Assembly (NCBI GenBank): GCA_022824205.1 | Contig: JAJEAI010000150.1 | Location: 1-60,179 of the forward strand | Source of the DNA: Candidatus Binatia bacterium | Lineage (GTDB): Bacteria > Desulfobacterota > Binatia > UBA9968 > JAJDTQ01 | Length of the DNA: 60,179 nucleotides | Direction of reading: 5' to 3' | In this document: positions 1 through 60,179 of the stretch, in pieces | Position numbering within the stretch: position 1 is the first letter of the stretch | Layout of the letters: every line of letters starts with the position of its first letter | Notes under the pieces: model-generated | What the model saw: the letters and a program-made list of their open reading frames with translations, nothing else | Databases searched by the model: none | Told to the model about the DNA's origin: nothing | Translations under genes and position numbers: made by a program

Positions 1-199
1 CCGTGAGGTTGATGACCAGCGGCATGGAGGCTCCCTCCACGTCGGTGAAGACCAGCGCCGGAAACCGCCCGTCCTCGCCCAGCCGCTCGGCGATGGCGGT
101 GACGTCGAACCTGCGGTCCACCCGCCGGGTGACCATGTGGATCTGGTCCGGCGCCGATGCCGCCAGTTGCTCGATGAATGCGCGCAGGTCCTTTGCCAT
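1..199 (-). CDS. UbiD-family decarboxylase, N-terminal fragment (runs off the left edge)
   Basis: Reading leftward from an ATG at 199, 66 codons are open to the window edge. The protein starts MAKDLRAFIEQLA and continues with a segment rich in FPALVFTDVEG and MPLVINLT. That layout (short helix, then 'PALLF-nv-G---PV--NL') is the usual N-terminus of UbiD-type, prenyl-FMN dependent aromatic or enoic acid decarboxylases. An AAGGGA sequence sits a few bases before the ATG. The catalytic part lies outside the window, so the substrate cannot be judged. It is transcribed away from the DppBC permease genes. The family call rests on a short segment and is moderate. Confidence 0.6.
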   Translation of the reverse strand, partial: MAKDLRAFIEQLAASAPDQIHMVTRRVDRRFDVTAIAERLGEDGRFPALVFTDVEGASMPLVINLT

Positions 200-233
200 G
201 GATCTTGTCCCTTGCTCGTGGTTGGGCTGGTGT

Positions 234-250
234 CCTGTCAATAGCACAGG
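234..250. promoter_or_regulatory. 17-bp inverted repeat between divergent genes, operator candidate
   Basis: CCTGT at 234-238 and ACAGG at 246-250 form an inverted repeat with a 7-base centre. It lies in the 234-base gap between the leftward UbiD-like gene and the rightward permease genes, where a repressor or activator site controlling either would be expected. No regulator gene is nearby. Confidence 0.25.
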
Positions 251-433
251 CGGACCGCATAGTTCACGGACCCGTGCCCTTTCCGTGCACCAGGGCCCTT
301 GGGGAGGCTTGGCCGGATTACATTGCCTTGGAGCTCGCTGCGCAAGGCTCCGCGCTCGCCGCTTGCCACCCACCGGTCCTTGAAATCCCGCCGCCTATGT
401 CATACACGGTAGGTTTTTCGAGAGACCAGCCCC

Positions 434-1435
434 ATGGGAACCTATCTCCTTCGCCGCCTGGTCGGGACGATCCCGGTCATGGTGCTCATCAGCCTGCTCG
501 TTTTCCTGCTGATCCAGGCGGCTCCGGGCGATCCGACGCTCATGTTGCTGGGCGAGGACACCACCCAGGAGGACATCGACCAGGCCCGCGAACGGTGGGG
601 CCTCGACCAGCCCGTCTACGTTCAGTATCTCAAGTTCTTCATGTCCGCGGCCCAAGGGGACTTCGGTCGCTCCTTCAAGTACGACGAACCGGTGCTCGAC
701 GTGATCGTCAACCGGATTCCGGCCACCCTGGAGCTTGCCACCGCCTCGGTCATCATCGCCATCATCTTCGCCATCCCATTGGGGGTGTGGGCCGCGGCCA
801 AGCCCAACTCATGGGTGGACAACACCGGCACGACCTTCGGCCTTTTCGGCATCAGCATGCCCAGCTTCTGGTTCGGCATCATGCTGATCCTGCTGTTCGC
901 CGGCATACTGAACATCCTCCCGTCCGCGGGACGGGACACCTACGGCATCGCCGGGGAGCGCATCACCGGATTTTACGTCGTGGACAGCGCCATCCAGGGC
1001 AACTGGGCGGGCGTGCGCGACGGCCTGGAGCACCTTTTCCTCCCGGCCCTGGCCCTGGGCTCCAACATGCTGGGCATCCTCATGCGGGTGACCCGGTCCT
1101 CGGTGCTGGAGGTCATGCACGAGGAGTACGTGACCACGGCGCGGGCCAAGGGTTTGGTGGAGCGCAAGGTGCTGTGGCGCCACGTGGTGAGCAACGCGCT
1201 CATTCCGGTGATCACCGTGGTGGGGCTGGAGCTGGGCACGCTCCTGAGCGGTTCGATCATCGTGGAGACGGTTTTTTCGTGGCCCGGCAGCGGCAGCCTG
1301 CTGGTCATCGCGCTCAACGCGCGCGACCATCCGCTGGTGACCGGGCTGGTGCTGGTGTACACGGTGGCGTTTGTCGCCATCAACTTTCTGATCGACGTGC
1401 TCTATGCAGTCATCGACCCAAGAATACGGTATTGA
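434..1435 (+). CDS. ABC transporter permease, DppB/OppB family
   Basis: 333 aa, the usual length for the DppB/OppB/GsiC family of inner-membrane permeases that import peptides, nickel or opines. It starts MGTYLLRRLVGTIPV with one membrane helix, followed by the typical periplasmic loop with QAAPGDP and the GLDQPVYVQYLKF stretch. The cytoplasmic EAA loop that docks the ATPase is seen as EYVTTARAKGL, and the protein ends in DPRIRY as this family does. The next gene (the DppC partner) overlaps its end by 32 bases. No substrate-binding protein or ATPase gene is present in this window, so the substrate is unknown. Confidence 0.93.
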   Translation: MGTYLLRRLVGTIPVMVLISLLVFLLIQAAPGDPTLMLLGEDTTQEDIDQARERWGLDQPVYVQYLKFFMSAAQGDFGRSFKYDEPVLDVIVNRIPATLELATASVIIAIIFAIPLGVWAAAKPNSWVDNTGTTFGLFGISMPSFWFGIMLILLFAGILNILPSAGRDTYGIAGERITGFYVVDSAIQGNWAGVRDGLEHLFLPALALGSNMLGILMRVTRSSVLEVMHEEYVTTARAKGLVERKVLWRHVVSNALIPVITVVGLELGTLLSGSIIVETVFSWPGSGSLLVIALNARDHPLVTGLVLVYTVAFVAINFLIDVLYAVIDPRIRY

Positions 1436-2321
1436 CACGGGCACGCCGGACTCCGGCCGCGCGCGGCCCCGCAGCCAGTGGTGGCGTCCGTGGATGCGCA
1501 CCAAGGTCTACTTGGGCGGCTCGGTCGTGCTGATCTTCATCATCGCCGGCGCCCTCGGACCGCTGGTGGCGCCGTTCGATCCCAACCAGCAGAGCCTGGA
1601 GACCATGCTGCATTCGCCGCAGTGGTTCTGGGGCCCGCACTTTCTCGGCACCGACAACCTCGGCCGCGACATCCTGAGCCGCATCGTCTTCGGCGCCCGG
1701 GTGTCGCTGCTGATCGCCTTCGCGGTGGTGTTCATCTCCGGCTTCGTCGGTGTGATCCTGGGAGCCACGTCGGGGTACTTCGGCGGCAACGTGGACTTCA
1801 CCATCCAGAAGTTCGTGGAGGTGGTTTGGGCCTTCCCGCCGCTGCTGCTGGCCCTCACCATCATGGCGTTCCTCGGACAAGGCCTGTTCAACCTGATCCT
1901 CGCCCTGGTGGCCCAGCGCTGGATCCAATACTGCCGGGTGACGCGCGGCCAGAGCCTGTCCCTCAAGGCGCGCGAGTTCGTCATCTCCGCCAAGTCGCTG
2001 GGCGCCAGCGACACCCAGATCATCGCGCGGCACATCATCCCCAACCTGATCCAGGTGTCGCTGGTCATCGGCACCTTCGCCATGGCCTCGTCCATCATCT
2101 CCGAGGCCAGCCTGAGCTTCCTGGGCCTGGGCGTGCCCCCCGAGATCCCCACCTGGGGCACCATGCTCGCCGACGGCCGCATCTACATCAGCACGGCGTG
2201 GTGGCTGGCACTCTTCCCCGGGCTGTCCATCTTCATCACGGTGCTGGGCATCAACCTCCTGGGCGACGCCCTCCGCGACGTGCTGGACCCGAGGCTCAAG
2301 CGGGCGGGAACGGGCATCTGA
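1404..2321 (+). CDS. ABC transporter permease, DppC/OppC family
   Basis: 305 aa, partner of the preceding DppB-like permease; the two would form the heterodimeric membrane channel. A hydrophilic N-terminus of about 30 residues is followed by one helix, the family segment LGTDNLGRDILSRIVFGAR, then the core helices. The EAA loop reads EFVISAKSLGASD and the end is the typical GDALRDVLDPRLK. The start lies inside the end of the upstream gene, implying translational coupling. It is followed after 8 bases by an LLM-type oxidoreductase gene, so the three may form one transcript. Confidence 0.93.
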   Translation: MQSSTQEYGIDTGTPDSGRARPRSQWWRPWMRTKVYLGGSVVLIFIIAGALGPLVAPFDPNQQSLETMLHSPQWFWGPHFLGTDNLGRDILSRIVFGARVSLLIAFAVVFISGFVGVILGATSGYFGGNVDFTIQKFVEVVWAFPPLLLALTIMAFLGQGLFNLILALVAQRWIQYCRVTRGQSLSLKAREFVISAKSLGASDTQIIARHIIPNLIQVSLVIGTFAMASSIISEASLSFLGLGVPPEIPTWGTMLADGRIYISTAWWLALFPGLSIFITVLGINLLGDALRDVLDPRLKRAGTGI

Positions 2322-2329
2322 TTTCCTCC

Positions 2330-3322
2330 ATGTCACGACTCGGAATGGTTCTCTATCACGGCATCGACACCGGCGATGAGTTGCGGAACTACGCCCGGGT
2401 CGCGGAAGAGGCCGGCTTCGATTCCCTGTGGGTCACGGAGCGTTACTTCCACGAGGAAACCTTCTCGCTGCTGGGGTTCCTGGCGGCCGCCACGACACAC
2501 ATCCGGCTCGGCTTGGGCGTGACCAACCCGTACACGCGCAACCCGGCGCTGTTGGGCATGTCCGCCGCGACCCTGGACCGCATCTCCGGCGGGCGCTTCC
2601 TCCTGGGGTTGGGGCGGAGCGACAAGTGGATGATCGAGGGGCGCATGGGGATGCCCTACGAGCGGCCCCTCGCCCACATGAAGGAGACGGTGGCGCAGCT
2701 CCGGCAACTCCTGGCGGGCGAGCGCGTGAGCGGCGCGGGCGTCTACTGGGACCTCAAGGCCGTGCGGCTGGCGGTGCAGCCGGCGCAGAAAAGCCTGCCC
2801 ATCTACCTGGCCGCCATCGGTCCCAAGGCGCTCCGTCTCGCCGGCGCGGTGGCCGACGGGGTGCTGCTCAACGCCTACGTTCCCACCGCCTACGTGCGCT
2901 ACGCGGTCCATGAGATCGCGGCCGCGGCCCGGGAGGCCGGGCGCGACCCCGCCGCCATCGACATCGCCTGCATGCTGATCGTCCGTCTCACCGACGATCC
3001 CGCGCGCATGATGCCGTCCCTCAAGGAACGCATGGTGCGGCTCCTGGCCGAGCCGTTCGTGGGGGAGGTGCTGCTGGAGCGGGGCGGCTTCGACCCCGGT
3101 ATCCTCCCGGAGCTTCGCGCCACCGCGGAGAGCCGCGGCGAGAAGGCTGCCGTGAGTCTCATCACCGAGGAGATGGTGGAGGCGTTCTACCTGTTGGGCG
3201 ACGCCGCGACGTGCCGCCGGCGCATCGCCGAATACCGCGAGGCCGGTGTGGACCACGCGCTGCTGCTGCCGCGGCTGGAAGACTACGAGAGCGCCGTCGA
3301 GACGTTGGGGCCGCGCGGGTAG
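2330..3322 (+). CDS. LLM-class (luciferase-like, probably F420-dependent) oxidoreductase
   Basis: 330 aa. The N-terminus MSRLGMVLYHGIDTGDE, the segment EEAGFDSLWVTERYFHEE, the ATTHIRLGLGVTNPYTRNP strand and the ISGGRFLLGLGRSDKW segment are the standard signatures of the bacterial luciferase-like TIM-barrel superfamily, in the branch resembling methylenetetrahydromethanopterin reductase that mostly uses F420, sometimes FMN. The C-terminal GDAATCRRRIAEYREAGVDH element is also typical. The ATG at 2330 lies 8 bases after the permease stop; a longer upstream reading in the same frame overlaps the permease gene and is not likely. Cofactor and substrate are not determined by the sequence. Confidence 0.88.
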   Translation: MSRLGMVLYHGIDTGDELRNYARVAEEAGFDSLWVTERYFHEETFSLLGFLAAATTHIRLGLGVTNPYTRNPALLGMSAATLDRISGGRFLLGLGRSDKWMIEGRMGMPYERPLAHMKETVAQLRQLLAGERVSGAGVYWDLKAVRLAVQPAQKSLPIYLAAIGPKALRLAGAVADGVLLNAYVPTAYVRYAVHEIAAAAREAGRDPAAIDIACMLIVRLTDDPARMMPSLKERMVRLLAEPFVGEVLLERGGFDPGILPELRATAESRGEKAAVSLITEEMVEAFYLLGDAATCRRRIAEYREAGVDHALLLPRLEDYESAVETLGPRG

Positions 3323-3395
3323 GGCCGGCATCATGGAGATGATCGGCGGTACAACGCGCGCAAGGCCCGCATCATGGTGATGATCGCCGGTACGA
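3323..3395 (+). repeat. Two imperfect direct copies of a ~32-bp sequence
   Basis: The segment beginning at 3323 (GGCCGGCATCATGGAGATGA...) is repeated with a few changes from 3364 (GGCCCGCATCATGGTGATGA...), 41 bases apart, just after the LLM gene stop. No gene or clear terminator is seen in the short gap to the next gene. Its role is unknown. Confidence 0.6.
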
Positions 3396-3477
3396 ATGAA
3401 CTTGGCCATGGCCTCGAGAGCACGCGGGGTGCGACCCGCCTGTGTCCCGGTCACGGGAGAAACGGCGCGGTTCATCG

Positions 3478-4794
3478 ATGAACACCACACCCGACATGGC
3501 GAGTCCGCGGCGCCGCAACCCGCTCAACGTCCGGTTCTTCTACGGCTGGGTCGTCGTGGCGACGACCTTCACCGCGTCGCTTCTGGCCGCGGGTATCCGC
3601 GCCGCGCCGCAGACTTTCGTGCGCCCGCTGGAAGCGGACTTCGGCTGGAGCCGCGGGGCGATCAACGCCGCCGTCTCCATCAACCTGGTGCTCTACGGCG
3701 CCATCGGCCCCTTCGCGGGGCGCTTCCAGGACCGCCGGGGGCCGCGGCTGGTGATGCTCGCGGCACTGACGCTGTTGGCGGTGGGGGCGGGACTGACCGC
3801 GTTCATCAACGAACTCTGGCAATTCCTGGTGGTGTGGGGCCTGATCGTCGGCACCGGCGCGGGCGGCATTTCCTCGGTCTTGGCGGCCAGCGTCGCCCAC
3901 CGCTGGTTCGTGCGCCATCGCGGCGTGGTGCTGGGCCTGCTCAACAGCGCCGGCTCCACCGGGCAGCTCATCTTCATCCCGGTGGTGCTGAGCCTGATCG
4001 TGGCCTGGGGCTGGCGCGCGGCGGCCATGGTCCTCTCGTGCGTGGCGGTGGTGGCCTTCCTGCTGGTGTGGTGGCTCATGCGCAACGATCCCGCCGAGGT
4101 AGGGGAAGAGGCGCTGGGGGAATCGGAAGCCAACGCGGCCGCGGCGGCGAAACCCGGCGGCGCGGCGTCTGTCACCAGCACCACGGTGCGGGACGCGCTC
4201 CGGACGCGCACCTTCTGGCTCCTGGCCGGCGCCTACGCCATCTGCGGCGGCACCTCCAACGGTCTCATCGGCGCCAACATGATCCCGCACGCCCTGGACA
4301 TCGGCATCAGCCACCAGGTGGCCAGCGTCACCGTGGGGATCATGGCCGGCCTGAACTTCGTCGGCACCATGGGGGCCGGCTGGCTCTGCGACCGCATGGA
4401 CCCGCGCAAGGTGCTGGCCTGGATCTACGCGTTGCGGGCGGTCTCGCTGCTCATCCTGCCGTCGGTCACCGGCCCCGCCGGCATGTTCGTCTTCGCGGTG
4501 ATCTACGGCCTGGACTGGTTCGCGACGGTGCCGCCGGTGGTGGCCATCGCCGGCAAAACCTTCGGCAAGAACTCGGTGGGCAGCATCTACGGCCTGATCT
4601 TCCTGGCACACCAACTGGGGGGCGCCGCCATGGCCCAGGGCAGCGGCATCGCCTACGACGTGTTCGGCGACTACGTGCCGTCCTTCCTCACCGGCGCGGC
4701 GCTGGCCGTGCTGGCCGCGGGCATGTCGATGGCCATCAACAAGGACCCACCGGTCCGGTTGGCGCCGCCCCAGCCCGGGCTGGCCGCCACGTAG
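3478..4794 (+). CDS. MFS transporter, oxalate/formate-antiporter-like (monocarboxylate carrier type)
   Basis: 438 aa from the ATG at 3478, with about 12 hydrophobic helices and a charged central loop around residues 200-230 rich in Ala. The FFYGWVVVATTF start, the motif GPFAGRFQDRRGPR in the 2-3 loop, and TGQLIFIPV are typical of the OFA-like branch of the major facilitator superfamily, which moves small carboxylates. A GTG at 3442 would add 12 residues; neither start has a strong ribosome site. It is a close paralogue of the carrier at 10688-12022: both share the pattern GxAxGxIRxxPxxxxxPLEADFGW and DWFATVPPVV. The substrate is not known. Confidence 0.88.
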   Translation: MNTTPDMASPRRRNPLNVRFFYGWVVVATTFTASLLAAGIRAAPQTFVRPLEADFGWSRGAINAAVSINLVLYGAIGPFAGRFQDRRGPRLVMLAALTLLAVGAGLTAFINELWQFLVVWGLIVGTGAGGISSVLAASVAHRWFVRHRGVVLGLLNSAGSTGQLIFIPVVLSLIVAWGWRAAAMVLSCVAVVAFLLVWWLMRNDPAEVGEEALGESEANAAAAAKPGGAASVTSTTVRDALRTRTFWLLAGAYAICGGTSNGLIGANMIPHALDIGISHQVASVTVGIMAGLNFVGTMGAGWLCDRMDPRKVLAWIYALRAVSLLILPSVTGPAGMFVFAVIYGLDWFATVPPVVAIAGKTFGKNSVGSIYGLIFLAHQLGGAAMAQGSGIAYDVFGDYVPSFLTGAALAVLAAGMSMAINKDPPVRLAPPQPGLAAT

Positions 4795-4927
4795 CCTCGA
4801 TGCCGCCAAAGCTGGAAGCATGAAGAGGCCGGGAGGCAAAACGCCATCGGTTTGGAAGGACGAAGGGAGATTGTCGGGGAACGTCACTGTAGGGGAGGTT
4901 AGTCCGGAGGCGGAGTAGAATCTTATG

Positions 4928-5026
4928 AATCGTGATTCCCGCTTGCGCGGGAATGACGATTCTGGGGGTTGTTGCCTCGCCAAGATGGTGTTTTGACACA
5001 GCCTGTTTCGCGGGAATGACGATTCA
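4928..5026. repeat. Intergenic repeat segment: partial hairpin element plus a second repeat module
   Basis: The 316-base gap 4795-5110 has no gene. At 4928-4961 there is a shortened copy of the genome hairpin repeat (ATTCCCGCTTGCGCGGGAAT, self-complementary). At 4991-5026 lies a copy of a second module, TTGACACAGCCTGTTTCGCG followed by GGAATGACGATTC, which recurs near 12.3, 34.6, 49.7 and 50.0 kb. Nothing else is recognised here. Confidence 0.7.
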
Positions 5027-5110
5027 TAGGGAGTGCTCGGATCGGCCTTCTCAACCTCTTTGCGACATTCAGGTTAGAGCCACTTGAAGGAGAACCAACG
5101 GAGACAACGC

Positions 5111-6283
5111 ATGGCTTGTGATCCCAACTACCTGAGCTTTTCCGACGCGGAGTACGAACGCCGCCACACGGCGGTCAAGGAACGCATGGACCGCATGGGC
5201 CTGGACGCCGTGGTCTTCTACGGCAGCCGCGCGGCGCCGGACATCCACTACCTGTGCAACTGGCTCACCACCAGCGAGGCCTACTTCATCTACCCGCGCG
5301 CGGGCGAGCCCACGCTGTTCGTCCAGTTGTCCAACCACCTGCCCAACGCCAGGCGCATGGCCATCATCGATGACGTGCGCTTCGGCGGCTCGAGCCCCAC
5401 GGGCTCGGTGGACTCGGTGCCGCGGGTGCTGGAGAACCTGAAGGACCGGGGGATCGAGAAGGGCTCGGTGGGGCTGTGCGGCAGCGTGCCGTACCGCCAC
5501 TACCTGCGGCTGGTGGACGCGTTGCCGGGCGTGGAGTGGTCCGACTTCAGCGCCGGGATGCGCGACCAGCGCCAGGTCAAGAGCGACGAGGAGATCGAGC
5601 GCCTGCGCCGGGCCTCGGCCATGAGTGACGACTCGGTGGCGGCCCTGGCCGAGCACGCGCGGCCGGGCATCCCGGAGCACGAGCTGGCCCGCATCGTCGA
5701 GGACGTCTACCTGGGCAAGGGCGGCATCAACGGCATCCACTTCATGATCACCACCTCCATGCACGACCCCAAGGGGGGCGTGCCGCAGCAGCACTTGTCC
5801 AACCGCATCCTGAAAAAGGGCGACGTGCTCGTGACGGAGATCAGCACCAACTACGCCGGATACACCGGACAGGTGCTGCGCACCTTCACCATCGGCGAGG
5901 ATCCCACGCCCGAGTACCAACGCCTCCACGACACGGCCATGGAGGCCTTCGACCGCATCGCCGCCGTCATCAAGGCGGGCGCCGGGACCGAGGAGGTGCT
6001 GAAGGCCGCGGACGTGGTGCACGAACGCGGCTTCACGGTCTACGACGACGTGGTCCACGGCGCCAGCCAGTTGCCGCCGATCCTGCGCACGCACAAGACC
6101 CATCGCGGCGCACCGCCGGATTTCCGCTTCGAGACGAACATGTGCCTGGTCATCCAGCCCAACGTCGTCACCGAGGACGGGTTGCGCGGCGTTCAGTTCG
6201 GCGAGATGATGAGGGTGACGGCTACCGGGCTGGAGAACATGCACGATTGCCCGAGGCAGCTCTTCGTGTGCCGCAACGGCTAA
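5111..6283 (+). CDS. M24-fold 'pita-bread' protein (Xaa-Pro peptidase/creatinase-like) lacking most metal ligands
   Basis: 390 aa with an N-terminal creatinase-type domain (about 20-150) and a C-terminal M24 fold (about 160-385). The start ATG at 5111 has GGAG 7 bases upstream. In metal-dependent M24 peptidases five ligands are D, D, H, E, E. Aligning by eye, the two Asp positions are E243 (VTEIS) and Q254 (GQVLRTF), the His is kept as H316 (HGAS), and the two Glu positions are Q349 (VIQPN) and G364 (FGEMM). Most ligands are therefore replaced. This resembles creatinase, a metal-free hydrolase of the same fold. The start is preceded by a long repeat-bearing gap, so it is likely its own transcript. 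Substrate unknown. Confidence 0.85.
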   Translation: MACDPNYLSFSDAEYERRHTAVKERMDRMGLDAVVFYGSRAAPDIHYLCNWLTTSEAYFIYPRAGEPTLFVQLSNHLPNARRMAIIDDVRFGGSSPTGSVDSVPRVLENLKDRGIEKGSVGLCGSVPYRHYLRLVDALPGVEWSDFSAGMRDQRQVKSDEEIERLRRASAMSDDSVAALAEHARPGIPEHELARIVEDVYLGKGGINGIHFMITTSMHDPKGGVPQQHLSNRILKKGDVLVTEISTNYAGYTGQVLRTFTIGEDPTPEYQRLHDTAMEAFDRIAAVIKAGAGTEEVLKAADVVHERGFTVYDDVVHGASQLPPILRTHKTHRGAPPDFRFETNMCLVIQPNVVTEDGLRGVQFGEMMRVTATGLENMHDCPRQLFVCRNG

Positions 6284-6334
6284 TCGGCGAAACGCTGATC
6301 CGAAACCCCGATCAATTGCCGCTGAGCAAGATGG

Positions 6335-6373
6335 CGCCCTTCGACTTCGCTACGCTACGCTCAGGGTGAACGG
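6335..6373 (+). repeat. Dispersed repeat, left copy of an inverted pair
   Basis: The segment CCCTTCGACTTCGCTACGCT...CAGGGTGAACGG is the reverse complement, with a few differences, of the segment at 7745-7784. The two copies flank the diheme cytochrome gene in opposite orientation. Similar sequences are common dispersed intergenic repeats in many bacteria. Confidence 0.7.
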
Positions 6374-6481
6374 GATTCCACAGAGGAATGGGGTTCCAAC
6401 GGAATTCTCCTTGTCTCGACCGTTCGCCTGAACGAAGCGAAGCCGGAGTGCACCGGCACGGTTAATCGGAGTCCTCTCGAT

Positions 6482-7396
6482 ATGAGAGCGGAGGGTCTTC
6501 CATCCATGCGCGACGGTCAACACATTGCGACATACGCACTCGTCGGGTTGACGCTGATGCTGTCCGCGTGGGCGCCGGGCGCCGGCGCGGCGGACGACCC
6601 GGTGGCGCGGGGGGCATATCTCGCCCGCGCCGGCCTGTGCATCGCCTGCCACACCGACTTCAAGAACAAGGGCGCCGAGCTTGCCGGGGGCTACGCCATC
6701 GAGGTCCCTTTCGGCACCATCTACAGCACCAACATCACGCCGGACCCGGAGACGGGCATCGGCGGCTGGAGCGACGAAGAGTTCCTCGGGGCCATGCGCC
6801 GGGGCATCGGCCGCGGCGGCGAGCACCTGTTTCCGGCCTTCCCCTACACCTCCTTCACCAACATGTCCGACGAGGACATCCTGGCGCTCAAGGCCTACCT
6901 GTCCACGGTGAAGCCCGTGCGCAAGGAGAATCGCGCGCCCGAGCTGACCACGCCCTTCGGCTGGCGTTTCCTGCTGGCGGGGTGGAAGTGGCGCTACTTC
7001 GAGGAGGGCCCGTGGACGCCCGATGGGGACAAGCCGGCCCAGTGGAACCGTGGCGCGTACCTTGTGAACGCCGTCGTCCACTGCGGCGAGTGCCACACGC
7101 CGCGGGACTGGGCCGGCGGACTCGACCGGGAGCTGTTCATGGCCGGCAGCGCCGACGGCCCCGAGGGCGAGACCGCCGCGAACATCACCCCGCACAAGGG
7201 GACGGGGGCGGGCGACTGGTCCGTGGAGGACATGGTGGAGCTCCTGAAGAGCAGCTACAAGCCCGACGGCGACAACGTCCAGGGCCTCATGGAGCGGGTC
7301 ATCATCCATGGCTACGAACACATGACCGACGAGGACCTCACGGCCATCGCGGTTTACCTGCGTTCGCTGCCGCCCATCGAGAACCGGATCGAATGA
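6482..7396 (+). CDS. Diheme cytochrome c, exported
   Basis: 304 aa with an N-terminal signal peptide ending near GAGAADD. There are two heme c attachment motifs: CIACH, near the mature N-terminus, and CGECH in the C-terminal half, each starting a cytochrome c domain. The layout (GAYLARAGLCIACH ... NITPDPETGIGGWSDEEF ... RGAYLVNAVVHCGECHTPRD) is that of the small periplasmic electron carriers found as subunits of PQQ or flavin alcohol, aldehyde and sorbosone dehydrogenases. No dehydrogenase gene is adjacent. An alternative ATG at 6506 (MRDGQ) also has a GGAGGG upstream and would shorten the signal region. It is flanked by an inverted pair of dispersed repeats. Confidence 0.88.
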   Translation: MRAEGLPSMRDGQHIATYALVGLTLMLSAWAPGAGAADDPVARGAYLARAGLCIACHTDFKNKGAELAGGYAIEVPFGTIYSTNITPDPETGIGGWSDEEFLGAMRRGIGRGGEHLFPAFPYTSFTNMSDEDILALKAYLSTVKPVRKENRAPELTTPFGWRFLLAGWKWRYFEEGPWTPDGDKPAQWNRGAYLVNAVVHCGECHTPRDWAGGLDRELFMAGSADGPEGETAANITPHKGTGAGDWSVEDMVELLKSSYKPDGDNVQGLMERVIIHGYEHMTDEDLTAIAVYLRSLPPIENRIE

Positions 7397-7479
7397 ACCC
7401 AAGAGCTTGTTGGTGTAAGCGAACGGTTAACCTCAATGTTGCAAAAAAGTTCGTGAAGAGCGATCCGAAGCACGCCCTA

Positions 7480-7590
7480 CGAAACGTCATTCCCGCGAAA
7501 GCGGGAATCCAGGGGCGGAGAGGGGCCAGCAGGGCGGCGTCCCCGCCCACGCGCCGCCTGGATTCCCGCTTTCGCGGGAATGACGTTTCG
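7480..7590. repeat. Hairpin repeat element with perfect 34-bp inverted arms
   Basis: Left arm 7480-7513 and right arm 7557-7590 are exact reverse complements (core CGTCATTCCCGCGAAAGCGG) around a 43-base GC-rich centre. Each arm contains its own smaller palindrome (CCCGCGAAAGCGGG). The same element recurs near 12.2, 34.7, 46.0 and 49.85 kb. The gap 7397-7818 holds only this element and the dispersed repeat at 7745; no gene is seen. Confidence 0.9.
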
Positions 7591-7744
7591 TGGGATTCTA
7601 CTCCGCCGCCTAACCCTCACCTACAGTGACATTCCCAACAGTCTCCTTCCGCCCTTCCAAACCCCATCCCGCTTGCCTCCCGGCATCTCCATGCTTCCAG
7701 CTTCTGCAACATTGAGGTTAAGTTGAGGTTATCCGAATGAAATT

Positions 7745-7784
7745 CCGTTCGCCCTGAGCGTAGCGAAGCGAAGTCGAAGGGCGC
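7745..7784 (-). repeat. Dispersed repeat, right copy of an inverted pair
   Basis: CCGTTCGCCCTGAGCGTAGC...GTCGAAGGGCGC is the near reverse complement of 6335-6373, on the other side of the cytochrome c gene. It lies downstream of two convergent genes. Confidence 0.7.
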
Positions 7785-7818
7785 TGACCCGTCCAGGCAG
7801 GGTTTTCTCGATAGCCTG

Positions 7819-8820
7819 CTAAGGTGTTGTGTCGGGATTAGGCCCTAGCAGCTTGGCCGCGTTTCCCCCGCGAACGGCGTCGGATGCTCCCAGCCCCGCG
7901 CGCTCCAGTAGTCCAAGCGGATCCGTCTCGCCCATGTCGTAGGGATAGTCCGTGCCCAGCAGGAGCCGGTCCTCGCCGGCAAGCTGGTGCAGGAACGCGA
8001 GCATGCGCGGGTCGTGCAGGATGGTGTCGAAGTAGAAGCGGCGGAAATACGTTTCCGGGCTGCCCGGGACCACGCGCGCGGCGTCCACCGAGCCGTGGCC
8101 GTGGATCACGCGGCCCAGGAGCCAGGGGAGGGCGCCGCCGCCGTGCACCAGGCAGATGTTGAGGGACGGGTAGCGCTCCATCACGCCGCCGAGGATCAAG
8201 GACGCGGCCGCGATGGCGGTGTCCATGGGGTTGCCCACGAGGTTGTTCATGTAGTACCGGCCGAGCCGCTCCGCGGCGGCCACGCGGTGCGGATGCAGTT
8301 GCACCAGCACGCCCATGTCCGCGGCGCACTCGAAGAACGGCCGGAACGCTTCGTCGTCCAGGTTGACGCCGTTGATGTGGGTGCCGATCTCCACCATGCG
8401 GATGCCCAGCACGTCCACCGCGTAGCGAAGCTCTTCCACCGCGGCCCGGCTCGACTGCATGGGAATGGTGGCAACGGGGATCAACCCGGGATCACTGCGC
8501 GCGGCCTCGGCGTTGGTCTCGTTGAAGAGCCGCGACACCGCATGCCCGTGCACGCCCTCCAACTGGTACGTCACGATGGTCATGGGCGGCGACAACACCT
8601 GACGGTCGAGGCCCCGCGCCCGCATGGCGCTCACCCGCGCCGGCAGGTCCGAGAGAAACGGCTGCAGCGCCGCGGGGCGGCCGTCCCCGACCCGCAAGGA
8701 CAGACAGCCCGAGGCGTCCTCCTCGATGTGGCACCCGTGGACGGCCCCGGTCCGGCGCATGCCCTGGATCCACTCGGGCGGGGTGAAGTGGGCGTGGACG
8801 TCGATGACTACCCGTGACAT
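7819..8820 (-). CDS. Amidohydrolase, ACMSD-like (amidohydrolase-2 family)
   Basis: 333 aa metal-dependent TIM-barrel hydrolase or decarboxylase of the family that includes aminocarboxymuconate-semialdehyde decarboxylase. The first metal pair is the HxH of VIDVHAHFTPPEW. Later elements are VQLHPHR, LVHGGGALPWLLGR and the C-terminal metal Asp in LLLGTDYPYD, all typical of the family. A GGAGGAG sits just before the ATG. The preceding gene (AA_synth family, 8848-9423) ends 27 bases upstream on the same strand, so the two are probably one operon. Substrate unknown; aromatic ring-cleavage products are a family-based guess. Confidence 0.88.
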   Translation of the reverse strand: MSRVVIDVHAHFTPPEWIQGMRRTGAVHGCHIEEDASGCLSLRVGDGRPAALQPFLSDLPARVSAMRARGLDRQVLSPPMTIVTYQLEGVHGHAVSRLFNETNAEAARSDPGLIPVATIPMQSSRAAVEELRYAVDVLGIRMVEIGTHINGVNLDDEAFRPFFECAADMGVLVQLHPHRVAAAERLGRYYMNNLVGNPMDTAIAAASLILGGVMERYPSLNICLVHGGGALPWLLGRVIHGHGSVDAARVVPGSPETYFRRFYFDTILHDPRMLAFLHQLAGEDRLLLGTDYPYDMGETDPLGLLERAGLGASDAVRGGNAAKLLGPNPDTTP

Positions 8821-8847
8821 GGCTCCTCCGGTCGCGGTACAGGTGGC

Positions 8848-9423
8848 CTATTCCTTCTTCGCCATCACGTCGGCGGCGGCCAAGTCCTCGCCGACCCGGT
8901 GGAAGGGGCGGCCCGAGTCGCTGACGGCCAGGACCACCACGATCTCGTCGGCGCGCGGGGCGTCGGGCACGGAGACCTGCATGGAGTCGAAGTGGCTGAA
9001 CTTCCAGACGTCGTCCTTGTGGTGCAGCGGGCAATCGATGGCGGTCCCGGGACCGCCGATCTTGGTGGTCGAGGGCATCACCGAGCGTGCCGGCCCGACG
9101 ATCTCGCGCACGGGCCGGCCGAGGCGCGGGTGCATCACCGCGGCGGCGTGCTCCCGCTCGCCGTTCTCGCCGACGATCGCGGCCTTGCCGTAGCTGTGGA
9201 CGGCGCCGCCGTCGATGCCCAGCGCGGCGATGGCGCGTCGGGCGAGCAGTCCGCCCAGCTCGGCGCCCGCCTGCTGCAGCTCTTCGAGTTTCTCGTCGTA
9301 GACTCCGGCGTAGGGGTTGGCGATGACGGCGATGGCCGCGGCCTGGCGCGATGCAGGCTCCACCGGCCGCCCGATCTCGCGCCGGGTTTCCTCGACAATG
9401 GTGACGATCTTTCGGATTTCCAT
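8848..9423 (-). CDS. AA_synth (DUF1185) family protein
   Basis: 191 aa from the ATG at 9423, which has an excellent AGGAGGA seven bases upstream; an in-frame start 8 codons earlier is less likely. MEIRKIVTIVEETRREIGRP, the ANPYAGVYDEKLEEL segment, HSYGKAAIVGENGE and the GGPGTAIDCPLHHKD segment match my memory of the 'amino acid synthesis' family (PF06684, formerly DUF1185), whose biochemical role is poorly defined. It is the first gene of a likely two-gene operon with an ACMSD-like amidohydrolase, a context that suggests a catabolic rather than biosynthetic job. Confidence 0.8.
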   Translation of the reverse strand: MEIRKIVTIVEETRREIGRPVEPASRQAAAIAVIANPYAGVYDEKLEELQQAGAELGGLLARRAIAALGIDGGAVHSYGKAAIVGENGEREHAAAVMHPRLGRPVREIVGPARSVMPSTTKIGGPGTAIDCPLHHKDDVWKFSHFDSMQVSVPDAPRADEIVVVLAVSDSGRPFHRVGEDLAAADVMAKKE

Positions 9424-9623
9424 CCGGCTTCCTCCTGGTGTCGACACGGATTTCTCGTCACTATGCCATCATGGATTCTCGTTGCAACGCCATGAGCGAC
9501 GGCGTCCGCACACGCCCGATTGTCCGGGTTCCCGGCCGGTTTGACAACGACCCTGCCGATGGTGTTTCTTAGGGAACCCCGAAAAATCGAGCAGATACGG
9601 CATTTTCGCCCAGGAGGACCGTT

Positions 9624-10601
9624 ATGAGAAAATGGGTTGCCATCGCATTGTTGCTGACCCTGGTTGCGTTCGTGCAGTCGGCCACCGTCGCGGCGGCGGA
9701 CTTTCCCAAGAAGAACATCACCATCATCGTGGCGGGCTCGCCCGGCGGTGGGTTCGACCGGTTTGCCCGGGCCATCGGCAAGACCATGCGGAAATACCTG
9801 CCCAAGGGCGTTCATGTCGTTGTCAAGAACATCACCGGCGGCGGACTGGTGATCGGCACGGTGGCCATGTACAAGGCCAAGCCCGACGGCTACACGCTGG
9901 GCCACCTGTTCACCGACGGCATGCTCGGGAAGCAGTTGATCAGCGGCGTCGACAAGACCGGCTACGATGTCACCAAGTTCACCTACATCGCTCGGGTCGC
10001 GGCCGAGCCCTATAGCCTCATCGTGGGGAAGAACTCCGAGTTCCATAGCCTCGAAGACCTCCAGAAGGCCGAACGCGTGAAATGGGGCGTGGAAGGCATC
10101 GGCGTGTCGCGCTGGATACCGACCTTCGTGACCGCCAGGGAACTCGACATCCATATGGACGTGGTGTCGGGGTACCGTGGCACCAGCGAGGGCATCCCGT
10201 CCATGATCCGGAACGACTTCGACGTCTACCTGCAACCCATCGACCACCCGGCCACGGCGATCTACCTCAAGTCCGGCGACGTAAGACCCATCCTGCACCT
10301 GCACGGCAAGAGGCCGGTGAACGCTCCCGACACCCCGACCTCCGTGGAGAAGGGGCACGATCTTCGCCTCTACGTGGGCCGCAGCATCGTGGCGCCGCCG
10401 GGCCTGCCCGACGACCGCAAGAAGATTCTGGAAGACCTGTTCGTCAAGACCATGAACGACCCGGAATACACGGCGATCTGGGCCAAGAGCAATACCCCCG
10501 TCGAACCGGGCGACTCCAAGGCGGCGGAGGCCGACTTGGCCAACTACCTGAAGGCCTACAGCAAATACACCCAGGCCATGCGCGATGCGTTGCCGAAGTG
10601 A
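9624..10601 (+). CDS. TctC/Bug-family periplasmic solute-binding protein
   Basis: 325 aa with a clear signal peptide (MRKWVAIALLLTL ... VAAADFP). The opening of the mature protein, FPKKNITIIVAGSPGGGFD, and the GGGLVIGTVAMYKAKPDGYT segment are hallmarks of the Bug/TctC family, which binds carboxylates for tripartite tricarboxylate transporters. AGGAGG lies 7 bases before the ATG, and a perfect TTGACA occurs at 9541 in the 200-base upstream gap, though no good -10 is seen at the right distance. The membrane components (TctA-TctB fusion) are encoded 4.7 kb away at 15296, so pairing is uncertain; such binding proteins often outnumber the permeases. Confidence 0.9.
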   Translation: MRKWVAIALLLTLVAFVQSATVAAADFPKKNITIIVAGSPGGGFDRFARAIGKTMRKYLPKGVHVVVKNITGGGLVIGTVAMYKAKPDGYTLGHLFTDGMLGKQLISGVDKTGYDVTKFTYIARVAAEPYSLIVGKNSEFHSLEDLQKAERVKWGVEGIGVSRWIPTFVTARELDIHMDVVSGYRGTSEGIPSMIRNDFDVYLQPIDHPATAIYLKSGDVRPILHLHGKRPVNAPDTPTSVEKGHDLRLYVGRSIVAPPGLPDDRKKILEDLFVKTMNDPEYTAIWAKSNTPVEPGDSKAAEADLANYLKAYSKYTQAMRDALPK

Positions 10602-10629
10602 CAGCAGTCGTCTAGCAAAGGTCGGGAAT

Positions 10630-10657
10630 CGGGGATCCGTCTTCGGATGGATCCCCG
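10630..10657 (+). terminator. 12-bp stem with UUCG tetraloop between binding-protein and MFS genes
   Basis: CGGGGATCCGTC (10630-10641), TTCG, GATGGATCCCCG (10646-10657) form a 12-bp stem with one G-T pair capped by a stable C(UUCG)G loop, 28 bases after the binding-protein stop. No T-run follows, so it may act as a weak terminator or an mRNA 3'-end stabiliser rather than a classical intrinsic terminator. Confidence 0.6.
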
Positions 10658-10687
10658 TTCCGTAGTTCCCACGGAAAGCGAGATCGG

Positions 10688-12022
10688 ATGAACCATCCTG
10701 CGAGCCCGCAGTCCAAGCCGCGTCCACCCATACCGTTGCCTTTCCACTACGCTTGGCTCATCGTCGCCGTCACCTTCTTCGCCAGCTTCAACGGCGCCGG
10801 CATCCGGGTGGTTCCCACCGTGCTGATCCATCCGCTCGAGGCGGACTTCGGATGGGCTCGCTCGGCCATCACCTTCGGGATCTCTCTCAACCTCCTGCTC
10901 TACGGGGCGGTCGCTCCGGTGGCGGGCTGGTTCCTGGACAAAGTCGGGCCACGCCGGGTCATGCTCACATCGCTGACGATGCTCTGCACCGGCTTGGTGG
11001 CGACGACCTTCGTGACACAGCTTTGGCAGTTCTGGTTGACGTGGGGCGTGCTGGTGGGGCTGGGCGCGGGAGGCATGTCCGGTGTCCTTTCCGCTTCGGT
11101 GGCGCATCGCTGGTTCAACGCCCGGCGCGGACTGGCGGTGGGCATACTCAGCAGCGGCAGCTCCACGGGACAGATCGTCTTCATCCCGTTCATGCTGTTC
11201 ATCGTTGCCTATGTCGGCTGGCGCATGGGTTCCTACGTGCTGGTTGGGTGCACGGCCGCGGCGGTGGCCTTGGTCTGGCTGCTGATGCGGGACAAGCCCG
11301 AGGACCTCGGCATCGAGGCCTACAACGAGGGCCCCGGAGCGCAAACAGCGCCCGTGGCCGACAAGCCGGCGGGCGAGTCGGAGGGAGCCAAGCCCGCGAC
11401 GCCGGTCATGGGCATCAAGGACGCCGTCAAGACGCCGACCTTCTGGCTCCTGTGCGGCGTGTTCTCCATCTGTGGCGGCACGGCCAACGGGCTCATCGGA
11501 ACGCATCTGTTGCCCCATGCCCTGGAGAACGGGTTCGACAAGCTGACCGTGGCCAGCGCCATCGGGCTCATGGGAACCATGAACATTCTCGGGACCCTGT
11601 TCTCCGGTTGGCTGGCCGACCGCGTCGATCCCCGGAAACTGATCGCCGTGGTGTTCACGTTCCGGGGGTTGTCGCTCTTCTACCTGTTGTGGGTGGACAC
11701 GACCCTTGGGCTCCTCGCCTTCACCATCGTGTACGGGCTCGACTGGTTCGCGACGGTCCCGCCGGTGGTGATGATCGCGGGCCAAACCTTCGGCAAGCAG
11801 TCCATCGGCCGGATCTACGGCTGGATCTTTCTGTCGCACCAGGTAGGCGGGTTCGCCATGGCTAACGCCGGCGGCCTGCTCTACGACTACGTCGGCAACT
11901 ACGAGATGGCGTTCTTCGCCGGCGGCTGGATGGGCCTCATGGCCGCGGCCTTCGGGCTCAGCATCCGCCCGAAGAAGACCGTTCCGCCGCTGGGACCGAC
12001 GCCCGCCGGCGCGCCCGCCTGA
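10688..12022 (+). CDS. MFS transporter, oxalate/formate-antiporter-like, paralogue of 3478-4794
   Basis: 444 aa, about 12 transmembrane helices. It begins with a short polar tail, then FHYAWLIVAVTFFASFNGAG. The 2-3 loop GWFLDKVGPRRVM, SSGSSTGQIVFIP and the central loop around residues 205-240 follow the same plan as the carrier at 3478-4794, with long shared segments (for instance LEADFGW, DWFATVPPVV, SVAHRWF). The two carriers therefore arose by duplication. It follows a TctC-type binding protein after a UUCG hairpin, and the substrate is probably a small carboxylate, which is a family-level inference. Confidence 0.88.
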   Translation: MNHPASPQSKPRPPIPLPFHYAWLIVAVTFFASFNGAGIRVVPTVLIHPLEADFGWARSAITFGISLNLLLYGAVAPVAGWFLDKVGPRRVMLTSLTMLCTGLVATTFVTQLWQFWLTWGVLVGLGAGGMSGVLSASVAHRWFNARRGLAVGILSSGSSTGQIVFIPFMLFIVAYVGWRMGSYVLVGCTAAAVALVWLLMRDKPEDLGIEAYNEGPGAQTAPVADKPAGESEGAKPATPVMGIKDAVKTPTFWLLCGVFSICGGTANGLIGTHLLPHALENGFDKLTVASAIGLMGTMNILGTLFSGWLADRVDPRKLIAVVFTFRGLSLFYLLWVDTTLGLLAFTIVYGLDWFATVPPVVMIAGQTFGKQSIGRIYGWIFLSHQVGGFAMANAGGLLYDYVGNYEMAFFAGGWMGLMAAAFGLSIRPKKTVPPLGPTPAGAPA

Positions 12023-12115
12023 GGAGGCGCCCACGCCGACGTCCTGAAAACGTCAACCCTGCGGAACCGGCGACGACAACACCCCGCTCCCACGGGAAAC
12101 CGCACGGCCACCCCA

Positions 12116-12396
12116 TATCGTCATCCCCGCGAACGCCGGGATCCAGGGACGAACAGGGAATGGCACGGCTGCCCCATATCGTCATTCCCGCGGAAGCGGG
12201 AATCCAGGAGTGGGGAGGGGCCGAAGGGGCGTACTCCCCACTTCACCACCCCTGGATTCCCGCTTTCGCGGGAATGACGTAACCGGTACGTTGTTGCCTC
12301 GGGAGTCTTGATACACTCTGTTTCGCGGGAATGACGGTTCGAGGGGGCCTGCCTCATGAGTCTTGACACTGGCAGGCCGTTCGGGGGGAAAGACGT
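12116..12396. repeat. Cluster of hairpin repeats and second-module copies in a 411-base gap
   Basis: 12116-12149 is a degenerate half copy (CGTCATCCCCGCGAACGCCG). 12180-12208 and 12251-12279 are the arms of a full hairpin element with core CGTCATTCCCGCGGAAGCGG, the two arms differing at one base of the inner palindrome. 12306-12340 and 12354-12396 are copies, the latter diverged, of the second module (TCTTGATACACTCTGTTTCG; GAGTCTTGACACTGGCAGGC). No gene is seen between 12023 and 12433; the genes on either side converge. Confidence 0.85.
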
Positions 12397-12433
12397 TTGT
12401 TGGGAGGTCGGTTCCGTTCGGGGGTCCGTTCCG

Positions 12434-12895
12434 TTACGACGACTTGTCCTTACCCGCGGCGCCGCCGCCGGTGTCGTAGACATACTGCCAGGGCACCGAG
12501 CAGTGGGCCCAGACGAGGGGTTCGAACTTTTCCCACCAGTCCAGGTCACGGCCCTCCATGCTCAGGAACCGCACCATGCGCACCATGTCCTGGATCTCGT
12601 ATTTCTCCAGGGCGGGCTCGAAGGCGGGCATGATGCCCTTGCCCTTCTTGATGACGCGGCGGATGTCGAAGATGTCCAGGTTGGCGACGGTGTCGCGGAA
12701 GTCGGGAACCTCGGCCGAGAGCGCCTTGGCGATGGGGCCGTCGCCCCGCCCGCCGGGGCCGTGGCAGCTTGCGCAGCGCTGGGCGTAGACGAGCCTCATT
12801 TCCTCCTCCCGGATGCACCCGGAAAGGGCCATCATCCCCAGCAGCGCCAAGCCCAGGTAGAGGCAGGAGCGCCGGTGGTACTTCGTCACCGTCAT
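12434..12895 (-). CDS. Monoheme cytochrome c lipoprotein
   Basis: 153 aa from the ATG at 12895, preceded by a near-perfect TTAGGAGGAAGT. The N-terminus has a short basic stretch, a hydrophobic helix and a lipobox ending LSGC, so the protein should be lipid-anchored at the membrane. A single heme motif CASCH lies soon after, followed by HGPGGRGDGPIAKAL and, near residue 90, the axial-Met region KGIMPAFE. The final 30 residues carry an extra Cys and a WEKFEPLVWAHC segment not needed for the cytochrome fold. It stands alone between two repeat-rich or regulatory gaps and probably carries electrons in the periplasm. Confidence 0.88.
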   Translation of the reverse strand: MTVTKYHRRSCLYLGLALLGMMALSGCIREEEMRLVYAQRCASCHGPGGRGDGPIAKALSAEVPDFRDTVANLDIFDIRRVIKKGKGIMPAFEPALEKYEIQDMVRMVRFLSMEGRDLDWWEKFEPLVWAHCSVPWQYVYDTGGGAAGKDKSS

Positions 12896-13121
12896 ACTTC
12901 CTCCTAACATCTTCTATCCGCGAACAAAACAATTCCGAAGGAACCGCGGGACCGCGTGGGCACGTCCTCGGCGGTGCCGGGGATGTGCGGGTCGATGCGG
13001 CGGCGGACATGGGGCCGAGGCCACACCCCGTGAGACTACTGAAACTGTTGCAACGGTTGGCTTCTTTTCCCGAACCCGATACGTTTGTTGCCATCACCCG
13101 TACGGGACGAGGGTTCTCAAG

Positions 13122-13724
13122 ATGGCCATCCGAATCACGCGCGTGTACACGCGCACCGGCGACGACGGCACCACCGGCCTCGTCGGCGGAAAACGCGTTG
13201 CCAAGGACTCCGAGCGGGTGGAGGCCTACGGCACCGTCGACGAGCTGAACGCGGTGGTGGGGCTCGTGCGCGCCTGGAACGAACAGGGAAGGGGAGAGCG
13301 CGAGCTGCACCTGAAGCTCGACGGCTGGCTCCAACAGATCCAGCAGGAGTTGTTCGACCTCGGCAGCGAGTTGGCGACCCCGGACGACTTCACCTACGAC
13401 GGCATGCACCGGGCGGGCGCGGAGGAGGTCACCCGGCTGGAGCGCCTTATCAACGAGTGCCAGAAGGACCTCGAGCCGCTCAAGTCGTTCACCCTGCCCG
13501 GCGGCGGACCCATCAGCGCACAGCTTCACCAGTGCCGCACGGTGTGCCGGCGGGCCGAGCGGGACATACTCCGACTGTCGCGGACGGAGGACGTCGGCGA
13601 GTGGCCTCTCAAGTACGTCAACCGCTTGAGCGACTTCTTCTTCGTCGTCGGGCGCTGGGTGGGCAAGAACCTCGGAGAAACGGAATACCTCTGGCAGAGA
13701 GGGCTGACCAAGGGGCCGAAGTAG
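13122..13724 (+). CDS. PduO-type ATP:cob(I)alamin adenosyltransferase
   Basis: 200 aa, usual length. It opens with the ATP-binding motif ITRVYTRTGDDGTTGLVGG, followed by RVEAYGTVDELNAVVGL, and later has the signature LPGGGPISAQLHQCRTVCRRAERD and the C-terminal YVNRLSDFFFVVGRW. These are the conserved elements of the PduO/MMAB family, which adenosylates cob(I)alamin to coenzyme B12. A GAGGG lies about 8 bases before the ATG. No other cobalamin genes or B12 enzymes are in the window; fabI follows after 66 bases and may be cotranscribed. Confidence 0.93.
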   Translation: MAIRITRVYTRTGDDGTTGLVGGKRVAKDSERVEAYGTVDELNAVVGLVRAWNEQGRGERELHLKLDGWLQQIQQELFDLGSELATPDDFTYDGMHRAGAEEVTRLERLINECQKDLEPLKSFTLPGGGPISAQLHQCRTVCRRAERDILRLSRTEDVGEWPLKYVNRLSDFFFVVGRWVGKNLGETEYLWQRGLTKGPK

Positions 13725-13790
13725 CGGCAGGCCACTGAGCGTGGCGGCGCGCTCCCACGGTGGCGCGGCCGCGAATGCACGGAGTCGGAC

Positions 13791-14564
13791 ATGGCGGGAA
13801 TCCTGGCAGGAAAGAAGGCGTTGATCTTCGGCGTGGCCAATGAGCGGAGCATCGCCTGGGCGGTGGCCCAGGAGCTGCACGCCCAGGGAGCGGAGCTGGC
13901 CTTCACCTACGCCGGCGAGGTGCTGGAGAAGCGCGTCCGTCCCTTGGCCGAGGGCATCGGCTCGAGCCTGGTCCTGCCCTGCGACGTCACCCGCGACGAC
14001 GAGATCGAGGGCGTCTTCGAGGAGGTCGGGCGCGAGTGGGGCGGCCTCGACATCCTCATCCACGCCATCGCCTTCGCCAACAAGGAAGATCTGGCGCAAC
14101 CCTACGTCGAGACCGGGCGGGCCGGCTTCCACACGGCACTGGACATCAGCGCCTACTCGCTGGTGGTGCTGACGCGCCACGCCGCGCGGCTCATGAAGGG
14201 GCGCGGCGGCGCGGTGGTGACGCTGACCTACATGGGGTCCGGGAAGGTCGTGCCCAACTACAACGTCATGGGCGTGGCCAAGGCGGCGTTGGAGGCCAGC
14301 GTGCGTTATCTGGCTTACGACCTCGGGCCGGACGGCATCCGGGTGAACGCCATCTCGGCCGGGCCGGTGAAGACCCTGGCGGCGGCCGGCATCGCGGGGT
14401 TCCGGGACATGCTTCGCCTCGCGGCCGAACGGGCGCCGCTCAAGCGCAACGTGGACGCCGCGGAGATCGGCCGCACCGCCGTGTATCTCGTGAGCGAGCT
14501 GGGCAGCGGCGTCACCGGCGAAACGCTTCACGTCGACGCCGGCTACAACGTGATGGGGATGTAG
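13791..14564 (+). CDS. fabI: Enoyl-[acyl-carrier-protein] reductase (NADH) FabI
   Basis: 257 aa short-chain dehydrogenase fold enzyme of fatty-acid elongation. It has the FabI-type start GILAGKKALIFGVANERSIAW with the divergent cofactor loop, the HAIAFANKEDL segment, and the catalytic Tyr-x6-Lys arranged as YNVMGVAKAALEASVRYLA. ISAGPVKTLAAAGI and the C-terminal GETLHVDAGYNVMG are also diagnostic. GGAG is located 6 bases before the ATG. It acts in the cytosol in type II fatty-acid synthesis. Confidence 0.95.
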   Translation: MAGILAGKKALIFGVANERSIAWAVAQELHAQGAELAFTYAGEVLEKRVRPLAEGIGSSLVLPCDVTRDDEIEGVFEEVGREWGGLDILIHAIAFANKEDLAQPYVETGRAGFHTALDISAYSLVVLTRHAARLMKGRGGAVVTLTYMGSGKVVPNYNVMGVAKAALEASVRYLAYDLGPDGIRVNAISAGPVKTLAAAGIAGFRDMLRLAAERAPLKRNVDAAEIGRTAVYLVSELGSGVTGETLHVDAGYNVMGM

Positions 14565-14626
14565 CGGCGGCGCCCGCATCGGCGCGGCGCCGGGACCCGA
14601 CAGGACAGACACGACCAGGAGGGACC

Positions 14627-15058
14627 GTGAAGGAAATTTCGCCGCAGGAAGCCTACGATACGCTACGGCAGGACGCTGGCGCCGTGTACATCGACGTGCG
14701 CACGGTGGAGGAGTTCGCCGAGGGGCACCCGGAGGGAGCGGTGAACATTCCCATCGCGTTCCACGATCCCGCCCAAGGCATGGTCTACAACCACGAATTC
14801 GTCGAGGTAGTGGAGCGCCACTACGCCAAGGACCGGAAGCTGCTGCTGGGCTGCAAGGCGGGGCCGCGCTCCAACAGCGCGGCCAACCTGCTGGAGCAGA
14901 CGGGCTACCAGGACGTCGCCAACGTCATGGGCGGCTTCGGCGGCATGCGCGACCCCTACGGCGAGGTGGTGGTGGAAGGATGGGCCGGCCTGGGGCTACC
15001 GGTGAGCCAGGAGAACGGCGAGGGGACGAGCTACGAGTCGCTGGCGGCCAAGCGGTGA
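14627..15058 (+). CDS. Rhodanese-like domain protein (single domain)
   Basis: 143 aa beginning at a GTG with AGGAGGGA a few bases upstream; no in-frame ATG is available near. ISPQEAYDTL, AVYIDVRTVEEFAEGHPEGAVNIP and the active-site loop with C at GCKAGPRSNSAA show a single rhodanese domain with the catalytic Cys present, so sulfur transfer is possible. The loop has an extra Gly/Pro compared with thiosulfate sulfurtransferases. The C-terminal tail GEGTSYESLAAKR is typical of a plant-like/GlpE-like branch. It follows fabI by 62 bases on the same strand. Confidence 0.88.
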   Translation: MKEISPQEAYDTLRQDAGAVYIDVRTVEEFAEGHPEGAVNIPIAFHDPAQGMVYNHEFVEVVERHYAKDRKLLLGCKAGPRSNSAANLLEQTGYQDVANVMGGFGGMRDPYGEVVVEGWAGLGLPVSQENGEGTSYESLAAKR

Positions 15059-15131
15059 CGCCGTCGCGCGGGAGGTGAATCCGCATCCCTCACCGCGCCC
15101 CGTCCGAAGCTAACAACGCCCCGTCCGGAGC

Positions 15132-15160
15132 TTGACACGTCTTGTCATTTCAGTGATAAA
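15132..15160 (+). promoter_or_regulatory. Sigma-70-like promoter with overlapping palindrome, upstream of the TctA-TctB gene
   Basis: TTGACA at 15132-15137 is followed by a 17-base spacer and GATAAA at 15155-15160. The palindrome TGACA-N5-TGTCA (15133-15147) overlaps the -35 element, an obvious place for a repressor to bind. The transcript would have a leader of roughly 130 bases before the ATG at 15296. Confidence 0.55.
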
Positions 15161-15295
15161 GGCACGCTTGATTACGTACTTTCTCCCAACACAACTCCAG
15201 CTTCTGCCATCTGCCGCATACGGCCCTTGACCCGGTACGCACGGTAAGGGGTTTCCCTGTCGCGGATCGCGCTTCCAGCGTTCAGAGACCATCGT

Positions 15296-17377
15296 ATGGA
15301 CACCTTCAACTCATTCTTCATCGGCTTGGCCAACATTCTGCCGTTCAGCGAGGCGGGACAGGACCCGTTCCTGTTCATGCTCATCGGCATCGCCATCGGG
15401 TTCGTGGTGGGCATCCTGCCGGGACTGGGGGGCGCCACCACGCTGGCGCTCATGCTCCCGTTCATCTACAACATGGACCCCACCACCGCGTTCGCGTTCC
15501 TGCTGGGCTCCAACGCGGTCACCGCCACCACCGGGGACATCACCTCGATCCTCTTCGGCGTGCCGGGGGAGGGCATCACCGCGGCGACCATCGTCGACGG
15601 CCACCCCATGGCCAAGAAGGGTGAGGCCGGGCGCGCCCTCGGGGCCGCGCTCATGAGCTCGCTGGTGGGCGCGGTGTTCGGCGCGTTCGCCCTGGCACTG
15701 GCCATTCCCATCGTGCAGCCGCTGGTGCTCTCCATCGGCTCCTCGGAATTCTTCATGCTGGCCCTCCTGGGCATCACGTTCGTCGCCTCCCTGAGCGGCG
15801 GCAACATGCTCAAGGGACTATGCACCGGCGCCTTCGGGCTGATCCTCGCCACCGTCGGCCTGGACCCCATCGAGAGCGTGCCGCGCTTCACCCTGGATCC
15901 GCTCATCGGCGAGGATGCGGCGCTGTTCCTGTGGGACGGCCTCTCGCTGGTCTCGGTCACGGTGGGACTGTTCGCCATCCCCGAGATCATCGAGCTGTCG
16001 GTACAGGGATCGAGCATCGCGCGCCAGTCCACCGGCAAGCTGGGCGGCGTCATGCAGGGGATCGTCGACACCTTCCGGCACTGGAAGCTGGTGCTGGGGT
16101 GCAGCGCCATCGGCTCCTACATCGGCCTCATCCCCGGCCTGGGGGGCGGTCCGGCCCAGTGGGTGGCCTACGCCCACGCGGTGCAGAGCTCCGGCGGGGA
16201 CAAGGACCGCTTCGGCAAGGGCGCCATCGAGGGCGTGCTGGGACCGGGCGCGGCCAACAACTCCAAGGAGGGCGGCGCGCTGGTGCCGACCATCGCCTTC
16301 GGCGTGCCCGGCAGCGTCTCCATGGCGATCCTGCTGGGGGCGTTCATCATTCAGGGGATCGTGCCCGGACCGGACCTGCTGGACCCGGAAAAGCACCTGG
16401 ACCTCACGTTTTCCTTCGTCTGGATCATCGTCGTCTCCAACATCATCACCGTGGCCGTCTGCCTGCTGTTCCTGAACCAGCTCGCCAAGATCACGTTCGT
16501 CAAGGGCACCTACCTGATCCCCTTCCTCCTGCTGCTCATCTATTTGGGGGGCTTCGCGGTCAACAACGCCTTCGGCGACATGCTGCTGGTGCTGCTGTTC
16601 GGCGCGGTGGGATGGCTCATGGTGCGGTTCGACTGGCAGCGTCCGCCGCTGTTGCTGGGGCTGGTCCTGGGCGGGATCGCGGAGAACAACCTGTTCATCG
16701 CCACCAAGGTCTATGGCGTCGGTTTCCTGCTGCGGCCTGGGGTCATCATCATCGCACTCCTGATCCTGGCCGGAGCGCTCTATCCCCTTTATCAGTCCTA
16801 CCGGGAGCGCAAGCGGGCCGAGAGCCACGAGGACAAGTTCGAGGTCCCGGGCGTCACCAAGACGACGGAACCGGTGTCGCGCAACGACCGCATCGCGAGC
16901 GGCGTGTTCGCGCTGTGCTTCGTCGCGCTGTTCGCCTACGTGATGCGCGAGGTCTTCTTCGGCTTCGGCGCCTTCGAGGAACGGGCCGCGCTGTTCCCGC
17001 TCATCATCGGCCTTCCCGCCCTGGTCATCAGCGGGGTGGTGTTCGTGAAGGAAATCACCATCACCACCCGAGTGGTCGTGCACGGAGAAGAGGGCGTGGA
17101 GGAGGTGGAAGAAATTTCGCCGGAAGAGACGCGCCGCCGCACCTTGGCCATCAGCGCCTGGGTGGTGGGATTCTTCATTTCCATCTGGCTCATCGGCTTC
17201 GTGTGGTCATCGATGGTGGCGACCTTCCTCTACCTCAAGCTCGGGGCGCGGGAGAGCTGGCTCATGTCCGTCATCCTGACGGCGGTGGCGTACGCGTTCT
17301 TCGCCGGCATTTTCGACATGGCCCTCCATCTGCCGTTCCCGCCAGGCGACCTGTTCGTCTGGCTCGGACTGGATTGA
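15296..17377 (+). CDS. Tripartite tricarboxylate transporter: TctA permease fused to TctB
   Basis: 693 aa, against about 500 for a normal TctA. Residues 1-500 are TctA with the repeated signatures GILPGLGGATTLALMLPF and, in the second half, IPGLGGGPAQWVAYAHA plus FGVPGSVSMAILLGAF. After a charged linker (near residues 500-530), the last 160 residues contain four hydrophobic helices (RIASGVFALCFVALFAYVM ... LFVWLGLD) that match the small TctB subunit. The complete membrane part of the carrier is thus one polypeptide. A binding protein of the TctC type lies 4.7 kb upstream. The substrate is probably a carboxylate but is unknown. Confidence 0.9.
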   Translation: MDTFNSFFIGLANILPFSEAGQDPFLFMLIGIAIGFVVGILPGLGGATTLALMLPFIYNMDPTTAFAFLLGSNAVTATTGDITSILFGVPGEGITAATIVDGHPMAKKGEAGRALGAALMSSLVGAVFGAFALALAIPIVQPLVLSIGSSEFFMLALLGITFVASLSGGNMLKGLCTGAFGLILATVGLDPIESVPRFTLDPLIGEDAALFLWDGLSLVSVTVGLFAIPEIIELSVQGSSIARQSTGKLGGVMQGIVDTFRHWKLVLGCSAIGSYIGLIPGLGGGPAQWVAYAHAVQSSGGDKDRFGKGAIEGVLGPGAANNSKEGGALVPTIAFGVPGSVSMAILLGAFIIQGIVPGPDLLDPEKHLDLTFSFVWIIVVSNIITVAVCLLFLNQLAKITFVKGTYLIPFLLLLIYLGGFAVNNAFGDMLLVLLFGAVGWLMVRFDWQRPPLLLGLVLGGIAENNLFIATKVYGVGFLLRPGVIIIALLILAGALYPLYQSYRERKRAESHEDKFEVPGVTKTTEPVSRNDRIASGVFALCFVALFAYVMREVFFGFGAFEERAALFPLIIGLPALVISGVVFVKEITITTRVVVHGEEGVEEVEEISPEETRRRTLAISAWVVGFFISIWLIGFVWSSMVATFLYLKLGARESWLMSVILTAVAYAFFAGIFDMALHLPFPPGDLFVWLGLD

Positions 17378-17440
17378 CCGGGCCAAACCCTCGTGTCCAG
17401 CGTGACGGCGTCACGGTGGGGCGCCGGACACGACGCTGGT

Positions 17441-17469
17441 TTGACCCTCCACAGGGCGTCCGATAGATT
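17441..17469 (+). promoter_or_regulatory. Promoter for the M48 protease gene, predicted start site at the ATG
   Basis: TTGACC (17441-17446), 17-base spacer, TAGATT (17464-17469). Six bases separate the -10 element from the ATG at 17476, so transcription would begin at or next to the start codon. There is no room for a ribosome-binding site. Confidence 0.6.
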
Positions 17470-17475
17470 TCAGGT

Positions 17476-18846
17476 ATGCGGAAGGCCCTCCACTTCTGGG
17501 CGGTGGTGCTGTTGGTTCTCTGCCACGCGACGGCGCCGCTCCGCATGCCGTCCGCTTACGCGCTTTCCCAGGACGAGGAAATCCGCATCAGCCGCCAGTT
17601 CCGGCGCGAGGCCCGGCGCCGGCTCAAGTTCATCGAAGATCCCGAGGTCGAGCTCTATGCCGACCGCATCGGCCGTCGTGTTCTCGAAGCCGTCGGCAAC
17701 ATCCGGTACCCGTACCGCTTCTTCGTCATCGACGACCCGTCGCTGAACGCCTTCGCGGTGCCCGGCGGCAGCATCTTCCTGCACTCCGGCCTCATTCGGC
17801 GGGTGGAGAGCACGGACGAGCTGGCTTCGGTCATAGCCCACGAGATCGTCCACGTGAACGCGCGGCACTTTCACGTTCTCTCTTCCTCCACCGACGCCGC
17901 CATGCTCATCGGCATGCTGGGGGTGTTCCTGGCGCCGGTCCTGGGGCCTGCCGCCCTGGCCGGGCCCGCCGTCGCCATGACGCGGCAACTGGAGTTCAGC
18001 CGGCAGATGGAGGAACAGGCGGACAACCTGGGCGTCGGCTACCTCGCGCGCGCCGGTTACAATCCCCAGGCCGCGGTCACCTTCATGCAGAGGATGTACC
18101 GCGAACGGCTGTTGAATCCCGTCGGGCGACCCGCTTACCTGCTGACGCACCCGTTGACGGACAAACGGATCGCCAACCTGTCGGCGTCGATACGCGCCCA
18201 GGGGCTCCCGGCTCCCCGTTTCAGAGGCGCCGACGACATCCAGCGCGTCAAGTTGTTGATCGAATTGCGGGACAAGCCGGATGCGGTGGTGGAACGGCTC
18301 AGGGAAGACCACGAGAACCGTCCCGCGGCCGCCATGCCGATGTACTCGCTGGGCATCGCCTACGCCGCCACCGGGCGTTGGGTACAGGCGCGGGACCTGC
18401 TGGAACGCGCGGCCCGGTTGAAACCGGCCGCCCCCAACATTCAGCGCGACCTCGGACGCGTGTACTTGAACACGGAGGAACTCCCCAAGGCACATGCCGC
18501 CTTGGAGCGCATGCTGGAACGCCACCCCGAAGATCCCATCAGCCACCTGTACCAAGGCCGGCTCTTCGAGAAGGAATCGCGTTTCCGGGAAGCCGCGCGC
18601 GCCTATCTGAAGGCGCGTCAGTCCGCGCCGTTCTGGTCCGAAGCGGCGCGCCGTCTCGGGTACGCCTACCGGAAACTGAACCAGCCCGGAAAGGCGCATT
18701 ACTACCTGGCCCAGTCGTACCTGCTGCGGGACGAAACCGGCAAGGCCATTGACGCGTTGGAGCGCGCCGCCCAGCAATACGTCCCGGATTCGCCCAGGCA
18801 GCAGGTGATCCAGGACGAAATCGCGGCCATTCGCGCCGGGGGCTGA
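17476..18846 (+). CDS. M48 metalloprotease with TPR repeats, BepA/YfgC-like
   Basis: 456 aa. A signal peptide (1-30) is followed by an M48 peptidase domain with the zinc motif HEIVH at residues 122-126 and the downstream Glu in RQMEEQADNLG. The C-terminal 180 residues are helical with tetratricopeptide repeats (for example AMPMYSLGIAYAATGRWVQA, ISHLYQGRLFEKESRFREAA). This is the plan of BepA, a periplasmic protease and chaperone in outer-membrane protein and LPS-assembly quality control. The start at 17476 is fixed by the promoter sitting directly in front of it. It is transcribed alone and converges on the sigma-factor gene. Confidence 0.9.
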   Translation: MRKALHFWAVVLLVLCHATAPLRMPSAYALSQDEEIRISRQFRREARRRLKFIEDPEVELYADRIGRRVLEAVGNIRYPYRFFVIDDPSLNAFAVPGGSIFLHSGLIRRVESTDELASVIAHEIVHVNARHFHVLSSSTDAAMLIGMLGVFLAPVLGPAALAGPAVAMTRQLEFSRQMEEQADNLGVGYLARAGYNPQAAVTFMQRMYRERLLNPVGRPAYLLTHPLTDKRIANLSASIRAQGLPAPRFRGADDIQRVKLLIELRDKPDAVVERLREDHENRPAAAMPMYSLGIAYAATGRWVQARDLLERAARLKPAAPNIQRDLGRVYLNTEELPKAHAALERMLERHPEDPISHLYQGRLFEKESRFREAARAYLKARQSAPFWSEAARRLGYAYRKLNQPGKAHYYLAQSYLLRDETGKAIDALERAAQQYVPDSPRQQVIQDEIAAIRAGG

Positions 18847-18888
18847 GGCCCGACAAGTCTCTCCGCGCGCCCGCGGCGGAACACCACA

Positions 18889-19638
18889 CTAATCCATGAG
18901 CGCCTTGTAAAGGCGCTTGCGCGCTTGCACGTAGATCTGGCAGATTCTCGCTTCCGTCACCCCCAGCCCCTCGCCGATCTCGCGGAACTTGAGCTCTTGG
19001 TAATGACGTAGCGTGACCACCACCCGTTCGCGCTCCGGAAGCCGCGCCACCGCCTGTTTCAGCTTGTCCATCAGGTCATCGCGTTCCACGTGGTGACACG
19101 GGTCCCGATAGAGTTCCGGTCCCTCGACGCTCCGGTCCATGATCAGGTCCAGCTCGCTGCAGGACGGGTCGTCGAGGCTCAGGCACCCGTGTTCCCCTAC
19201 CTGGTAGTTGAGCTTGTGGTACCGCTCCAGGGGCAGTTCCAGCTCACGCGCCATCTCCTCGGAGGTGGCCTCGCGGCACAGTTGATCGGCGAGCCGCTGG
19301 CGCGCCGCGGCGAAGCGGCGCCCCCAGGCCCGGATCGAACGGCTGACCCAATCGAGGGATCGCAGGCATTGGATCATTTCGCCGTAGACGCGGTGCCTGG
19401 CGTAGACGGGGAACGACACTCCGCGTTTCGGATCGTAGCGGTCCAGTGCTTCCAGCAGACCCACCACGCCGGAGTTGACCAAGGCGTCGATGTCCACGCT
19501 CGGGGGCAGCCGGCGGTGAAGTTGACGGGCGATGGCTTCAACCATAGGGAGGTGGGCCGCGACGCTCTCATCCCGGGAAACCTCTTCCGAGGCCGTCGCC
19601 GGGTGACTCGCCCCCGGCCCGCACGGTGGCTCCTTCAT
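18889..19638 (-). CDS. Sigma-70-family RNA polymerase sigma factor, FliA/WhiG type
   Basis: About 249 aa from the ATG at 19638 (a TTG at 19656 is an alternative). It has region 2 (HLPMVEAIARQLHRRLPP, DALVNSGVVGLLEALDRYDP, RVYGEMIQCLRSLDW), region 3 (EATSEEMARELEL) and region 4 with a helix-turn-helix (LKFREIGEGLGVTEARICQ). The closest family is the SigD/FliA/WhiG group, which drives motility or developmental genes. No flagellar gene is seen in the window. It lies 157 bases downstream of ptsP on the same strand and may be read with it. Confidence 0.88.
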   Translation of the reverse strand: MKEPPCGPGASHPATASEEVSRDESVAAHLPMVEAIARQLHRRLPPSVDIDALVNSGVVGLLEALDRYDPKRGVSFPVYARHRVYGEMIQCLRSLDWVSRSIRAWGRRFAAARQRLADQLCREATSEEMARELELPLERYHKLNYQVGEHGCLSLDDPSCSELDLIMDRSVEGPELYRDPCHHVERDDLMDKLKQAVARLPERERVVVTLRHYQELKFREIGEGLGVTEARICQIYVQARKRLYKALMD

Positions 19639-19794
19639 GCCGCAACATGAGGGCAACCATCGTGCCAGCGGGATGAGGGAGCCTCAACGCCAACGACCAC
19701 GGGCACTTAGCCGCGGTTCGGGGCACGCGGTCCTGGGGGCGGGGTGTCAACGGAAGGAGACCGGCGTCAGGTCTTCGCCGGTCGGGGTGCCGGC

Positions 19795-22200
19795 TCAGCG
19801 ATAGATCTCCACCAGTTCCACCAGTCCGAGGGCACGCATCTCGCCGAAGAGGTGACGCTTGATCTGGTCGACGGTGTCCATCCGGAGCGCGGTCTTCGCG
19901 ATGGCCCGTGCCCGTTCGTAGCTCACCGAGCGTATCAGCTTGCGGACGACGGGTATGGACAGGGACTCCATGCTGAACTCCTCCAGGCCCAGCCCCATCA
20001 ACAGCACGGTGGAGAGCGGGTCGCCGGCCATCTCGCCGCACATCGCCGCCCCCTTGCCGCGCTCCTGGGCGGCGTGAATGACCTGGTTCAGCGCGGACAG
20101 CACCGCGGGGTGAAACGGCTCGTACAGGGGCGCTACCTTGCGGTTGCCGCGGTCCACGGCCAGCAGGTACTGGATGAGATCGTTGGTGCCGATGCTTACG
20201 AAATCCACTTCCTCCACCAGGCGATCGGCCATCTGCACCGCCGACGGCACCTCGATCATGATTCCCAATTCCATCCCGGCATCGAAAGGGACTTGGCGGC
20301 GGGTGAGTTCGGCCTTGATCTCGCGTACCATCGCCTTGACCCGGAGGACCTCCTCCAGGCTCGAGACCATGGGGATCAGCATGCGCACCGGCCCCAGCGC
20401 ACTGGCGCGAAGGATGGCGCGGAGCTGCATCCGGAACGTGTCGGACGCTTCCAGCGACACCCGGATGGAACGCCATCCGAGAAAGGGATTGGGCTCGGAA
20501 CGGGCGAGGCCGACGTAGGGCGGGTACTTGTCGGCGCCGATGTCCAGGGTGCGGATGGTGACGGGCTTGCCGGCCATTCCTTCCACGACCTTCTGGTAGA
20601 GGGCAAACTGCTGCGCCTCCGTGGGGAAGTCATGGTAGGCGAGAAACGGGATCTCGGTGCGGTAAAGGCCGATGCCCTCGGCACCGTGGGCGTGGGCGAA
20701 CCGGATGTCCGTCAGCAGGCCCATGTTGGCGAGCAGACGCACCCGCCGGCCGTCGGTGGTTTCCGCCGGCAAGTCGCGCATCTCGTCGAGCTCGCGATTG
20801 ACGGCCAGATAATGGCGCTCAAGCCGGTCGTACTCGCCGATGATCTCCTTGTTGGGATTGACGAACACCACCCCGGAGTTCCCGTCGACGATCAACGAGT
20901 CCTCCTTGCGCACGCTCTCGAGCAGACCCTCCGCCGCCACCACGGTGGGAATCTCGAATGACTTGGCGAGCAGCGACGCGTGTGACGTGACGCCGCCCGT
21001 GGCCAGCACGATGCCCTGGAAGCGATCGCCTTCGATGACCGCGAGGTCCGCCGGGGAAAGGTCTTCGGCCACCAGGATGGCGGCGCCGTCCGGAATCATG
21101 AGCTGGCGGTCGCCGGAGCCGGACAGGTTGTCCAGCAAGCGCTCGGCGACGTCGCGGATGTCGGCCGTGCGTTCCTTGAGGTAGCTGTCGCCCACCTCGC
21201 TCACGGTCTGCATGTGCTTGCGGAAGGTGCTGGCGACGGCGTAGTAGGCGGTCAATCCCCGGTCGCGGATACGGTGCTCGATCTCGTCGTGCAGGACGGG
21301 ATCGTTGAGCACCAGCCGGTGCACGTCGAAGATCGCCCCGGCCTCGTCGGAGATGAGGGCGATCATGCGGGTCTTGATCTCCGCTACCTGGGCCACGGCG
21401 CGCTGCACCGCCGAACGGAAGCGCTCGACCTCGCCGCGGGTGTCGCCGGTGTGGGATCGGGTGACGGCGCCGAGGTCAAGGCGCCGCTGCATGATGTGCG
21501 CCTTGCCGATGGCGATGCCGGGACAGGCGGACAGTCCGTCGAGACGGCTGCGGAACTTGCGCGGCGCCTCGCCGGTACGCTGCTTGCCCCGTCCCTCGGA
21601 CGACCGGAGGCGCCGCAACGCGCTCACCATGCGCCGGCGCGACTGCTTGCGTTCACGCTCCTTGTCCTTGAGCGAATCCATCAGGCGCGCGTGTACGATG
21701 GTGGTGGATACCTGCGCGGAGATTGCCTTGAGCAGACGGATCTCGTCCTGCGTGAACTCGCGCGGGCGGGAGGTCTGCACTACCAACACGCCGATGGGTT
21801 TGTTGCGCGCGTTGACCGGCACGCCGAAGAAGGAGTGGTATCGTTCCTCGCCGGTCTCCGGGAAATACAGGAACCGCGGATGCGACGGAGCGTCCATCAC
21901 CATCACGGGCTCTCCGGTCTCCACCACGAGTCCGGCTAGCCCGTCTCCGACGTTCATGGAGACGCGCCCCACGGCCACCGAATCCAGTCCCCTGGTGGCG
22001 CTGAGCGTCAGCCGGCCCAGGTCGGCGTCGAGGAGGTAGACCGAGCACACCTCGGTCTGCATGCGCTTGGCCACGATGCCGGCAATGCTGTTGAGGCAGC
22101 CTTGCAGGTCCGCGGCTTCGTCCACGAACCGCCCGATTTCCTCCAGGGTCACCAGGTGGGACGCATCTTCTTCGGGAGCGCGTTCGGTCACGTTGATCAT
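19795..22200 (-). CDS. ptsP: Phosphoenolpyruvate-protein phosphotransferase PtsP (enzyme I-Ntr) with N-terminal GAF domain
   Basis: 801 aa. Residues about 15-165 are a GAF sensor domain ([13 protein letters not shown] ... [15 protein letters not shown]). The rest is enzyme I: the HPr-binding and phospho-His domain with the active His in [13 protein letters not shown], and the PEP-binding barrel with [20 protein letters not shown] and [16 protein letters not shown]. The GAF fusion marks the nitrogen-type PTS, a regulatory phosphorelay rather than sugar uptake. No NPr or EIIA-Ntr gene is nearby. The ATG at 22200 has a TATAAA exactly six bases upstream and shares a 119-base gap with divergent folE. 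Confidence 0.93.
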
Positions 22201-22206
22201 GGGCTC

Positions 22207-22212
22207 TTTATA
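22207..22212 (-). promoter_or_regulatory. -10 element of ptsP placed six bases before the ATG
   Basis: Reading leftward, TATAAA at 22212-22207 is followed by six bases and the ptsP ATG at 22200. The -35 region is weak (GTGCCC at the 17-base spacing). If used, the mRNA would start at the ATG; otherwise the AAAGAG overlap could be a ribosome site of a longer transcript. Confidence 0.4.
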
Positions 22213-22284
22213 GCGCAATTCATGCGGCAGGGCACGACACATCGCCGCCGCGCGGACGACCGGGCAAGCGCCAACCGGCTCGAT

Positions 22285-22313
22285 TTGACCCGGTTTCGGG
22301 CAGATGTTACGTT
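22285..22313 (+). promoter_or_regulatory. folE promoter with predicted start at the ATG
   Basis: TTGACC (22285-22290), 17-base spacer, TACGTT (22308-22313), then six bases and the folE ATG at 22320. The geometry is the same as for the M48 protease and hisC genes. No Shine-Dalgarno sequence is present. Confidence 0.5.
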
Positions 22314-22319
22314 GCCTCG

Positions 22320-22919
22320 ATGTCCGTTCAAAGACTCTCCTGCAACCAAGAACAGCGGACGGATTCCATCGCCGGTCATGTTCGCGCCATACTCTCCGCG
22401 CTCGGGGAAGACCCCGAGCGGGAGGGCCTCCAGAAGACCCCGGAACGAGTCGCCGCCGCCCTCTCTTTTCTGACGAGCGGGTATGACCAGGACCCGGAAG
22501 CCATCATCAACGGCGCCCTGTTCACCGAAGACTACCAGGAGATGATCCTGGAGAAGGACATCGATTTCTTCTCCCTCTGCGAGCATCACCTGCTGCCGTT
22601 TCACGGCAAGGTCCACCTGGCCTACATTCCGCGGCGCCAGATCGTCGGCGTGTCCAAGCTGGCGCGCCTGGTGGATGCCTACGCCCGGCGCCTGCAGGTG
22701 CAGGAACGGTTGACCAACCAGATCGCACAGACCGTCATGGAGCGCATCAAGCCGCTGGGGGTCGCGGTGGTGATGGAAGCCGAGCACATGTGCATGCGCA
22801 TGCGCGGCGTCCAGAAGCAGAACTCCACCATCGTCACCAGCGCGCTCCTGGGGGCCTTCCGCACGCAGGAGAAGACGCGCGCGGAGTTCATGAACCTGAT
22901 TCGTGGCCGTCAATTCTGA
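22320..22919 (+). CDS. folE: GTP cyclohydrolase I
   Basis: 199 aa enzyme that converts GTP to 7,8-dihydroneopterin triphosphate, the first step of folate synthesis. Family marks are [20 protein letters not shown], the zinc-site [18 protein letters not shown], [16 protein letters not shown] sequence ([20 protein letters not shown]) and the second zinc Cys in [17 protein letters not shown]. It ends 8 bases before the pepA ATG, so folE, pepA and probably trxA form one transcript. It is divergent from ptsP. Confidence 0.96.
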
Positions 22920-22927
22920 TTCATGCC

Positions 22928-24406
22928 ATGGAGATCAAGCTGAGGGAGATCACCCCGGCGCGGGTCGGGAGCGCGCTGCTGGCGCTCCCGGTTACGGACA
23001 AGGCGCTTGGGGACCGCCTGATAGGGACCCTCGACCGTCAACTCGAAGGCCGGTTGCGCGCGCTCATCAAGAAGAGCGGTTTCAAGGGCAAGAGCGGGGC
23101 CTCCCTCTTGATGGCGACACACGGCGCCATGCCCGCCGGGCACCTGCTGCTGGTGGGGCTCGGGAAGCACGACGACAACCGGGTTCATGACTGGCGCGTG
23201 GCCGGTGCCGTCACCGCCCGGGAGTCCGCGCGGTTGTGGGCCGACGAGGCGACCTTCATGCTGCCTCAGGATCGGCAGACGGATCCGGTGGTGAGCGCGG
23301 TTGCCGAAGGCGCACTTCTCAACAGTTACCGCTTCACCAAGTATCGCTCCAACGACACTTCCGCCGCAGGGCTCCGCACCCTCGTCCTGGGACGCACCGC
23401 GGGCACCCGGAGCGTGGCGCTGGCTCGTGCCGTCAAGCGTGCGCGGCTGTCGGCGTCGGCCGTGGCGCTGGCGCGGGACCTGGTGAACGAGCCGGCGTCC
23501 ACGGCCACCGCGGCCTACCTGTCCGAGCAGGCGCTGGCCTCTTGCCAGGGCGCAGGGCTGGAGGTCGAGGTGTGGGGCAAGCGAAAGATCCAGCAGATGA
23601 AGCTGGCCGGACTCCTGGCGGTCAACCAGGGGAGCCGCGAGGAGCCGCGCTTCATACACATGCGCTACCGCCCCAAGGGGCAGGCGCGGAAGAGGGTAGC
23701 GCTCATCGGCAAGGGCATCACCTTCGATTCCGGCGGACTCTCTCTCAAGCCGGCGCGCTCCATGGAGACCATGAAGCTCGACATGGCGGGCGGCGCGGCG
23801 GTCATCGCGGTCATGAGCGTGTTGCCGGACCTGGCGCCCAAGGCCGAGGTGCTGGGCCTGGTGCCGGCCACGGACAACCTGCCGGACGGCGGCGCGCAGA
23901 AGCCGGGAGACGTCATTCGCTACCGCAGCGGCAAGACCGTCGAGGTCATGAATACCGACGCCGAGGGCCGGCTCATCCTCGCGGACGCCCTGACCCTGGC
24001 GGCGGCGGAGAAGCCCGATTGCATGATCAATCTGGCCACGCTGACCGGGGCCTGCGTCGTGGCGCTGGGCCACGAGTTGGCGGGGCTCTTCAGCAATGAC
24101 GATGAGCTGGCGGAACGGCTGGCGGCGTGCGGCAGGGATGCCGGGGAGGGGCTCTGGCGGCTCCCGCTGGCCGCCGAGTACCGGGAGGACATCAAGAGCA
24201 ACGTCGCCGACATCAAGAACGTGGGCGGCGGTTCCGCCGGCGCCATCACGGCGGCGTTGTTCCTGCAGGAATTCGTCGGCGAGGTCCCGTGGGCGCATCT
24301 GGACATCGCCGGTCCCGCGTTCGCGAGCAAGGAGCATCTCATGCACTCGAAAGGGGGGACCGGGTTCGGCGTCCGGACTCTTCTGAACCTTCTTTCGGAG
24401 ATCTGA
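22928..24406 (+). CDS. pepA: Leucyl aminopeptidase PepA (M17)
   Basis: 492 aa. The C-terminal catalytic domain has the M17 dizinc motifs: GKGITFDSGGLSLKP (Lys and Asp), MKLDMAGGAAV (Asp), and the signature NTDAEGRLILAD (Asp, Glu). The N-terminal domain is also present (SALLALPVTDKALGDR). It is a cytosolic hexameric exopeptidase of peptide turnover and, in some bacteria, also a DNA-binding protein in site-specific recombination. The start codon follows the folE stop by 8 bases. Confidence 0.95.
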   Translation: MEIKLREITPARVGSALLALPVTDKALGDRLIGTLDRQLEGRLRALIKKSGFKGKSGASLLMATHGAMPAGHLLLVGLGKHDDNRVHDWRVAGAVTARESARLWADEATFMLPQDRQTDPVVSAVAEGALLNSYRFTKYRSNDTSAAGLRTLVLGRTAGTRSVALARAVKRARLSASAVALARDLVNEPASTATAAYLSEQALASCQGAGLEVEVWGKRKIQQMKLAGLLAVNQGSREEPRFIHMRYRPKGQARKRVALIGKGITFDSGGLSLKPARSMETMKLDMAGGAAVIAVMSVLPDLAPKAEVLGLVPATDNLPDGGAQKPGDVIRYRSGKTVEVMNTDAEGRLILADALTLAAAEKPDCMINLATLTGACVVALGHELAGLFSNDDELAERLAACGRDAGEGLWRLPLAAEYREDIKSNVADIKNVGGGSAGAITAALFLQEFVGEVPWAHLDIAGPAFASKEHLMHSKGGTGFGVRTLLNLLSEI

Positions 24407-24432
24407 GCCCTGAGGAAGGGAGGCACGTTTCC

Positions 24433-24756
24433 ATGGATATATCCCACGTCGCGGACAACGAGTTCGAAGCGCTGGTGATTCGCGCGCCGGTGCCGGTGCT
24501 GGTGGATTTCTGGGCACCTTGGTGCGGTCCGTGCAAGGCCATCGCGCCGGTGCTGGAAGAGTTGGCGCAGGAGTATGACGGGCGGCTCAAGGTTGTGAAG
24601 ATCAACGTCGACGAGAATCCCGAGACCCCCAGCCGCTACGGCGTGCGGGGAATCCCCAACCTGATGATCTTCCGCGACGGAGAGCTTTCAGGGCAGATCG
24701 TCGGCGCCGCCCCGAAGGCCCGGCTGGTGAGCGAGATCGACAAGGCCCTGGGCTGA
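24433..24756 (+). CDS. trxA: Thioredoxin
   Basis: 107 aa single thioredoxin domain with active site WCGPCK, preceded by VLVDFWAP and followed by YDGRLKVVKINVDENP. The cis-Pro is in RGIPNLMIFRDG, where Asn replaces the common Thr after the Pro. A GGGAGG lies 9 bases upstream of the ATG. It is the third gene of the folE-pepA-trxA group and converges on rodA after 53 bases. Confidence 0.95.
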   Translation: MDISHVADNEFEALVIRAPVPVLVDFWAPWCGPCKAIAPVLEELAQEYDGRLKVVKINVDENPETPSRYGVRGIPNLMIFRDGELSGQIVGAAPKARLVSEIDKALG

Positions 24757-24809
24757 CCCGCCCGAGGGTTCCGGCGCGCCCGCGGGCGTGGCGCTTCCCC
24801 GGACGGGGA

Positions 24810-25907
24810 CTACCGCGTGTTGCGCCGCATGCTCACGTTGATGAGGAGCCCGAGGGCCAGCATGGTGGTCACCAGCGAGGACCCGCCGTAGCTGATGAGC
24901 GGCAGGGGGATGCCCACCACGGGGAGAAGTCCCGTGACCATGCCGATGTTGATGGTGAACTGCCAGAACAGCATGGCCGACACCCCCGCGGCCAGGAGCA
25001 CTCCGAAACGGTCCTGAGCCCGTCGCACCACCCGTAGCGCCAGCAGGATCAGCAGCGTATACGCGGTCAGCAGCACCACACATCCCGAGAACCCCCACTC
25101 TTCGGCAAACACCGCGAAGATGAAATCCGTATGCTGCTCGGGGAGGAACTCCAGGCGGTTCTGGCTGCCCTGGAGGTACCCCGTGCCCCAGAGACGTCCG
25201 GAGCCGATGGCGATCTTGGACTGCACCACGTGGTAGCCGGCGCCGAGAGGGTCCGACTCGGGGTTCATGAAGGTCCAGATGCGGGTCTGTTGATACGGTT
25301 TGAGGAACTGCCATCCGACGGGCAGGGCGGCGATGGCCGCCACGGTGAAATATACGAGGGAGCGCACGCGCAGCCCCGACATCACCACCACGGCCATGGC
25401 GATGAGGAAGATCAACACGGCCGTGCCCAGGTCCGGCTGCAGGAGAACCAGCAACAGCACCGGGGCGCACAGCATGAGCGGTACGCCCAGAGCGGTCAGC
25501 GAGTAGCCGGGCTCGTAGTAGCAAAGGCTCTTGGCGAGCACGAGCACGAGCACGATCTTGGCCAGCTCGGAGGGTTGAAGCGCGAAGAACCGCAGGTCCA
25601 GCCAGCGCTGGGAGCCGCCGCTGGTGATGCCGACGAGCAGCACGAGCCCGAGGAGGATGACCACCGCGCCGTAGATGGGGTACACCCAGCGGTTCAAGCG
25701 CTGGTAGTCCACCGAGAAGGCCACCACCATCCAGAAGAAACCGATGATGAGCCAGTAGGACTGCTTGGTGGCGAGGTAACGCGAGCACTCCTCGTCGACG
25801 CTGCAGGTGGCGCTGTAGATGGTGACGATCCCCAGCAGCGCCAGCGTGATGGAGAGGACGAACAGGGGCCAGTCGAAGCTGACCACGAGGCGACGGTCAA
25901 TTTGCAT
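24810..25907 (-). CDS. rodA: Rod-shape-determining SEDS glycosyltransferase RodA
   Basis: 365 aa integral membrane protein with about ten helices, the SEDS peptidoglycan polymerase of the elongasome. Conserved elements include WMVVAFSVDYQRLNRW, RWLDLRFFALQPSELAKI, LLQPDLGTAVL, the extracellular segment AIGSGRLWGTGYLQGSQ and the C-terminal PLISYGGSSLVTTMLALGL. It is the last gene of the mreB-mreC-mreD-mrdA-rodA operon; its start overlaps the end of mrdA by 11 bases. Confidence 0.96.
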   Translation of the reverse strand: MQIDRRLVVSFDWPLFVLSITLALLGIVTIYSATCSVDEECSRYLATKQSYWLIIGFFWMVVAFSVDYQRLNRWVYPIYGAVVILLGLVLLVGITSGGSQRWLDLRFFALQPSELAKIVLVLVLAKSLCYYEPGYSLTALGVPLMLCAPVLLLVLLQPDLGTAVLIFLIAMAVVVMSGLRVRSLVYFTVAAIAALPVGWQFLKPYQQTRIWTFMNPESDPLGAGYHVVQSKIAIGSGRLWGTGYLQGSQNRLEFLPEQHTDFIFAVFAEEWGFSGCVVLLTAYTLLILLALRVVRRAQDRFGVLLAAGVSAMLFWQFTINIGMVTGLLPVVGIPLPLISYGGSSLVTTMLALGLLINVSMRRNTR

Positions 25908-27786
25908 GTCGCGGCCGCTCGCCGAACAACCTGGTCAACTGCGCATCGGTCATTTCCACGTCGTCGGACTCGTCGTCGCCCGAGAGAAACCAGGCCTCGA
26001 CCACCTTGCGGGCGATGGGTGCGGCCGTGGCTCCCCCGCCTCCGCCGTGCTCCACGAGGGTGGCGACGGCGATTTCGGGCTTGTCCGTCGGCGCGTAGGC
26101 CACGAACCACGCGTGGTCCCGGATTTCGTAAGGCAGGTCTTTGCTCTTGACGGCTTCTCCGCGCATCTCCGCCACTTGTGCGGTCCCGGTCTTTCCGGCG
26201 ATGCTCACCAGGTCCGAGCGCGCGCGCCGGGCCGTGCCGCGCCGCCCGTGGACCACGTCGAACAGTGCCCGGCGGACGACTTCCAGAGTGCCCTTCTTGA
26301 GTTTCACCGTGGCGGCGCGCACCGGCCCGTATTCCTCCATCACCACGCCCTCGGGGGAAACGACCCGCTGGACGAACCACGGGCGATAGACGGTCCCGCC
26401 GTTGGCGACGGCCGCGACCATGCTCGCCATTTGAAGAGGCGTCGTCCCGATGAAACCCTGGCCGATGCCCACCAACGGGGTCTCGCCCGGATACCAGGGC
26501 GTGCCGAAACGCCGCCTCTTCCATGCCCGGTCCGGGACCAGCCCGGCGCTTTCGCCGTCGAGGGCGATACCGGTGGGCGAGCCCAGTCCGAAACGGCGCG
26601 CCCACTTGGCCATCTTGTCGACGCCCAGCCGTTGTGCCACCTGGTAGAAGTAGACGTCACAGGACTCTACCAGGGCCTTGTGCATGTCGACTTGGCCATG
26701 TCCATGCTTCTTCCAGTCCCTCAAAACGCGGTTGCCCACCTTGTAGGAGCCTCCGCAGAACAGCCGCTGGTCCGGGGAAATGACCCCTTCCTGCAGCGCG
26801 GCGAGGGCGGTCACGATCTTGAAGGTCGAGCCCGGCGGAAAATGACCTTGCAACGTCCTGTTGTGCAGCGGCGTTTCGCCGTCCTGGGTCAGTTCGCGCC
26901 ACTCGCGGGCCGTCAGCCCACGGGCGAAGGCGTTGGGATTGAAGGCGGGAGTGCTGACCAGGGCCAGCACGGCGCCGCTGTCGACGTCCAGGACGACGAC
27001 GGCGCCTTCCCGGCCCTTCAACGCGTCGTAGGCGGCCTGTTGCACGTCCATGTCCAGCGTCAACACGACGTTGTGGCCCGGCGTCGCCTTGAGCCGGTCG
27101 ATGACCCGGACCTTCTGTCCGGTGGCGTCCACCTCCACCCGTTCGCCGCCGCTGCGCCCGGAGAGGTGCGGCTCCCAAAGCTTCTCGAGTCCGGCCTGTC
27201 CGATCTCGTCGCCACTCCGGTAGCCCTTTCGGCGCAGGCCCCGCAACTGCTCGGTGCTGATCTCTCCGAGGTAGCCGAGCAGGTGGGCGGTCATGTCGTC
27301 GGTCAGATAGCTGCGCCGCGCCTTGACGCTCACGTGGATGCCCGGGAGGTCCAGTTGGTGTGTCTCCACCGCCACCACCGCGGGCCAATTCACGTCGCGG
27401 AGGAGGGTCACTCCCTTCGACCCGTTGGCGTGACGCGCCGTCTCCACGAGTTCCTCGGTGTCGGCTTCCAGCAGGTGCCCCAGACGCCGCAGCGGAGTGA
27501 GCCCGTTCGCGTCTTCGCCCGGCGCATAGCGCAGGTCGAAGGACGGCCGGCTGTGGATCAGCAGCCGCTGGTGGCGGTCGAACACCAGTCCGCGGACGGC
27601 GGGAATCCGTTCCAGCCGGATACGGTTGCTCTCGGACAGGACCGCGTACCGGTGGCCTTGCAGGATCTGGAGCATCCAGAGGCGGTAGGTCAGCAAGGCG
27701 AGGGCCAGCAGGACCAGGAGCGTGAAGAAGCGGATGCGTCCGCGGAACTCCGGCAGCGTTCGGGAGCTTGTCCTAAGAGGCAGCAT
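25897..27786 (-). CDS. mrdA: Penicillin-binding protein 2 (elongasome transpeptidase)
   Basis: 629 aa class B PBP. A membrane anchor (about 18-38) is followed by the dimerisation/pedestal domain and the transpeptidase domain. The active-site motifs are PGSTFKIV (SxxK), ESCDVYFYQ (SxN equivalent as S-C-D) and AGKTGTAQV (KTG). It crosslinks side-wall peptidoglycan with its partner RodA, encoded next and overlapping. Its start overlaps the end of mreD by 14 bases. Confidence 0.96.
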   Translation of the reverse strand: MLPLRTSSRTLPEFRGRIRFFTLLVLLALALLTYRLWMLQILQGHRYAVLSESNRIRLERIPAVRGLVFDRHQRLLIHSRPSFDLRYAPGEDANGLTPLRRLGHLLEADTEELVETARHANGSKGVTLLRDVNWPAVVAVETHQLDLPGIHVSVKARRSYLTDDMTAHLLGYLGEISTEQLRGLRRKGYRSGDEIGQAGLEKLWEPHLSGRSGGERVEVDATGQKVRVIDRLKATPGHNVVLTLDMDVQQAAYDALKGREGAVVVLDVDSGAVLALVSTPAFNPNAFARGLTAREWRELTQDGETPLHNRTLQGHFPPGSTFKIVTALAALQEGVISPDQRLFCGGSYKVGNRVLRDWKKHGHGQVDMHKALVESCDVYFYQVAQRLGVDKMAKWARRFGLGSPTGIALDGESAGLVPDRAWKRRRFGTPWYPGETPLVGIGQGFIGTTPLQMASMVAAVANGGTVYRPWFVQRVVSPEGVVMEEYGPVRAATVKLKKGTLEVVRRALFDVVHGRRGTARRARSDLVSIAGKTGTAQVAEMRGEAVKSKDLPYEIRDHAWFVAYAPTDKPEIAVATLVEHGGGGGATAAPIARKVVEAWFLSGDDESDDVEMTDAQLTRLFGERPRHAN

Positions 27787-28297
27787 TGGCGAGGGAGGAG
27801 GGCTTCTTCGTGGTTTCCATGCGGTTCTGGATGGAGCGAAGCATCATGAACAGGGGCGGTGCGATGCACGCGGAGAAGAGGGCCTCCCGCAAGACGGCGT
27901 CGCCGATCACCATCCAGTTGGCGGCGGACAACTCGAACAGCGGGGAAATGGCGATCAACGCACCTACCTTCAGCCATACGGCGATGAACACGGTGACGGC
28001 GCTGATCAGCGGACCCTTGGCCCATACGTATCGAAACACAAGGTAGACCACGAGAAAGACCGCGGAGAACGCCAGGGCGTTGACGCCGGGTTGCGGACTG
28101 GACAGGATGTCGATGGCGTATCCGAGGAGGAAGGTCGCCCACACGGCATCCACCCGCGGCCGGTTGAGCGCCCAGTACACGCACAGGACAAGGGTCAGGT
28201 CGGGAATGATGGGCGTCCAGCTCGCCAGGTGCAGGACCGTGGCCTGAAGGACGACGAAGATCAGGCCGATACCGAAAAAGACCAGTGACAGGTTCAT
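27773..28297 (-). CDS. mreD: Rod-shape-determining protein MreD
   Basis: 174 aa, six predicted hydrophobic helices, the small membrane subunit of the elongasome that links MreC, MreB and the synthases. The sequence is poorly conserved in general, but the pattern LTLVLCVYWALNRPRVDAVW with FLLGYAIDILSSPQPGVNAL is typical. The position between mreC and mrdA, with ATGA overlap to mreC and overlap with mrdA, makes the call secure. Confidence 0.92.
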   Translation of the reverse strand: MNLSLVFFGIGLIFVVLQATVLHLASWTPIIPDLTLVLCVYWALNRPRVDAVWATFLLGYAIDILSSPQPGVNALAFSAVFLVVYLVFRYVWAKGPLISAVTVFIAVWLKVGALIAISPLFELSAANWMVIGDAVLREALFSACIAPPLFMMLRSIQNRMETTKKPSSLANAAS

Positions 28298-29274
28298 GGT
28301 GTAGCGGAGGGCGTTCCCCGCGAATCCCGGCGCGGCGTGGATGAGTAGGCCGGCCGTGGTTTGTCGGAGATGAAGAGGACCTCTTCCATCACCAATGGAT
28401 CCACCGAAAGGGAAACCCGGACGCGGCGGAAAAGCCCTGGCCCGTCGTCGGAGATGCCGATGATGGTGCCCACCAGAAGTCCCTTGGGGAACGTTCCGTC
28501 CAGCCCCGAGGTGATGAGCCTGTCGCCGTGACGGATGTCCTCGTTGCGGCCCATGTACTTGACGATGGGCTCTCCATCCACGGAGCCCGAGACGATGCCG
28601 CGCACCCTTGTCCGCTGGGTGATGATGTCGATGCCGCTCTTGTGGTCCGTGAGCAGCAGGACCTTGGCGGTGTCATCGGCGACCGAGACAACCCTGCCCA
28701 CGACTCCCCTGGGCGTGATCACCGCCATGCCCCGATGGATGCCCGAGCCGGCGCCCTTGTCCACCGTGATGGTGCGGAACCAACTGCTGGCGCTGTTGCT
28801 GATCACCGTGGCCGCCACCGACTCCCGCAGGATCCGGGTACGGATCTCCAGCAGCTCGGTCAGACGGTCGTTGGCCAGCTTGGCCTCGAAGAGCCGGTTG
28901 CGCTCGGCTTCGAGGGCCGCGATCTGTTCCTTCAGGGCTTGGTTCTCATTCCACAGGTCCTTGAAAGCGACGTAGTTGATTTGCAGGTTCCGGATCGTCG
29001 CGCCCAGCGCATGGAGCGACTTCTGCAGCGGCTTGACCGATTGGGAAAGGACCCGGGTGACCGGGTCTCCCCTCTCCGGGGAGGTGGAGGAAACCGTGAC
29101 GACGTAGAATGCCAAGGCAAGCGCGCACACGGAATGGATCGGCAACCGGTACCGCCGCAGCATGGTCAGGGCCAGAAACCCGGTCTTGCTGGTGCGGTCG
29201 GACTGGCGGGATTGCGCCGCGTGCGGCGCCGAGCGGGGCGAGTCCGCAGTTTTCCCTTTCCTGGCTGCGGCCAC
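28294..29274 (-). CDS. mreC: Rod-shape-determining protein MreC
   Basis: 326 aa from a GTG at 29274, which lies 17 bases after the mreB stop and has AAGGGA upstream; an ATG at 29163 without a ribosome site would give 289 aa. A basic tail and one membrane helix (LPIHSVCALALAFYVVTV) are followed by a coiled coil (NENQALKEQIAALEAERNRL) and the beta-rich MreC domain with GMAVITPRGVVGRVV, LLLTDHKSGID and RLITSGLDGTFPKGLLVGTI. It is the periplasmic scaffold of the elongasome. Its end overlaps mreD by four bases. Confidence 0.93.
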   Translation of the reverse strand: MAAARKGKTADSPRSAPHAAQSRQSDRTSKTGFLALTMLRRYRLPIHSVCALALAFYVVTVSSTSPERGDPVTRVLSQSVKPLQKSLHALGATIRNLQINYVAFKDLWNENQALKEQIAALEAERNRLFEAKLANDRLTELLEIRTRILRESVAATVISNSASSWFRTITVDKGAGSGIHRGMAVITPRGVVGRVVSVADDTAKVLLLTDHKSGIDIITQRTRVRGIVSGSVDGEPIVKYMGRNEDIRHGDRLITSGLDGTFPKGLLVGTIIGISDDGPGLFRRVRVSLSVDPLVMEEVLFISDKPRPAYSSTPRRDSRGTPSATP

Positions 29275-29291
29275 GTGCGTTCTCTGTCCCT

Positions 29292-30338
<1,047 letters not shown>

Positions 30339-30371
30339 TTACGCGTCAATGACAGGCTGGAAACCGAATCA

Positions 30372-30400
30372 AAGATATCAGAAGTCAATCTACGGTACAA
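30372..30400 (-). promoter_or_regulatory. Possible mre operon promoter
   Basis: On the minus strand TTGTAC (30400-30395), a 17-base spacer and TATCTT (30377-30372) make a moderate promoter about 40 bases before the mreB start. The gap is noticeably AT-richer than its surroundings. Confidence 0.3.
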
Positions 30401-30449
30401 CATAACAGGATGGTCGCGCGGCGGACGGCGGCTCGGGCCGTTCATCCGC

Positions 30450-30478
30450 TTCACATCATGACGGCGGCTACCTATAAT
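30450..30478 (+). promoter_or_regulatory. ppiD promoter
   Basis: TTCACA (30450-30455), 17-base spacer, perfect TATAAT (30473-30478). Transcription would start near 30485, giving a leader of about 79 bases before the ppiD ATG at 30564, which has its own GAGGAG ribosome site. Confidence 0.6.
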
Positions 30479-30563
30479 GACACGGTTTCGCCCGCGGACG
30501 ATTGCCCGTGGAAAGCGGGGTTCGGGGCGAACAGACGGGAAAGTCGAGAGGAGCTTTTCGGAA

Positions 30564-32453
30564 ATGCTTGACGTGTTGCGGAAACGAAAACGGTCGTGGC
30601 TGGTGCTGCTCTTGCTCGGGGTCGGTGTGCTGGCGTTCGTCATGGTCGGCGTGGGTCCCCAAGGGGGACAGCAGCAGGTCGTGACCATCGCCGAGGTGAA
30701 CGGCGATCAGATCACCTACACCGAGCTCGAAAGCCAGTATTATCGAATGCTTCAGACCTACCGGCAACTGGCCGGCGGGCGGTTGTCGCCCGCCGACATC
30801 GAGGCGCTCAACCTGCGCGGCCAGTTGCTGGAGGAGTTGATCCAGCAGCGCTTGCTGTTGCAGGCCGCACACGATCTGGGTCTCAAGGTCACGGACAGCG
30901 AGCTGGCCGACGGCATCGCGCGTCATCCGGCCTTCCAGGCGGGAGGCCGCTTCGACCGGAACGCCTACCGCCTGGCGCTGCGCGGGCAGGGCCTGACCCC
31001 GGCGGAGTTCGAGACGCAGCAGCGGGCGGCGCTGGCGATCCAGAAGCTCCGGAATCTCGTCGGGGACTCCATACCGGTGACCGCGGCGGAAGTCGAGGAA
31101 CGCTACCGCGTGGAGAACGAGGAGATCGCGCTGGATTACGTTCGCTTCGACACCGACGACTTCGCCGAGGGAGTCGAGTTGACGGACGAGGAGATCCAGG
31201 CCTACTACGACGGCAACGGGACGCTGTTGCGCGAGCCCCTCAAGGTCAGGACGCGCTACGTGGAGTATCGCGTGGACCGCTTCGCCGCGGACGTCGAGGT
31301 GTCGGATGCGGACATCCAGGCCTACTACGACGTGTACCGCGAACGGCGGTTCCGCCAGCCGGAGGCCGTGAAATTCAGTCAGATCTTCATCGAAGGGGTC
31401 TCCCCCGAAGACAAGGCCGCGGCGCGCCGGCAACTGGAAGCGATCCTGAAGCAAGCCCGCGAAGGAGCCGATTTCGCCGAGCTGGCGAAACAGCACTCCC
31501 AGGACGAGAGCGCTGCCGAAGGGGGCGACATGGGCTTCGTCGTCCGCGGACAGCTCGTGGCCGCGCTCGACGAGGCGCTCTTCGCCCTGGAGGAGGGTGG
31601 CGTCAGCGACGTGGTCGAGAGCGCCGGCGGGTTGCACCTGCTGAAGGCCGTCGAGCGGCGGCAGGACAAGATCAGCGAGTTGGAAGAGGTGCGCGAGGAG
31701 ATCGTCGAGGCGCTCAAGCGGGAGCGCGGCGGCGCGCGCGCGGCGCGTGCCGTGGAGGATGACCGGGAAAGAGCGCTGGACGGCGTGGCGCTGGCGCAGG
31801 TGGCAAGGGAGCGCGGCATCGAACCGGGCGAGACGCGCCTGTTCAGCGCGGGCGAGATCCTCGACGCCATCGGCGACGTGGAGGAGTTCTATCGCGCCGC
31901 CCTCACGCTCCGGCCGGACCAGACCGGTCCCATCGCCACCTCTCCGGACGCGCTGTACCTCCTCGAGGGGGCCGAGCGGGTCGAGCCGGCGGTGCCGCCG
32001 CTGGACGACGTAAAGGAACGGATCCAGGAGACGCTCACGCGCAGGAAGGCGCGCGCGGCGACACAGGAAAAGGCGGACGCGTTTCTGGCCGAGGTCAAGG
32101 GCGGGACGGACCTGCGCGAGGGCGCGGCGGCTCAGGGCCTCACGGTCGAGGACACGGGCCTCTTTCCGCGCAAGCAGGCCGACATTCCCGAGATCGGCAT
32201 ACTGCCGCTGCCCCTCGGGCGGCTTACTGTGTCCAAGGCCAATCCGGTGGTGGAGACGGCCTACGCCCAAGGCGACTCGGTCTACGTGATGGTGCTGCGG
32301 ACCACGGTTGCAGCCGACCTCGCGGGTCTGGAGAAGGAAAAGGAGGGCCTCGCGCGGCAGATACGCGAGGAAAAAGGGCAGCGTGCCTTCGGTCGTTTGA
32401 TCGAGACCCTCAAGGCCAACGCCAGGATCGAGATCCACCCGGAATTCATCTGA
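30564..32453 (+). CDS. ppiD: Periplasmic peptidyl-prolyl isomerase PpiD/SurA-like
   Basis: 629 aa. A basic start and one N-terminal membrane helix (about 11-30) tether a large periplasmic part. There are a SurA_N-type domain (AEVNGDQITYTELESQYYRM ... EELIQQRLLLQAA) and a parvulin domain at about residues 265-365 (VKFSQIFIEG, REGADFAELAKQHSQD, GGDMGFV, AGGLHLLKAVERR), then a long helical tail. The plan matches PpiD, a folding helper at the Sec translocon. The ATG at 30564 has GAGGAG 11 bases upstream. The phosphatase gene follows after 15 bases. Confidence 0.92.
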   Translation: MLDVLRKRKRSWLVLLLLGVGVLAFVMVGVGPQGGQQQVVTIAEVNGDQITYTELESQYYRMLQTYRQLAGGRLSPADIEALNLRGQLLEELIQQRLLLQAAHDLGLKVTDSELADGIARHPAFQAGGRFDRNAYRLALRGQGLTPAEFETQQRAALAIQKLRNLVGDSIPVTAAEVEERYRVENEEIALDYVRFDTDDFAEGVELTDEEIQAYYDGNGTLLREPLKVRTRYVEYRVDRFAADVEVSDADIQAYYDVYRERRFRQPEAVKFSQIFIEGVSPEDKAAARRQLEAILKQAREGADFAELAKQHSQDESAAEGGDMGFVVRGQLVAALDEALFALEEGGVSDVVESAGGLHLLKAVERRQDKISELEEVREEIVEALKRERGGARAARAVEDDRERALDGVALAQVARERGIEPGETRLFSAGEILDAIGDVEEFYRAALTLRPDQTGPIATSPDALYLLEGAERVEPAVPPLDDVKERIQETLTRRKARAATQEKADAFLAEVKGGTDLREGAAAQGLTVEDTGLFPRKQADIPEIGILPLPLGRLTVSKANPVVETAYAQGDSVYVMVLRTTVAADLAGLEKEKEGLARQIREEKGQRAFGRLIETLKANARIEIHPEFI

Positions 32454-32468
32454 CGCGCCCACCCTCTC

Positions 32469-33083
32469 ATGCAGATCTTCCTGCTACGCCACGGCGAGAC
32501 CCGCTGGAACCACGAGGGGCGGTGCCAGGGGAGCTCGGACATCGAGTTGAACGAGACCGGCCAGCGTCAGGCCAGCGAGGTGGCCGCGCATCTCAGCCGC
32601 AGGCGCATCGACGCGGTGTACTCCAGCGACCTGCGGCGCGCCCGGGAGACCGCGGAGATCGTCGGCGGCCCCCACGAAGCCCCCGTCCGGGTCGAGCCGG
32701 ATCTGCGCGAGCTCGACCACGGCGAGATGGAGGGGCTCACGTTCGTGGAGGTTCGGGAGCGGTTCGGGGAGTTGATCGAGCGATGGCGCACCCAGCCCGT
32801 GGGCGTGGAGCTGCCCGGGGGCGAGCGGCTGCTTGACGTGGACCGCCGGGTCTGGTCCGCGCTGAACCGCATCGTCGGCGGCCACGACGACGCCGATACG
32901 ATCGTCGTGGTGAGTCACAGCTTCCCGATCCTTTCGGCCCTGTGCCGCATCAGCGGGACCCCGCTGAACCAGTACCGCACGTTCCATCTCAAGCCCTGCG
33001 AACTCAGCCACGTGAGCTTTACACGGTCCGAAGGCTGGGCCATCCGGGAGGCGGTGGCGGATCCGGTGCGGGTGTGCGAGTGA
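32469..33083 (+). CDS. Histidine phosphatase family protein (phosphoglycerate-mutase-like)
   Basis: 204 aa. The phospho-accepting His is in FLLRHGETRWN near the N-terminus, with ELNETGQRQASEVA, YSSDLRRARETAEI, and the second catalytic His in VVVSHSFPI. Such proteins include CobC, GpmB and PhoE-type phosphatases; sequence alone does not settle the substrate. Note the charged LDHGEMEGLTFVEVRERFGE segment, typical of the branch. It starts 15 bases after ppiD and precedes gloA by 57 bases. Confidence 0.9.
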   Translation: MQIFLLRHGETRWNHEGRCQGSSDIELNETGQRQASEVAAHLSRRRIDAVYSSDLRRARETAEIVGGPHEAPVRVEPDLRELDHGEMEGLTFVEVRERFGELIERWRTQPVGVELPGGERLLDVDRRVWSALNRIVGGHDDADTIVVVSHSFPILSALCRISGTPLNQYRTFHLKPCELSHVSFTRSEGWAIREAVADPVRVCE

Positions 33084-33140
33084 GCCCAAGGCGCGCGGGC
33101 GGCCGGGTCCGCCGCCGGCAACGCAGGAAAGGAGAATGCC

Positions 33141-33527
33141 ATGAGAATCGTTCACACCATGATCCGGGTCAAGCACCTGGACGAGAGCCTCAAGTTCTAT
33201 TGTGACGGATTGGGGATGAAGGTCCTGAAGCAGAAGGACTACGAGTCCGGCCGCTTCACCAACACCTTCGTGGGGTACGGCTCCGAAGAGGACAACGCCG
33301 TCATCGAGCTGACCTACAACTGGGACACCCACGAGTACGACGTGGGCGACGGCTTCGGCCACATCGCCATCGGTGTGCCCGACGTCTACGCCACCTGCGA
33401 CGACCTGCGCGAGAAGGGAGTCAAGATCACCCGCGACGCCGGTCCCATGAAGCACGGCGGCGGGGTCATCGCGTTCGTCGAGGATCCCAACGGTTACAAG
33501 ATCGAGTTGACCACGCGGAAGGAGTAG
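33141..33527 (+). CDS. gloA: Lactoylglutathione lyase (glyoxalase I)
   Basis: 128 aa vicinal-oxygen-chelate protein that detoxifies methylglyoxal with glutathione. The four metal ligands fall at H5, E56, H74 and E122, the same positions as in E. coli glyoxalase I. The motifs HTMIRVKHLDESLKFYCDGL, DGFGHIAIGVPDVYATCD and FVEDPNGYKIEL are diagnostic. AGGAAAGGAGA lies just before the ATG. It converges on the amidohydrolase gene 22 bases downstream. Confidence 0.95.
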   Translation: MRIVHTMIRVKHLDESLKFYCDGLGMKVLKQKDYESGRFTNTFVGYGSEEDNAVIELTYNWDTHEYDVGDGFGHIAIGVPDVYATCDDLREKGVKITRDAGPMKHGGGVIAFVEDPNGYKIELTTRKE

Positions 33528-33548
33528 GGGAGTCGCGGGACCGGCTTC

Positions 33549-34478
33549 CTACAGCCGCAGCATCGCGCGCGACGTCCGCTCCGTGCGCGAGCGCATTTCC
33601 GAAGCGTTCTCCTGCTCGTCCACGACGGTCAACGCCTTCTTGAGCGGTCCCAGCCCGCCGCAGTAGTCCGAGCCGAAGACGATGCCCTCGGCACCCATCA
33701 CGTCGGCCAGGAAGGGCAGCGCCTTGGGCCGGACGCTCGCCGTGTCGATGCAGAAGTGCTTCAGGAAGATGTCGGAGTAGCGCGTCTCGCCTTCCGGTCC
33801 CTTGTGTTGCCAGAACATCCTTTGGACCAGCAGCGGGATGCCGCCGCCGCCGCTTCGTATCACCACCCGGAGCTTCGGGTAACGGTCGAAGAAGCCGCTG
33901 GCGATCATGCGCATGACACACTCGTTCACGCTCGCGTCCGACAGCACGCTGTACGCCACCCCGGCGCCGCCGTCCTCCAGCCGCTGGAGGGTGGGATCCT
34001 TGGCGTTGCCGCTGCCGTGAAGGAAAAGCGGCAGGCCCAGCTCCGACACCTTGGCGAACACCGGGTCGAGGTCCGGCAGGTCCACCTTCATCTCTCCGTC
34101 CACCCGCGGGTAGATGAGCACCGCCTTGAAGCCGCGGGCGGCCATGCGCTCGATCTCCTCCACCGATTCCGCGACGTTCTTGAGTGACAGTGCGGTGATG
34201 CCGCCGAAGCGGTCCGTATGGCCGCCGATGCGTTCCGCCAGCACGTCGTTGGACAGGCGCGCCATCGCCATGGCGTCGGCGCCGTCGAGCTGGTCCGCGT
34301 CCTCGCTCGCCCCCTGGCAGACGAGCTGGAAGTCTATCCCCGCCTCGTCCAGCTCGGCGAGTCGCCTGTCGAAGTCCACCGAATCGTAGCCGTCGACCTT
34401 GGGCGCCTTCCCGGCCTTCTGCTTGAACGCGTCCACGACCTCCGGGGCCGTATGGTGTGAATGCCAGTCGATCAACAT
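33549..34478 (-). CDS. Amidohydrolase (amidohydrolase-2 family)
   Basis: 309 aa from the ATG at 34478, which has GGAGGA upstream; an in-frame start seven codons earlier is less likely. The N-terminal metal motif is LIDWHSHHTAPEVVD, and later elements are LGLPLFLHGSGN, VIRSGGGGIPLLVQR and the C-terminal metal Asp in IVFGSDYCGGLGP. It is distantly similar to the ACMSD-like enzyme at 7819-8820 but not a close paralogue. It stands alone, next to a 445-base repeat region. Substrate unknown. Confidence 0.86.
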   Translation of the reverse strand: MLIDWHSHHTAPEVVDAFKQKAGKAPKVDGYDSVDFDRRLAELDEAGIDFQLVCQGASEDADQLDGADAMAMARLSNDVLAERIGGHTDRFGGITALSLKNVAESVEEIERMAARGFKAVLIYPRVDGEMKVDLPDLDPVFAKVSELGLPLFLHGSGNAKDPTLQRLEDGGAGVAYSVLSDASVNECVMRMIASGFFDRYPKLRVVIRSGGGGIPLLVQRMFWQHKGPEGETRYSDIFLKHFCIDTASVRPKALPFLADVMGAEGIVFGSDYCGGLGPLKKALTVVDEQENASEMRSRTERTSRAMLRL

Positions 34479-34560
34479 TGCTTGGTTTCCTCCAATCACC
34501 GAACCATGAAGCGCGAATTATAGGACTTGAGATTCCATCGGGTCAATGCCGTTGTGAACG

Positions 34561-34809
34561 TCATTCGCGCGAAACAGGCTGTGTCGAAATACCAGTCAAG
34601 ACGACATTCCCAGCCCCCCAATACGTCATACCCGGCCCTCCAATACGTCATACCCGGCTCTCCAATACGTCATTCCCGCGGAAGCGGGAATCCAGGGGTG
34701 GTTGTGTGGCGGCCCATTGCCCCAGGCCCACCCCGCCTGGATTCCCGCTTCCGCGGGAATGACGTATTGGAGGGCCGGGTATGACGTATTGGGGGGCTGG
34801 GAATGACGT
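34561..34809. repeat. Complex intergenic palindrome: hairpin element with tandem flanking units
   Basis: The 445-base gap 34479-34923 holds no gene. 34561-34588 is a reverse copy of the second repeat module (GCGCGAAACAGGCTGTGTCG). The hairpin core arms are 34668-34694 and 34736-34763. Outside the core both arms carry short tandem units around CCAATACGTCATACCCGG: two further units on the left (34602-34667) against one on the right (34764-34809), so the palindrome extends to about 200 bases. The extra left unit looks like a slippage duplication. Confidence 0.85.
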
Positions 34810-34923
34810 GATCCACCTCGTTAATTTGACTGGCCCGGACGCTTGGGCTAATCGTGGGGAAACATCATCCAGACCCTGTCAATACGTGATGCGCGTGGGG
34901 ACGGGCCTTTCGGGAGGAACCGC

Positions 34924-35772
34924 ATGTCGACTGCTGTCATCGACGGTATCGAAGTCTACTACGAAATCTACGGCTCCGGGCCGCCCCTGCTGATGCTGGC
35001 GCCCGGGGGGTTCGATTCCACCATCGAGAAGTGGCGTGTGTCCACGGCGTGGAAGGGCCTCGACGCCTTGGCGAAGCTCGCCACCGAACACCAGGTCATC
35101 GCCTACGACCGGCGCGAGTCCGGGCAGTCCGGCGGGCGCGTGGAGCGCATTACCTGGACCACCTACGCCACCCAGGGCAAGCAGCTCCTGGACCACCTCG
35201 GCATCGACTCGGCGTTCGTCATGGGCGGCTGCATGGGCTGCTCGGTGGCGCTTTCCTTCGGCGTCAACTTCCCCGAGCGCACCCGCGGCTTGATCCTCCA
35301 CTGGCCGGTGGGAGGATACCGCTGGAAGGCCGCGTGCCAGGCGCGTTGGGCGAACCACCTCGGATTCGTCGAGGAGAACGGCCTCGACGGCGTCGTGGAA
35401 CGGGCTTCGAAGGGGACGACGTTCTGGAGCGATCCGGAGTCCGGTCCCTGGGCTTCGGTCATCGCCCGGGACAGCGCCTTCGCGGAGCGCTTCGCGGCGG
35501 AGGACCTGGATCGCTACATGGGTATCATCGCCACTTCCGGTCCGGACCTGTTCGACCGCGACACGGCCACCGGCGCCACCGCCGAGGAGGTCATGGGCAT
35601 CAAGGCTCCGGCCGTGATCATGCCCGGCGACGATCCGTCCCACGCCACCTCCGGAGCACACTACCTGCGCGAATGTCTTCCCAACGGTGAGTTCTGGAAC
35701 GTCATGCCGCCGGACCAGACCACCGAGAAGGTGTGCGAACGCACGCTGGAGTTCACCCGGGCGCACCGCTGA
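34924..35772 (+). CDS. Alpha/beta hydrolase with a cysteine in the nucleophile position
   Basis: 282 aa. IYGSGPPLLMLAPGGFDS forms the oxyanion region and YDRRESGQSGG follows. The nucleophile elbow reads GGCMGC (residues 101-106), so Cys103 replaces the usual Ser, as in dienelactone hydrolase. A candidate acid and base are in MPGDDPSHA near residue 240. Enzymes of this fold hydrolyse esters, lactones and similar bonds. The start has GGGAGGAA upstream. The ornithine-cyclodeaminase-like gene follows 31 bases later and may share a transcript. Confidence 0.86.
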   Translation: MSTAVIDGIEVYYEIYGSGPPLLMLAPGGFDSTIEKWRVSTAWKGLDALAKLATEHQVIAYDRRESGQSGGRVERITWTTYATQGKQLLDHLGIDSAFVMGGCMGCSVALSFGVNFPERTRGLILHWPVGGYRWKAACQARWANHLGFVEENGLDGVVERASKGTTFWSDPESGPWASVIARDSAFAERFAAEDLDRYMGIIATSGPDLFDRDTATGATAEEVMGIKAPAVIMPGDDPSHATSGAHYLRECLPNGEFWNVMPPDQTTEKVCERTLEFTRAHR

Positions 35773-35803
35773 CGCCGGCTTTCGGCGCGGGGAGGGCGCA
35801 CGC

Positions 35804-36847
35804 ATGGCGCTGTTCATCAGGGCGGAGGAGATCAAGGGGCTCATCTCCATCACCGAGGCGGTCGACGCGGTGGAGCAGGGGTTCGCCTCCCAGGAGGACC
35901 AGCCTCTGTTCAGCCTGCCGCGCCAGCGCATGCTCGCGGACGACCGCCGCATCAGCGTACACTCGGGCGGATGCGTGCCCTTGGGCGTGGCCGGGACCTT
36001 CGTCCACTACGAGCGCCACAACTACACGGCCAACGACCAGAGCTACGCGGCGGTGGGGACGCGGGTCTACGTCTGCTACGACAGCGAGACCGGAGAACTC
36101 CTGGCCATCATCGCCGGCTGTCCGCCGTTCTACCGGCGGGAGGCGCTGGGAGACGAGTTCGCCACCGAGACCGCCATCACCAGCGCCGTCGGCACGCGCA
36201 GGCTGGCGCGGGCGGATGCGCACGTGCTGGGTCTTCTCGGCACCGGCCGTCAGGCGCGGCGCCACCTGGAGGCCATGTGCGCCATCCGGCCCATCACCGA
36301 GGCGCGGGTCTACAGCCGTAGCGCGGAAAACCGCCGCGCGTTCTGCGAGACCATGCAATCCTGCGTGGACGCGGAGCTGAAGCCGGTGGAGCGACCCGAA
36401 GCGGCCGTCCGCAACGTGGACCTCATCGTTTGCGCCACCGGCAGCAACGTGCCGGTGGTGTTCGGACACTGGCTGGAAGAAGGTGTCCACGTCACCTCCA
36501 TCGTGGGCAGCAACAAGGAGCTGCTGATGGAGGGGTTGGTAAGCCGGCCGCGGCGTGAGCTGGACGACGCGGTGCTGGCGCGTGCGGACGTGATCGTCGC
36601 GACGCTGGCGCAACAGGGAATCCAGGACGAGCAGGGCGACCTGCTGGAGCCGGTACAACACGGAGTCATCACCTGGGACGACGTCAAGGACCTCAGCGCC
36701 CTGGTCACCGGGAAGACCCATGGCCGCCGCAACGACCGCGAGATCACCCTGTTCAAGCAGAACAGCGATCAGGGCGTCGGCTACATGGCCTTGGCACGGC
36801 TGGTCCACGACAAGGCCCGGGCCGCCGGCATCGGCACCGAGTTCTGA
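35804..36847 (+). CDS. Ornithine cyclodeaminase/mu-crystallin family protein
   Basis: 347 aa, normal length. The N-terminal part MALFIRAEEIKGLISITEAVDAVEQGF is typical, and the NAD-binding Rossmann motif reads VLGLLGTGRQARRHLEAM. VDLIVCATGSNVPVVFG and EGVHVTSIVGSNKELL complete the family pattern. Members deaminate or reduce ornithine, alanine and other imino acids. The ATG at 35804 has GGAGGG upstream; a longer in-frame reading overlaps the hydrolase gene. Substrate not determined. Confidence 0.88.
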   Translation: MALFIRAEEIKGLISITEAVDAVEQGFASQEDQPLFSLPRQRMLADDRRISVHSGGCVPLGVAGTFVHYERHNYTANDQSYAAVGTRVYVCYDSETGELLAIIAGCPPFYRREALGDEFATETAITSAVGTRRLARADAHVLGLLGTGRQARRHLEAMCAIRPITEARVYSRSAENRRAFCETMQSCVDAELKPVERPEAAVRNVDLIVCATGSNVPVVFGHWLEEGVHVTSIVGSNKELLMEGLVSRPRRELDDAVLARADVIVATLAQQGIQDEQGDLLEPVQHGVITWDDVKDLSALVTGKTHGRRNDREITLFKQNSDQGVGYMALARLVHDKARAAGIGTEF

Positions 36848-36856
36848 GCGGAACGC

Positions 36857-38521
36857 TTGCGCGCCGTCGAGCGTCACCGTTATCTGCTGCTGGCCGCGCT
36901 GGGCGCGGCGCTCTACCTTACCTGCCTGGGACTGCGCGACCTGTGGTTCCCCAACGAGCCCAACGTGGCCCAGGTCGCGTTGACGATGTTCGAGAGCGGG
37001 GACTGGATCGTTCCCCGCCGCATGGGGGCCGTATGGGTCGACTACCCGCCGTTCCTCTACTGGGCGGGGGCCGTCTCTTCCGCGGTCTTCGGCGCCATGA
37101 GCGAGGTTTCCCTGCGGCTTCCTTCCGCTCTCGGCGCCATCGCGCTGGCGCTCGTCACCTGCGCCAAGGGGTCCCGGTGGTTCGGCCCCGCCGCCGGACT
37201 GTGGGCCGGGTTCGTGCTGATGACCTCGCCCCAGTTCGCGCTGCAGGCCATCGCCTACCGCCCGGACATGCTGTTCACCCTCTTCATCGGCGCCGGGCTC
37301 CTGGTGTACGCCTCGGGCGCCGCCTCGGCGCCGGCCTGGACCCCGCGCATCGCCGGCTTCGTGCTGTTCGGTCTGGCGATGCTGACCAAGGGGCCGCTGG
37401 GGCTTCTGCTGCCCGGCTTGGTGCTGTTCCTGTGGCACGGAGCGCGGCGCGAATGGCGTCCCCTCATGGCGCTTGCGCCCCTCGGCCTCGTGAGCCTGGC
37501 CATCTATCTGGCGTGGTTCATCGCGTGCGCGGTCGAGACCCATCCAGCCCACGTCCTCGACGAGCTTTGGCGCCAGAACGCGGCCCGTTTCGGGAGCGGC
37601 GCCCGCGGCCACGCGCGTCCGTTGCACTACTATGCCGTCAACATCTGGCACGACATGGCGCCCTGGAGCCTCATGTTGCCGTTGGCGGTCTCGTGGATCC
37701 TGAGTAAACGGCTGTGGCGCGAGCCGCGGCAGCAACTGCTGTTGTGGTGGTTCGGGGTGTTCTTCCTGTTCCTGTCCGCGGCGGCCACCAAGCGCCAGTT
37801 GTATCTGCTTCCCGCCTACCCGGCCGCGGCCCTGCTCGTGGGCCAGTGGGTCGCCGCGGTGGTGGAAGGCCGGGCGGGCCTTGCCGGTGGGGAGCGGCGG
37901 GCGGTCAACGCGGCGCTCATCCTCGCGGTCGCGCTCCTGGCGGTTCTGGGCGCGGTCCTGGCCGCGGCCGGGTTGGGCGCGGACCTGCTGGTGCGGCGCC
38001 TCGAGCTGGAGGCCATGGATGCCGCCGTGGCCCGGAGTCTGCGCGCGCCTGCCCTGGTCGTTGGCGCGTCGGCTCTTGGCGCCGGTCTGTGGACATGGCG
38101 CGCGCTTCGCTCACCGGACCTGCCGCGCGCACTCTGGCGCCTGGGCGCGGGCATCGTGCCGCTGTATTTTCTTGTCTTCAGTTGGCTGATGCCGCGGTTC
38201 AATCCGGTGAAGAGCTACAAGCCGGCCGGGCACTGGATTCGCGAGGAACTGCGCTCCGAGCCGTCGTTCGGTCTGGCCAACCCGCGCAAGGGGCGCGCCA
38301 AGATGGCCGCCTTCGGTTTCTACACGGGGCGCGGGCTGGCGCTGCTGGACAGCGAGGCCGCCATCGCCGGTTTCCTGCGCGATCATCCGCGGTCGCTGGT
38401 GGTGTTGGCCGAGGATGCCGTGGAGACTGTCTACGGGCCGGGCCGCACCGATTGGCACGCCCAGGTCGTCAAGGAACTGATGGCCGGGGGCGATCGCTAT
38501 TTTGTTCTGCGGAGCCTGTGA
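36857..38521 (+). CDS. ArnT-like membrane glycosyltransferase (GT83/PMT superfamily)
   Basis: 554 aa from a TTG at 36857, ten bases after the cyclodeaminase-like gene stop; no better start is close. It has about 12 hydrophobic helices. The first periplasmic loop carries the family acidic motif in FPNEPNVAQVALTMFESGDW and continues IVPRRMGAVWVDYPPFLYW, which matches the ArnT/PMT pattern in which a lipid-linked sugar is transferred on the periplasmic side. The C-terminal soluble part is about 100 residues. Acceptor unknown; lipid A modification is a possibility only. Confidence 0.85.
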   Translation: MRAVERHRYLLLAALGAALYLTCLGLRDLWFPNEPNVAQVALTMFESGDWIVPRRMGAVWVDYPPFLYWAGAVSSAVFGAMSEVSLRLPSALGAIALALVTCAKGSRWFGPAAGLWAGFVLMTSPQFALQAIAYRPDMLFTLFIGAGLLVYASGAASAPAWTPRIAGFVLFGLAMLTKGPLGLLLPGLVLFLWHGARREWRPLMALAPLGLVSLAIYLAWFIACAVETHPAHVLDELWRQNAARFGSGARGHARPLHYYAVNIWHDMAPWSLMLPLAVSWILSKRLWREPRQQLLLWWFGVFFLFLSAAATKRQLYLLPAYPAAALLVGQWVAAVVEGRAGLAGGERRAVNAALILAVALLAVLGAVLAAAGLGADLLVRRLELEAMDAAVARSLRAPALVVGASALGAGLWTWRALRSPDLPRALWRLGAGIVPLYFLVFSWLMPRFNPVKSYKPAGHWIREELRSEPSFGLANPRKGRAKMAAFGFYTGRGLALLDSEAAIAGFLRDHPRSLVVLAEDAVETVYGPGRTDWHAQVVKELMAGGDRYFVLRSL

Positions 38522-38686
38522 AGCAAGGGTTCATGGCGGCCGCGGGAAATCCGTTTTTCATACTCCGCGCACGTGTTATTCTTGGTGTATACGGTCAAGT
38601 CGTGTCCGATGTCGCGGTGGAGTGTGGTCGCGGCCCGGATTCGGCCGTATTCGACACACCGCACAACAGAGGAAGAGAGGCATTGA

Positions 38687-39364
38687 ATGAAGAGAACCCT
38701 GGTTTCGCTTGCCGTCTTGTTCCTCTTCTCCCTATCGTCCGCCGTCGTGTTCGGACAGGAAACGACCGCGCAGGACCTGGCCGTCCGAGTGGACAAGGCC
38801 CGCGTGACCTTCGATGAGTTCCAGCAGGATCCCCGGATGACGTGGTTCCGGAAAAACGTCCGCTACGCCAAGGGGCTCCTGATCATGCCCAACTTCGTCA
38901 AGGGCGGCTTTTTCGTCGGCGGCTCCATCGGCAAGGGCGTGCTCATGGCGCAGGACAAGGACGGCCAGTGGAGCCATCCCGCCTTCTATGACGTGGTGTC
39001 GGGTTCCGTCGGCCTTCAGTTCGGCGTCGGGGCAGGGGAAGTCATCCTCATGATCATGACGGATACGGGCTTGAGGCGATTCCTCCGCGACAAGTTCCAG
39101 CTCGGCGCCGACGCGAGCATCGGAGTGGGTCCGGACGGTGTCGGCGCCAAGGCCGAGATCTTCGACATCTTCTCGTTCGCACGCGTCAAGGGGTTGTTCG
39201 CCGGGCTGTCGGTGGAAGGTGGGGGCGTCGTGGTGAACCGAGACGACAACCGCACCTACTATGGGACCGTGGACGTCACGCCCCGGGACATCCTGCTGCG
39301 GAGAAGCGTCGGCAACAAGCAGGCCGATCCGCTGGTTCAAGCGCTCACCAAGGCGTCGCGCTAG
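38687..39364 (+). CDS. SYLF (Ysc84-like) lipid-binding domain protein, exported
   Basis: 225 aa. A signal peptide (1-23) ends at VFGQE, followed by a SYLF/Ysc84 domain: FRKNVRYAKGLLIMPNFVKG, GGSIGKGVLMAQDKDGQWS, SGSVGLQFGVGAGEVILMIM and SFARVKGLFAGLSVEGG. Such proteins bind lipids; bacterial exported forms are poorly characterised. A 165-base gap precedes it. AGAGGAAGAGAGG lies before the ATG. It is transcribed towards the DUF35 gene, which is on the other strand. Confidence 0.88.
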   Translation: MKRTLVSLAVLFLFSLSSAVVFGQETTAQDLAVRVDKARVTFDEFQQDPRMTWFRKNVRYAKGLLIMPNFVKGGFFVGGSIGKGVLMAQDKDGQWSHPAFYDVVSGSVGLQFGVGAGEVILMIMTDTGLRRFLRDKFQLGADASIGVGPDGVGAKAEIFDIFSFARVKGLFAGLSVEGGGVVVNRDDNRTYYGTVDVTPRDILLRRSVGNKQADPLVQALTKASR

Positions 39365-39405
39365 TGTGACCGCCACTGCTCGTCATCGCGCCTGCTTACA
39401 GGGGG

Positions 39406-39816
39406 TCAGCCCGCGGGCCTGAACTTGTAGAGCGTCACATCCTCCGTGACGTCCTCGAACACCACCTCCACGGGCTGGTCGCATTCGAGCTTCTCGGGCG
39501 ACTCGTTCACGACGTTGCTCACCAGCCGGGGTCCTTCGTCCAGTTGAATCACCGCGAACACGTAGGGGATCTCGCCCTCGAACCCCGGATGGTACACCCG
39601 GTGGTAGACGCCGAAAGAGTGGATCGTGCCGCGGCCCGATGCTTTCGTCCAGTCCCACTCCGTGCTCCAGCAATGCGGGCAGGTGGCGCCGGGCGGAAAC
39701 CAGTAACCGGAACAGGCGCGGCACCGGGGCAAGAGAAGTTCGCGGCGCTTGCAGCCCTCCCAGAAGGGTTCCGACTCCACCGTGGGATAAGGCAACGGTT
39801 TGGCGTACTCGCTCAT
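39406..39816 (-). CDS. DUF35 OB-fold protein with zinc ribbon, partner of the thiolase-like enzyme
   Basis: 136 aa. Residues near 30-50 hold a rubredoxin-like zinc ribbon with two CxxC pairs (CRAC and CPHC), followed by an OB-fold (GTIHSFGVYHRVYHPGF, YVFAVIQLDEGPRLVSNVV). This is the ChsH2/DUF35 type that forms a complex with an SCP2-like thiolase. Its ATG overlaps the upstream gene's stop by ATGA, so the two are translationally coupled. AAGGGAGG precedes the start. Confidence 0.92.
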   Translation of the reverse strand: MSEYAKPLPYPTVESEPFWEGCKRRELLLPRCRACSGYWFPPGATCPHCWSTEWDWTKASGRGTIHSFGVYHRVYHPGFEGEIPYVFAVIQLDEGPRLVSNVVNESPEKLECDQPVEVVFEDVTEDVTLYKFRPAG

Positions 39817-40982
39817 GACGCCTCCCTTGCGAGAATCATGGCCGACTGGCAGGCGGTATTGCCGCCGTGGCCGCTCACCAGCGCCACCTCGGCGTCCTTC
39901 ACCTGACGGTCGGGTGCGTGCTCGTGCCGGACCTGGCGTACGCCTTCCACGATCTGCAGCATGCCCTCGGTATGCCCCTCCGAGAGCTGCCCGCCCGAGG
40001 TGTTGGTGGGCAGCCGGCCGCCGAGACTGAGGGCGCCGGACGCGGCGAACGGGCCGCCCTCGCCCTTTTTGCAGAAGCCGTAGTCCTCGAGCTGCAGCAG
40101 CACCATCTGGGTGAAGCAGTCGTAAAGCTGGGCCGTGTGCACGTCCTCGGGACCGATGCCGGCCATGCGGTAGGCTCCCTCGCCCGCCTCCTTGGCGCCG
40201 GTGGTGAGCATGTTGCTCTCCTCGAACCAGCCGCTGAGGCGGTTGCCGAAACCGAAGCCCATGACGTAGGCCGGCGGTTGCTTCAGGTCCCGGGCGCGCT
40301 CCGCCGAGGTCACCACCACCGCGGCGGCGCCGTCGATGTAGACGCTGCAATCGTAGAGGCACAGCGGATCGACGATCATCCGCGCGTTCAGGTACTCCTC
40401 GATGGTGACGGGCTTCTGGAAGAACGCGTTGGGGTTCCGGCTCGCGTGCTCGCGGAACGCCACCGCGATATGGCCCAACTGCTCCTTGGTGGTGCCGTAG
40501 AGCTTCATGTGGCGCCGCGCCGACACGGCGTAGTTGGACGGAGCGCCGAACCAGCCGAACTCCGGACCGAACTCGCCCTGGTTCTGGATACCGATGTTGA
40601 CCCGCTTGCGCGCGGTCTCGGTGCGGTGCGTCCGGGACCACGTGTCCCGCCCGAAGCCCACCACCGCCGTGCTGCAAAGCCCCGCGTCGATGGCCATGCA
40701 CGCCATGGCCACCCCCAGCACCTGGCTCGCGCCGCCGTTGTCCGTGGACGTGCTGTAGGTCACGTCGAGCCCCAGCGCCGCCCCTACCCGCTGATGGTGG
40801 CAGTACACGTCGTCCGGTCCCCGGGTGATCAGCCCGTCCACGTCCGCCTTGGTCAACCCCGCGTCCGCGATGGCGTTCCGCGCCGCCACCGCGAACATCC
40901 CGATGGGCCCCATCTCCGGCACCTTGCCGAGCTTGCTGTGCCCGACGCCCACGATGGCGTACTTGCCGCGCAGGTTGTTCAT
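39813..40982 (-). CDS. Thiolase-fold protein of the SCP2/Ltp2 type, without the catalytic cysteine
   Basis: 389 aa from the ATG at 40982 with AGGAGGAA upstream. The fold is that of non-specific lipid-transfer thiolases: GVGHSKLGKVPEMG, YSTSTDNGGASQVLG, GHTEGMLQIVEG and the C-terminal SGHGGNTACQSAMIL. Where thiolases have the nucleophilic Cys (around the 'CSTG' site), this protein has GGAS. The same substitution is known for mycobacterial Ltp2, which with its DUF35 partner is a retro-aldolase shortening a steroid CoA side chain, not a thiolase. A related lyase role is therefore likely. The substrate is unknown. Confidence 0.88.
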   Translation of the reverse strand: MNNLRGKYAIVGVGHSKLGKVPEMGPIGMFAVAARNAIADAGLTKADVDGLITRGPDDVYCHHQRVGAALGLDVTYSTSTDNGGASQVLGVAMACMAIDAGLCSTAVVGFGRDTWSRTHRTETARKRVNIGIQNQGEFGPEFGWFGAPSNYAVSARRHMKLYGTTKEQLGHIAVAFREHASRNPNAFFQKPVTIEEYLNARMIVDPLCLYDCSVYIDGAAAVVVTSAERARDLKQPPAYVMGFGFGNRLSGWFEESNMLTTGAKEAGEGAYRMAGIGPEDVHTAQLYDCFTQMVLLQLEDYGFCKKGEGGPFAASGALSLGGRLPTNTSGGQLSEGHTEGMLQIVEGVRQVRHEHAPDRQVKDAEVALVSGHGGNTACQSAMILAREAS

Positions 40983-41101
40983 GGGATTCCTCCTGGTGGT
41001 TCCTTCGATGGTTTCGACCGGTCCCTCGATGCGAAAGCCACGATACACGAAACCGGGAGGTTGGGCGAGGGGTGCCAGTGCACTGCGTCCCGGCTGCATT
41101 G

Positions 41102-41138
41102 TTGACTTTAACGTTTCAGAAACTACAATTGTTGAAAC
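41102..41138 (+). promoter_or_regulatory. Promoter and operator of the Xre-RES operon
   Basis: TTGACT (41102-41107), 16-base spacer, TACAAT (41124-41129). An inverted repeat GTTTCA (41113-41118) and TGAAAC (41133-41138), centre 14 bases, straddles the -10 element. This is where the antitoxin of an autoregulated toxin-antitoxin pair would bind. The leader to the ATG at 41199 is about 60 bases. Confidence 0.55.
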
Positions 41139-41198
41139 AGAGAAGTCACACATACGAAGATGGGGGCCATTCGGTAAACCGGCCACGCGGAGTCGAGT

Positions 41199-41555
41199 AT
41201 GCAACAAACGAGGAAGACGGGGAAACCGGTCGTGCGGTTCATCGAGCGGTTGCAGCAAACCGGTGGCTTGAAGGGGACCGACATCGCCAATTTCACCGGT
41301 GTTTCCAAGGCGACGGTGTCCCGATGGGGGAGCGGCCAGAAGTCGCCTCATCCGAAAACGCAACTGATCATGTCGGATCTGTCCTACGTCGTGATGCGGC
41401 TCAGCGACTACTATGACCAAGAGCAGGTACGCGCCTGGCTTTATGCACGGCACCCGCAGTTGGACGGTGAGCGGGCCATCGACCTGATCCATGGTGACCG
41501 CACCGAAGAAGTGATCGCTGTCCTGGATCGTTTGGATGCGGACGCGTATCTCTGA
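41199..41555 (+). CDS. Xre/MbcA/ParS-type antitoxin
   Basis: 118 aa. An N-terminal helix-turn-helix (GTDIANFTGVSKATVSRWGS, about residues 27-46) is followed by the C-terminal domain that in this family plugs the toxin (VRAWLYARHPQLDGERAIDL ... EEVIAVLDRLDADAYL). GGAG is 6 bases upstream of the ATG. The RES toxin gene starts 3 bases after its stop. The promoter contains a matching inverted repeat, so the pair is likely autoregulated. Confidence 0.92.
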   Translation: MQQTRKTGKPVVRFIERLQQTGGLKGTDIANFTGVSKATVSRWGSGQKSPHPKTQLIMSDLSYVVMRLSDYYDQEQVRAWLYARHPQLDGERAIDLIHGDRTEEVIAVLDRLDADAYL

Positions 41556-41557
41556 CC

Positions 41558-42130
41558 ATGGCGCAAGGGGATCGCTTCCAGACCGGGTCCCGGATACGGG
41601 ATCGGCGTTTGCTCGATGCGTTGGAACGCGTCGCGCAGTCTCCCTACTCTGGAACGGTGTGGCGGTCGGTGCGAGAGGGCTCTGATCCGCTTGTGTGCGC
41701 ACGCGCTGGAGGACGTTGGGACGACGGTACGTTGGACGTGCTCTACACCTCGGAAACGCGCGGGGCTGCCATCGCGGAGCGACGTTTCCATCTGTATCAG
41801 GGCCAGCCCCTTCCGCCTTCGAAAGTACGTTATGAATCGTTCGAATTGGCGGTGTCTCTGGAGGCGGTCATGCGCTTCCCCGACCTTGAAGCACTCTCCG
41901 CCATCGGGTTCGATGCGGCGTCTTACGGCCACTTGAGCTATCTTGAGCGGAAGAGAGAATACCCGCGTTCCCAGGAGATCGCCGAGGCATGCGCCTTCCT
42001 GGGCGCGGACGGTTTGTGGGTCCCCAGCGCCCGTGATCCGGCGTCGAACAATCTGATTGTCTTCTGCGAACAGGAGACGCGGATCGCCAAGGATATCGTC
42101 CGCGGCCATGGGGTTGTCGATTTTGATTGA
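41558..42130 (+). CDS. RES-domain toxin (NAD+-degrading)
   Basis: 190 aa. The RES family residues can be seen: Arg in VWRSV (R36), GGRWDDG (R53), the Tyr in LYTSE (Y63), the Glu in AIAERRFH (E74), and the C-terminal segment DPASNNLIVF with the conserved Ser. RES toxins such as MbcT deplete NAD+ and stop growth when free of the antitoxin. The start follows the antitoxin stop by 3 bases. It begins the accessory island beside the tRNA-Ala gene. Confidence 0.92.
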   Translation: MAQGDRFQTGSRIRDRRLLDALERVAQSPYSGTVWRSVREGSDPLVCARAGGRWDDGTLDVLYTSETRGAAIAERRFHLYQGQPLPPSKVRYESFELAVSLEAVMRFPDLEALSAIGFDAASYGHLSYLERKREYPRSQEIAEACAFLGADGLWVPSARDPASNNLIVFCEQETRIAKDIVRGHGVVDFD

Positions 42131-42341
42131 ACGGCCTGACGTCCCCGGCAGGTGGCGTTCAAGACTGGACCGGCCGAACGGAGAGATCTACGCCAAGGTG
42201 TTGGACGCCGAGGGCAACCCGGCTGATGACTGGGATCCGACAGCCGATTCGCGACTTACGGCGACCTACAATGCTCTGGTCCAGAGTTGGCCGGAGATCA
42301 CTCGCTTGGCCGGCTCCCCAGAGCAGCCAAGGCTACTCTAA
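42108..42341 (+). CDS. Hypothetical small protein, possibly a remnant
   Basis: 77 aa open frame starting inside the end of the RES gene (ATG at 42108). It is polar, with DRPNGEIYAKVLDAEG and an acidic DDWDP stretch, and I recognise no family. It has no clear ribosome site. The following 170 bases, up to the ATPase remnant at 42511, hold no recognisable gene. It may be a decayed tail of a lost gene. Confidence 0.25.
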   Translation: MGLSILIERPDVPGRWRSRLDRPNGEIYAKVLDAEGNPADDWDPTADSRLTATYNALVQSWPEITRLAGSPEQPRLL

Positions 42342-42510
42342 TCTAACATCGAATGGGCCGTGGCCAAACAGGCCGAACGCGTTGGTTATCGACAGCGAGA
42401 ATAGCGAGGCGAAGCGGGAAAGCGGGGCGTCGCTACGCGGAACAACGGCGTTCGTGATAAGTGATTACTCGGAATAGCACCGCAATATTGGAAACAAGCT
42501 GAGGCAACGG

Positions 42511-42776
42511 ATGGCAATCACGAACCACGAGAGGGTCGGCAGGGCGATGGCCTCCTCCGGGAAGGTCTTGCGGGTGCAATGCGGGCTGGACTCGACGCCA
42601 GCCAGATCGCTGACGAAGTCATCTCACATCTGGCGGGCTTGGTCGGTGCTAAGGTATCGGTAACGCTGGACATCGAAGCCGAGATCCCCGACGGTGCTCC
42701 CGACCACGTCGTCCGCACGGTGACCGAAAACAGCCGCACACTGAAGTTCACCAGCCATGGGTTTGAAGAGGAATAG
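42511..42776 (+). pseudogene. Deletion remnant of a DUF499/Swt1-HEPN-type ATPase gene
   Basis: The segment opens MAITNHERVGRAM, the start I associate with large Swt1-HEPN/DUF499 ATPases, and after a 1-base frame change continues GLLREGLAGAM. It then runs directly into a segment I recognise as the C-terminus of the same family: ASQIADEVISHLAGLVGAKV, SVTLDIEAEIPDGAPDHVVR, TENSRTLKFTSHGFEEE, stop at 42776. The intervening several hundred residues are missing, so this is an internal deletion that joined both ends. The recognition is from memory and would need a profile search. Confidence 0.55.
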
Positions 42777-42794
42777 CAATGGGGAGTGCTCAGC

Positions 42795-43970
42795 ATGCAA
42801 ATTGAGCAGATAGAGATCACAAATTACCGTTGCTTCCGCCACGCGACCTTCGACAATCTGCCCCCGATGGTCGTAGTTGTTGGGGCCAATGGCACAGGGA
42901 AGTCGACGTTGTTCGACGTCTTCACCTTCCTTAAGGAAGCCCTTACCCAGAACGCCGCTGCGGCTGTAGCTCGTCGGGGTGGTTTCAAGGAATTGGTCAG
43001 CCGAAGCGAGGATGGCCCCGTCGGCATTACGGTCAAGTTCCGCGAGAGCGGCGGGCGGCTCGCGACTTACGAACTTCGGATCGCCTTGGAGGGCGGTAGG
43101 GTCTCGGTGGCGCGTGAGGTGCTTCGGTACCGCAGGGGACAGTACGGACGTCCCTGGCACTTCGTCGATTTCTCGGGCGGAACCGGAACGGCGATCACCA
43201 ACGAATCCGTCTACGGTGAGCAAGGAGTTGAAGAGCAGCGTGCCGAGTACAAGTTGGATGATCCCAGCGTCCTCGCAATCAAGGGTTTGGGGCAGTTTCG
43301 GGAGTTCCAGGTTGTCTCGGAATTCCGTGGGCTGATCGAAAACTGGCATGTCTCGGACTTTCACATCGCTGACGCGCGTCCCAGCGCGGAAGCCGGCTAC
43401 GCCGAGCATCTGTCAACACGGGGCGACAATGTGGCCCAGGTCGCTCGTTACCTTTACGAGAATCACCGGGACCGCTTTGACAGGGTGCTAGAGTCTATGC
43501 GCCAGCGGGTCCCTGGTGTGAACGATGTCGAGGCCAGACCGACGGAGGACGGGCGCTTGGTGCTGCGCTTTAGAGACGGAAGCTTCAAGGATCCGTTCAT
43601 CGGCCGTTACGTCTCGGACGGGACAATAAAGATGTTCGCTTATCTCGTGCTGCTGTACGACCCCAAGCCTCATCCGCTGCTAGCCGTCGAAGAGCCGGAG
43701 AACCAACTCTATCCCGAGTTGCTCGCGGAATTGGCCGAGGAGTTCCGAGACTACGCTCGTCGCGGCGGACAGGTCTTTGTCTCGACTCATTCACCCGATT
43801 TCTTGAACGGCCTGACGTTGGACGAGATATTCTGGCTGGTCAAGAGGGACGGCTTCTCGGAGGTTTGCCGAGCATCAGATAGCGATCTGTTGCGGAACCT
43901 CGTCACCGAGGGGGATTTGCCCGGCGCACTTTGGAAACAGGGACTGTTCAACGGAGCCGGGTTGAAATGA
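42795..43970 (+). CDS. AAA/ABC-type ATPase, first gene of a putative two-gene defence module
   Basis: 391 aa SMC/OLD-like ATPase. Walker A GANGTGKST is at residues 30-38, preceded by IEQIEITNYRCFRHATFD as in AAA_15/AAA_21 proteins. The signature-like VSDGTIKMFAYLVLLYD is followed by the Walker B LLAVEEPENQLYPELL and the switch FVSTHSPDFLNG. The ATG at 42795 has GGGGAG upstream. The DUF4276 gene begins inside its stop codon (ATGA), so the two are coupled. The ATPase probably recognises a trigger and controls the partner nuclease-like protein. Confidence 0.92.
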   Translation: MQIEQIEITNYRCFRHATFDNLPPMVVVVGANGTGKSTLFDVFTFLKEALTQNAAAAVARRGGFKELVSRSEDGPVGITVKFRESGGRLATYELRIALEGGRVSVAREVLRYRRGQYGRPWHFVDFSGGTGTAITNESVYGEQGVEEQRAEYKLDDPSVLAIKGLGQFREFQVVSEFRGLIENWHVSDFHIADARPSAEAGYAEHLSTRGDNVAQVARYLYENHRDRFDRVLESMRQRVPGVNDVEARPTEDGRLVLRFRDGSFKDPFIGRYVSDGTIKMFAYLVLLYDPKPHPLLAVEEPENQLYPELLAELAEEFRDYARRGGQVFVSTHSPDFLNGLTLDEIFWLVKRDGFSEVCRASDSDLLRNLVTEGDLPGALWKQGLFNGAGLK

Positions 43971-44539
43971 AGCGCATCGTGTTTTTGCTTGAAGAGGACT
44001 CCATGAAGGTCTTGCTTGAAGGATTGCTGCCGAGGCTGATGCCGAATCTGACCTTTCAGTGTCTGGCGCACGAAGGAAAGCAGGACCTTGAGAAAAGCGT
44101 CCCACGTAAGCTGAGGGCTTGGCAGGAGCCAGGTGTGCGGTTCGTGGTGGTCCGGGATCAAGACGGCGGAGACTGCCGTGAGATTAAGTCCACACTTACC
44201 CGATTATGCCGCGAATCAGGCAGGAAGGACGTGCTTGTCCGGGTCGTCTGTCGTGAATTGGAAGCTTGGTACGTTGGCGACACGGAAGCGCTTGGCCGCG
44301 CATTTCCAGGGACCCGGCCAAATGCGTTACGTAGCTTGGAACGCAGCCGGTTCCGAAACCCCGACAACGTAGTCCATCCTTCCGACGCTATCGCCAACGT
44401 CATCCCTGAGTTTCAGAAGCGGTCGGGAGCACGGCGCATGGCTGCTGTCCTTTCCCGCGAAAATAGGTCGCGGAGCTTTCAAGAATTCCTGAGAGGGATC
44501 GAGAGACTTTGGACATCCATGCAGGCCGAGCCGTGCTGA
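43967..44539 (+). CDS. DUF4276 (TOPRIM-like) protein, second gene of the ATPase module
   Basis: 190 aa. MKRIVFLLEEDSMKVLLEGL gives an acidic residue after the first strand (E9/E10), and VVVRDQDGGDC supplies a DxD (D64, D66); RVVCRELEAWYVGDTEAL has further acidic residues. This is the DUF4276 pattern, TOPRIM-like, so a nuclease activity is plausible. It overlaps the ATPase gene by 4 bases. It ends 35 bases before the 3' end of tRNA-Ala, which is on the opposite strand. Confidence 0.88.
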   Translation: MKRIVFLLEEDSMKVLLEGLLPRLMPNLTFQCLAHEGKQDLEKSVPRKLRAWQEPGVRFVVVRDQDGGDCREIKSTLTRLCRESGRKDVLVRVVCRELEAWYVGDTEALGRAFPGTRPNALRSLERSRFRNPDNVVHPSDAIANVIPEFQKRSGARRMAAVLSRENRSRSFQEFLRGIERLWTSMQAEPC

Positions 44540-44573
44540 TGGCTTGGCAGCGATAACAGTGCGGAAGGATTGG

Positions 44574-44646
44574 TGGAGCCGATGGGGATCGAACCCACGA
44601 CCTCTAGATTGCGAACCTAGCGCTCTCCCAGCTGAGCTACGGCCCC
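44574..44646 (-). tRNA. tRNA-Ala (anticodon CGC)
   Basis: 73 bases read on the minus strand: acceptor GGGGCCG/CGGCTCC (one G-T pair) with discriminator A, D-arm GCTC/GAGC, anticodon stem CTAGG/TCTAG with loop TTCGCAA (anticodon CGC, reads GCG) and T-arm GTGGG/CCCAT with TTCGATC loop. CCA is not encoded. The island genes lie on its 3' side, the usual insertion side of tRNA-targeting elements. Confidence 0.95.
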
Positions 44647-44717
44647 ACGCCTGTTGAAGAATTTACAGAATAGCACCCCTCCCGCCGCATGTAAATGCAC
44701 CCCGATCCACAGGTGGC

Positions 44718-44747
44718 TTGACACGCCACCCGCGAGTTTCGTACGCC
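44718..44747 (+). promoter_or_regulatory. Possible larC promoter
   Basis: Perfect TTGACA (44718-44723) followed at 17-18 bases by a weak TACGCC (44742-44747). The ATG of larC is at 44758, with no Shine-Dalgarno sequence, so any transcript from here would have a leader of only a few bases. Confidence 0.35.
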
Positions 44748-44757
44748 TGCCATCACC

Positions 44758-45927
44758 ATGAGGACCGCGTACTTCGACTTGGTCTCCGGCATCAGCGGAG
44801 ACATGACCGTGGCGGCGTTGCTGGACCTGGGGTTGCCGCGCAGGCGGCTTCAGGAAGAACTCGGCAAGCTGGCGAACGTCGAGTTTCGCATTCGCGTGGG
44901 CAGGAAGACCGTCAACGGTATCCGGGCGGTCCGGTTTCAGGTGCTCCCGGGCGAGGGGCAGCCGAGGCGAAGCTGGTCGGATATCCGCGGGTTGATCGAG
45001 GGGAGCGGGCTGTCGGACGAGGTGAAGGCCCGCGGCCTGGGCATCTTCTCGGGGCTCGCGGAGGCGGAGGGGAAGATTCACGGGGTTGCGCCGGAGGATG
45101 TTCATTTCCACGAGGTGGGGGCGGTGGACTCCATCGTGGACGTCGTGGCGGCGGCCATCGGCACCTGTTTCCTGGGAATCGACGAGTTTGCCTGTTCCGC
45201 CGTGCCCCTGGGGCGAGGGCTGACCCGCTCGCTGCACGGGGTGCTGCCGGTGCCGGCGCCGGCGACGTTGGAGCTGTTGAAGGGGTTCCCGGTCCAGGGC
45301 GCGGACATCGGGGCTGAGAACGTCACCCCCACCGGCGCCGCCATCCTTTCGGCCCTCGTGACGCGGAAGGGCGAGGCTCCGGCCATGCGCGTCGAGCGGA
45401 CGGGCTACGGCGCGGGCACGCTGGAGTTTGCGGACCGGCCCAACGTCTTGCGCATCGTGCTGGGACAGGGCGCGTCGGTGCTCGGACATGAGCGCATGCT
45501 GGTGATGGAGACCCACATCGACGACATGAACCCGGAGCTCTACGACTACGTGCTGGAGCGCCTCTTCGCCGCAGGTGCCCGCGACGTGACGCTTTCACCC
45601 GTCCAGATGAAGAAGAACCGCCCAGGCACGTTGTTGCGCGTGGTCGCGGAGCCGGAACTGCGGGATGCGCTGGCGGAGATCGTGCTGGAGGAAACCTCTA
45701 CCCTCGGGGTGCGCTGTTACCCGGTGGACCGGTTGGTGTTGCCGCGAACCGCGATGAAGCTCAAGACTCGTTTCGGCACCCTCACGGTCAAGGTCGCGGA
45801 GGAGCCCGGCGGCGGGAAGAGGGCGACGCCGGAATACGACGAGGCACGGAAGGTCGCGGCGTCGAAGAAGGTGCCGTTGAAGGCGGTCTACGACGAGGTG
45901 ACGCGCTGTTTCATCGGTGGCCGGTGA
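44758..45927 (+). CDS. larC: Nickel-pincer cofactor biosynthesis protein LarC (single reading frame)
   Basis: 389 aa. TAYFDLVSGISGDMTVAALLDLG, the LarC segment DVHFHEVGAVDSIVDVVAAA, SLHGVLPVPAPATLELL and the later ETHIDDMNPELYDYVLERLF are characteristic. LarC inserts nickel into the pyridinium-dithiocarboxylate cofactor of lactate racemase and relatives. In Lactobacillus LarC is made by a programmed frameshift of two parts; here the whole is one continuous frame. No larA, larB or larE is nearby. It follows the tRNA gene by 111 bases. Confidence 0.93.
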   Translation: MRTAYFDLVSGISGDMTVAALLDLGLPRRRLQEELGKLANVEFRIRVGRKTVNGIRAVRFQVLPGEGQPRRSWSDIRGLIEGSGLSDEVKARGLGIFSGLAEAEGKIHGVAPEDVHFHEVGAVDSIVDVVAAAIGTCFLGIDEFACSAVPLGRGLTRSLHGVLPVPAPATLELLKGFPVQGADIGAENVTPTGAAILSALVTRKGEAPAMRVERTGYGAGTLEFADRPNVLRIVLGQGASVLGHERMLVMETHIDDMNPELYDYVLERLFAAGARDVTLSPVQMKKNRPGTLLRVVAEPELRDALAEIVLEETSTLGVRCYPVDRLVLPRTAMKLKTRFGTLTVKVAEEPGGGKRATPEYDEARKVAASKKVPLKAVYDEVTRCFIGGR

Positions 45928-45967
45928 CGGGTGCATTGATACGAAAACCGCAACGGTACCCCTCAAC

Positions 45968-46092
45968 CGTCATTCCCGCGGAAGCGGGAATCCAGGGGTG
46001 GAGAGGGGCCAAACGGGCGTATTCCCCCGCCTCACCCCGCCTGGATTCCCGCCCCCGATCGGGGTCGAGGGCAAGCTTTCGCGGGAATGACG
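45968..46092. repeat. Hairpin repeat element with a 24-base insertion in one arm
   Basis: Left arm 45968-45996 (core CGTCATTCCCGCGGAAGCGG). The right arm begins at 46040 but is split by about 24 bases (CCCCGATCGGGGTCGAGGGC inside) before resuming at 46076-46092. The inserted piece is itself palindromic (CCCGATCGGG). It fills the gap between larC and bioD, which converge. Confidence 0.85.
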
Positions 46093-46134
46093 ATTCATGA
46101 CTTGCTGTTGGTCGAGGAGTCGCGATCGCTGCTA

Positions 46135-46860
46135 TCACATGATCTGCGCCAGGTAATCGAACTCGGTGTACCGCTGGAACAGGTCGCCTAGGTCGGGGCG
46201 CGTTTCTTGTGGCGTGCCGGACCCCGCTCTCGACGCTCGCAGGAACGGCACCCTCCCGACGCACGGCACCCGGGTCATCTGCGCGAGGGTCTCCGCGTTG
46301 GTGTCGGTGGCCGGCGTGCTTTCACTTTCCATGTCGTTCAGGATGTAGCCGGACACCTTCAGGTTGAGACACGCGGCGTGTTCCAGGGTGAGCAGCGCGT
46401 GGTTGATGGCGCCGAGGCGGTTGCCCACCACCACGAGAACCGCGAGGCCCATCTCGCGGGCCAGGTCCGCGTAGGTGTAGCTGGGCCGCAGGGGGACGAG
46501 CAGGCCGCCGGCGCCCTCCACCAGCATGAGGTCGTGCAAGGCGCCCATGTCGCGATACAGGCGCACCAGGAAGTCCGGTCGTATCTGCACGCTGGCATGG
46601 GCCGCGGCCACGCTCGGAGCCACGGGGACTCCCAGCCGGTAGGGACAGATGCGTTCGATGGACTGGCTGCTGCCGGCCGCGGCCTTGAGGAAGGTGGCGT
46701 CCTGGGGCACCAGGTGCCCCTTCTCGTTCCGGCAGCCGGATTCCGCGGGCTTCATCACGCCGACCTTGAACCCGGCCTCCCTGAACGCGGCGGCCAGGCC
46801 GCACGCCACCAGGGTCTTGCCCACGCCGGTGTCCGTACCGGTGATGAAGAAGCCGCTCAC
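46135..46860 (-). CDS. bioD: Dethiobiotin synthetase
   Basis: 241 aa starting at a GTG (46860) that overlaps the bioA stop by 4 bases. The Walker A loop is GTDTGVGKT, with VGVMKPAESGCR, VEGAGGLLVPL and VVVGNRLGAINHALLTL matching BioD. It closes the ureido ring of dethiobiotin from 7,8-diaminopelargonate. The C-terminal stretch (RASRAGSGTPQETRPDLGDL) is divergent. It is the last gene of the biotin group. Confidence 0.94.
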   Translation of the reverse strand: MSGFFITGTDTGVGKTLVACGLAAAFREAGFKVGVMKPAESGCRNEKGHLVPQDATFLKAAAGSSQSIERICPYRLGVPVAPSVAAAHASVQIRPDFLVRLYRDMGALHDLMLVEGAGGLLVPLRPSYTYADLAREMGLAVLVVVGNRLGAINHALLTLEHAACLNLKVSGYILNDMESESTPATDTNAETLAQMTRVPCVGRVPFLRASRAGSGTPQETRPDLGDLFQRYTEFDYLAQIM

Positions 46861-48224
46861 GAGACTTCCGTGACGTGGCGGATGGAGTCGCGCACCACGT
46901 CCACCAGGGTCGCCAGCTCGGCGTCGCTGATGGTGAGCGGCGGGAGCATGACGAGGGTGTCCCCCAGCGGGCGGACGATGACGCCGCGCCGCCGGGCTTC
47001 CAGCACCACCTGGTTGGCGATCCTGATGCCGGGGTCGTAGCGCTCGCCGCGTTCCTTGTCCTGCACCAGCTCCATGCCCGTCATGAAGCCGCGCTGGCGT
47101 ATCTCGCGCACGTGGGGGAGGCTGAGGACGTCCGCCCGGAGCCTTTCCTCCAGCCACGCCATCTTGGCCGGCACCTTCTCCATGAGCGCGTCCCGCTCGA
47201 AGATGTCCAGGCCGGCCAGCGCCACCGCGCAGGCCAGGGGGTTGCCGGTGTAGGTGTGGCCGTGGAAGAAGCTTTTGAACTCGCCGTACTCGCCCAGGAA
47301 CGCGGAGAATATCTGCTCGGTGGCAAAGGTCGCCGCCAGCGGCAGGTAGCCGCCGGTGATGCCCTTGCCCACGCACATGAGGTCCGGGGTCACGCCGTCA
47401 TGCTCGCACGCCCACATGCGGCCCGTGTGCCCGAAGCCGGTGGCCACCTCGTCGGCGATGAACAGCACCCCGTTGTCGGCGCAGACGTCCCGGATGGCCC
47501 GGACGTAGCCGGCGGGCTGGGGCCACATGCCCGCGGCCCCCTGCATGACCGGTTCCATGATGAACGCCGCCAGACGGTCCTTCTCGCGACCCACGGTGGC
47601 GCGGGCCTCGGCCACGGACCGTTCCATGGCCTCGGCCTCTCCCAGCCCCTGTTCCCGCTGATAGGCGTAGGGCGGTTTCACCGACAGCGTGGGGAACAGC
47701 ATGGTGCGGTGGTAATGGTGGAACAGCTCGCTGTAGCCCACGCTCATGGCCCCGACGGTGTCTCCGTGGTACGACTCCTCCAGCCGCGCGAACCGGGTCC
47801 GCTCGGTCTGCCCCAGAAGCTGCCAGTACTGCACCGCTACCTTGAGCGCCACCTCCACGGCGGTGGCGCCGCTGTCCGAGTAGAACACCCGGGTGAGGCC
47901 GGGCGGCACGATGGAGTTGAGCCGGGCGGCCAGCTCTATGCCGGGCACGTGGCTCAGGCCGAGGAACGTGGAGTGCGCGATGCGGTCGGTCTGCGCCTTG
48001 AGGGCCTCGTCCAGCTCCGGGCGGCGGTGCCCGAACAGGTTGCACCACAGCGACGAGACTCCGTCGAGGTAGCGGTTGCCGTTGACGTCGACGAGGTAGC
48101 TGCCCTCCCCCTCGGCGATGATGCAGGGATCCTCGCCCATCCATTCCTGCATCTGCGTGAACGGGTGCCACAGGTGCGTGTGGTCCATGCGTTTGAGGGT
48201 TTCGTATCTGTCGCTGCTGCCCAT
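46857..48224 (-). CDS. bioA: Adenosylmethionine-8-amino-7-oxononanoate aminotransferase
   Basis: 455 aa class III PLP aminotransferase. DHTHLWHPFTQM at the start and SSLWCNLFGHRRPELDEAL are specific to BioA; the PLP-binding Lys is in GKGITGGYLP and the Asp in LFIADEVATGFG. It makes diaminopelargonate in biotin synthesis. GGAGAA lies just before the ATG. It is separated from bioF by a 206-base gap with degenerate repeats, and coupled to bioD. Confidence 0.95.
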   Translation of the reverse strand: MGSSDRYETLKRMDHTHLWHPFTQMQEWMGEDPCIIAEGEGSYLVDVNGNRYLDGVSSLWCNLFGHRRPELDEALKAQTDRIAHSTFLGLSHVPGIELAARLNSIVPPGLTRVFYSDSGATAVEVALKVAVQYWQLLGQTERTRFARLEESYHGDTVGAMSVGYSELFHHYHRTMLFPTLSVKPPYAYQREQGLGEAEAMERSVAEARATVGREKDRLAAFIMEPVMQGAAGMWPQPAGYVRAIRDVCADNGVLFIADEVATGFGHTGRMWACEHDGVTPDLMCVGKGITGGYLPLAATFATEQIFSAFLGEYGEFKSFFHGHTYTGNPLACAVALAGLDIFERDALMEKVPAKMAWLEERLRADVLSLPHVREIRQRGFMTGMELVQDKERGERYDPGIRIANQVVLEARRRGVIVRPLGDTLVMLPPLTISDAELATLVDVVRDSIRHVTEVS

Positions 48225-48270
48225 GGTTCTCCGTTTGTCAGGCGCCGTTCGCGCCGTTGGTGCGGATCGG

Positions 48271-48430
48271 GCTTCGCCGATCCAGCCTACGCTTTGGTCG
48301 TGCCTCCGTCGCGCGCGGGAGGTGTCCGAAACGTCGAAGGTATGGGACTATGCTTCGCCAATCCGGCTTGCGCTCCGGTCACGCCGTAGCCGCTTGTTTC
48401 CGTGTCGGATGATGCCGCATTACGCTTCGT

Positions 48431-48456
<26 letters not shown>
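48271..48456 (+). repeat. Three degenerate ~34-bp direct copies between bioF and bioA
   Basis: GCTTCGCCGATCCAGCCTAC... at 48271-48304 recurs as GCTTCGCCAATCCGGCTTGC... at 48352-48385 and, more diverged, at 48424-48456, where it runs into the end of bioF. The spacing is 72-81 bases. No gene is seen in the gap. Confidence 0.55.
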
Positions 48457-49648
<1,192 letters not shown>

Positions 49649-49691
49649 GCCTCGGTGGGTAGATATCAGAAATACGACCACCGAACCATTG

Positions 49692-50037
49692 CCGCGGAAA
49701 CAGGCTGGGTCAAGACTCATGTGGCAGGGACCCTTCGAATCGTCATTCCCGCTTCCCAGGCTGTGTCAAACCTCTCCTCGGACACGAAATGACACCAACC
49801 CCCCGAATCGTCATTCCCGCGAAAGCGGGAATCCAGGGGTGGGGGGTGTGGCGACCTCATTGCCCGGCCCCACCCCGCCTGGATTCCCGCTTCCGCGGGA
49901 ATGACTCATTGGGGTGTAGCGGGATTCCGTAACTACCAGAAGTCATTGAACAAGATTTTATTTTCATATCAATGACGTTCTGTGATGTGGGTGCCTCGTG
50001 AGTTTTGACGTAGCCTGTTCCGCGGGAATGAGGATTC
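49692..50037. repeat. Repeat cluster in the bioF-clpB gap
   Basis: Gap 49649-50173 has no gene. 49692-49721 is a reverse copy of the second module (GGAAACAGGCTGGGTCAAGA). 49741-49770 is a fused copy of a hairpin arm start and the module. 49809-49837 and 49878-49906 are the arms of a full hairpin element (CGTCATTCCCGCGAAAGCGG; the arms differ at one inner base). 50000-50037 is a forward module copy (GTTTTGACGTAGCCTGTTCC). 49940-49975 is an AT-rich stretch. Confidence 0.85.
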
Positions 50038-50113
50038 CGGGCGTCGAGTTGTTGCACGACGTGGAGGGCGGGAAATCAAGGGAAACCAAGGTTTGGGGGA
50101 AACGCCGGTCACG

Positions 50114-50141
50114 TTGACTTTGGCGAATCCGTACCTAGATT
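50114..50141 (+). promoter_or_regulatory. clpB promoter candidate
   Basis: TTGACT (50114-50119), 16-base spacer, TAGATT (50136-50141), start near 50148, about 26 bases before the ATG at 50174 with its GGAGGAA site. No heat-shock sigma-32 consensus is obvious. Confidence 0.4.
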
Positions 50142-50173
50142 TTCTCTGGACGGCCGGGGATACGGAGGAACTC

Positions 50174-52798
<2,625 letters not shown>

Positions 52799-52854
52799 TG
52801 GGGGAGGTTCGTTCGGACTTCGAGAGGCGGCGAATCAGAATGATCGATTCATTA

Positions 52855-52883
52855 TGGACATGCCCTTCGCCGGCTGATATGAT
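52855..52883 (+). promoter_or_regulatory. Strong promoter of the small coiled-coil gene
   Basis: TGGACA (52855-52860), exact 17-base spacer, TATGAT (52878-52883), one mismatch from consensus in each box. Transcription would start near 52890, only about six bases before the ATG at 52896; no ribosome site is present. Confidence 0.6.
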
Positions 52884-52895
52884 GACCGAACGATT

Positions 52896-53180
52896 ATGGG
52901 CACGCCTGCGTTCGATACACACAAAGCCGTCAAGGCGCTCAAGGGTGCCGGCTTCGACGATACCCAAGCGGAAGCCGTCGTTGCCACCGTGGGCGATGCC
53001 ATCGGCGGTGACGTGGCTACCAAGCGCGACATTGACGAACTCAAGACGGACTTCTCCGAGTTCAAGGCCGAGGTCAAGGCTGACATCGCCGAGTTCAAGG
53101 CGGAGATTTATCGACATCTTTGGCTAATGGCGGCCGGAATTGTCGGCCTCACGGTTACCTTGGTGAAGTTGATCCCCTGA
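52896..53180 (+). CDS. Small coiled-coil protein with C-terminal membrane helix (DUF1640/CCDC90-like)
   Basis: 94 aa. AFDTHKAVKALKGAGFDDTQAEAVV at the start, a VATKRDIDELKTDF coiled coil with repeated FKAEVKADIAEFKAE heptads, and a final hydrophobic helix (HLWLMAAGIVGLTVTLVKLI). This is the layout of bacterial DUF1640 proteins, relatives of mitochondrial MCUR1/CCDC90, whose bacterial role is undefined. It stands alone between clpB and hisC with its own strong promoter. Confidence 0.82.
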   Translation: MGTPAFDTHKAVKALKGAGFDDTQAEAVVATVGDAIGGDVATKRDIDELKTDFSEFKAEVKADIAEFKAEIYRHLWLMAAGIVGLTVTLVKLIP

Positions 53181-53217
53181 CCTCCCTTCCTTGACGCAGA
53201 CGGCGCCCCAGCGTGAT

Positions 53218-53246
53218 TTGCAAAGCCCGCAAGGGCTGGCTAGAAT
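53218..53246 (+). promoter_or_regulatory. hisC promoter with predicted start at the ATG
   Basis: TTGCAA (53218-53223), 17-base spacer, TAGAAT (53241-53246), then exactly six bases and the hisC ATG at 53253. Same geometry as the M48 protease and folE genes; no Shine-Dalgarno sequence. Confidence 0.55.
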
Positions 53247-53252
53247 CTCCGG

Positions 53253-54332
53253 ATGCAGTCCATCCTCAGAAAAAACATCGAAGATCTGGAGGGTTACACG
53301 CCCGGAGAGCAGCCCAAGCAGCCCGACCTGATCAAACTCAACACCAACGAGAACCCCTATCCGCCATCCCCCAAGGTGCTGGCCGCGGTGCGCCGCGAGA
53401 TCTCGTCGTCGCTGCGCCTCTATCCCGATCCCGTGGCCCTGGACCTGCGCAAGCGCGCGGCCGCCCTCTACAACGTCGGGCCGGAGAACGTCATGGCCGG
53501 CAACGGCTCGGACGAGCTGCTGTCCATCCTCATGCGCTGCTACGTGGGCGAGGGCGACAGCGTCGCCTACCCGGTGCCCACCTACTCCCTGTACGAGACC
53601 CTCGTCACCATACAGAGCGGCGAAAGCGTCACGGTACCCTACGCCGACAACTTCACGATCCCCGCGCCGCTCTACTTCCAGTCGAGCAGGGTGACCATCC
53701 TGTGCAACCCCAACGCCCCCTCGGGCACGCTGGAGCCGGTGAGCGAGATCGCCCGGCTGGCGCGCTCGGTGGCCGGCCTGCTGGTGGTGGACGAGGCCTA
53801 CATGGACTTCGCCGACAGCGACGAGAGCGCCATCGCGCTGGTCAAGCGCTTTCCGAACCTGGTGGTGCTGCGCACCTTCTCCAAGGCGTATTCGCTGGCC
53901 GGCATGCGCGTGGGCCTGGCCTTCGGCAGCGAGGACATCGTGGGCAGCCTGATGAAGGTGAAGGACTCCTACAACCTGTGCCGCCTGAGCCTGGCGGCCG
54001 CCGTGGCGGCCCTGGAGGACGTGGAGTGGATGCAGCGGAACGTGGCGCGCATCCAGCGGACGCGCCGGACGCTGGTCCGGGGACTGCGCCGGCTGGGCTT
54101 CGAGGTGCACGCGTCGCAGGCCAACTTCGTCATGGCTCGGCTAGGCGGTGACAGCATCCGCTGGCTGCATGAAGGGCTCCGCCGGAAGGGCATCCTGGTG
54201 CGCTTCTTCGACACTCCCGAGTTGTGCAACATGATGCGCGTGACCGTGGGCAAGCCACGCGAGGTCCAGGCGCTGCTCAGGGAAACCACGGCCCTGCTGC
54301 GGGGGCGCGGCGTCACGCAACGGGCGTCGTAG
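53253..54332 (+). CDS. hisC: Histidinol-phosphate aminotransferase
   Basis: 359 aa class I/II PLP aminotransferase. The start LIKLNTNENPYPPSP, NVMAGNGSDELLSILMRCYV, the PNAPSGTLEP segment, LLVVDEAYMDFAD and the PLP Lys in TFSKAYSLAGMRVG match HisC. It works in histidine synthesis. It stands alone, with no other his genes nearby, so a broad-specificity aromatic aminotransferase is a lesser possibility. The start is set by the promoter directly in front. Confidence 0.93.
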   Translation: MQSILRKNIEDLEGYTPGEQPKQPDLIKLNTNENPYPPSPKVLAAVRREISSSLRLYPDPVALDLRKRAAALYNVGPENVMAGNGSDELLSILMRCYVGEGDSVAYPVPTYSLYETLVTIQSGESVTVPYADNFTIPAPLYFQSSRVTILCNPNAPSGTLEPVSEIARLARSVAGLLVVDEAYMDFADSDESAIALVKRFPNLVVLRTFSKAYSLAGMRVGLAFGSEDIVGSLMKVKDSYNLCRLSLAAAVAALEDVEWMQRNVARIQRTRRTLVRGLRRLGFEVHASQANFVMARLGGDSIRWLHEGLRRKGILVRFFDTPELCNMMRVTVGKPREVQALLRETTALLRGRGVTQRAS

Positions 54333-54424
54333 CAGCGGGCAAGGGAGGGTTTGAAACGCTCCGTCAATTGGCAACGCCGAAACCCGGACATGCGCTTGCG
54401 TCTTGGCGATAGAGAGATCATGCC

Positions 54425-55903
54425 CTACTGCTCACGCAGCGACCGAGAGAAGTAGTCGGTCAGGGGCTTGGCAAGGTAGCTGAGCGGCGAGCGCTCGCCG
54501 GTGCGGATGTGCACCTCGACGGGCATGCCGGGCGAGAGCGCGAGGTCGCGCGCATGGTCGATTCGCTTCGTTGAAGCGTCAGCATTCCCGACCCCGGCAT
54601 CTTCGCCGGCCGAACCGCCGCGATGAAACCACGCGGCAACCAGGCCATAGGCCCAGGCGACAACCGCCAGCTCCTCTTCCGGCTCCACCACGCGCCCCAT
54701 CGCCAGCTCCACCTCGTACCAGGCAAGACCGGTGCGCTGGTCGTGCACGGTGGACGCCGACACCTGCCGCACGCGGCCCTCGAACTGCGGCGTGTTGCGT
54801 GCCGGCAGGGCCGAAAACCGCAGCACCGCATCCTGGCCTGGGTACACCTGGTCCACGTGGATCGGCTCGAGCTGCGCCAGCACCATCAGCCGCGCATCCG
54901 CCGGCACGATGTGCAGGATCGGCTCGCCCGGACGCACCACCTCGCCGGGCGCGAACACCTGCATCCCGTAGACTTCACCCGAGACCGGCGCCCGCACCTC
55001 CATGCCCCCCAGCCGCCGCCGCAACTCCGTCAGCCGCTCGCGCACCTGGTTCTCCCGGGCCTCGACCTCGCGCGCGCGACCCTCCGCCTCCTCCACCCGA
55101 CGCGCGGCAATCTGCAGGATCGCGAGCTCGATCTCGGCAATGCGGCCCCGTGCGCCCGCGATCCGGGCCGCGATGTCGCCCTCCAGGCCTTCGAGACGGG
55201 CGGCCTCGCGCTCCAGCTCCAGCAACCCGTGGAAACCGGTGAAGCGTTTCTCGAAGAGCGAGCGCTGAGCCTCGAGTTCGCGGCCGATGAAACCTCTCTG
55301 GCGCCTGGCCGCGTCCGCCTGCGCCTCCAGGCCGGCGATCTGCTTTCCCGTCTGGCCGATCCGCTCCTGGAGTTGCGCCACCTGCCCCGCACGCGACGAA
55401 CGCCGCGCCTCGAACAGCCGCCGCTGTCCGGCGAGGATCTCCCGCACCGTGGGATCGGCCTCCGCAAGGGACGCCAGCGCGCTGTCCCAAACAATCGCAT
55501 CGGCGTCGCGGAACTCCGCTTCCAGGCGGTTGCGCCTCGCCGCAAGCTCCGCCGCCTCCACTTCCAGCATCGCCGCCTCGGAACGCAACAAGGCCCCGTC
55601 CAGGCGGACCAGCACCTCGCCCGCCTCCACCCGGTCACCGTCGCGCACCAGGATCTCGCCCACCGTGCCACCGTCGATATGCTCCACCACCTGTTCGCGG
55701 GTCTCGACTTCGACACGGCCGCCGGCGATCACCGCCCCGGAGATCGACGCCAGCACCCCCCAGCCGAACAGCCCCGCGGCGAGCGCGACCAGCGCCAGGA
55801 ACCCCAGCATCAGCGGACGGCGCGACGGGAAACCGGCAACCGGGGCGGCATGCCGAACGGTCGCCTGCCCGGACGGACGCGCCGCGGGAAGCATCGTCAT
55901 CAT
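54425..55903 (-). CDS. Type I secretion membrane-fusion protein (HlyD family)
   Basis: 492 aa from an ATG with GAGGAGGAA upstream, overlapping the ABC gene stop by ATGA. One N-terminal helix (about 32-55), a lipoyl half-motif (GGTVGEILVRDGDRVEAGEVL), a long coiled-coil hairpin (about 100-320) and the C-terminal barrel with GMEVRAPVSGEVYGMQV and a terminal PLTDYF. The T1SS family usually runs directly from YEVELxx to SPGMPVEV; here some 40 residues (AYGLVAAWFHRGGSAGEDAG...) are inserted. It bridges the ABC transporter and the outer-membrane channel, whose gene is not in the window. Confidence 0.93.
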   Translation of the reverse strand: MMTMLPAARPSGQATVRHAAPVAGFPSRRPLMLGFLALVALAAGLFGWGVLASISGAVIAGGRVEVETREQVVEHIDGGTVGEILVRDGDRVEAGEVLVRLDGALLRSEAAMLEVEAAELAARRNRLEAEFRDADAIVWDSALASLAEADPTVREILAGQRRLFEARRSSRAGQVAQLQERIGQTGKQIAGLEAQADAARRQRGFIGRELEAQRSLFEKRFTGFHGLLELEREAARLEGLEGDIAARIAGARGRIAEIELAILQIAARRVEEAEGRAREVEARENQVRERLTELRRRLGGMEVRAPVSGEVYGMQVFAPGEVVRPGEPILHIVPADARLMVLAQLEPIHVDQVYPGQDAVLRFSALPARNTPQFEGRVRQVSASTVHDQRTGLAWYEVELAMGRVVEPEEELAVVAWAYGLVAAWFHRGGSAGEDAGVGNADASTKRIDHARDLALSPGMPVEVHIRTGERSPLSYLAKPLTDYFSRSLREQ

Positions 55904-57678
55904 GACGGTTCCTCCTCCGCCGGACCCCGCCAGCCCCGCGGCGGCCCCGACTTGGCCACCCGGATCTCGCGCTCCGTGGAGGAGCGGCCGGGTATCTGCC
56001 GCACCGGCTCCAACGGACGCAGCCGGCCGTGCTCCATCGCCAGCACCTGGTCGCAACGCGCGAACGCGCCCGGACGGTGGGCCACGATCACCGCCGCGCC
56101 GTTCCGCGCCTTGAGATCCGCCACCGCGCGGTCGAGCGCGTCCGAGCCCGCGCCATCCAGATGCGAATCCGGCTCGTCGAGCAGGACCACCGCCGGGTCG
56201 CCGTAGAATGCCCGCGCCAGCGCGATCCGCTGACGCTGCCCGCCCGAAAGCGCCGCGCCGCCGGCGGCCACCTGAAAGCCATAGCCGCCGGGAAGGGCCA
56301 GGATCATCTCGTGCGCACCGGCCCGCTCTGCCGCGCGCACGACGGCGTCGGCGTCGGGCGCTGGATCGAGACGGGCGATGTTCTCCGCCACCGTGCCTTC
56401 GAACAACACCACCTCCTGGGGCAACCATCCGAGTTGCCGCGCGAGCACCTCTTCCCCGTACTGGTCCAGCGAGGCCCCGCCCAGCGTCACCCTGCCCGAG
56501 AGCGGCGGCCACAACCCGGCCAGCGACCGCATGAGGGTCGACTTGCCCGCCGCGGACGGTCCGGCGATCCCGATGGCCGTTCCCGGTTCCAGGCGAAACG
56601 ACACCCCTTGCACCGCGGGCGTCTCGGCTCCTGGCGCCGCCACCACCAGGTTCGACGCTTCCATGACAGCCTTCGGCGCGGGCAACGGCATGCGCGCCGG
56701 CTCTTCCGGCGTCTCCGCCAGAAGCCGGGCAAGCGATCGCCTCGCCTCCAGGGTGCGCTGCAACACGGGCCACTGCCCCACCGCCTGGTCGATCGGCGCC
56801 AGGGCACGTCCCATGAGGATCGCCGCCGCGATCATGATCCCCGGCGTCACCTCTCCGCGAATCGCGAGCCACGCCCCCAGACCCAGCATCATCGACTGGA
56901 GGAACAGCCTCAGCGTCTTCGACGTCGTCGCGAACACACCGCTCCGGTCCGACGCCTCGACGGTCCTCTCCAGCGCCGCATTCCTCAGCCCGCCCGCCCG
57001 TGCGATGGCCGCCGAGCGCATCCCGAGACCCCGTACCGTCTCCGCGCCGGCGCGCACCTGTTCCACGAAGTGGCCGGCCAGCGCCGAGGCCCCTCCCGCT
57101 TCTCTCTGAAGCCGCGCGGTGCGCGCCTGGCTCAAGAGCGCCAGCACGAGAAGCAGCACGCCCGAGCACACCGCCAAGAGGCCCAGCAGCCAGTGAAAGG
57201 TGAACAGGGCGAACAGGAACACCGGCGTCCACGGAGCGTCGAAGAACGCGAACGGCCCCGGCCCCGAGGCGAAGCGCTGCATCGCTTCCAGGTCGTAGAG
57301 GCCTCGCGCGGGCTCCGAGCGCGACGCGGCCGAACGTCCCGCACGGGTCAGGATCGCCCCCAGCACCCGGCCGTCGAGGCGGGACTGGAAGCGCGCCCCG
57401 GCTCGCGCCAGCACCCGCGCCCGGGCATGGTCGAGAAGGCCCATCATCAGGAACAGGAAGGCGACGATGGCGGCCAGCGCCACCAGCGTCGCCTCCGAGC
57501 GGGAAGTCAGCACCCGATCATAGACTTGCAGCATGAAGAGCGGGCCGGTCAGCATCAGCAGGTTCACAAAAGCGCTGAACAGACCGATCGAGAAGAACAG
57601 CCGCCGGCTCTCGGCAAGGGCCGAGCGTATCTCCTTCCCACCTCCCCTATCGACGGTGCCATGGTTTTTACGATTCAC
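55900..57678 (-). CDS. Type I secretion ABC transporter (permease/ATPase, PrtD/LapB-like)
   Basis: 592 aa from a GTG at 57678, GAGGGAGG about 12 bases upstream. An N-terminal membrane domain of about six helices (from LFFSIGLFSAFVNLLMLTGP) is followed by the ATPase: Walker A GPSAAGKST, signature LSGGQRQRIALARAF, Walker B VVLLDEPDSHLD. There is no C39 or CLD domain at the N-terminus, so it is of the PrtD/AprD branch that exports C-terminally signalled proteins. It is divergent from the repeat protein at 58204, a probable substrate. Confidence 0.95.
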   Translation of the reverse strand: MNRKNHGTVDRGGGKEIRSALAESRRLFFSIGLFSAFVNLLMLTGPLFMLQVYDRVLTSRSEATLVALAAIVAFLFLMMGLLDHARARVLARAGARFQSRLDGRVLGAILTRAGRSAASRSEPARGLYDLEAMQRFASGPGPFAFFDAPWTPVFLFALFTFHWLLGLLAVCSGVLLLVLALLSQARTARLQREAGGASALAGHFVEQVRAGAETVRGLGMRSAAIARAGGLRNAALERTVEASDRSGVFATTSKTLRLFLQSMMLGLGAWLAIRGEVTPGIMIAAAILMGRALAPIDQAVGQWPVLQRTLEARRSLARLLAETPEEPARMPLPAPKAVMEASNLVVAAPGAETPAVQGVSFRLEPGTAIGIAGPSAAGKSTLMRSLAGLWPPLSGRVTLGGASLDQYGEEVLARQLGWLPQEVVLFEGTVAENIARLDPAPDADAVVRAAERAGAHEMILALPGGYGFQVAAGGAALSGGQRQRIALARAFYGDPAVVLLDEPDSHLDGAGSDALDRAVADLKARNGAAVIVAHRPGAFARCDQVLAMEHGRLRPLEPVRQIPGRSSTEREIRVAKSGPPRGWRGPAEEEPS

Positions 57679-58203
57679 CTCTACACCCAGCCTCCCTCGA
57701 AAGTTTCTACAACTAAAGCGAGCGTGTGAATCGCCTCTCGTTCGTGTTTGTCCCTCGATGGGGGCTGTGTGCGGAAGTGGGCATTGATTTTCGTTCCGTT
57801 TGTTCGGATCGTCTACGAATACGATAGAGTATCGTGCGCCCTTTTTGCTTCCCCAATATTGGGGAGGACTGGCAGGTTTTCGCCTGTCCGGGATGAAGCG
57901 AGACGATTGCTCGCAGCAGGCCGGGGTCGTACAGACTTCAACCGCTCCCCAACCGACAGTCGGTCCCTACGCAGTTTTCACACGGTTTGCGTTGACACTG
58001 ACACTGTCAGGCGGTTACCGTCTCAATACATAGGCAGCGATCGCAGCCGGATGTCCCTCACGGACTCGTCATGGCGTCCGCGTCCCCGCGTGGAACCGGC
58101 CAGATGTCTTGTAGAGGCGCCTATGCAACTTGTGGTTTCAGGGAGGCACCATCGGGACTCCGTGAAGCAAGGAGTATCGTTCTCTCATACAAGGAGCGGG
58201 TTC
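57679..58203. promoter_or_regulatory. 525-base divergent control region with several perfect palindromes
   Basis: No gene is seen. CCCCAATATTGGGG is a perfect palindrome at 57851-57864; ACCGACAGTCGGT follows near 57955-57967; TGACA-N7-TGTCA lies at 57993-58009. Further TTGACA at 57992 begins the last site. These sit between the leftward T1SS genes and the rightward repeat protein and look like operators for co-regulation. No -10 of quality is seen next to the TTGACA. Confidence 0.4.
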
Positions 58204-60179
58204 ATGGCTGACGATTACGCAAAGGACAGAAGCACGACGGGCCGTGTGGCGGTGGGGGGCACGGCGACGGGCGAGATCGAGACGGGCAACGACTGGGACT
58301 GGTTCGCGGTGGAACTTGTCGCGGGCACGACCTACATCATCGACCTGGAGGGTGCGGACAGCGGCGGCGGCACGCTGGACAGCACGGTTCTGCGGGGGAT
58401 CTACGACTCGGAGGGCGCTCGCATCTCGGGCACGCAGACGAACGACGGGGGCGATGGGGACGACGCGCGCCTCTACTTCACGGCGACGGAGACGGGCACG
58501 CACTACATCTCGGCGCGCGGGTACATGAACGAGACGGGCACCTATACGGTTCGCGTGACCCTCACGGACGATACGCGAGAGGGCGCCACCGATCTCGGCG
58601 ACATCACCGCGATCACCCGACCGCGCTTCCCGGAAGCGTCGCTGGATGGCGTTCAAGACGAGGTGGACTACTTCAAGTTCACGCTGACCGAAGCCAGGAA
58701 GGTGGGGCTGGGCCTGCGCCAACAGGACGCGGATGCGGACCTGTTCCTGGAAGACGCCGAGGGCAATGTGCTCCACGCGAGCGAGAACGGCGGCGAGGCC
58801 AACGAGTGGATCAACGAGACGCTCCCGGCGGGGACGTACTACGTGCGGGTGGAGTCGCAGGAAGACGGCGAGAATGACTTCAAGCTGCGCTACGGGGTCA
58901 CGGAAGCGGGCGAGGTGGCGGCGGACACGACCACGACGGCCACGGTGGAGGTGGGCGGGTCCGTCGAGGGCTCCCTCCACGCGCCGGACGACGTGGACTG
59001 GTACGGGGTGGAGCTCGAGGCGGGGAAGACCTACATCATCGACCTGGAAGGCCGGAGTTCGAACTACACCCGGGATGCGTCCCGGGACGGGGGCACGCTT
59101 CGCAACGCTGCCATCGGAGGGGTCTACGATTCGGGGGGGAACCTTCTGGCGGGAACGACGGACGACAACAGCGGGCACTACTGGAACGCCCGGGTGGAGT
59201 TCACGCCCTTGGAAAGCGGACGCTACTACGTGGCGGCGACGGGCGGAGCGCTCCACCGCTACAATGGCGGGGTGGGCAGCTACAGGCTCTCGGTGAGCGA
59301 GGCGGTGGACGACATCGCCTCGGACGTGGATACGAGCGCGACGGTGGCGGTTGGCGGGGAGGCCGCGGGACGGGTGGACTTCCGGGAGGACGTGGACTGG
59401 TTCGCGGTGGAACTGGAGGCGGGCGCGACGTACCGCGTCAGCCTGACGGGCGGCGCGGCGGTGGGCGATGCGAATGACATGCTGGCGGACGCGCGTCTTC
59501 ACGGGATCTACGACGCGGGGGGCGTGCTGATGGCGGGCACGGGGGATGAGGACAGCGGTCCGGGTCTGGATGCGGAGGTGGAGTTCCGGGCGGCGCGGAG
59601 CGGCGTGTACTACGTTGCGGCGGGTTCGGGGCACACGGCGACGTGGTCGGGGCCGTTCAACGTGCACCTCGACGTAGGGGTCTACACGGTATCGGTGGCG
59701 CGCCTCGCCGGTGTCTCGGAGCCTGCGGGAGGGGACCTTCCGAGGGACACGACGACGACGGGCCGGGTGCTGGTCGGCGAGCCGATCACGGGCGAGGTCG
59801 GCTCACCCGGCGACGTGGACTGGTTCGCGGTGAAGCTCGAGGTTGGCCGGAACTACCGGTTCGAGTTGCACGACGACGAGGGCGCGCCTTCGCCGGGACT
59901 CACGGTGGCGGGGCTGTACGATGAGGACGGCAACCGGGTCGGAGGCGAGGAGAGCGGGGGCGAGGAGAGGCAACCGCGTAGCGGCAACGACGTCAGGTCC
60001 CTCTACACGCGCGGCGGCCCTCCGCCGGGCGGGACCAGCGAAGAGGTCGAGGTGGACGAGCCCGGGACCTACTTCGTGGAAGTGCGCGGCGCGGGGGAGA
60101 AGACGGGCGGCTACCAGTTGACGGTGCGGGACACCACGCCGCTTGCGAGCGTCTCGGAACCCTCGGGAGAGGACTTCCC
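58204..60179 (+). CDS. Large secreted repeat protein (pre-peptidase/PPC-like domains), cut by the window end
   Basis: The frame is open for 658 codons from the ATG (AAGGAG 8 bases before) to the edge. There is no signal peptide. The protein is a string of similar beta-rich repeats of about 110-140 residues, each with DVDWFAVELEAG near its start, GIYDSEG- or GVYDSGG-like centres, an SGxYYVAA-type strand, and a linker such as VSEPxGxDxP. One unit (about residues 120-240) is of the DEVDYFKFTL type. Such bacterial PPC-domain arrays are typical of surface or secreted proteins. Placement next to T1SS genes makes it a likely substrate. The C-terminus with the export signal is outside. Confidence 0.88.
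   Translation, partial: MADDYAKDRSTTGRVAVGGTATGEIETGNDWDWFAVELVAGTTYIIDLEGADSGGGTLDSTVLRGIYDSEGARISGTQTNDGGDGDDARLYFTATETGTHYISARGYMNETGTYTVRVTLTDDTREGATDLGDITAITRPRFPEASLDGVQDEVDYFKFTLTEARKVGLGLRQQDADADLFLEDAEGNVLHASENGGEANEWINETLPAGTYYVRVESQEDGENDFKLRYGVTEAGEVAADTTTTATVEVGGSVEGSLHAPDDVDWYGVELEAGKTYIIDLEGRSSNYTRDASRDGGTLRNAAIGGVYDSGGNLLAGTTDDNSGHYWNARVEFTPLESGRYYVAATGGALHRYNGGVGSYRLSVSEAVDDIASDVDTSATVAVGGEAAGRVDFREDVDWFAVELEAGATYRVSLTGGAAVGDANDMLADARLHGIYDAGGVLMAGTGDEDSGPGLDAEVEFRAARSGVYYVAAGSGHTATWSGPFNVHLDVGVYTVSVARLAGVSEPAGGDLPRDTTTTGRVLVGEPITGEVGSPGDVDWFAVKLEVGRNYRFELHDDEGAPSPGLTVAGLYDEDGNRVGGEESGGEERQPRSGNDVRSLYTRGGPPPGGTSEEVEVDEPGTYFVEVRGAGEKTGGYQLTVRDTTPLASVSEPSGEDF

Follow-up and report, generated by a model that had tools for sequence, protein, structure and literature searches.

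Hma-embedded candidates and the gene pair in the window

The abbreviation HEC denotes Hma-embedded candidates (accessible text of PMC12988326 and PMC10855318), "several" of which are described in the accessible part of PMC12988326 as active, with HEC-06 being mentioned by name. Hma itself is treated in a survey from 2026 as "DUF499-centred BREX-related systems" (BR), and according to the accessible sections of the same survey, OLD-ABC ATPases of BREX and BR loci are linked to TOPRIM or to other nucleases, the TOPRIM-linked modules having been recruited by these loci (PMC12839542). For strains of Desulfovibrio piger, HEC-01 is one of the systems reported by name (PMC12724379, accessible part); the source preprint aside, a test of HEC-01 itself was not found in the accessible parts of PMC12988326, PMC12724379, PMC12137116, PMC13092281 and PMC12629846.

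The window, i.e., the entire analysed stretch of 60,179 nucleotides from Candidatus Binatia bacterium, harbours two adjacent forward-strand genes that together span 1,745 nt with neither stop nor frameshift, both ORFs being intact. The first (42795..43970, ATG to TGA) encodes an OLD/ABC-type ATPase of 391 aa (AAA_21/AAA_15), the second (43967..44539, ATG to TGA) a DUF4276 protein of 190 aa predicted to be a TOPRIM nuclease. Both positions and the ATGA stop/start overlap (43967..43970, forward strand) had been given in the first-pass annotation and proved correct. A GGGGAG hexamer (42781..42786, forward strand), judged by eye to be Shine-Dalgarno-like, is located 8 nt before the ATPase ATG; an in-frame GTG is present at 42786.

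In the window row of the relatives' alignment, the ATPase displays the segments GANGTGKST (residues 30-38), SDGT (274-277), EEPE (299-302) and STHSP (containing H332), the first three of which we take to represent Walker A, a signature-like motif and the end of Walker B, respectively. Together with the Pfam assignment to AAA_21 (106.9 bits; cut-off 27), these motifs confirm the Walker A/B sites and the AAA_21 type ascribed to this gene from its translation. The DUF4276 protein matched its Pfam family with 37.9 bits (cut-off 30.2). AriA and GajA were not among the 50 matches listed for the ATPase, which excludes neither.

Searches against PADLOC-DB 2.0.0 assigned both proteins to HEC-01: the ATPase to model PDLC04144 (577.8 bits, residues 1-388 of 391) and the DUF4276 protein to model PDLC04143 (200.5 bits, residues 1-185 of 190), in both cases far above the other PADLOC families shown. 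Relative to the other HEC-01 models shown, both carry their A/B labels in reverse. HEC-01 (Hma-embedded candidate 1) reportedly originates from a preprint by Payne et al. of 2024. Order, adjacency and overlap of the two genes likewise correspond to those in HEC-01 relatives; the pair of the window, however, lies outside a living Hma operon and 3' of a dead HmaC gene, the reverse of the order in 30 of 30 HmaC-bearing relatives. Since an ATPase-DUF4276 pair is covered by the PADLOC HEC-01 entry, by the D. piger annotation (PMC12724379, accessible part) and by the 2026 survey (PMC12839542, accessible sections), it is of a known kind, and the earlier idea of a distinct, hitherto undescribed defence system did not hold. 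A wholly new system was accordingly rejected on the PADLOC HEC-01 match. The pair is a real, intact and already catalogued two-gene candidate, the new part being its local history.

Predicted fold of DUF4276 and comparison with OLD-type systems

The TOPRIM-like arrangement ascribed to the second gene product agrees with its predicted fold. In the predicted model, 170 of 190 residues are covered by the fold of the C-terminal region, TOPRIM and helical part together, of class 2 OLD and GajA, and the TOPRIM sheet and helical domain of the Bp and Xcc OLD C-terminal regions are both present, which predicts DUF4276 to adopt a TOPRIM nuclease fold. E9, D64 and D66, found at the positions claimed for them, match the E and DxD metal-A ligands of class 2 OLD. 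Loss of these acidic residues in close homologues had been named as grounds for dismissing the proposal; E9 and D64 hold across the DUF4276 relatives, but D66 is variable, being replaced by N in 5 of 56 sequences of alignment A3 (from which L013 was excluded on account of its broken DUF4276 frame) and in 21 of 120 among the matches listed, with P0002 (79 % identity) among the relatives carrying N. As to the metal-B ligands of Bp OLD (E404, T506, E508), E97-x-E99 may correspond to T506-x-E508, judged by position after the fourth strand, and no acidic residue was seen where E404 would be expected. A PDB sequence search with DUF4276 returned two unrelated designed proteins only, and among the viral contigs searched a single relative was found (L006, 45 % identity). 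For DUF4276, a Pfam family on which the literature search yielded no paper, the fold prediction offers concrete candidate catalytic residues.

The comparison of folds also bears out the parallel to the two-gene plan of PARIS and Gabija. With PARIS (AriA/AriB, proposed class 4 OLD) the pair shares the separation of OLD-type ATPase and TOPRIM into two genes, a two-metal TOPRIM site (only predicted for DUF4276) and a weak match of AriA models to the ATPase (98.9 bits). It differs in the partner, DUF4276, whose predicted model is structurally less similar to AriB than to class 2 OLD; none of the 15 PADLOC models matched by this protein (E up to 0.1) is that of AriB. Class 2 OLD and Gabija GajA share the C-terminal TOPRIM plus helical fold over these 170 residues, but ATPase and TOPRIM are separate proteins in the window, and no match to GajB or a UvrD-like helicase was obtained among the other islet ORFs scanned, the neighbours being Hma stubs, RES/Xre genes and tRNA-Ala. 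Mad3 and Mad4 of MADS are weakly matched by the ATPase and DUF4276, respectively, with scores (125.1 versus 420 and 18.3 versus 160 bits) far below the curated NCBIfam cut-offs. Membership in MADS, PARIS or Gabija was rejected on these profile matches.

We consider it likely that the HEC-01-type pair consists of an OLD/ABC-type ATPase gating a predicted two-metal TOPRIM nuclease (DUF4276) and that it probably acts as an autonomous anti-phage effector. A dimer of the ATPase would bind the DUF4276 nuclease and keep it inactive until a phage signal alters the ATP state of the ATPase; the nuclease thus freed would cut nucleic acid and thereby stop the phage, perhaps at a cost to the cell. DNA would be a more likely target than tRNA, since the entire C-terminal region with which class 2 OLD cuts DNA is a better match for DUF4276 than AriB is. 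It is rather doubtful that the pair represents instead a PARIS-like guard, the ATPase of which would sense phage anti-restriction proteins disabling an Hma or R-M partner and release DUF4276 to cut tRNA, thereby halting translation.

Pairing, neighbourhood and phylogeny among relatives

A genome scan with DUF4276 yielded 128 loci, the best 80 of which were used (DUF4276 identity 48-71 %). In all 80, an ATPase homologue (53-84 % identity) is encoded immediately 5' of DUF4276 on the same strand, an arrangement beyond chance by virtue of this constancy; broken pairs are under-counted, since the loci were picked via DUF4276. Among the 72 of these best 80 loci in which the gene overlap was measurable, it amounts to 4 nt in 54 and to 1 nt in 11. 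The ATPase is cut by a contig edge in L016 and L080, reduced to its C-terminal part in L041 and L062 and split by a frameshift in L029. In total, six pairs among the best 80 of 128 are damaged, namely in DUF4276 (L013, L016, L039) or in the ATPase (L029, L041, L062). The otherwise complete Hma locus L040 encodes an ATPase (8811-10004) whose Walker A lysine is replaced by E (GSGEST).

Pairing extends to the wider PF14103 family. Here, 33 loci (29 fetched from the matches listed and four of the own genome) were considered, and an ATPase gene lies beside DUF4276 in 32, the 33rd (L157) ending at a contig end; this count includes ATPases cut by the contig end in L150 and L154 and a weak one in L005 (36 bits, no Walker A pattern). 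A DUF4276 match was obtained in 47 of the 297 sampled genomes of the phylum, own genome included. The latter harbours four further DUF4276 genes (L001, L002, L004 and L005 on contigs C160, C100, C206 and C17, respectively), each with an ATPase gene, weak in L005, beside it. A single TGA is present in the search frame of L001, and contigs C160 and C206 carry DUF499/HmaC-like genes as well, at distances of about 36 and 9 kb.

HmaC, whole or as a stub, was detected in 30 of the best 80 of 128 loci, always 3' of the pair and on the same strand. In 24 of these 30 the position was scored as downstream and in six as mixed, the latter being counted as downstream because the matches overlap the end of the pair by at most about 300 bp and continue downstream. 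Loci that possess HmaA and HmaB usually show the order HmaA-HmaB-[ATPase-DUF4276]-HmaC; HmaB lies 5' of the pair in most of the 30, L052 being an exception. HmaA-like matches on the other strand, 5-7 kb away in L027 and L066, were not scored as stubs. Intact HEC-01 stands beside Hma stubs in L020, L031, L037, L060 and L066 (in L060, HmaC is of full length and the stubs are those of HmaA and HmaB only), and the opposite state is found in L039 and L041, where the pair is damaged and the adjacent HmaC stretch is of full length, in L041 with HmaC in two ORFs. Between HEC-01 and HmaC, L010 (11288-12856) and L012 (10908-12476) each contain a 522-aa gene, pointing to a second cargo stacked in the same gap.

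Outside Hma, neighbours within 3 kb were scanned for 55 loci of a first clustering, five of which (L020, L037, L060, L061 and L066) later gave traces of HmaC. Among the 133 of 271 neighbours scanned, no PADLOC family matched more than two, which argues for a weak linkage of the stand-alone branch to defence islands; BREX PglX occurs near the pair in L084 and at one more neighbour, presumably L078. The recurrent defence neighbourhood that had been asked for is therefore found in the form of HmaC in 30 of the best 80 of 128 loci, but not in these non-Hma neighbours. A gene clustering with an MmeI-like R-M protein (L032) is also situated 5' of the pair in L013. In the near relatives L013 and L007, the pair is preceded by a gene weakly resembling nucleoside deoxyribosyltransferase (below the Pfam cut-off) and followed by one of 370 aa, both genes being shared.

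A tree of the ATPase was calculated from 71 sequences, i.e., the window and 70 of the 80 loci; L016, L029, L041, L062 and L080 had been dropped for cut, truncated or split ATPases, and five loci for having neither HmaC nor 2.5 kb of downstream sequence. Loci with only a stub of HmaC were scored as Hma-linked. The ATPase of the window pairs with that of L013 (100/97), a locus devoid of HmaC, and falls inside a starred set of 11 (95/83), the support of which is only just above the threshold with a bootstrap not yet settled; none of the other 10 members has HmaC. Overall, 41 of the 70 relatives on the tree gave no HmaC, although at least 2.5 kb of sequence was available 3' of the pair in every one of these 41. 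By path length from the window, the Hma-linked L025 is as distant as the second-nearest unlinked sequence (0.43 each). The Hma label changes 12 times on the tree (at least six changes being forced by starred branches) versus 22.4 times after shuffling, and none of 500 shuffles was as low; linkage to Hma has thus been gained or lost repeatedly and yet is partly inherited.

A deleted Hma operon in the tRNA-Ala slot

In the window, the pair is directly preceded by remnants of an Hma operon on the same strand. The HmaB stub (42222..42341) is limited to C-terminal codons, which are split into the segments 42222-42261 and 42265-42341. It is followed by about the first 21 codons of HmaC (42511..42572), bearing a 1-nt deletion that shifts the frame, and by about the last 67 (42573..42776), the two HmaC parts being fused by a loss of 3,033 bp as compared with the same-genus genome G005. 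No match to HmaA was obtained in the 38.0-46.5 kb stretch upon comparison with a set of relatives' genes, and of an Hma system with intact HmaA, HmaB and HmaC the window retains stubs of HmaB and HmaC only. Further islet neighbours outside the pair are forward-strand genes for an Xre/MbcA/ParS-type antitoxin (41199..41555) and a RES-domain toxin (41558..42130), which separate the left flank from the Hma stubs. A C-terminal RES stub (30 codons, 80 % identity) occurs at the same site in G002 (L140).

The right edge of the islet is formed by a tRNA-Ala(CGC) gene on the reverse strand (44571..44646), and same-genus synteny restarts at about 44564-44571. The site was inspected in seven (G001-G007) of eight same-genus genomes. 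In G005, this tRNA-Ala(CGC) is accompanied by part of HmaB, a BrnT-like gene, a DUF932 gene and an HmaC of 1,099 aa that is intact (PADLOC HmaC 1,161.8 bits; HEPN_Swt1 plus DUF499); HEC-01 is lacking there. The slot is occupied in G002 by DUF488, a Schlafen/AlbA-like protein and Ppl, in G004 by DUF488 and ORFs resembling, by eye, an IS21-type transposase pair, and in G003 by DUF488, while in G006, G001 and G007 it measures only about 190, 130 and 120 bp, with a DUF488 stub in G006. The site between a thiolase-like gene and tRNA-Ala(CGC) (L135-L141) is therefore a cargo-swapping slot of the genus that holds Hma, Ppl, Schlafen/AlbA-like, DUF488 or DUF932 genes, or almost nothing. No directly repeated copy of the tRNA 3' end was found at the left edge of the islet when searched as one 18-nt pattern with up to five mismatches. 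A repeat of about 35 bp is dispersed on both strands in the window (34664-34698, 34736-34768, 45968-46003 and 49804-49846) and in same-genus genomes.

This setting bears on a housekeeping or stress role of the pair, as an OLD-type ATPase-nuclease in replication, repair or cell cycle instead of defence. SMC/Rad50-like ATPase heads among the matches listed for the ATPase, the lack of recurrent defence neighbours of the stand-alone branch among those 133 neighbours and the action of an archaeal OLD-family ATPase in cell-cycle progression (PMC12796447, accessible part) would accord with such a role. It is nevertheless improbable in view of the lower G+C content of the islet (0.59 versus 0.66 for the window), the exchange of cargo, Hma and Ppl included, at this site among relatives, the repeated presence of the pair in Hma loci and the absence of a close copy from all eight same-genus genomes, in three of which (G001, G002, G006) only weak matches of at most 90 bits (window, 309.5 bits) were obtained.

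Missing from the window in comparison with G005 are 165 bp of HmaB, the 3,033 bp of HmaC and a stretch of about 800 bp containing the BrnT-like gene, although this last difference could also stem from an insertion in G005. In G005, the BrnT-like gene (below the Pfam cut-off; L137 1795-2319) occupies the place between HmaB and HmaC that is usual for HEC-01. Alignable homology to G005 is interrupted from 42787 (8 nt ahead of the ATPase start codon) to 44564 (7 nt ahead of the tRNA).

The stubs immediately 5' of the pair and the partly surviving operon in G005 connect the locus to Hma, i.e., the DUF499-centred BREX-related systems, but the window, with HmaB and HmaC as stubs only, is without a working Hma. 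They also raise the question whether the pair was an accessory subunit of Hma, left behind by the deletion and now functionless or decaying, in keeping with the constant position of HmaC 3' and the prevalent one of HmaB 5' of the pair in the 30 HmaC-bearing relatives and with the five other loci in which intact HEC-01 accompanies Hma stubs. We regard this as hardly probable: HmaC lies 5' of the pair in the window as opposed to 3' in 30 of 30 relatives, the Hma of G005 at the same site is devoid of HEC-01, HmaC was found neither for the 41 tree relatives nor for any of the 10 other members of the window's own set, and both ORFs are intact. HEC-01 as the leftover of its own embedding Hma was rejected on the grounds of G005, HmaC order and tree. 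Of the earlier suggestion that the pair is a retained part of a larger system, the proximity to Hma stubs endures, but the same three lines of evidence favour a separate, later neighbour.

Judged from the reversed HmaC order, the Hma of G005 without HEC-01 and the nearest ATPase relatives without HmaC, HEC-01 was probably acquired separately and outlived Hma. The simplest account of the sequences would be that HEC-01, coming from a stand-alone lineage without linkage to Hma, entered the slot that separates HmaC from tRNA-Ala and that Hma was deleted afterwards. It is possible that HEC-01 was instead lost in G005 and not gained in the window, because the HEC-01 frame begins only 8 nt after the end of homology to G005. 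Retention of HEC-01 while Hma was deleted would argue for its independence of Hma, and its intactness beside the deleted stubs suggests that the pair likely works alone.

This intactness might also be fortuitous, with the pair being no longer expressed or active. Erosion of the islet, apparent from Hma stubs that lack three stretches and carry a frameshift relative to G005, and the six damaged pairs among the best 80 of 128 relatives would fit such a state. It appears very improbable, however, given that 1,745 nt have stayed open and that ATPase motifs, metal-site acids, the Shine-Dalgarno-like site and the ATGA overlap are all kept; pN/pS (NG86 counts) is low as well, though this average mainly reflects older divergence.

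Returning to separate acquisition and survival of HEC-01, we tentatively propose, as a view with somewhat less than even prospects, that DUF4276-ATPase pairs constitute a second lineage of split OLD systems, independent of PARIS and travelling on its own. Such pairs would move in and out of Hma and R-M loci, could settle 5' or 3' of HmaC and would persist after the large restriction operon has died; the embedded guard would then be durable and its host operon disposable. The damaged pairs beside full-length HmaC stretches in L039 and L041 speak against this view. If HEC-01 works without Hma, embedding in a defence operon would not be a sign of shared mechanism, and HEC-01 would be testable as a two-gene system. 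The tRNA-Ala slot, where one genome has HmaC whole and another has lost it by deletion, provides a natural before/after pair for the question which defence layer selection keeps.
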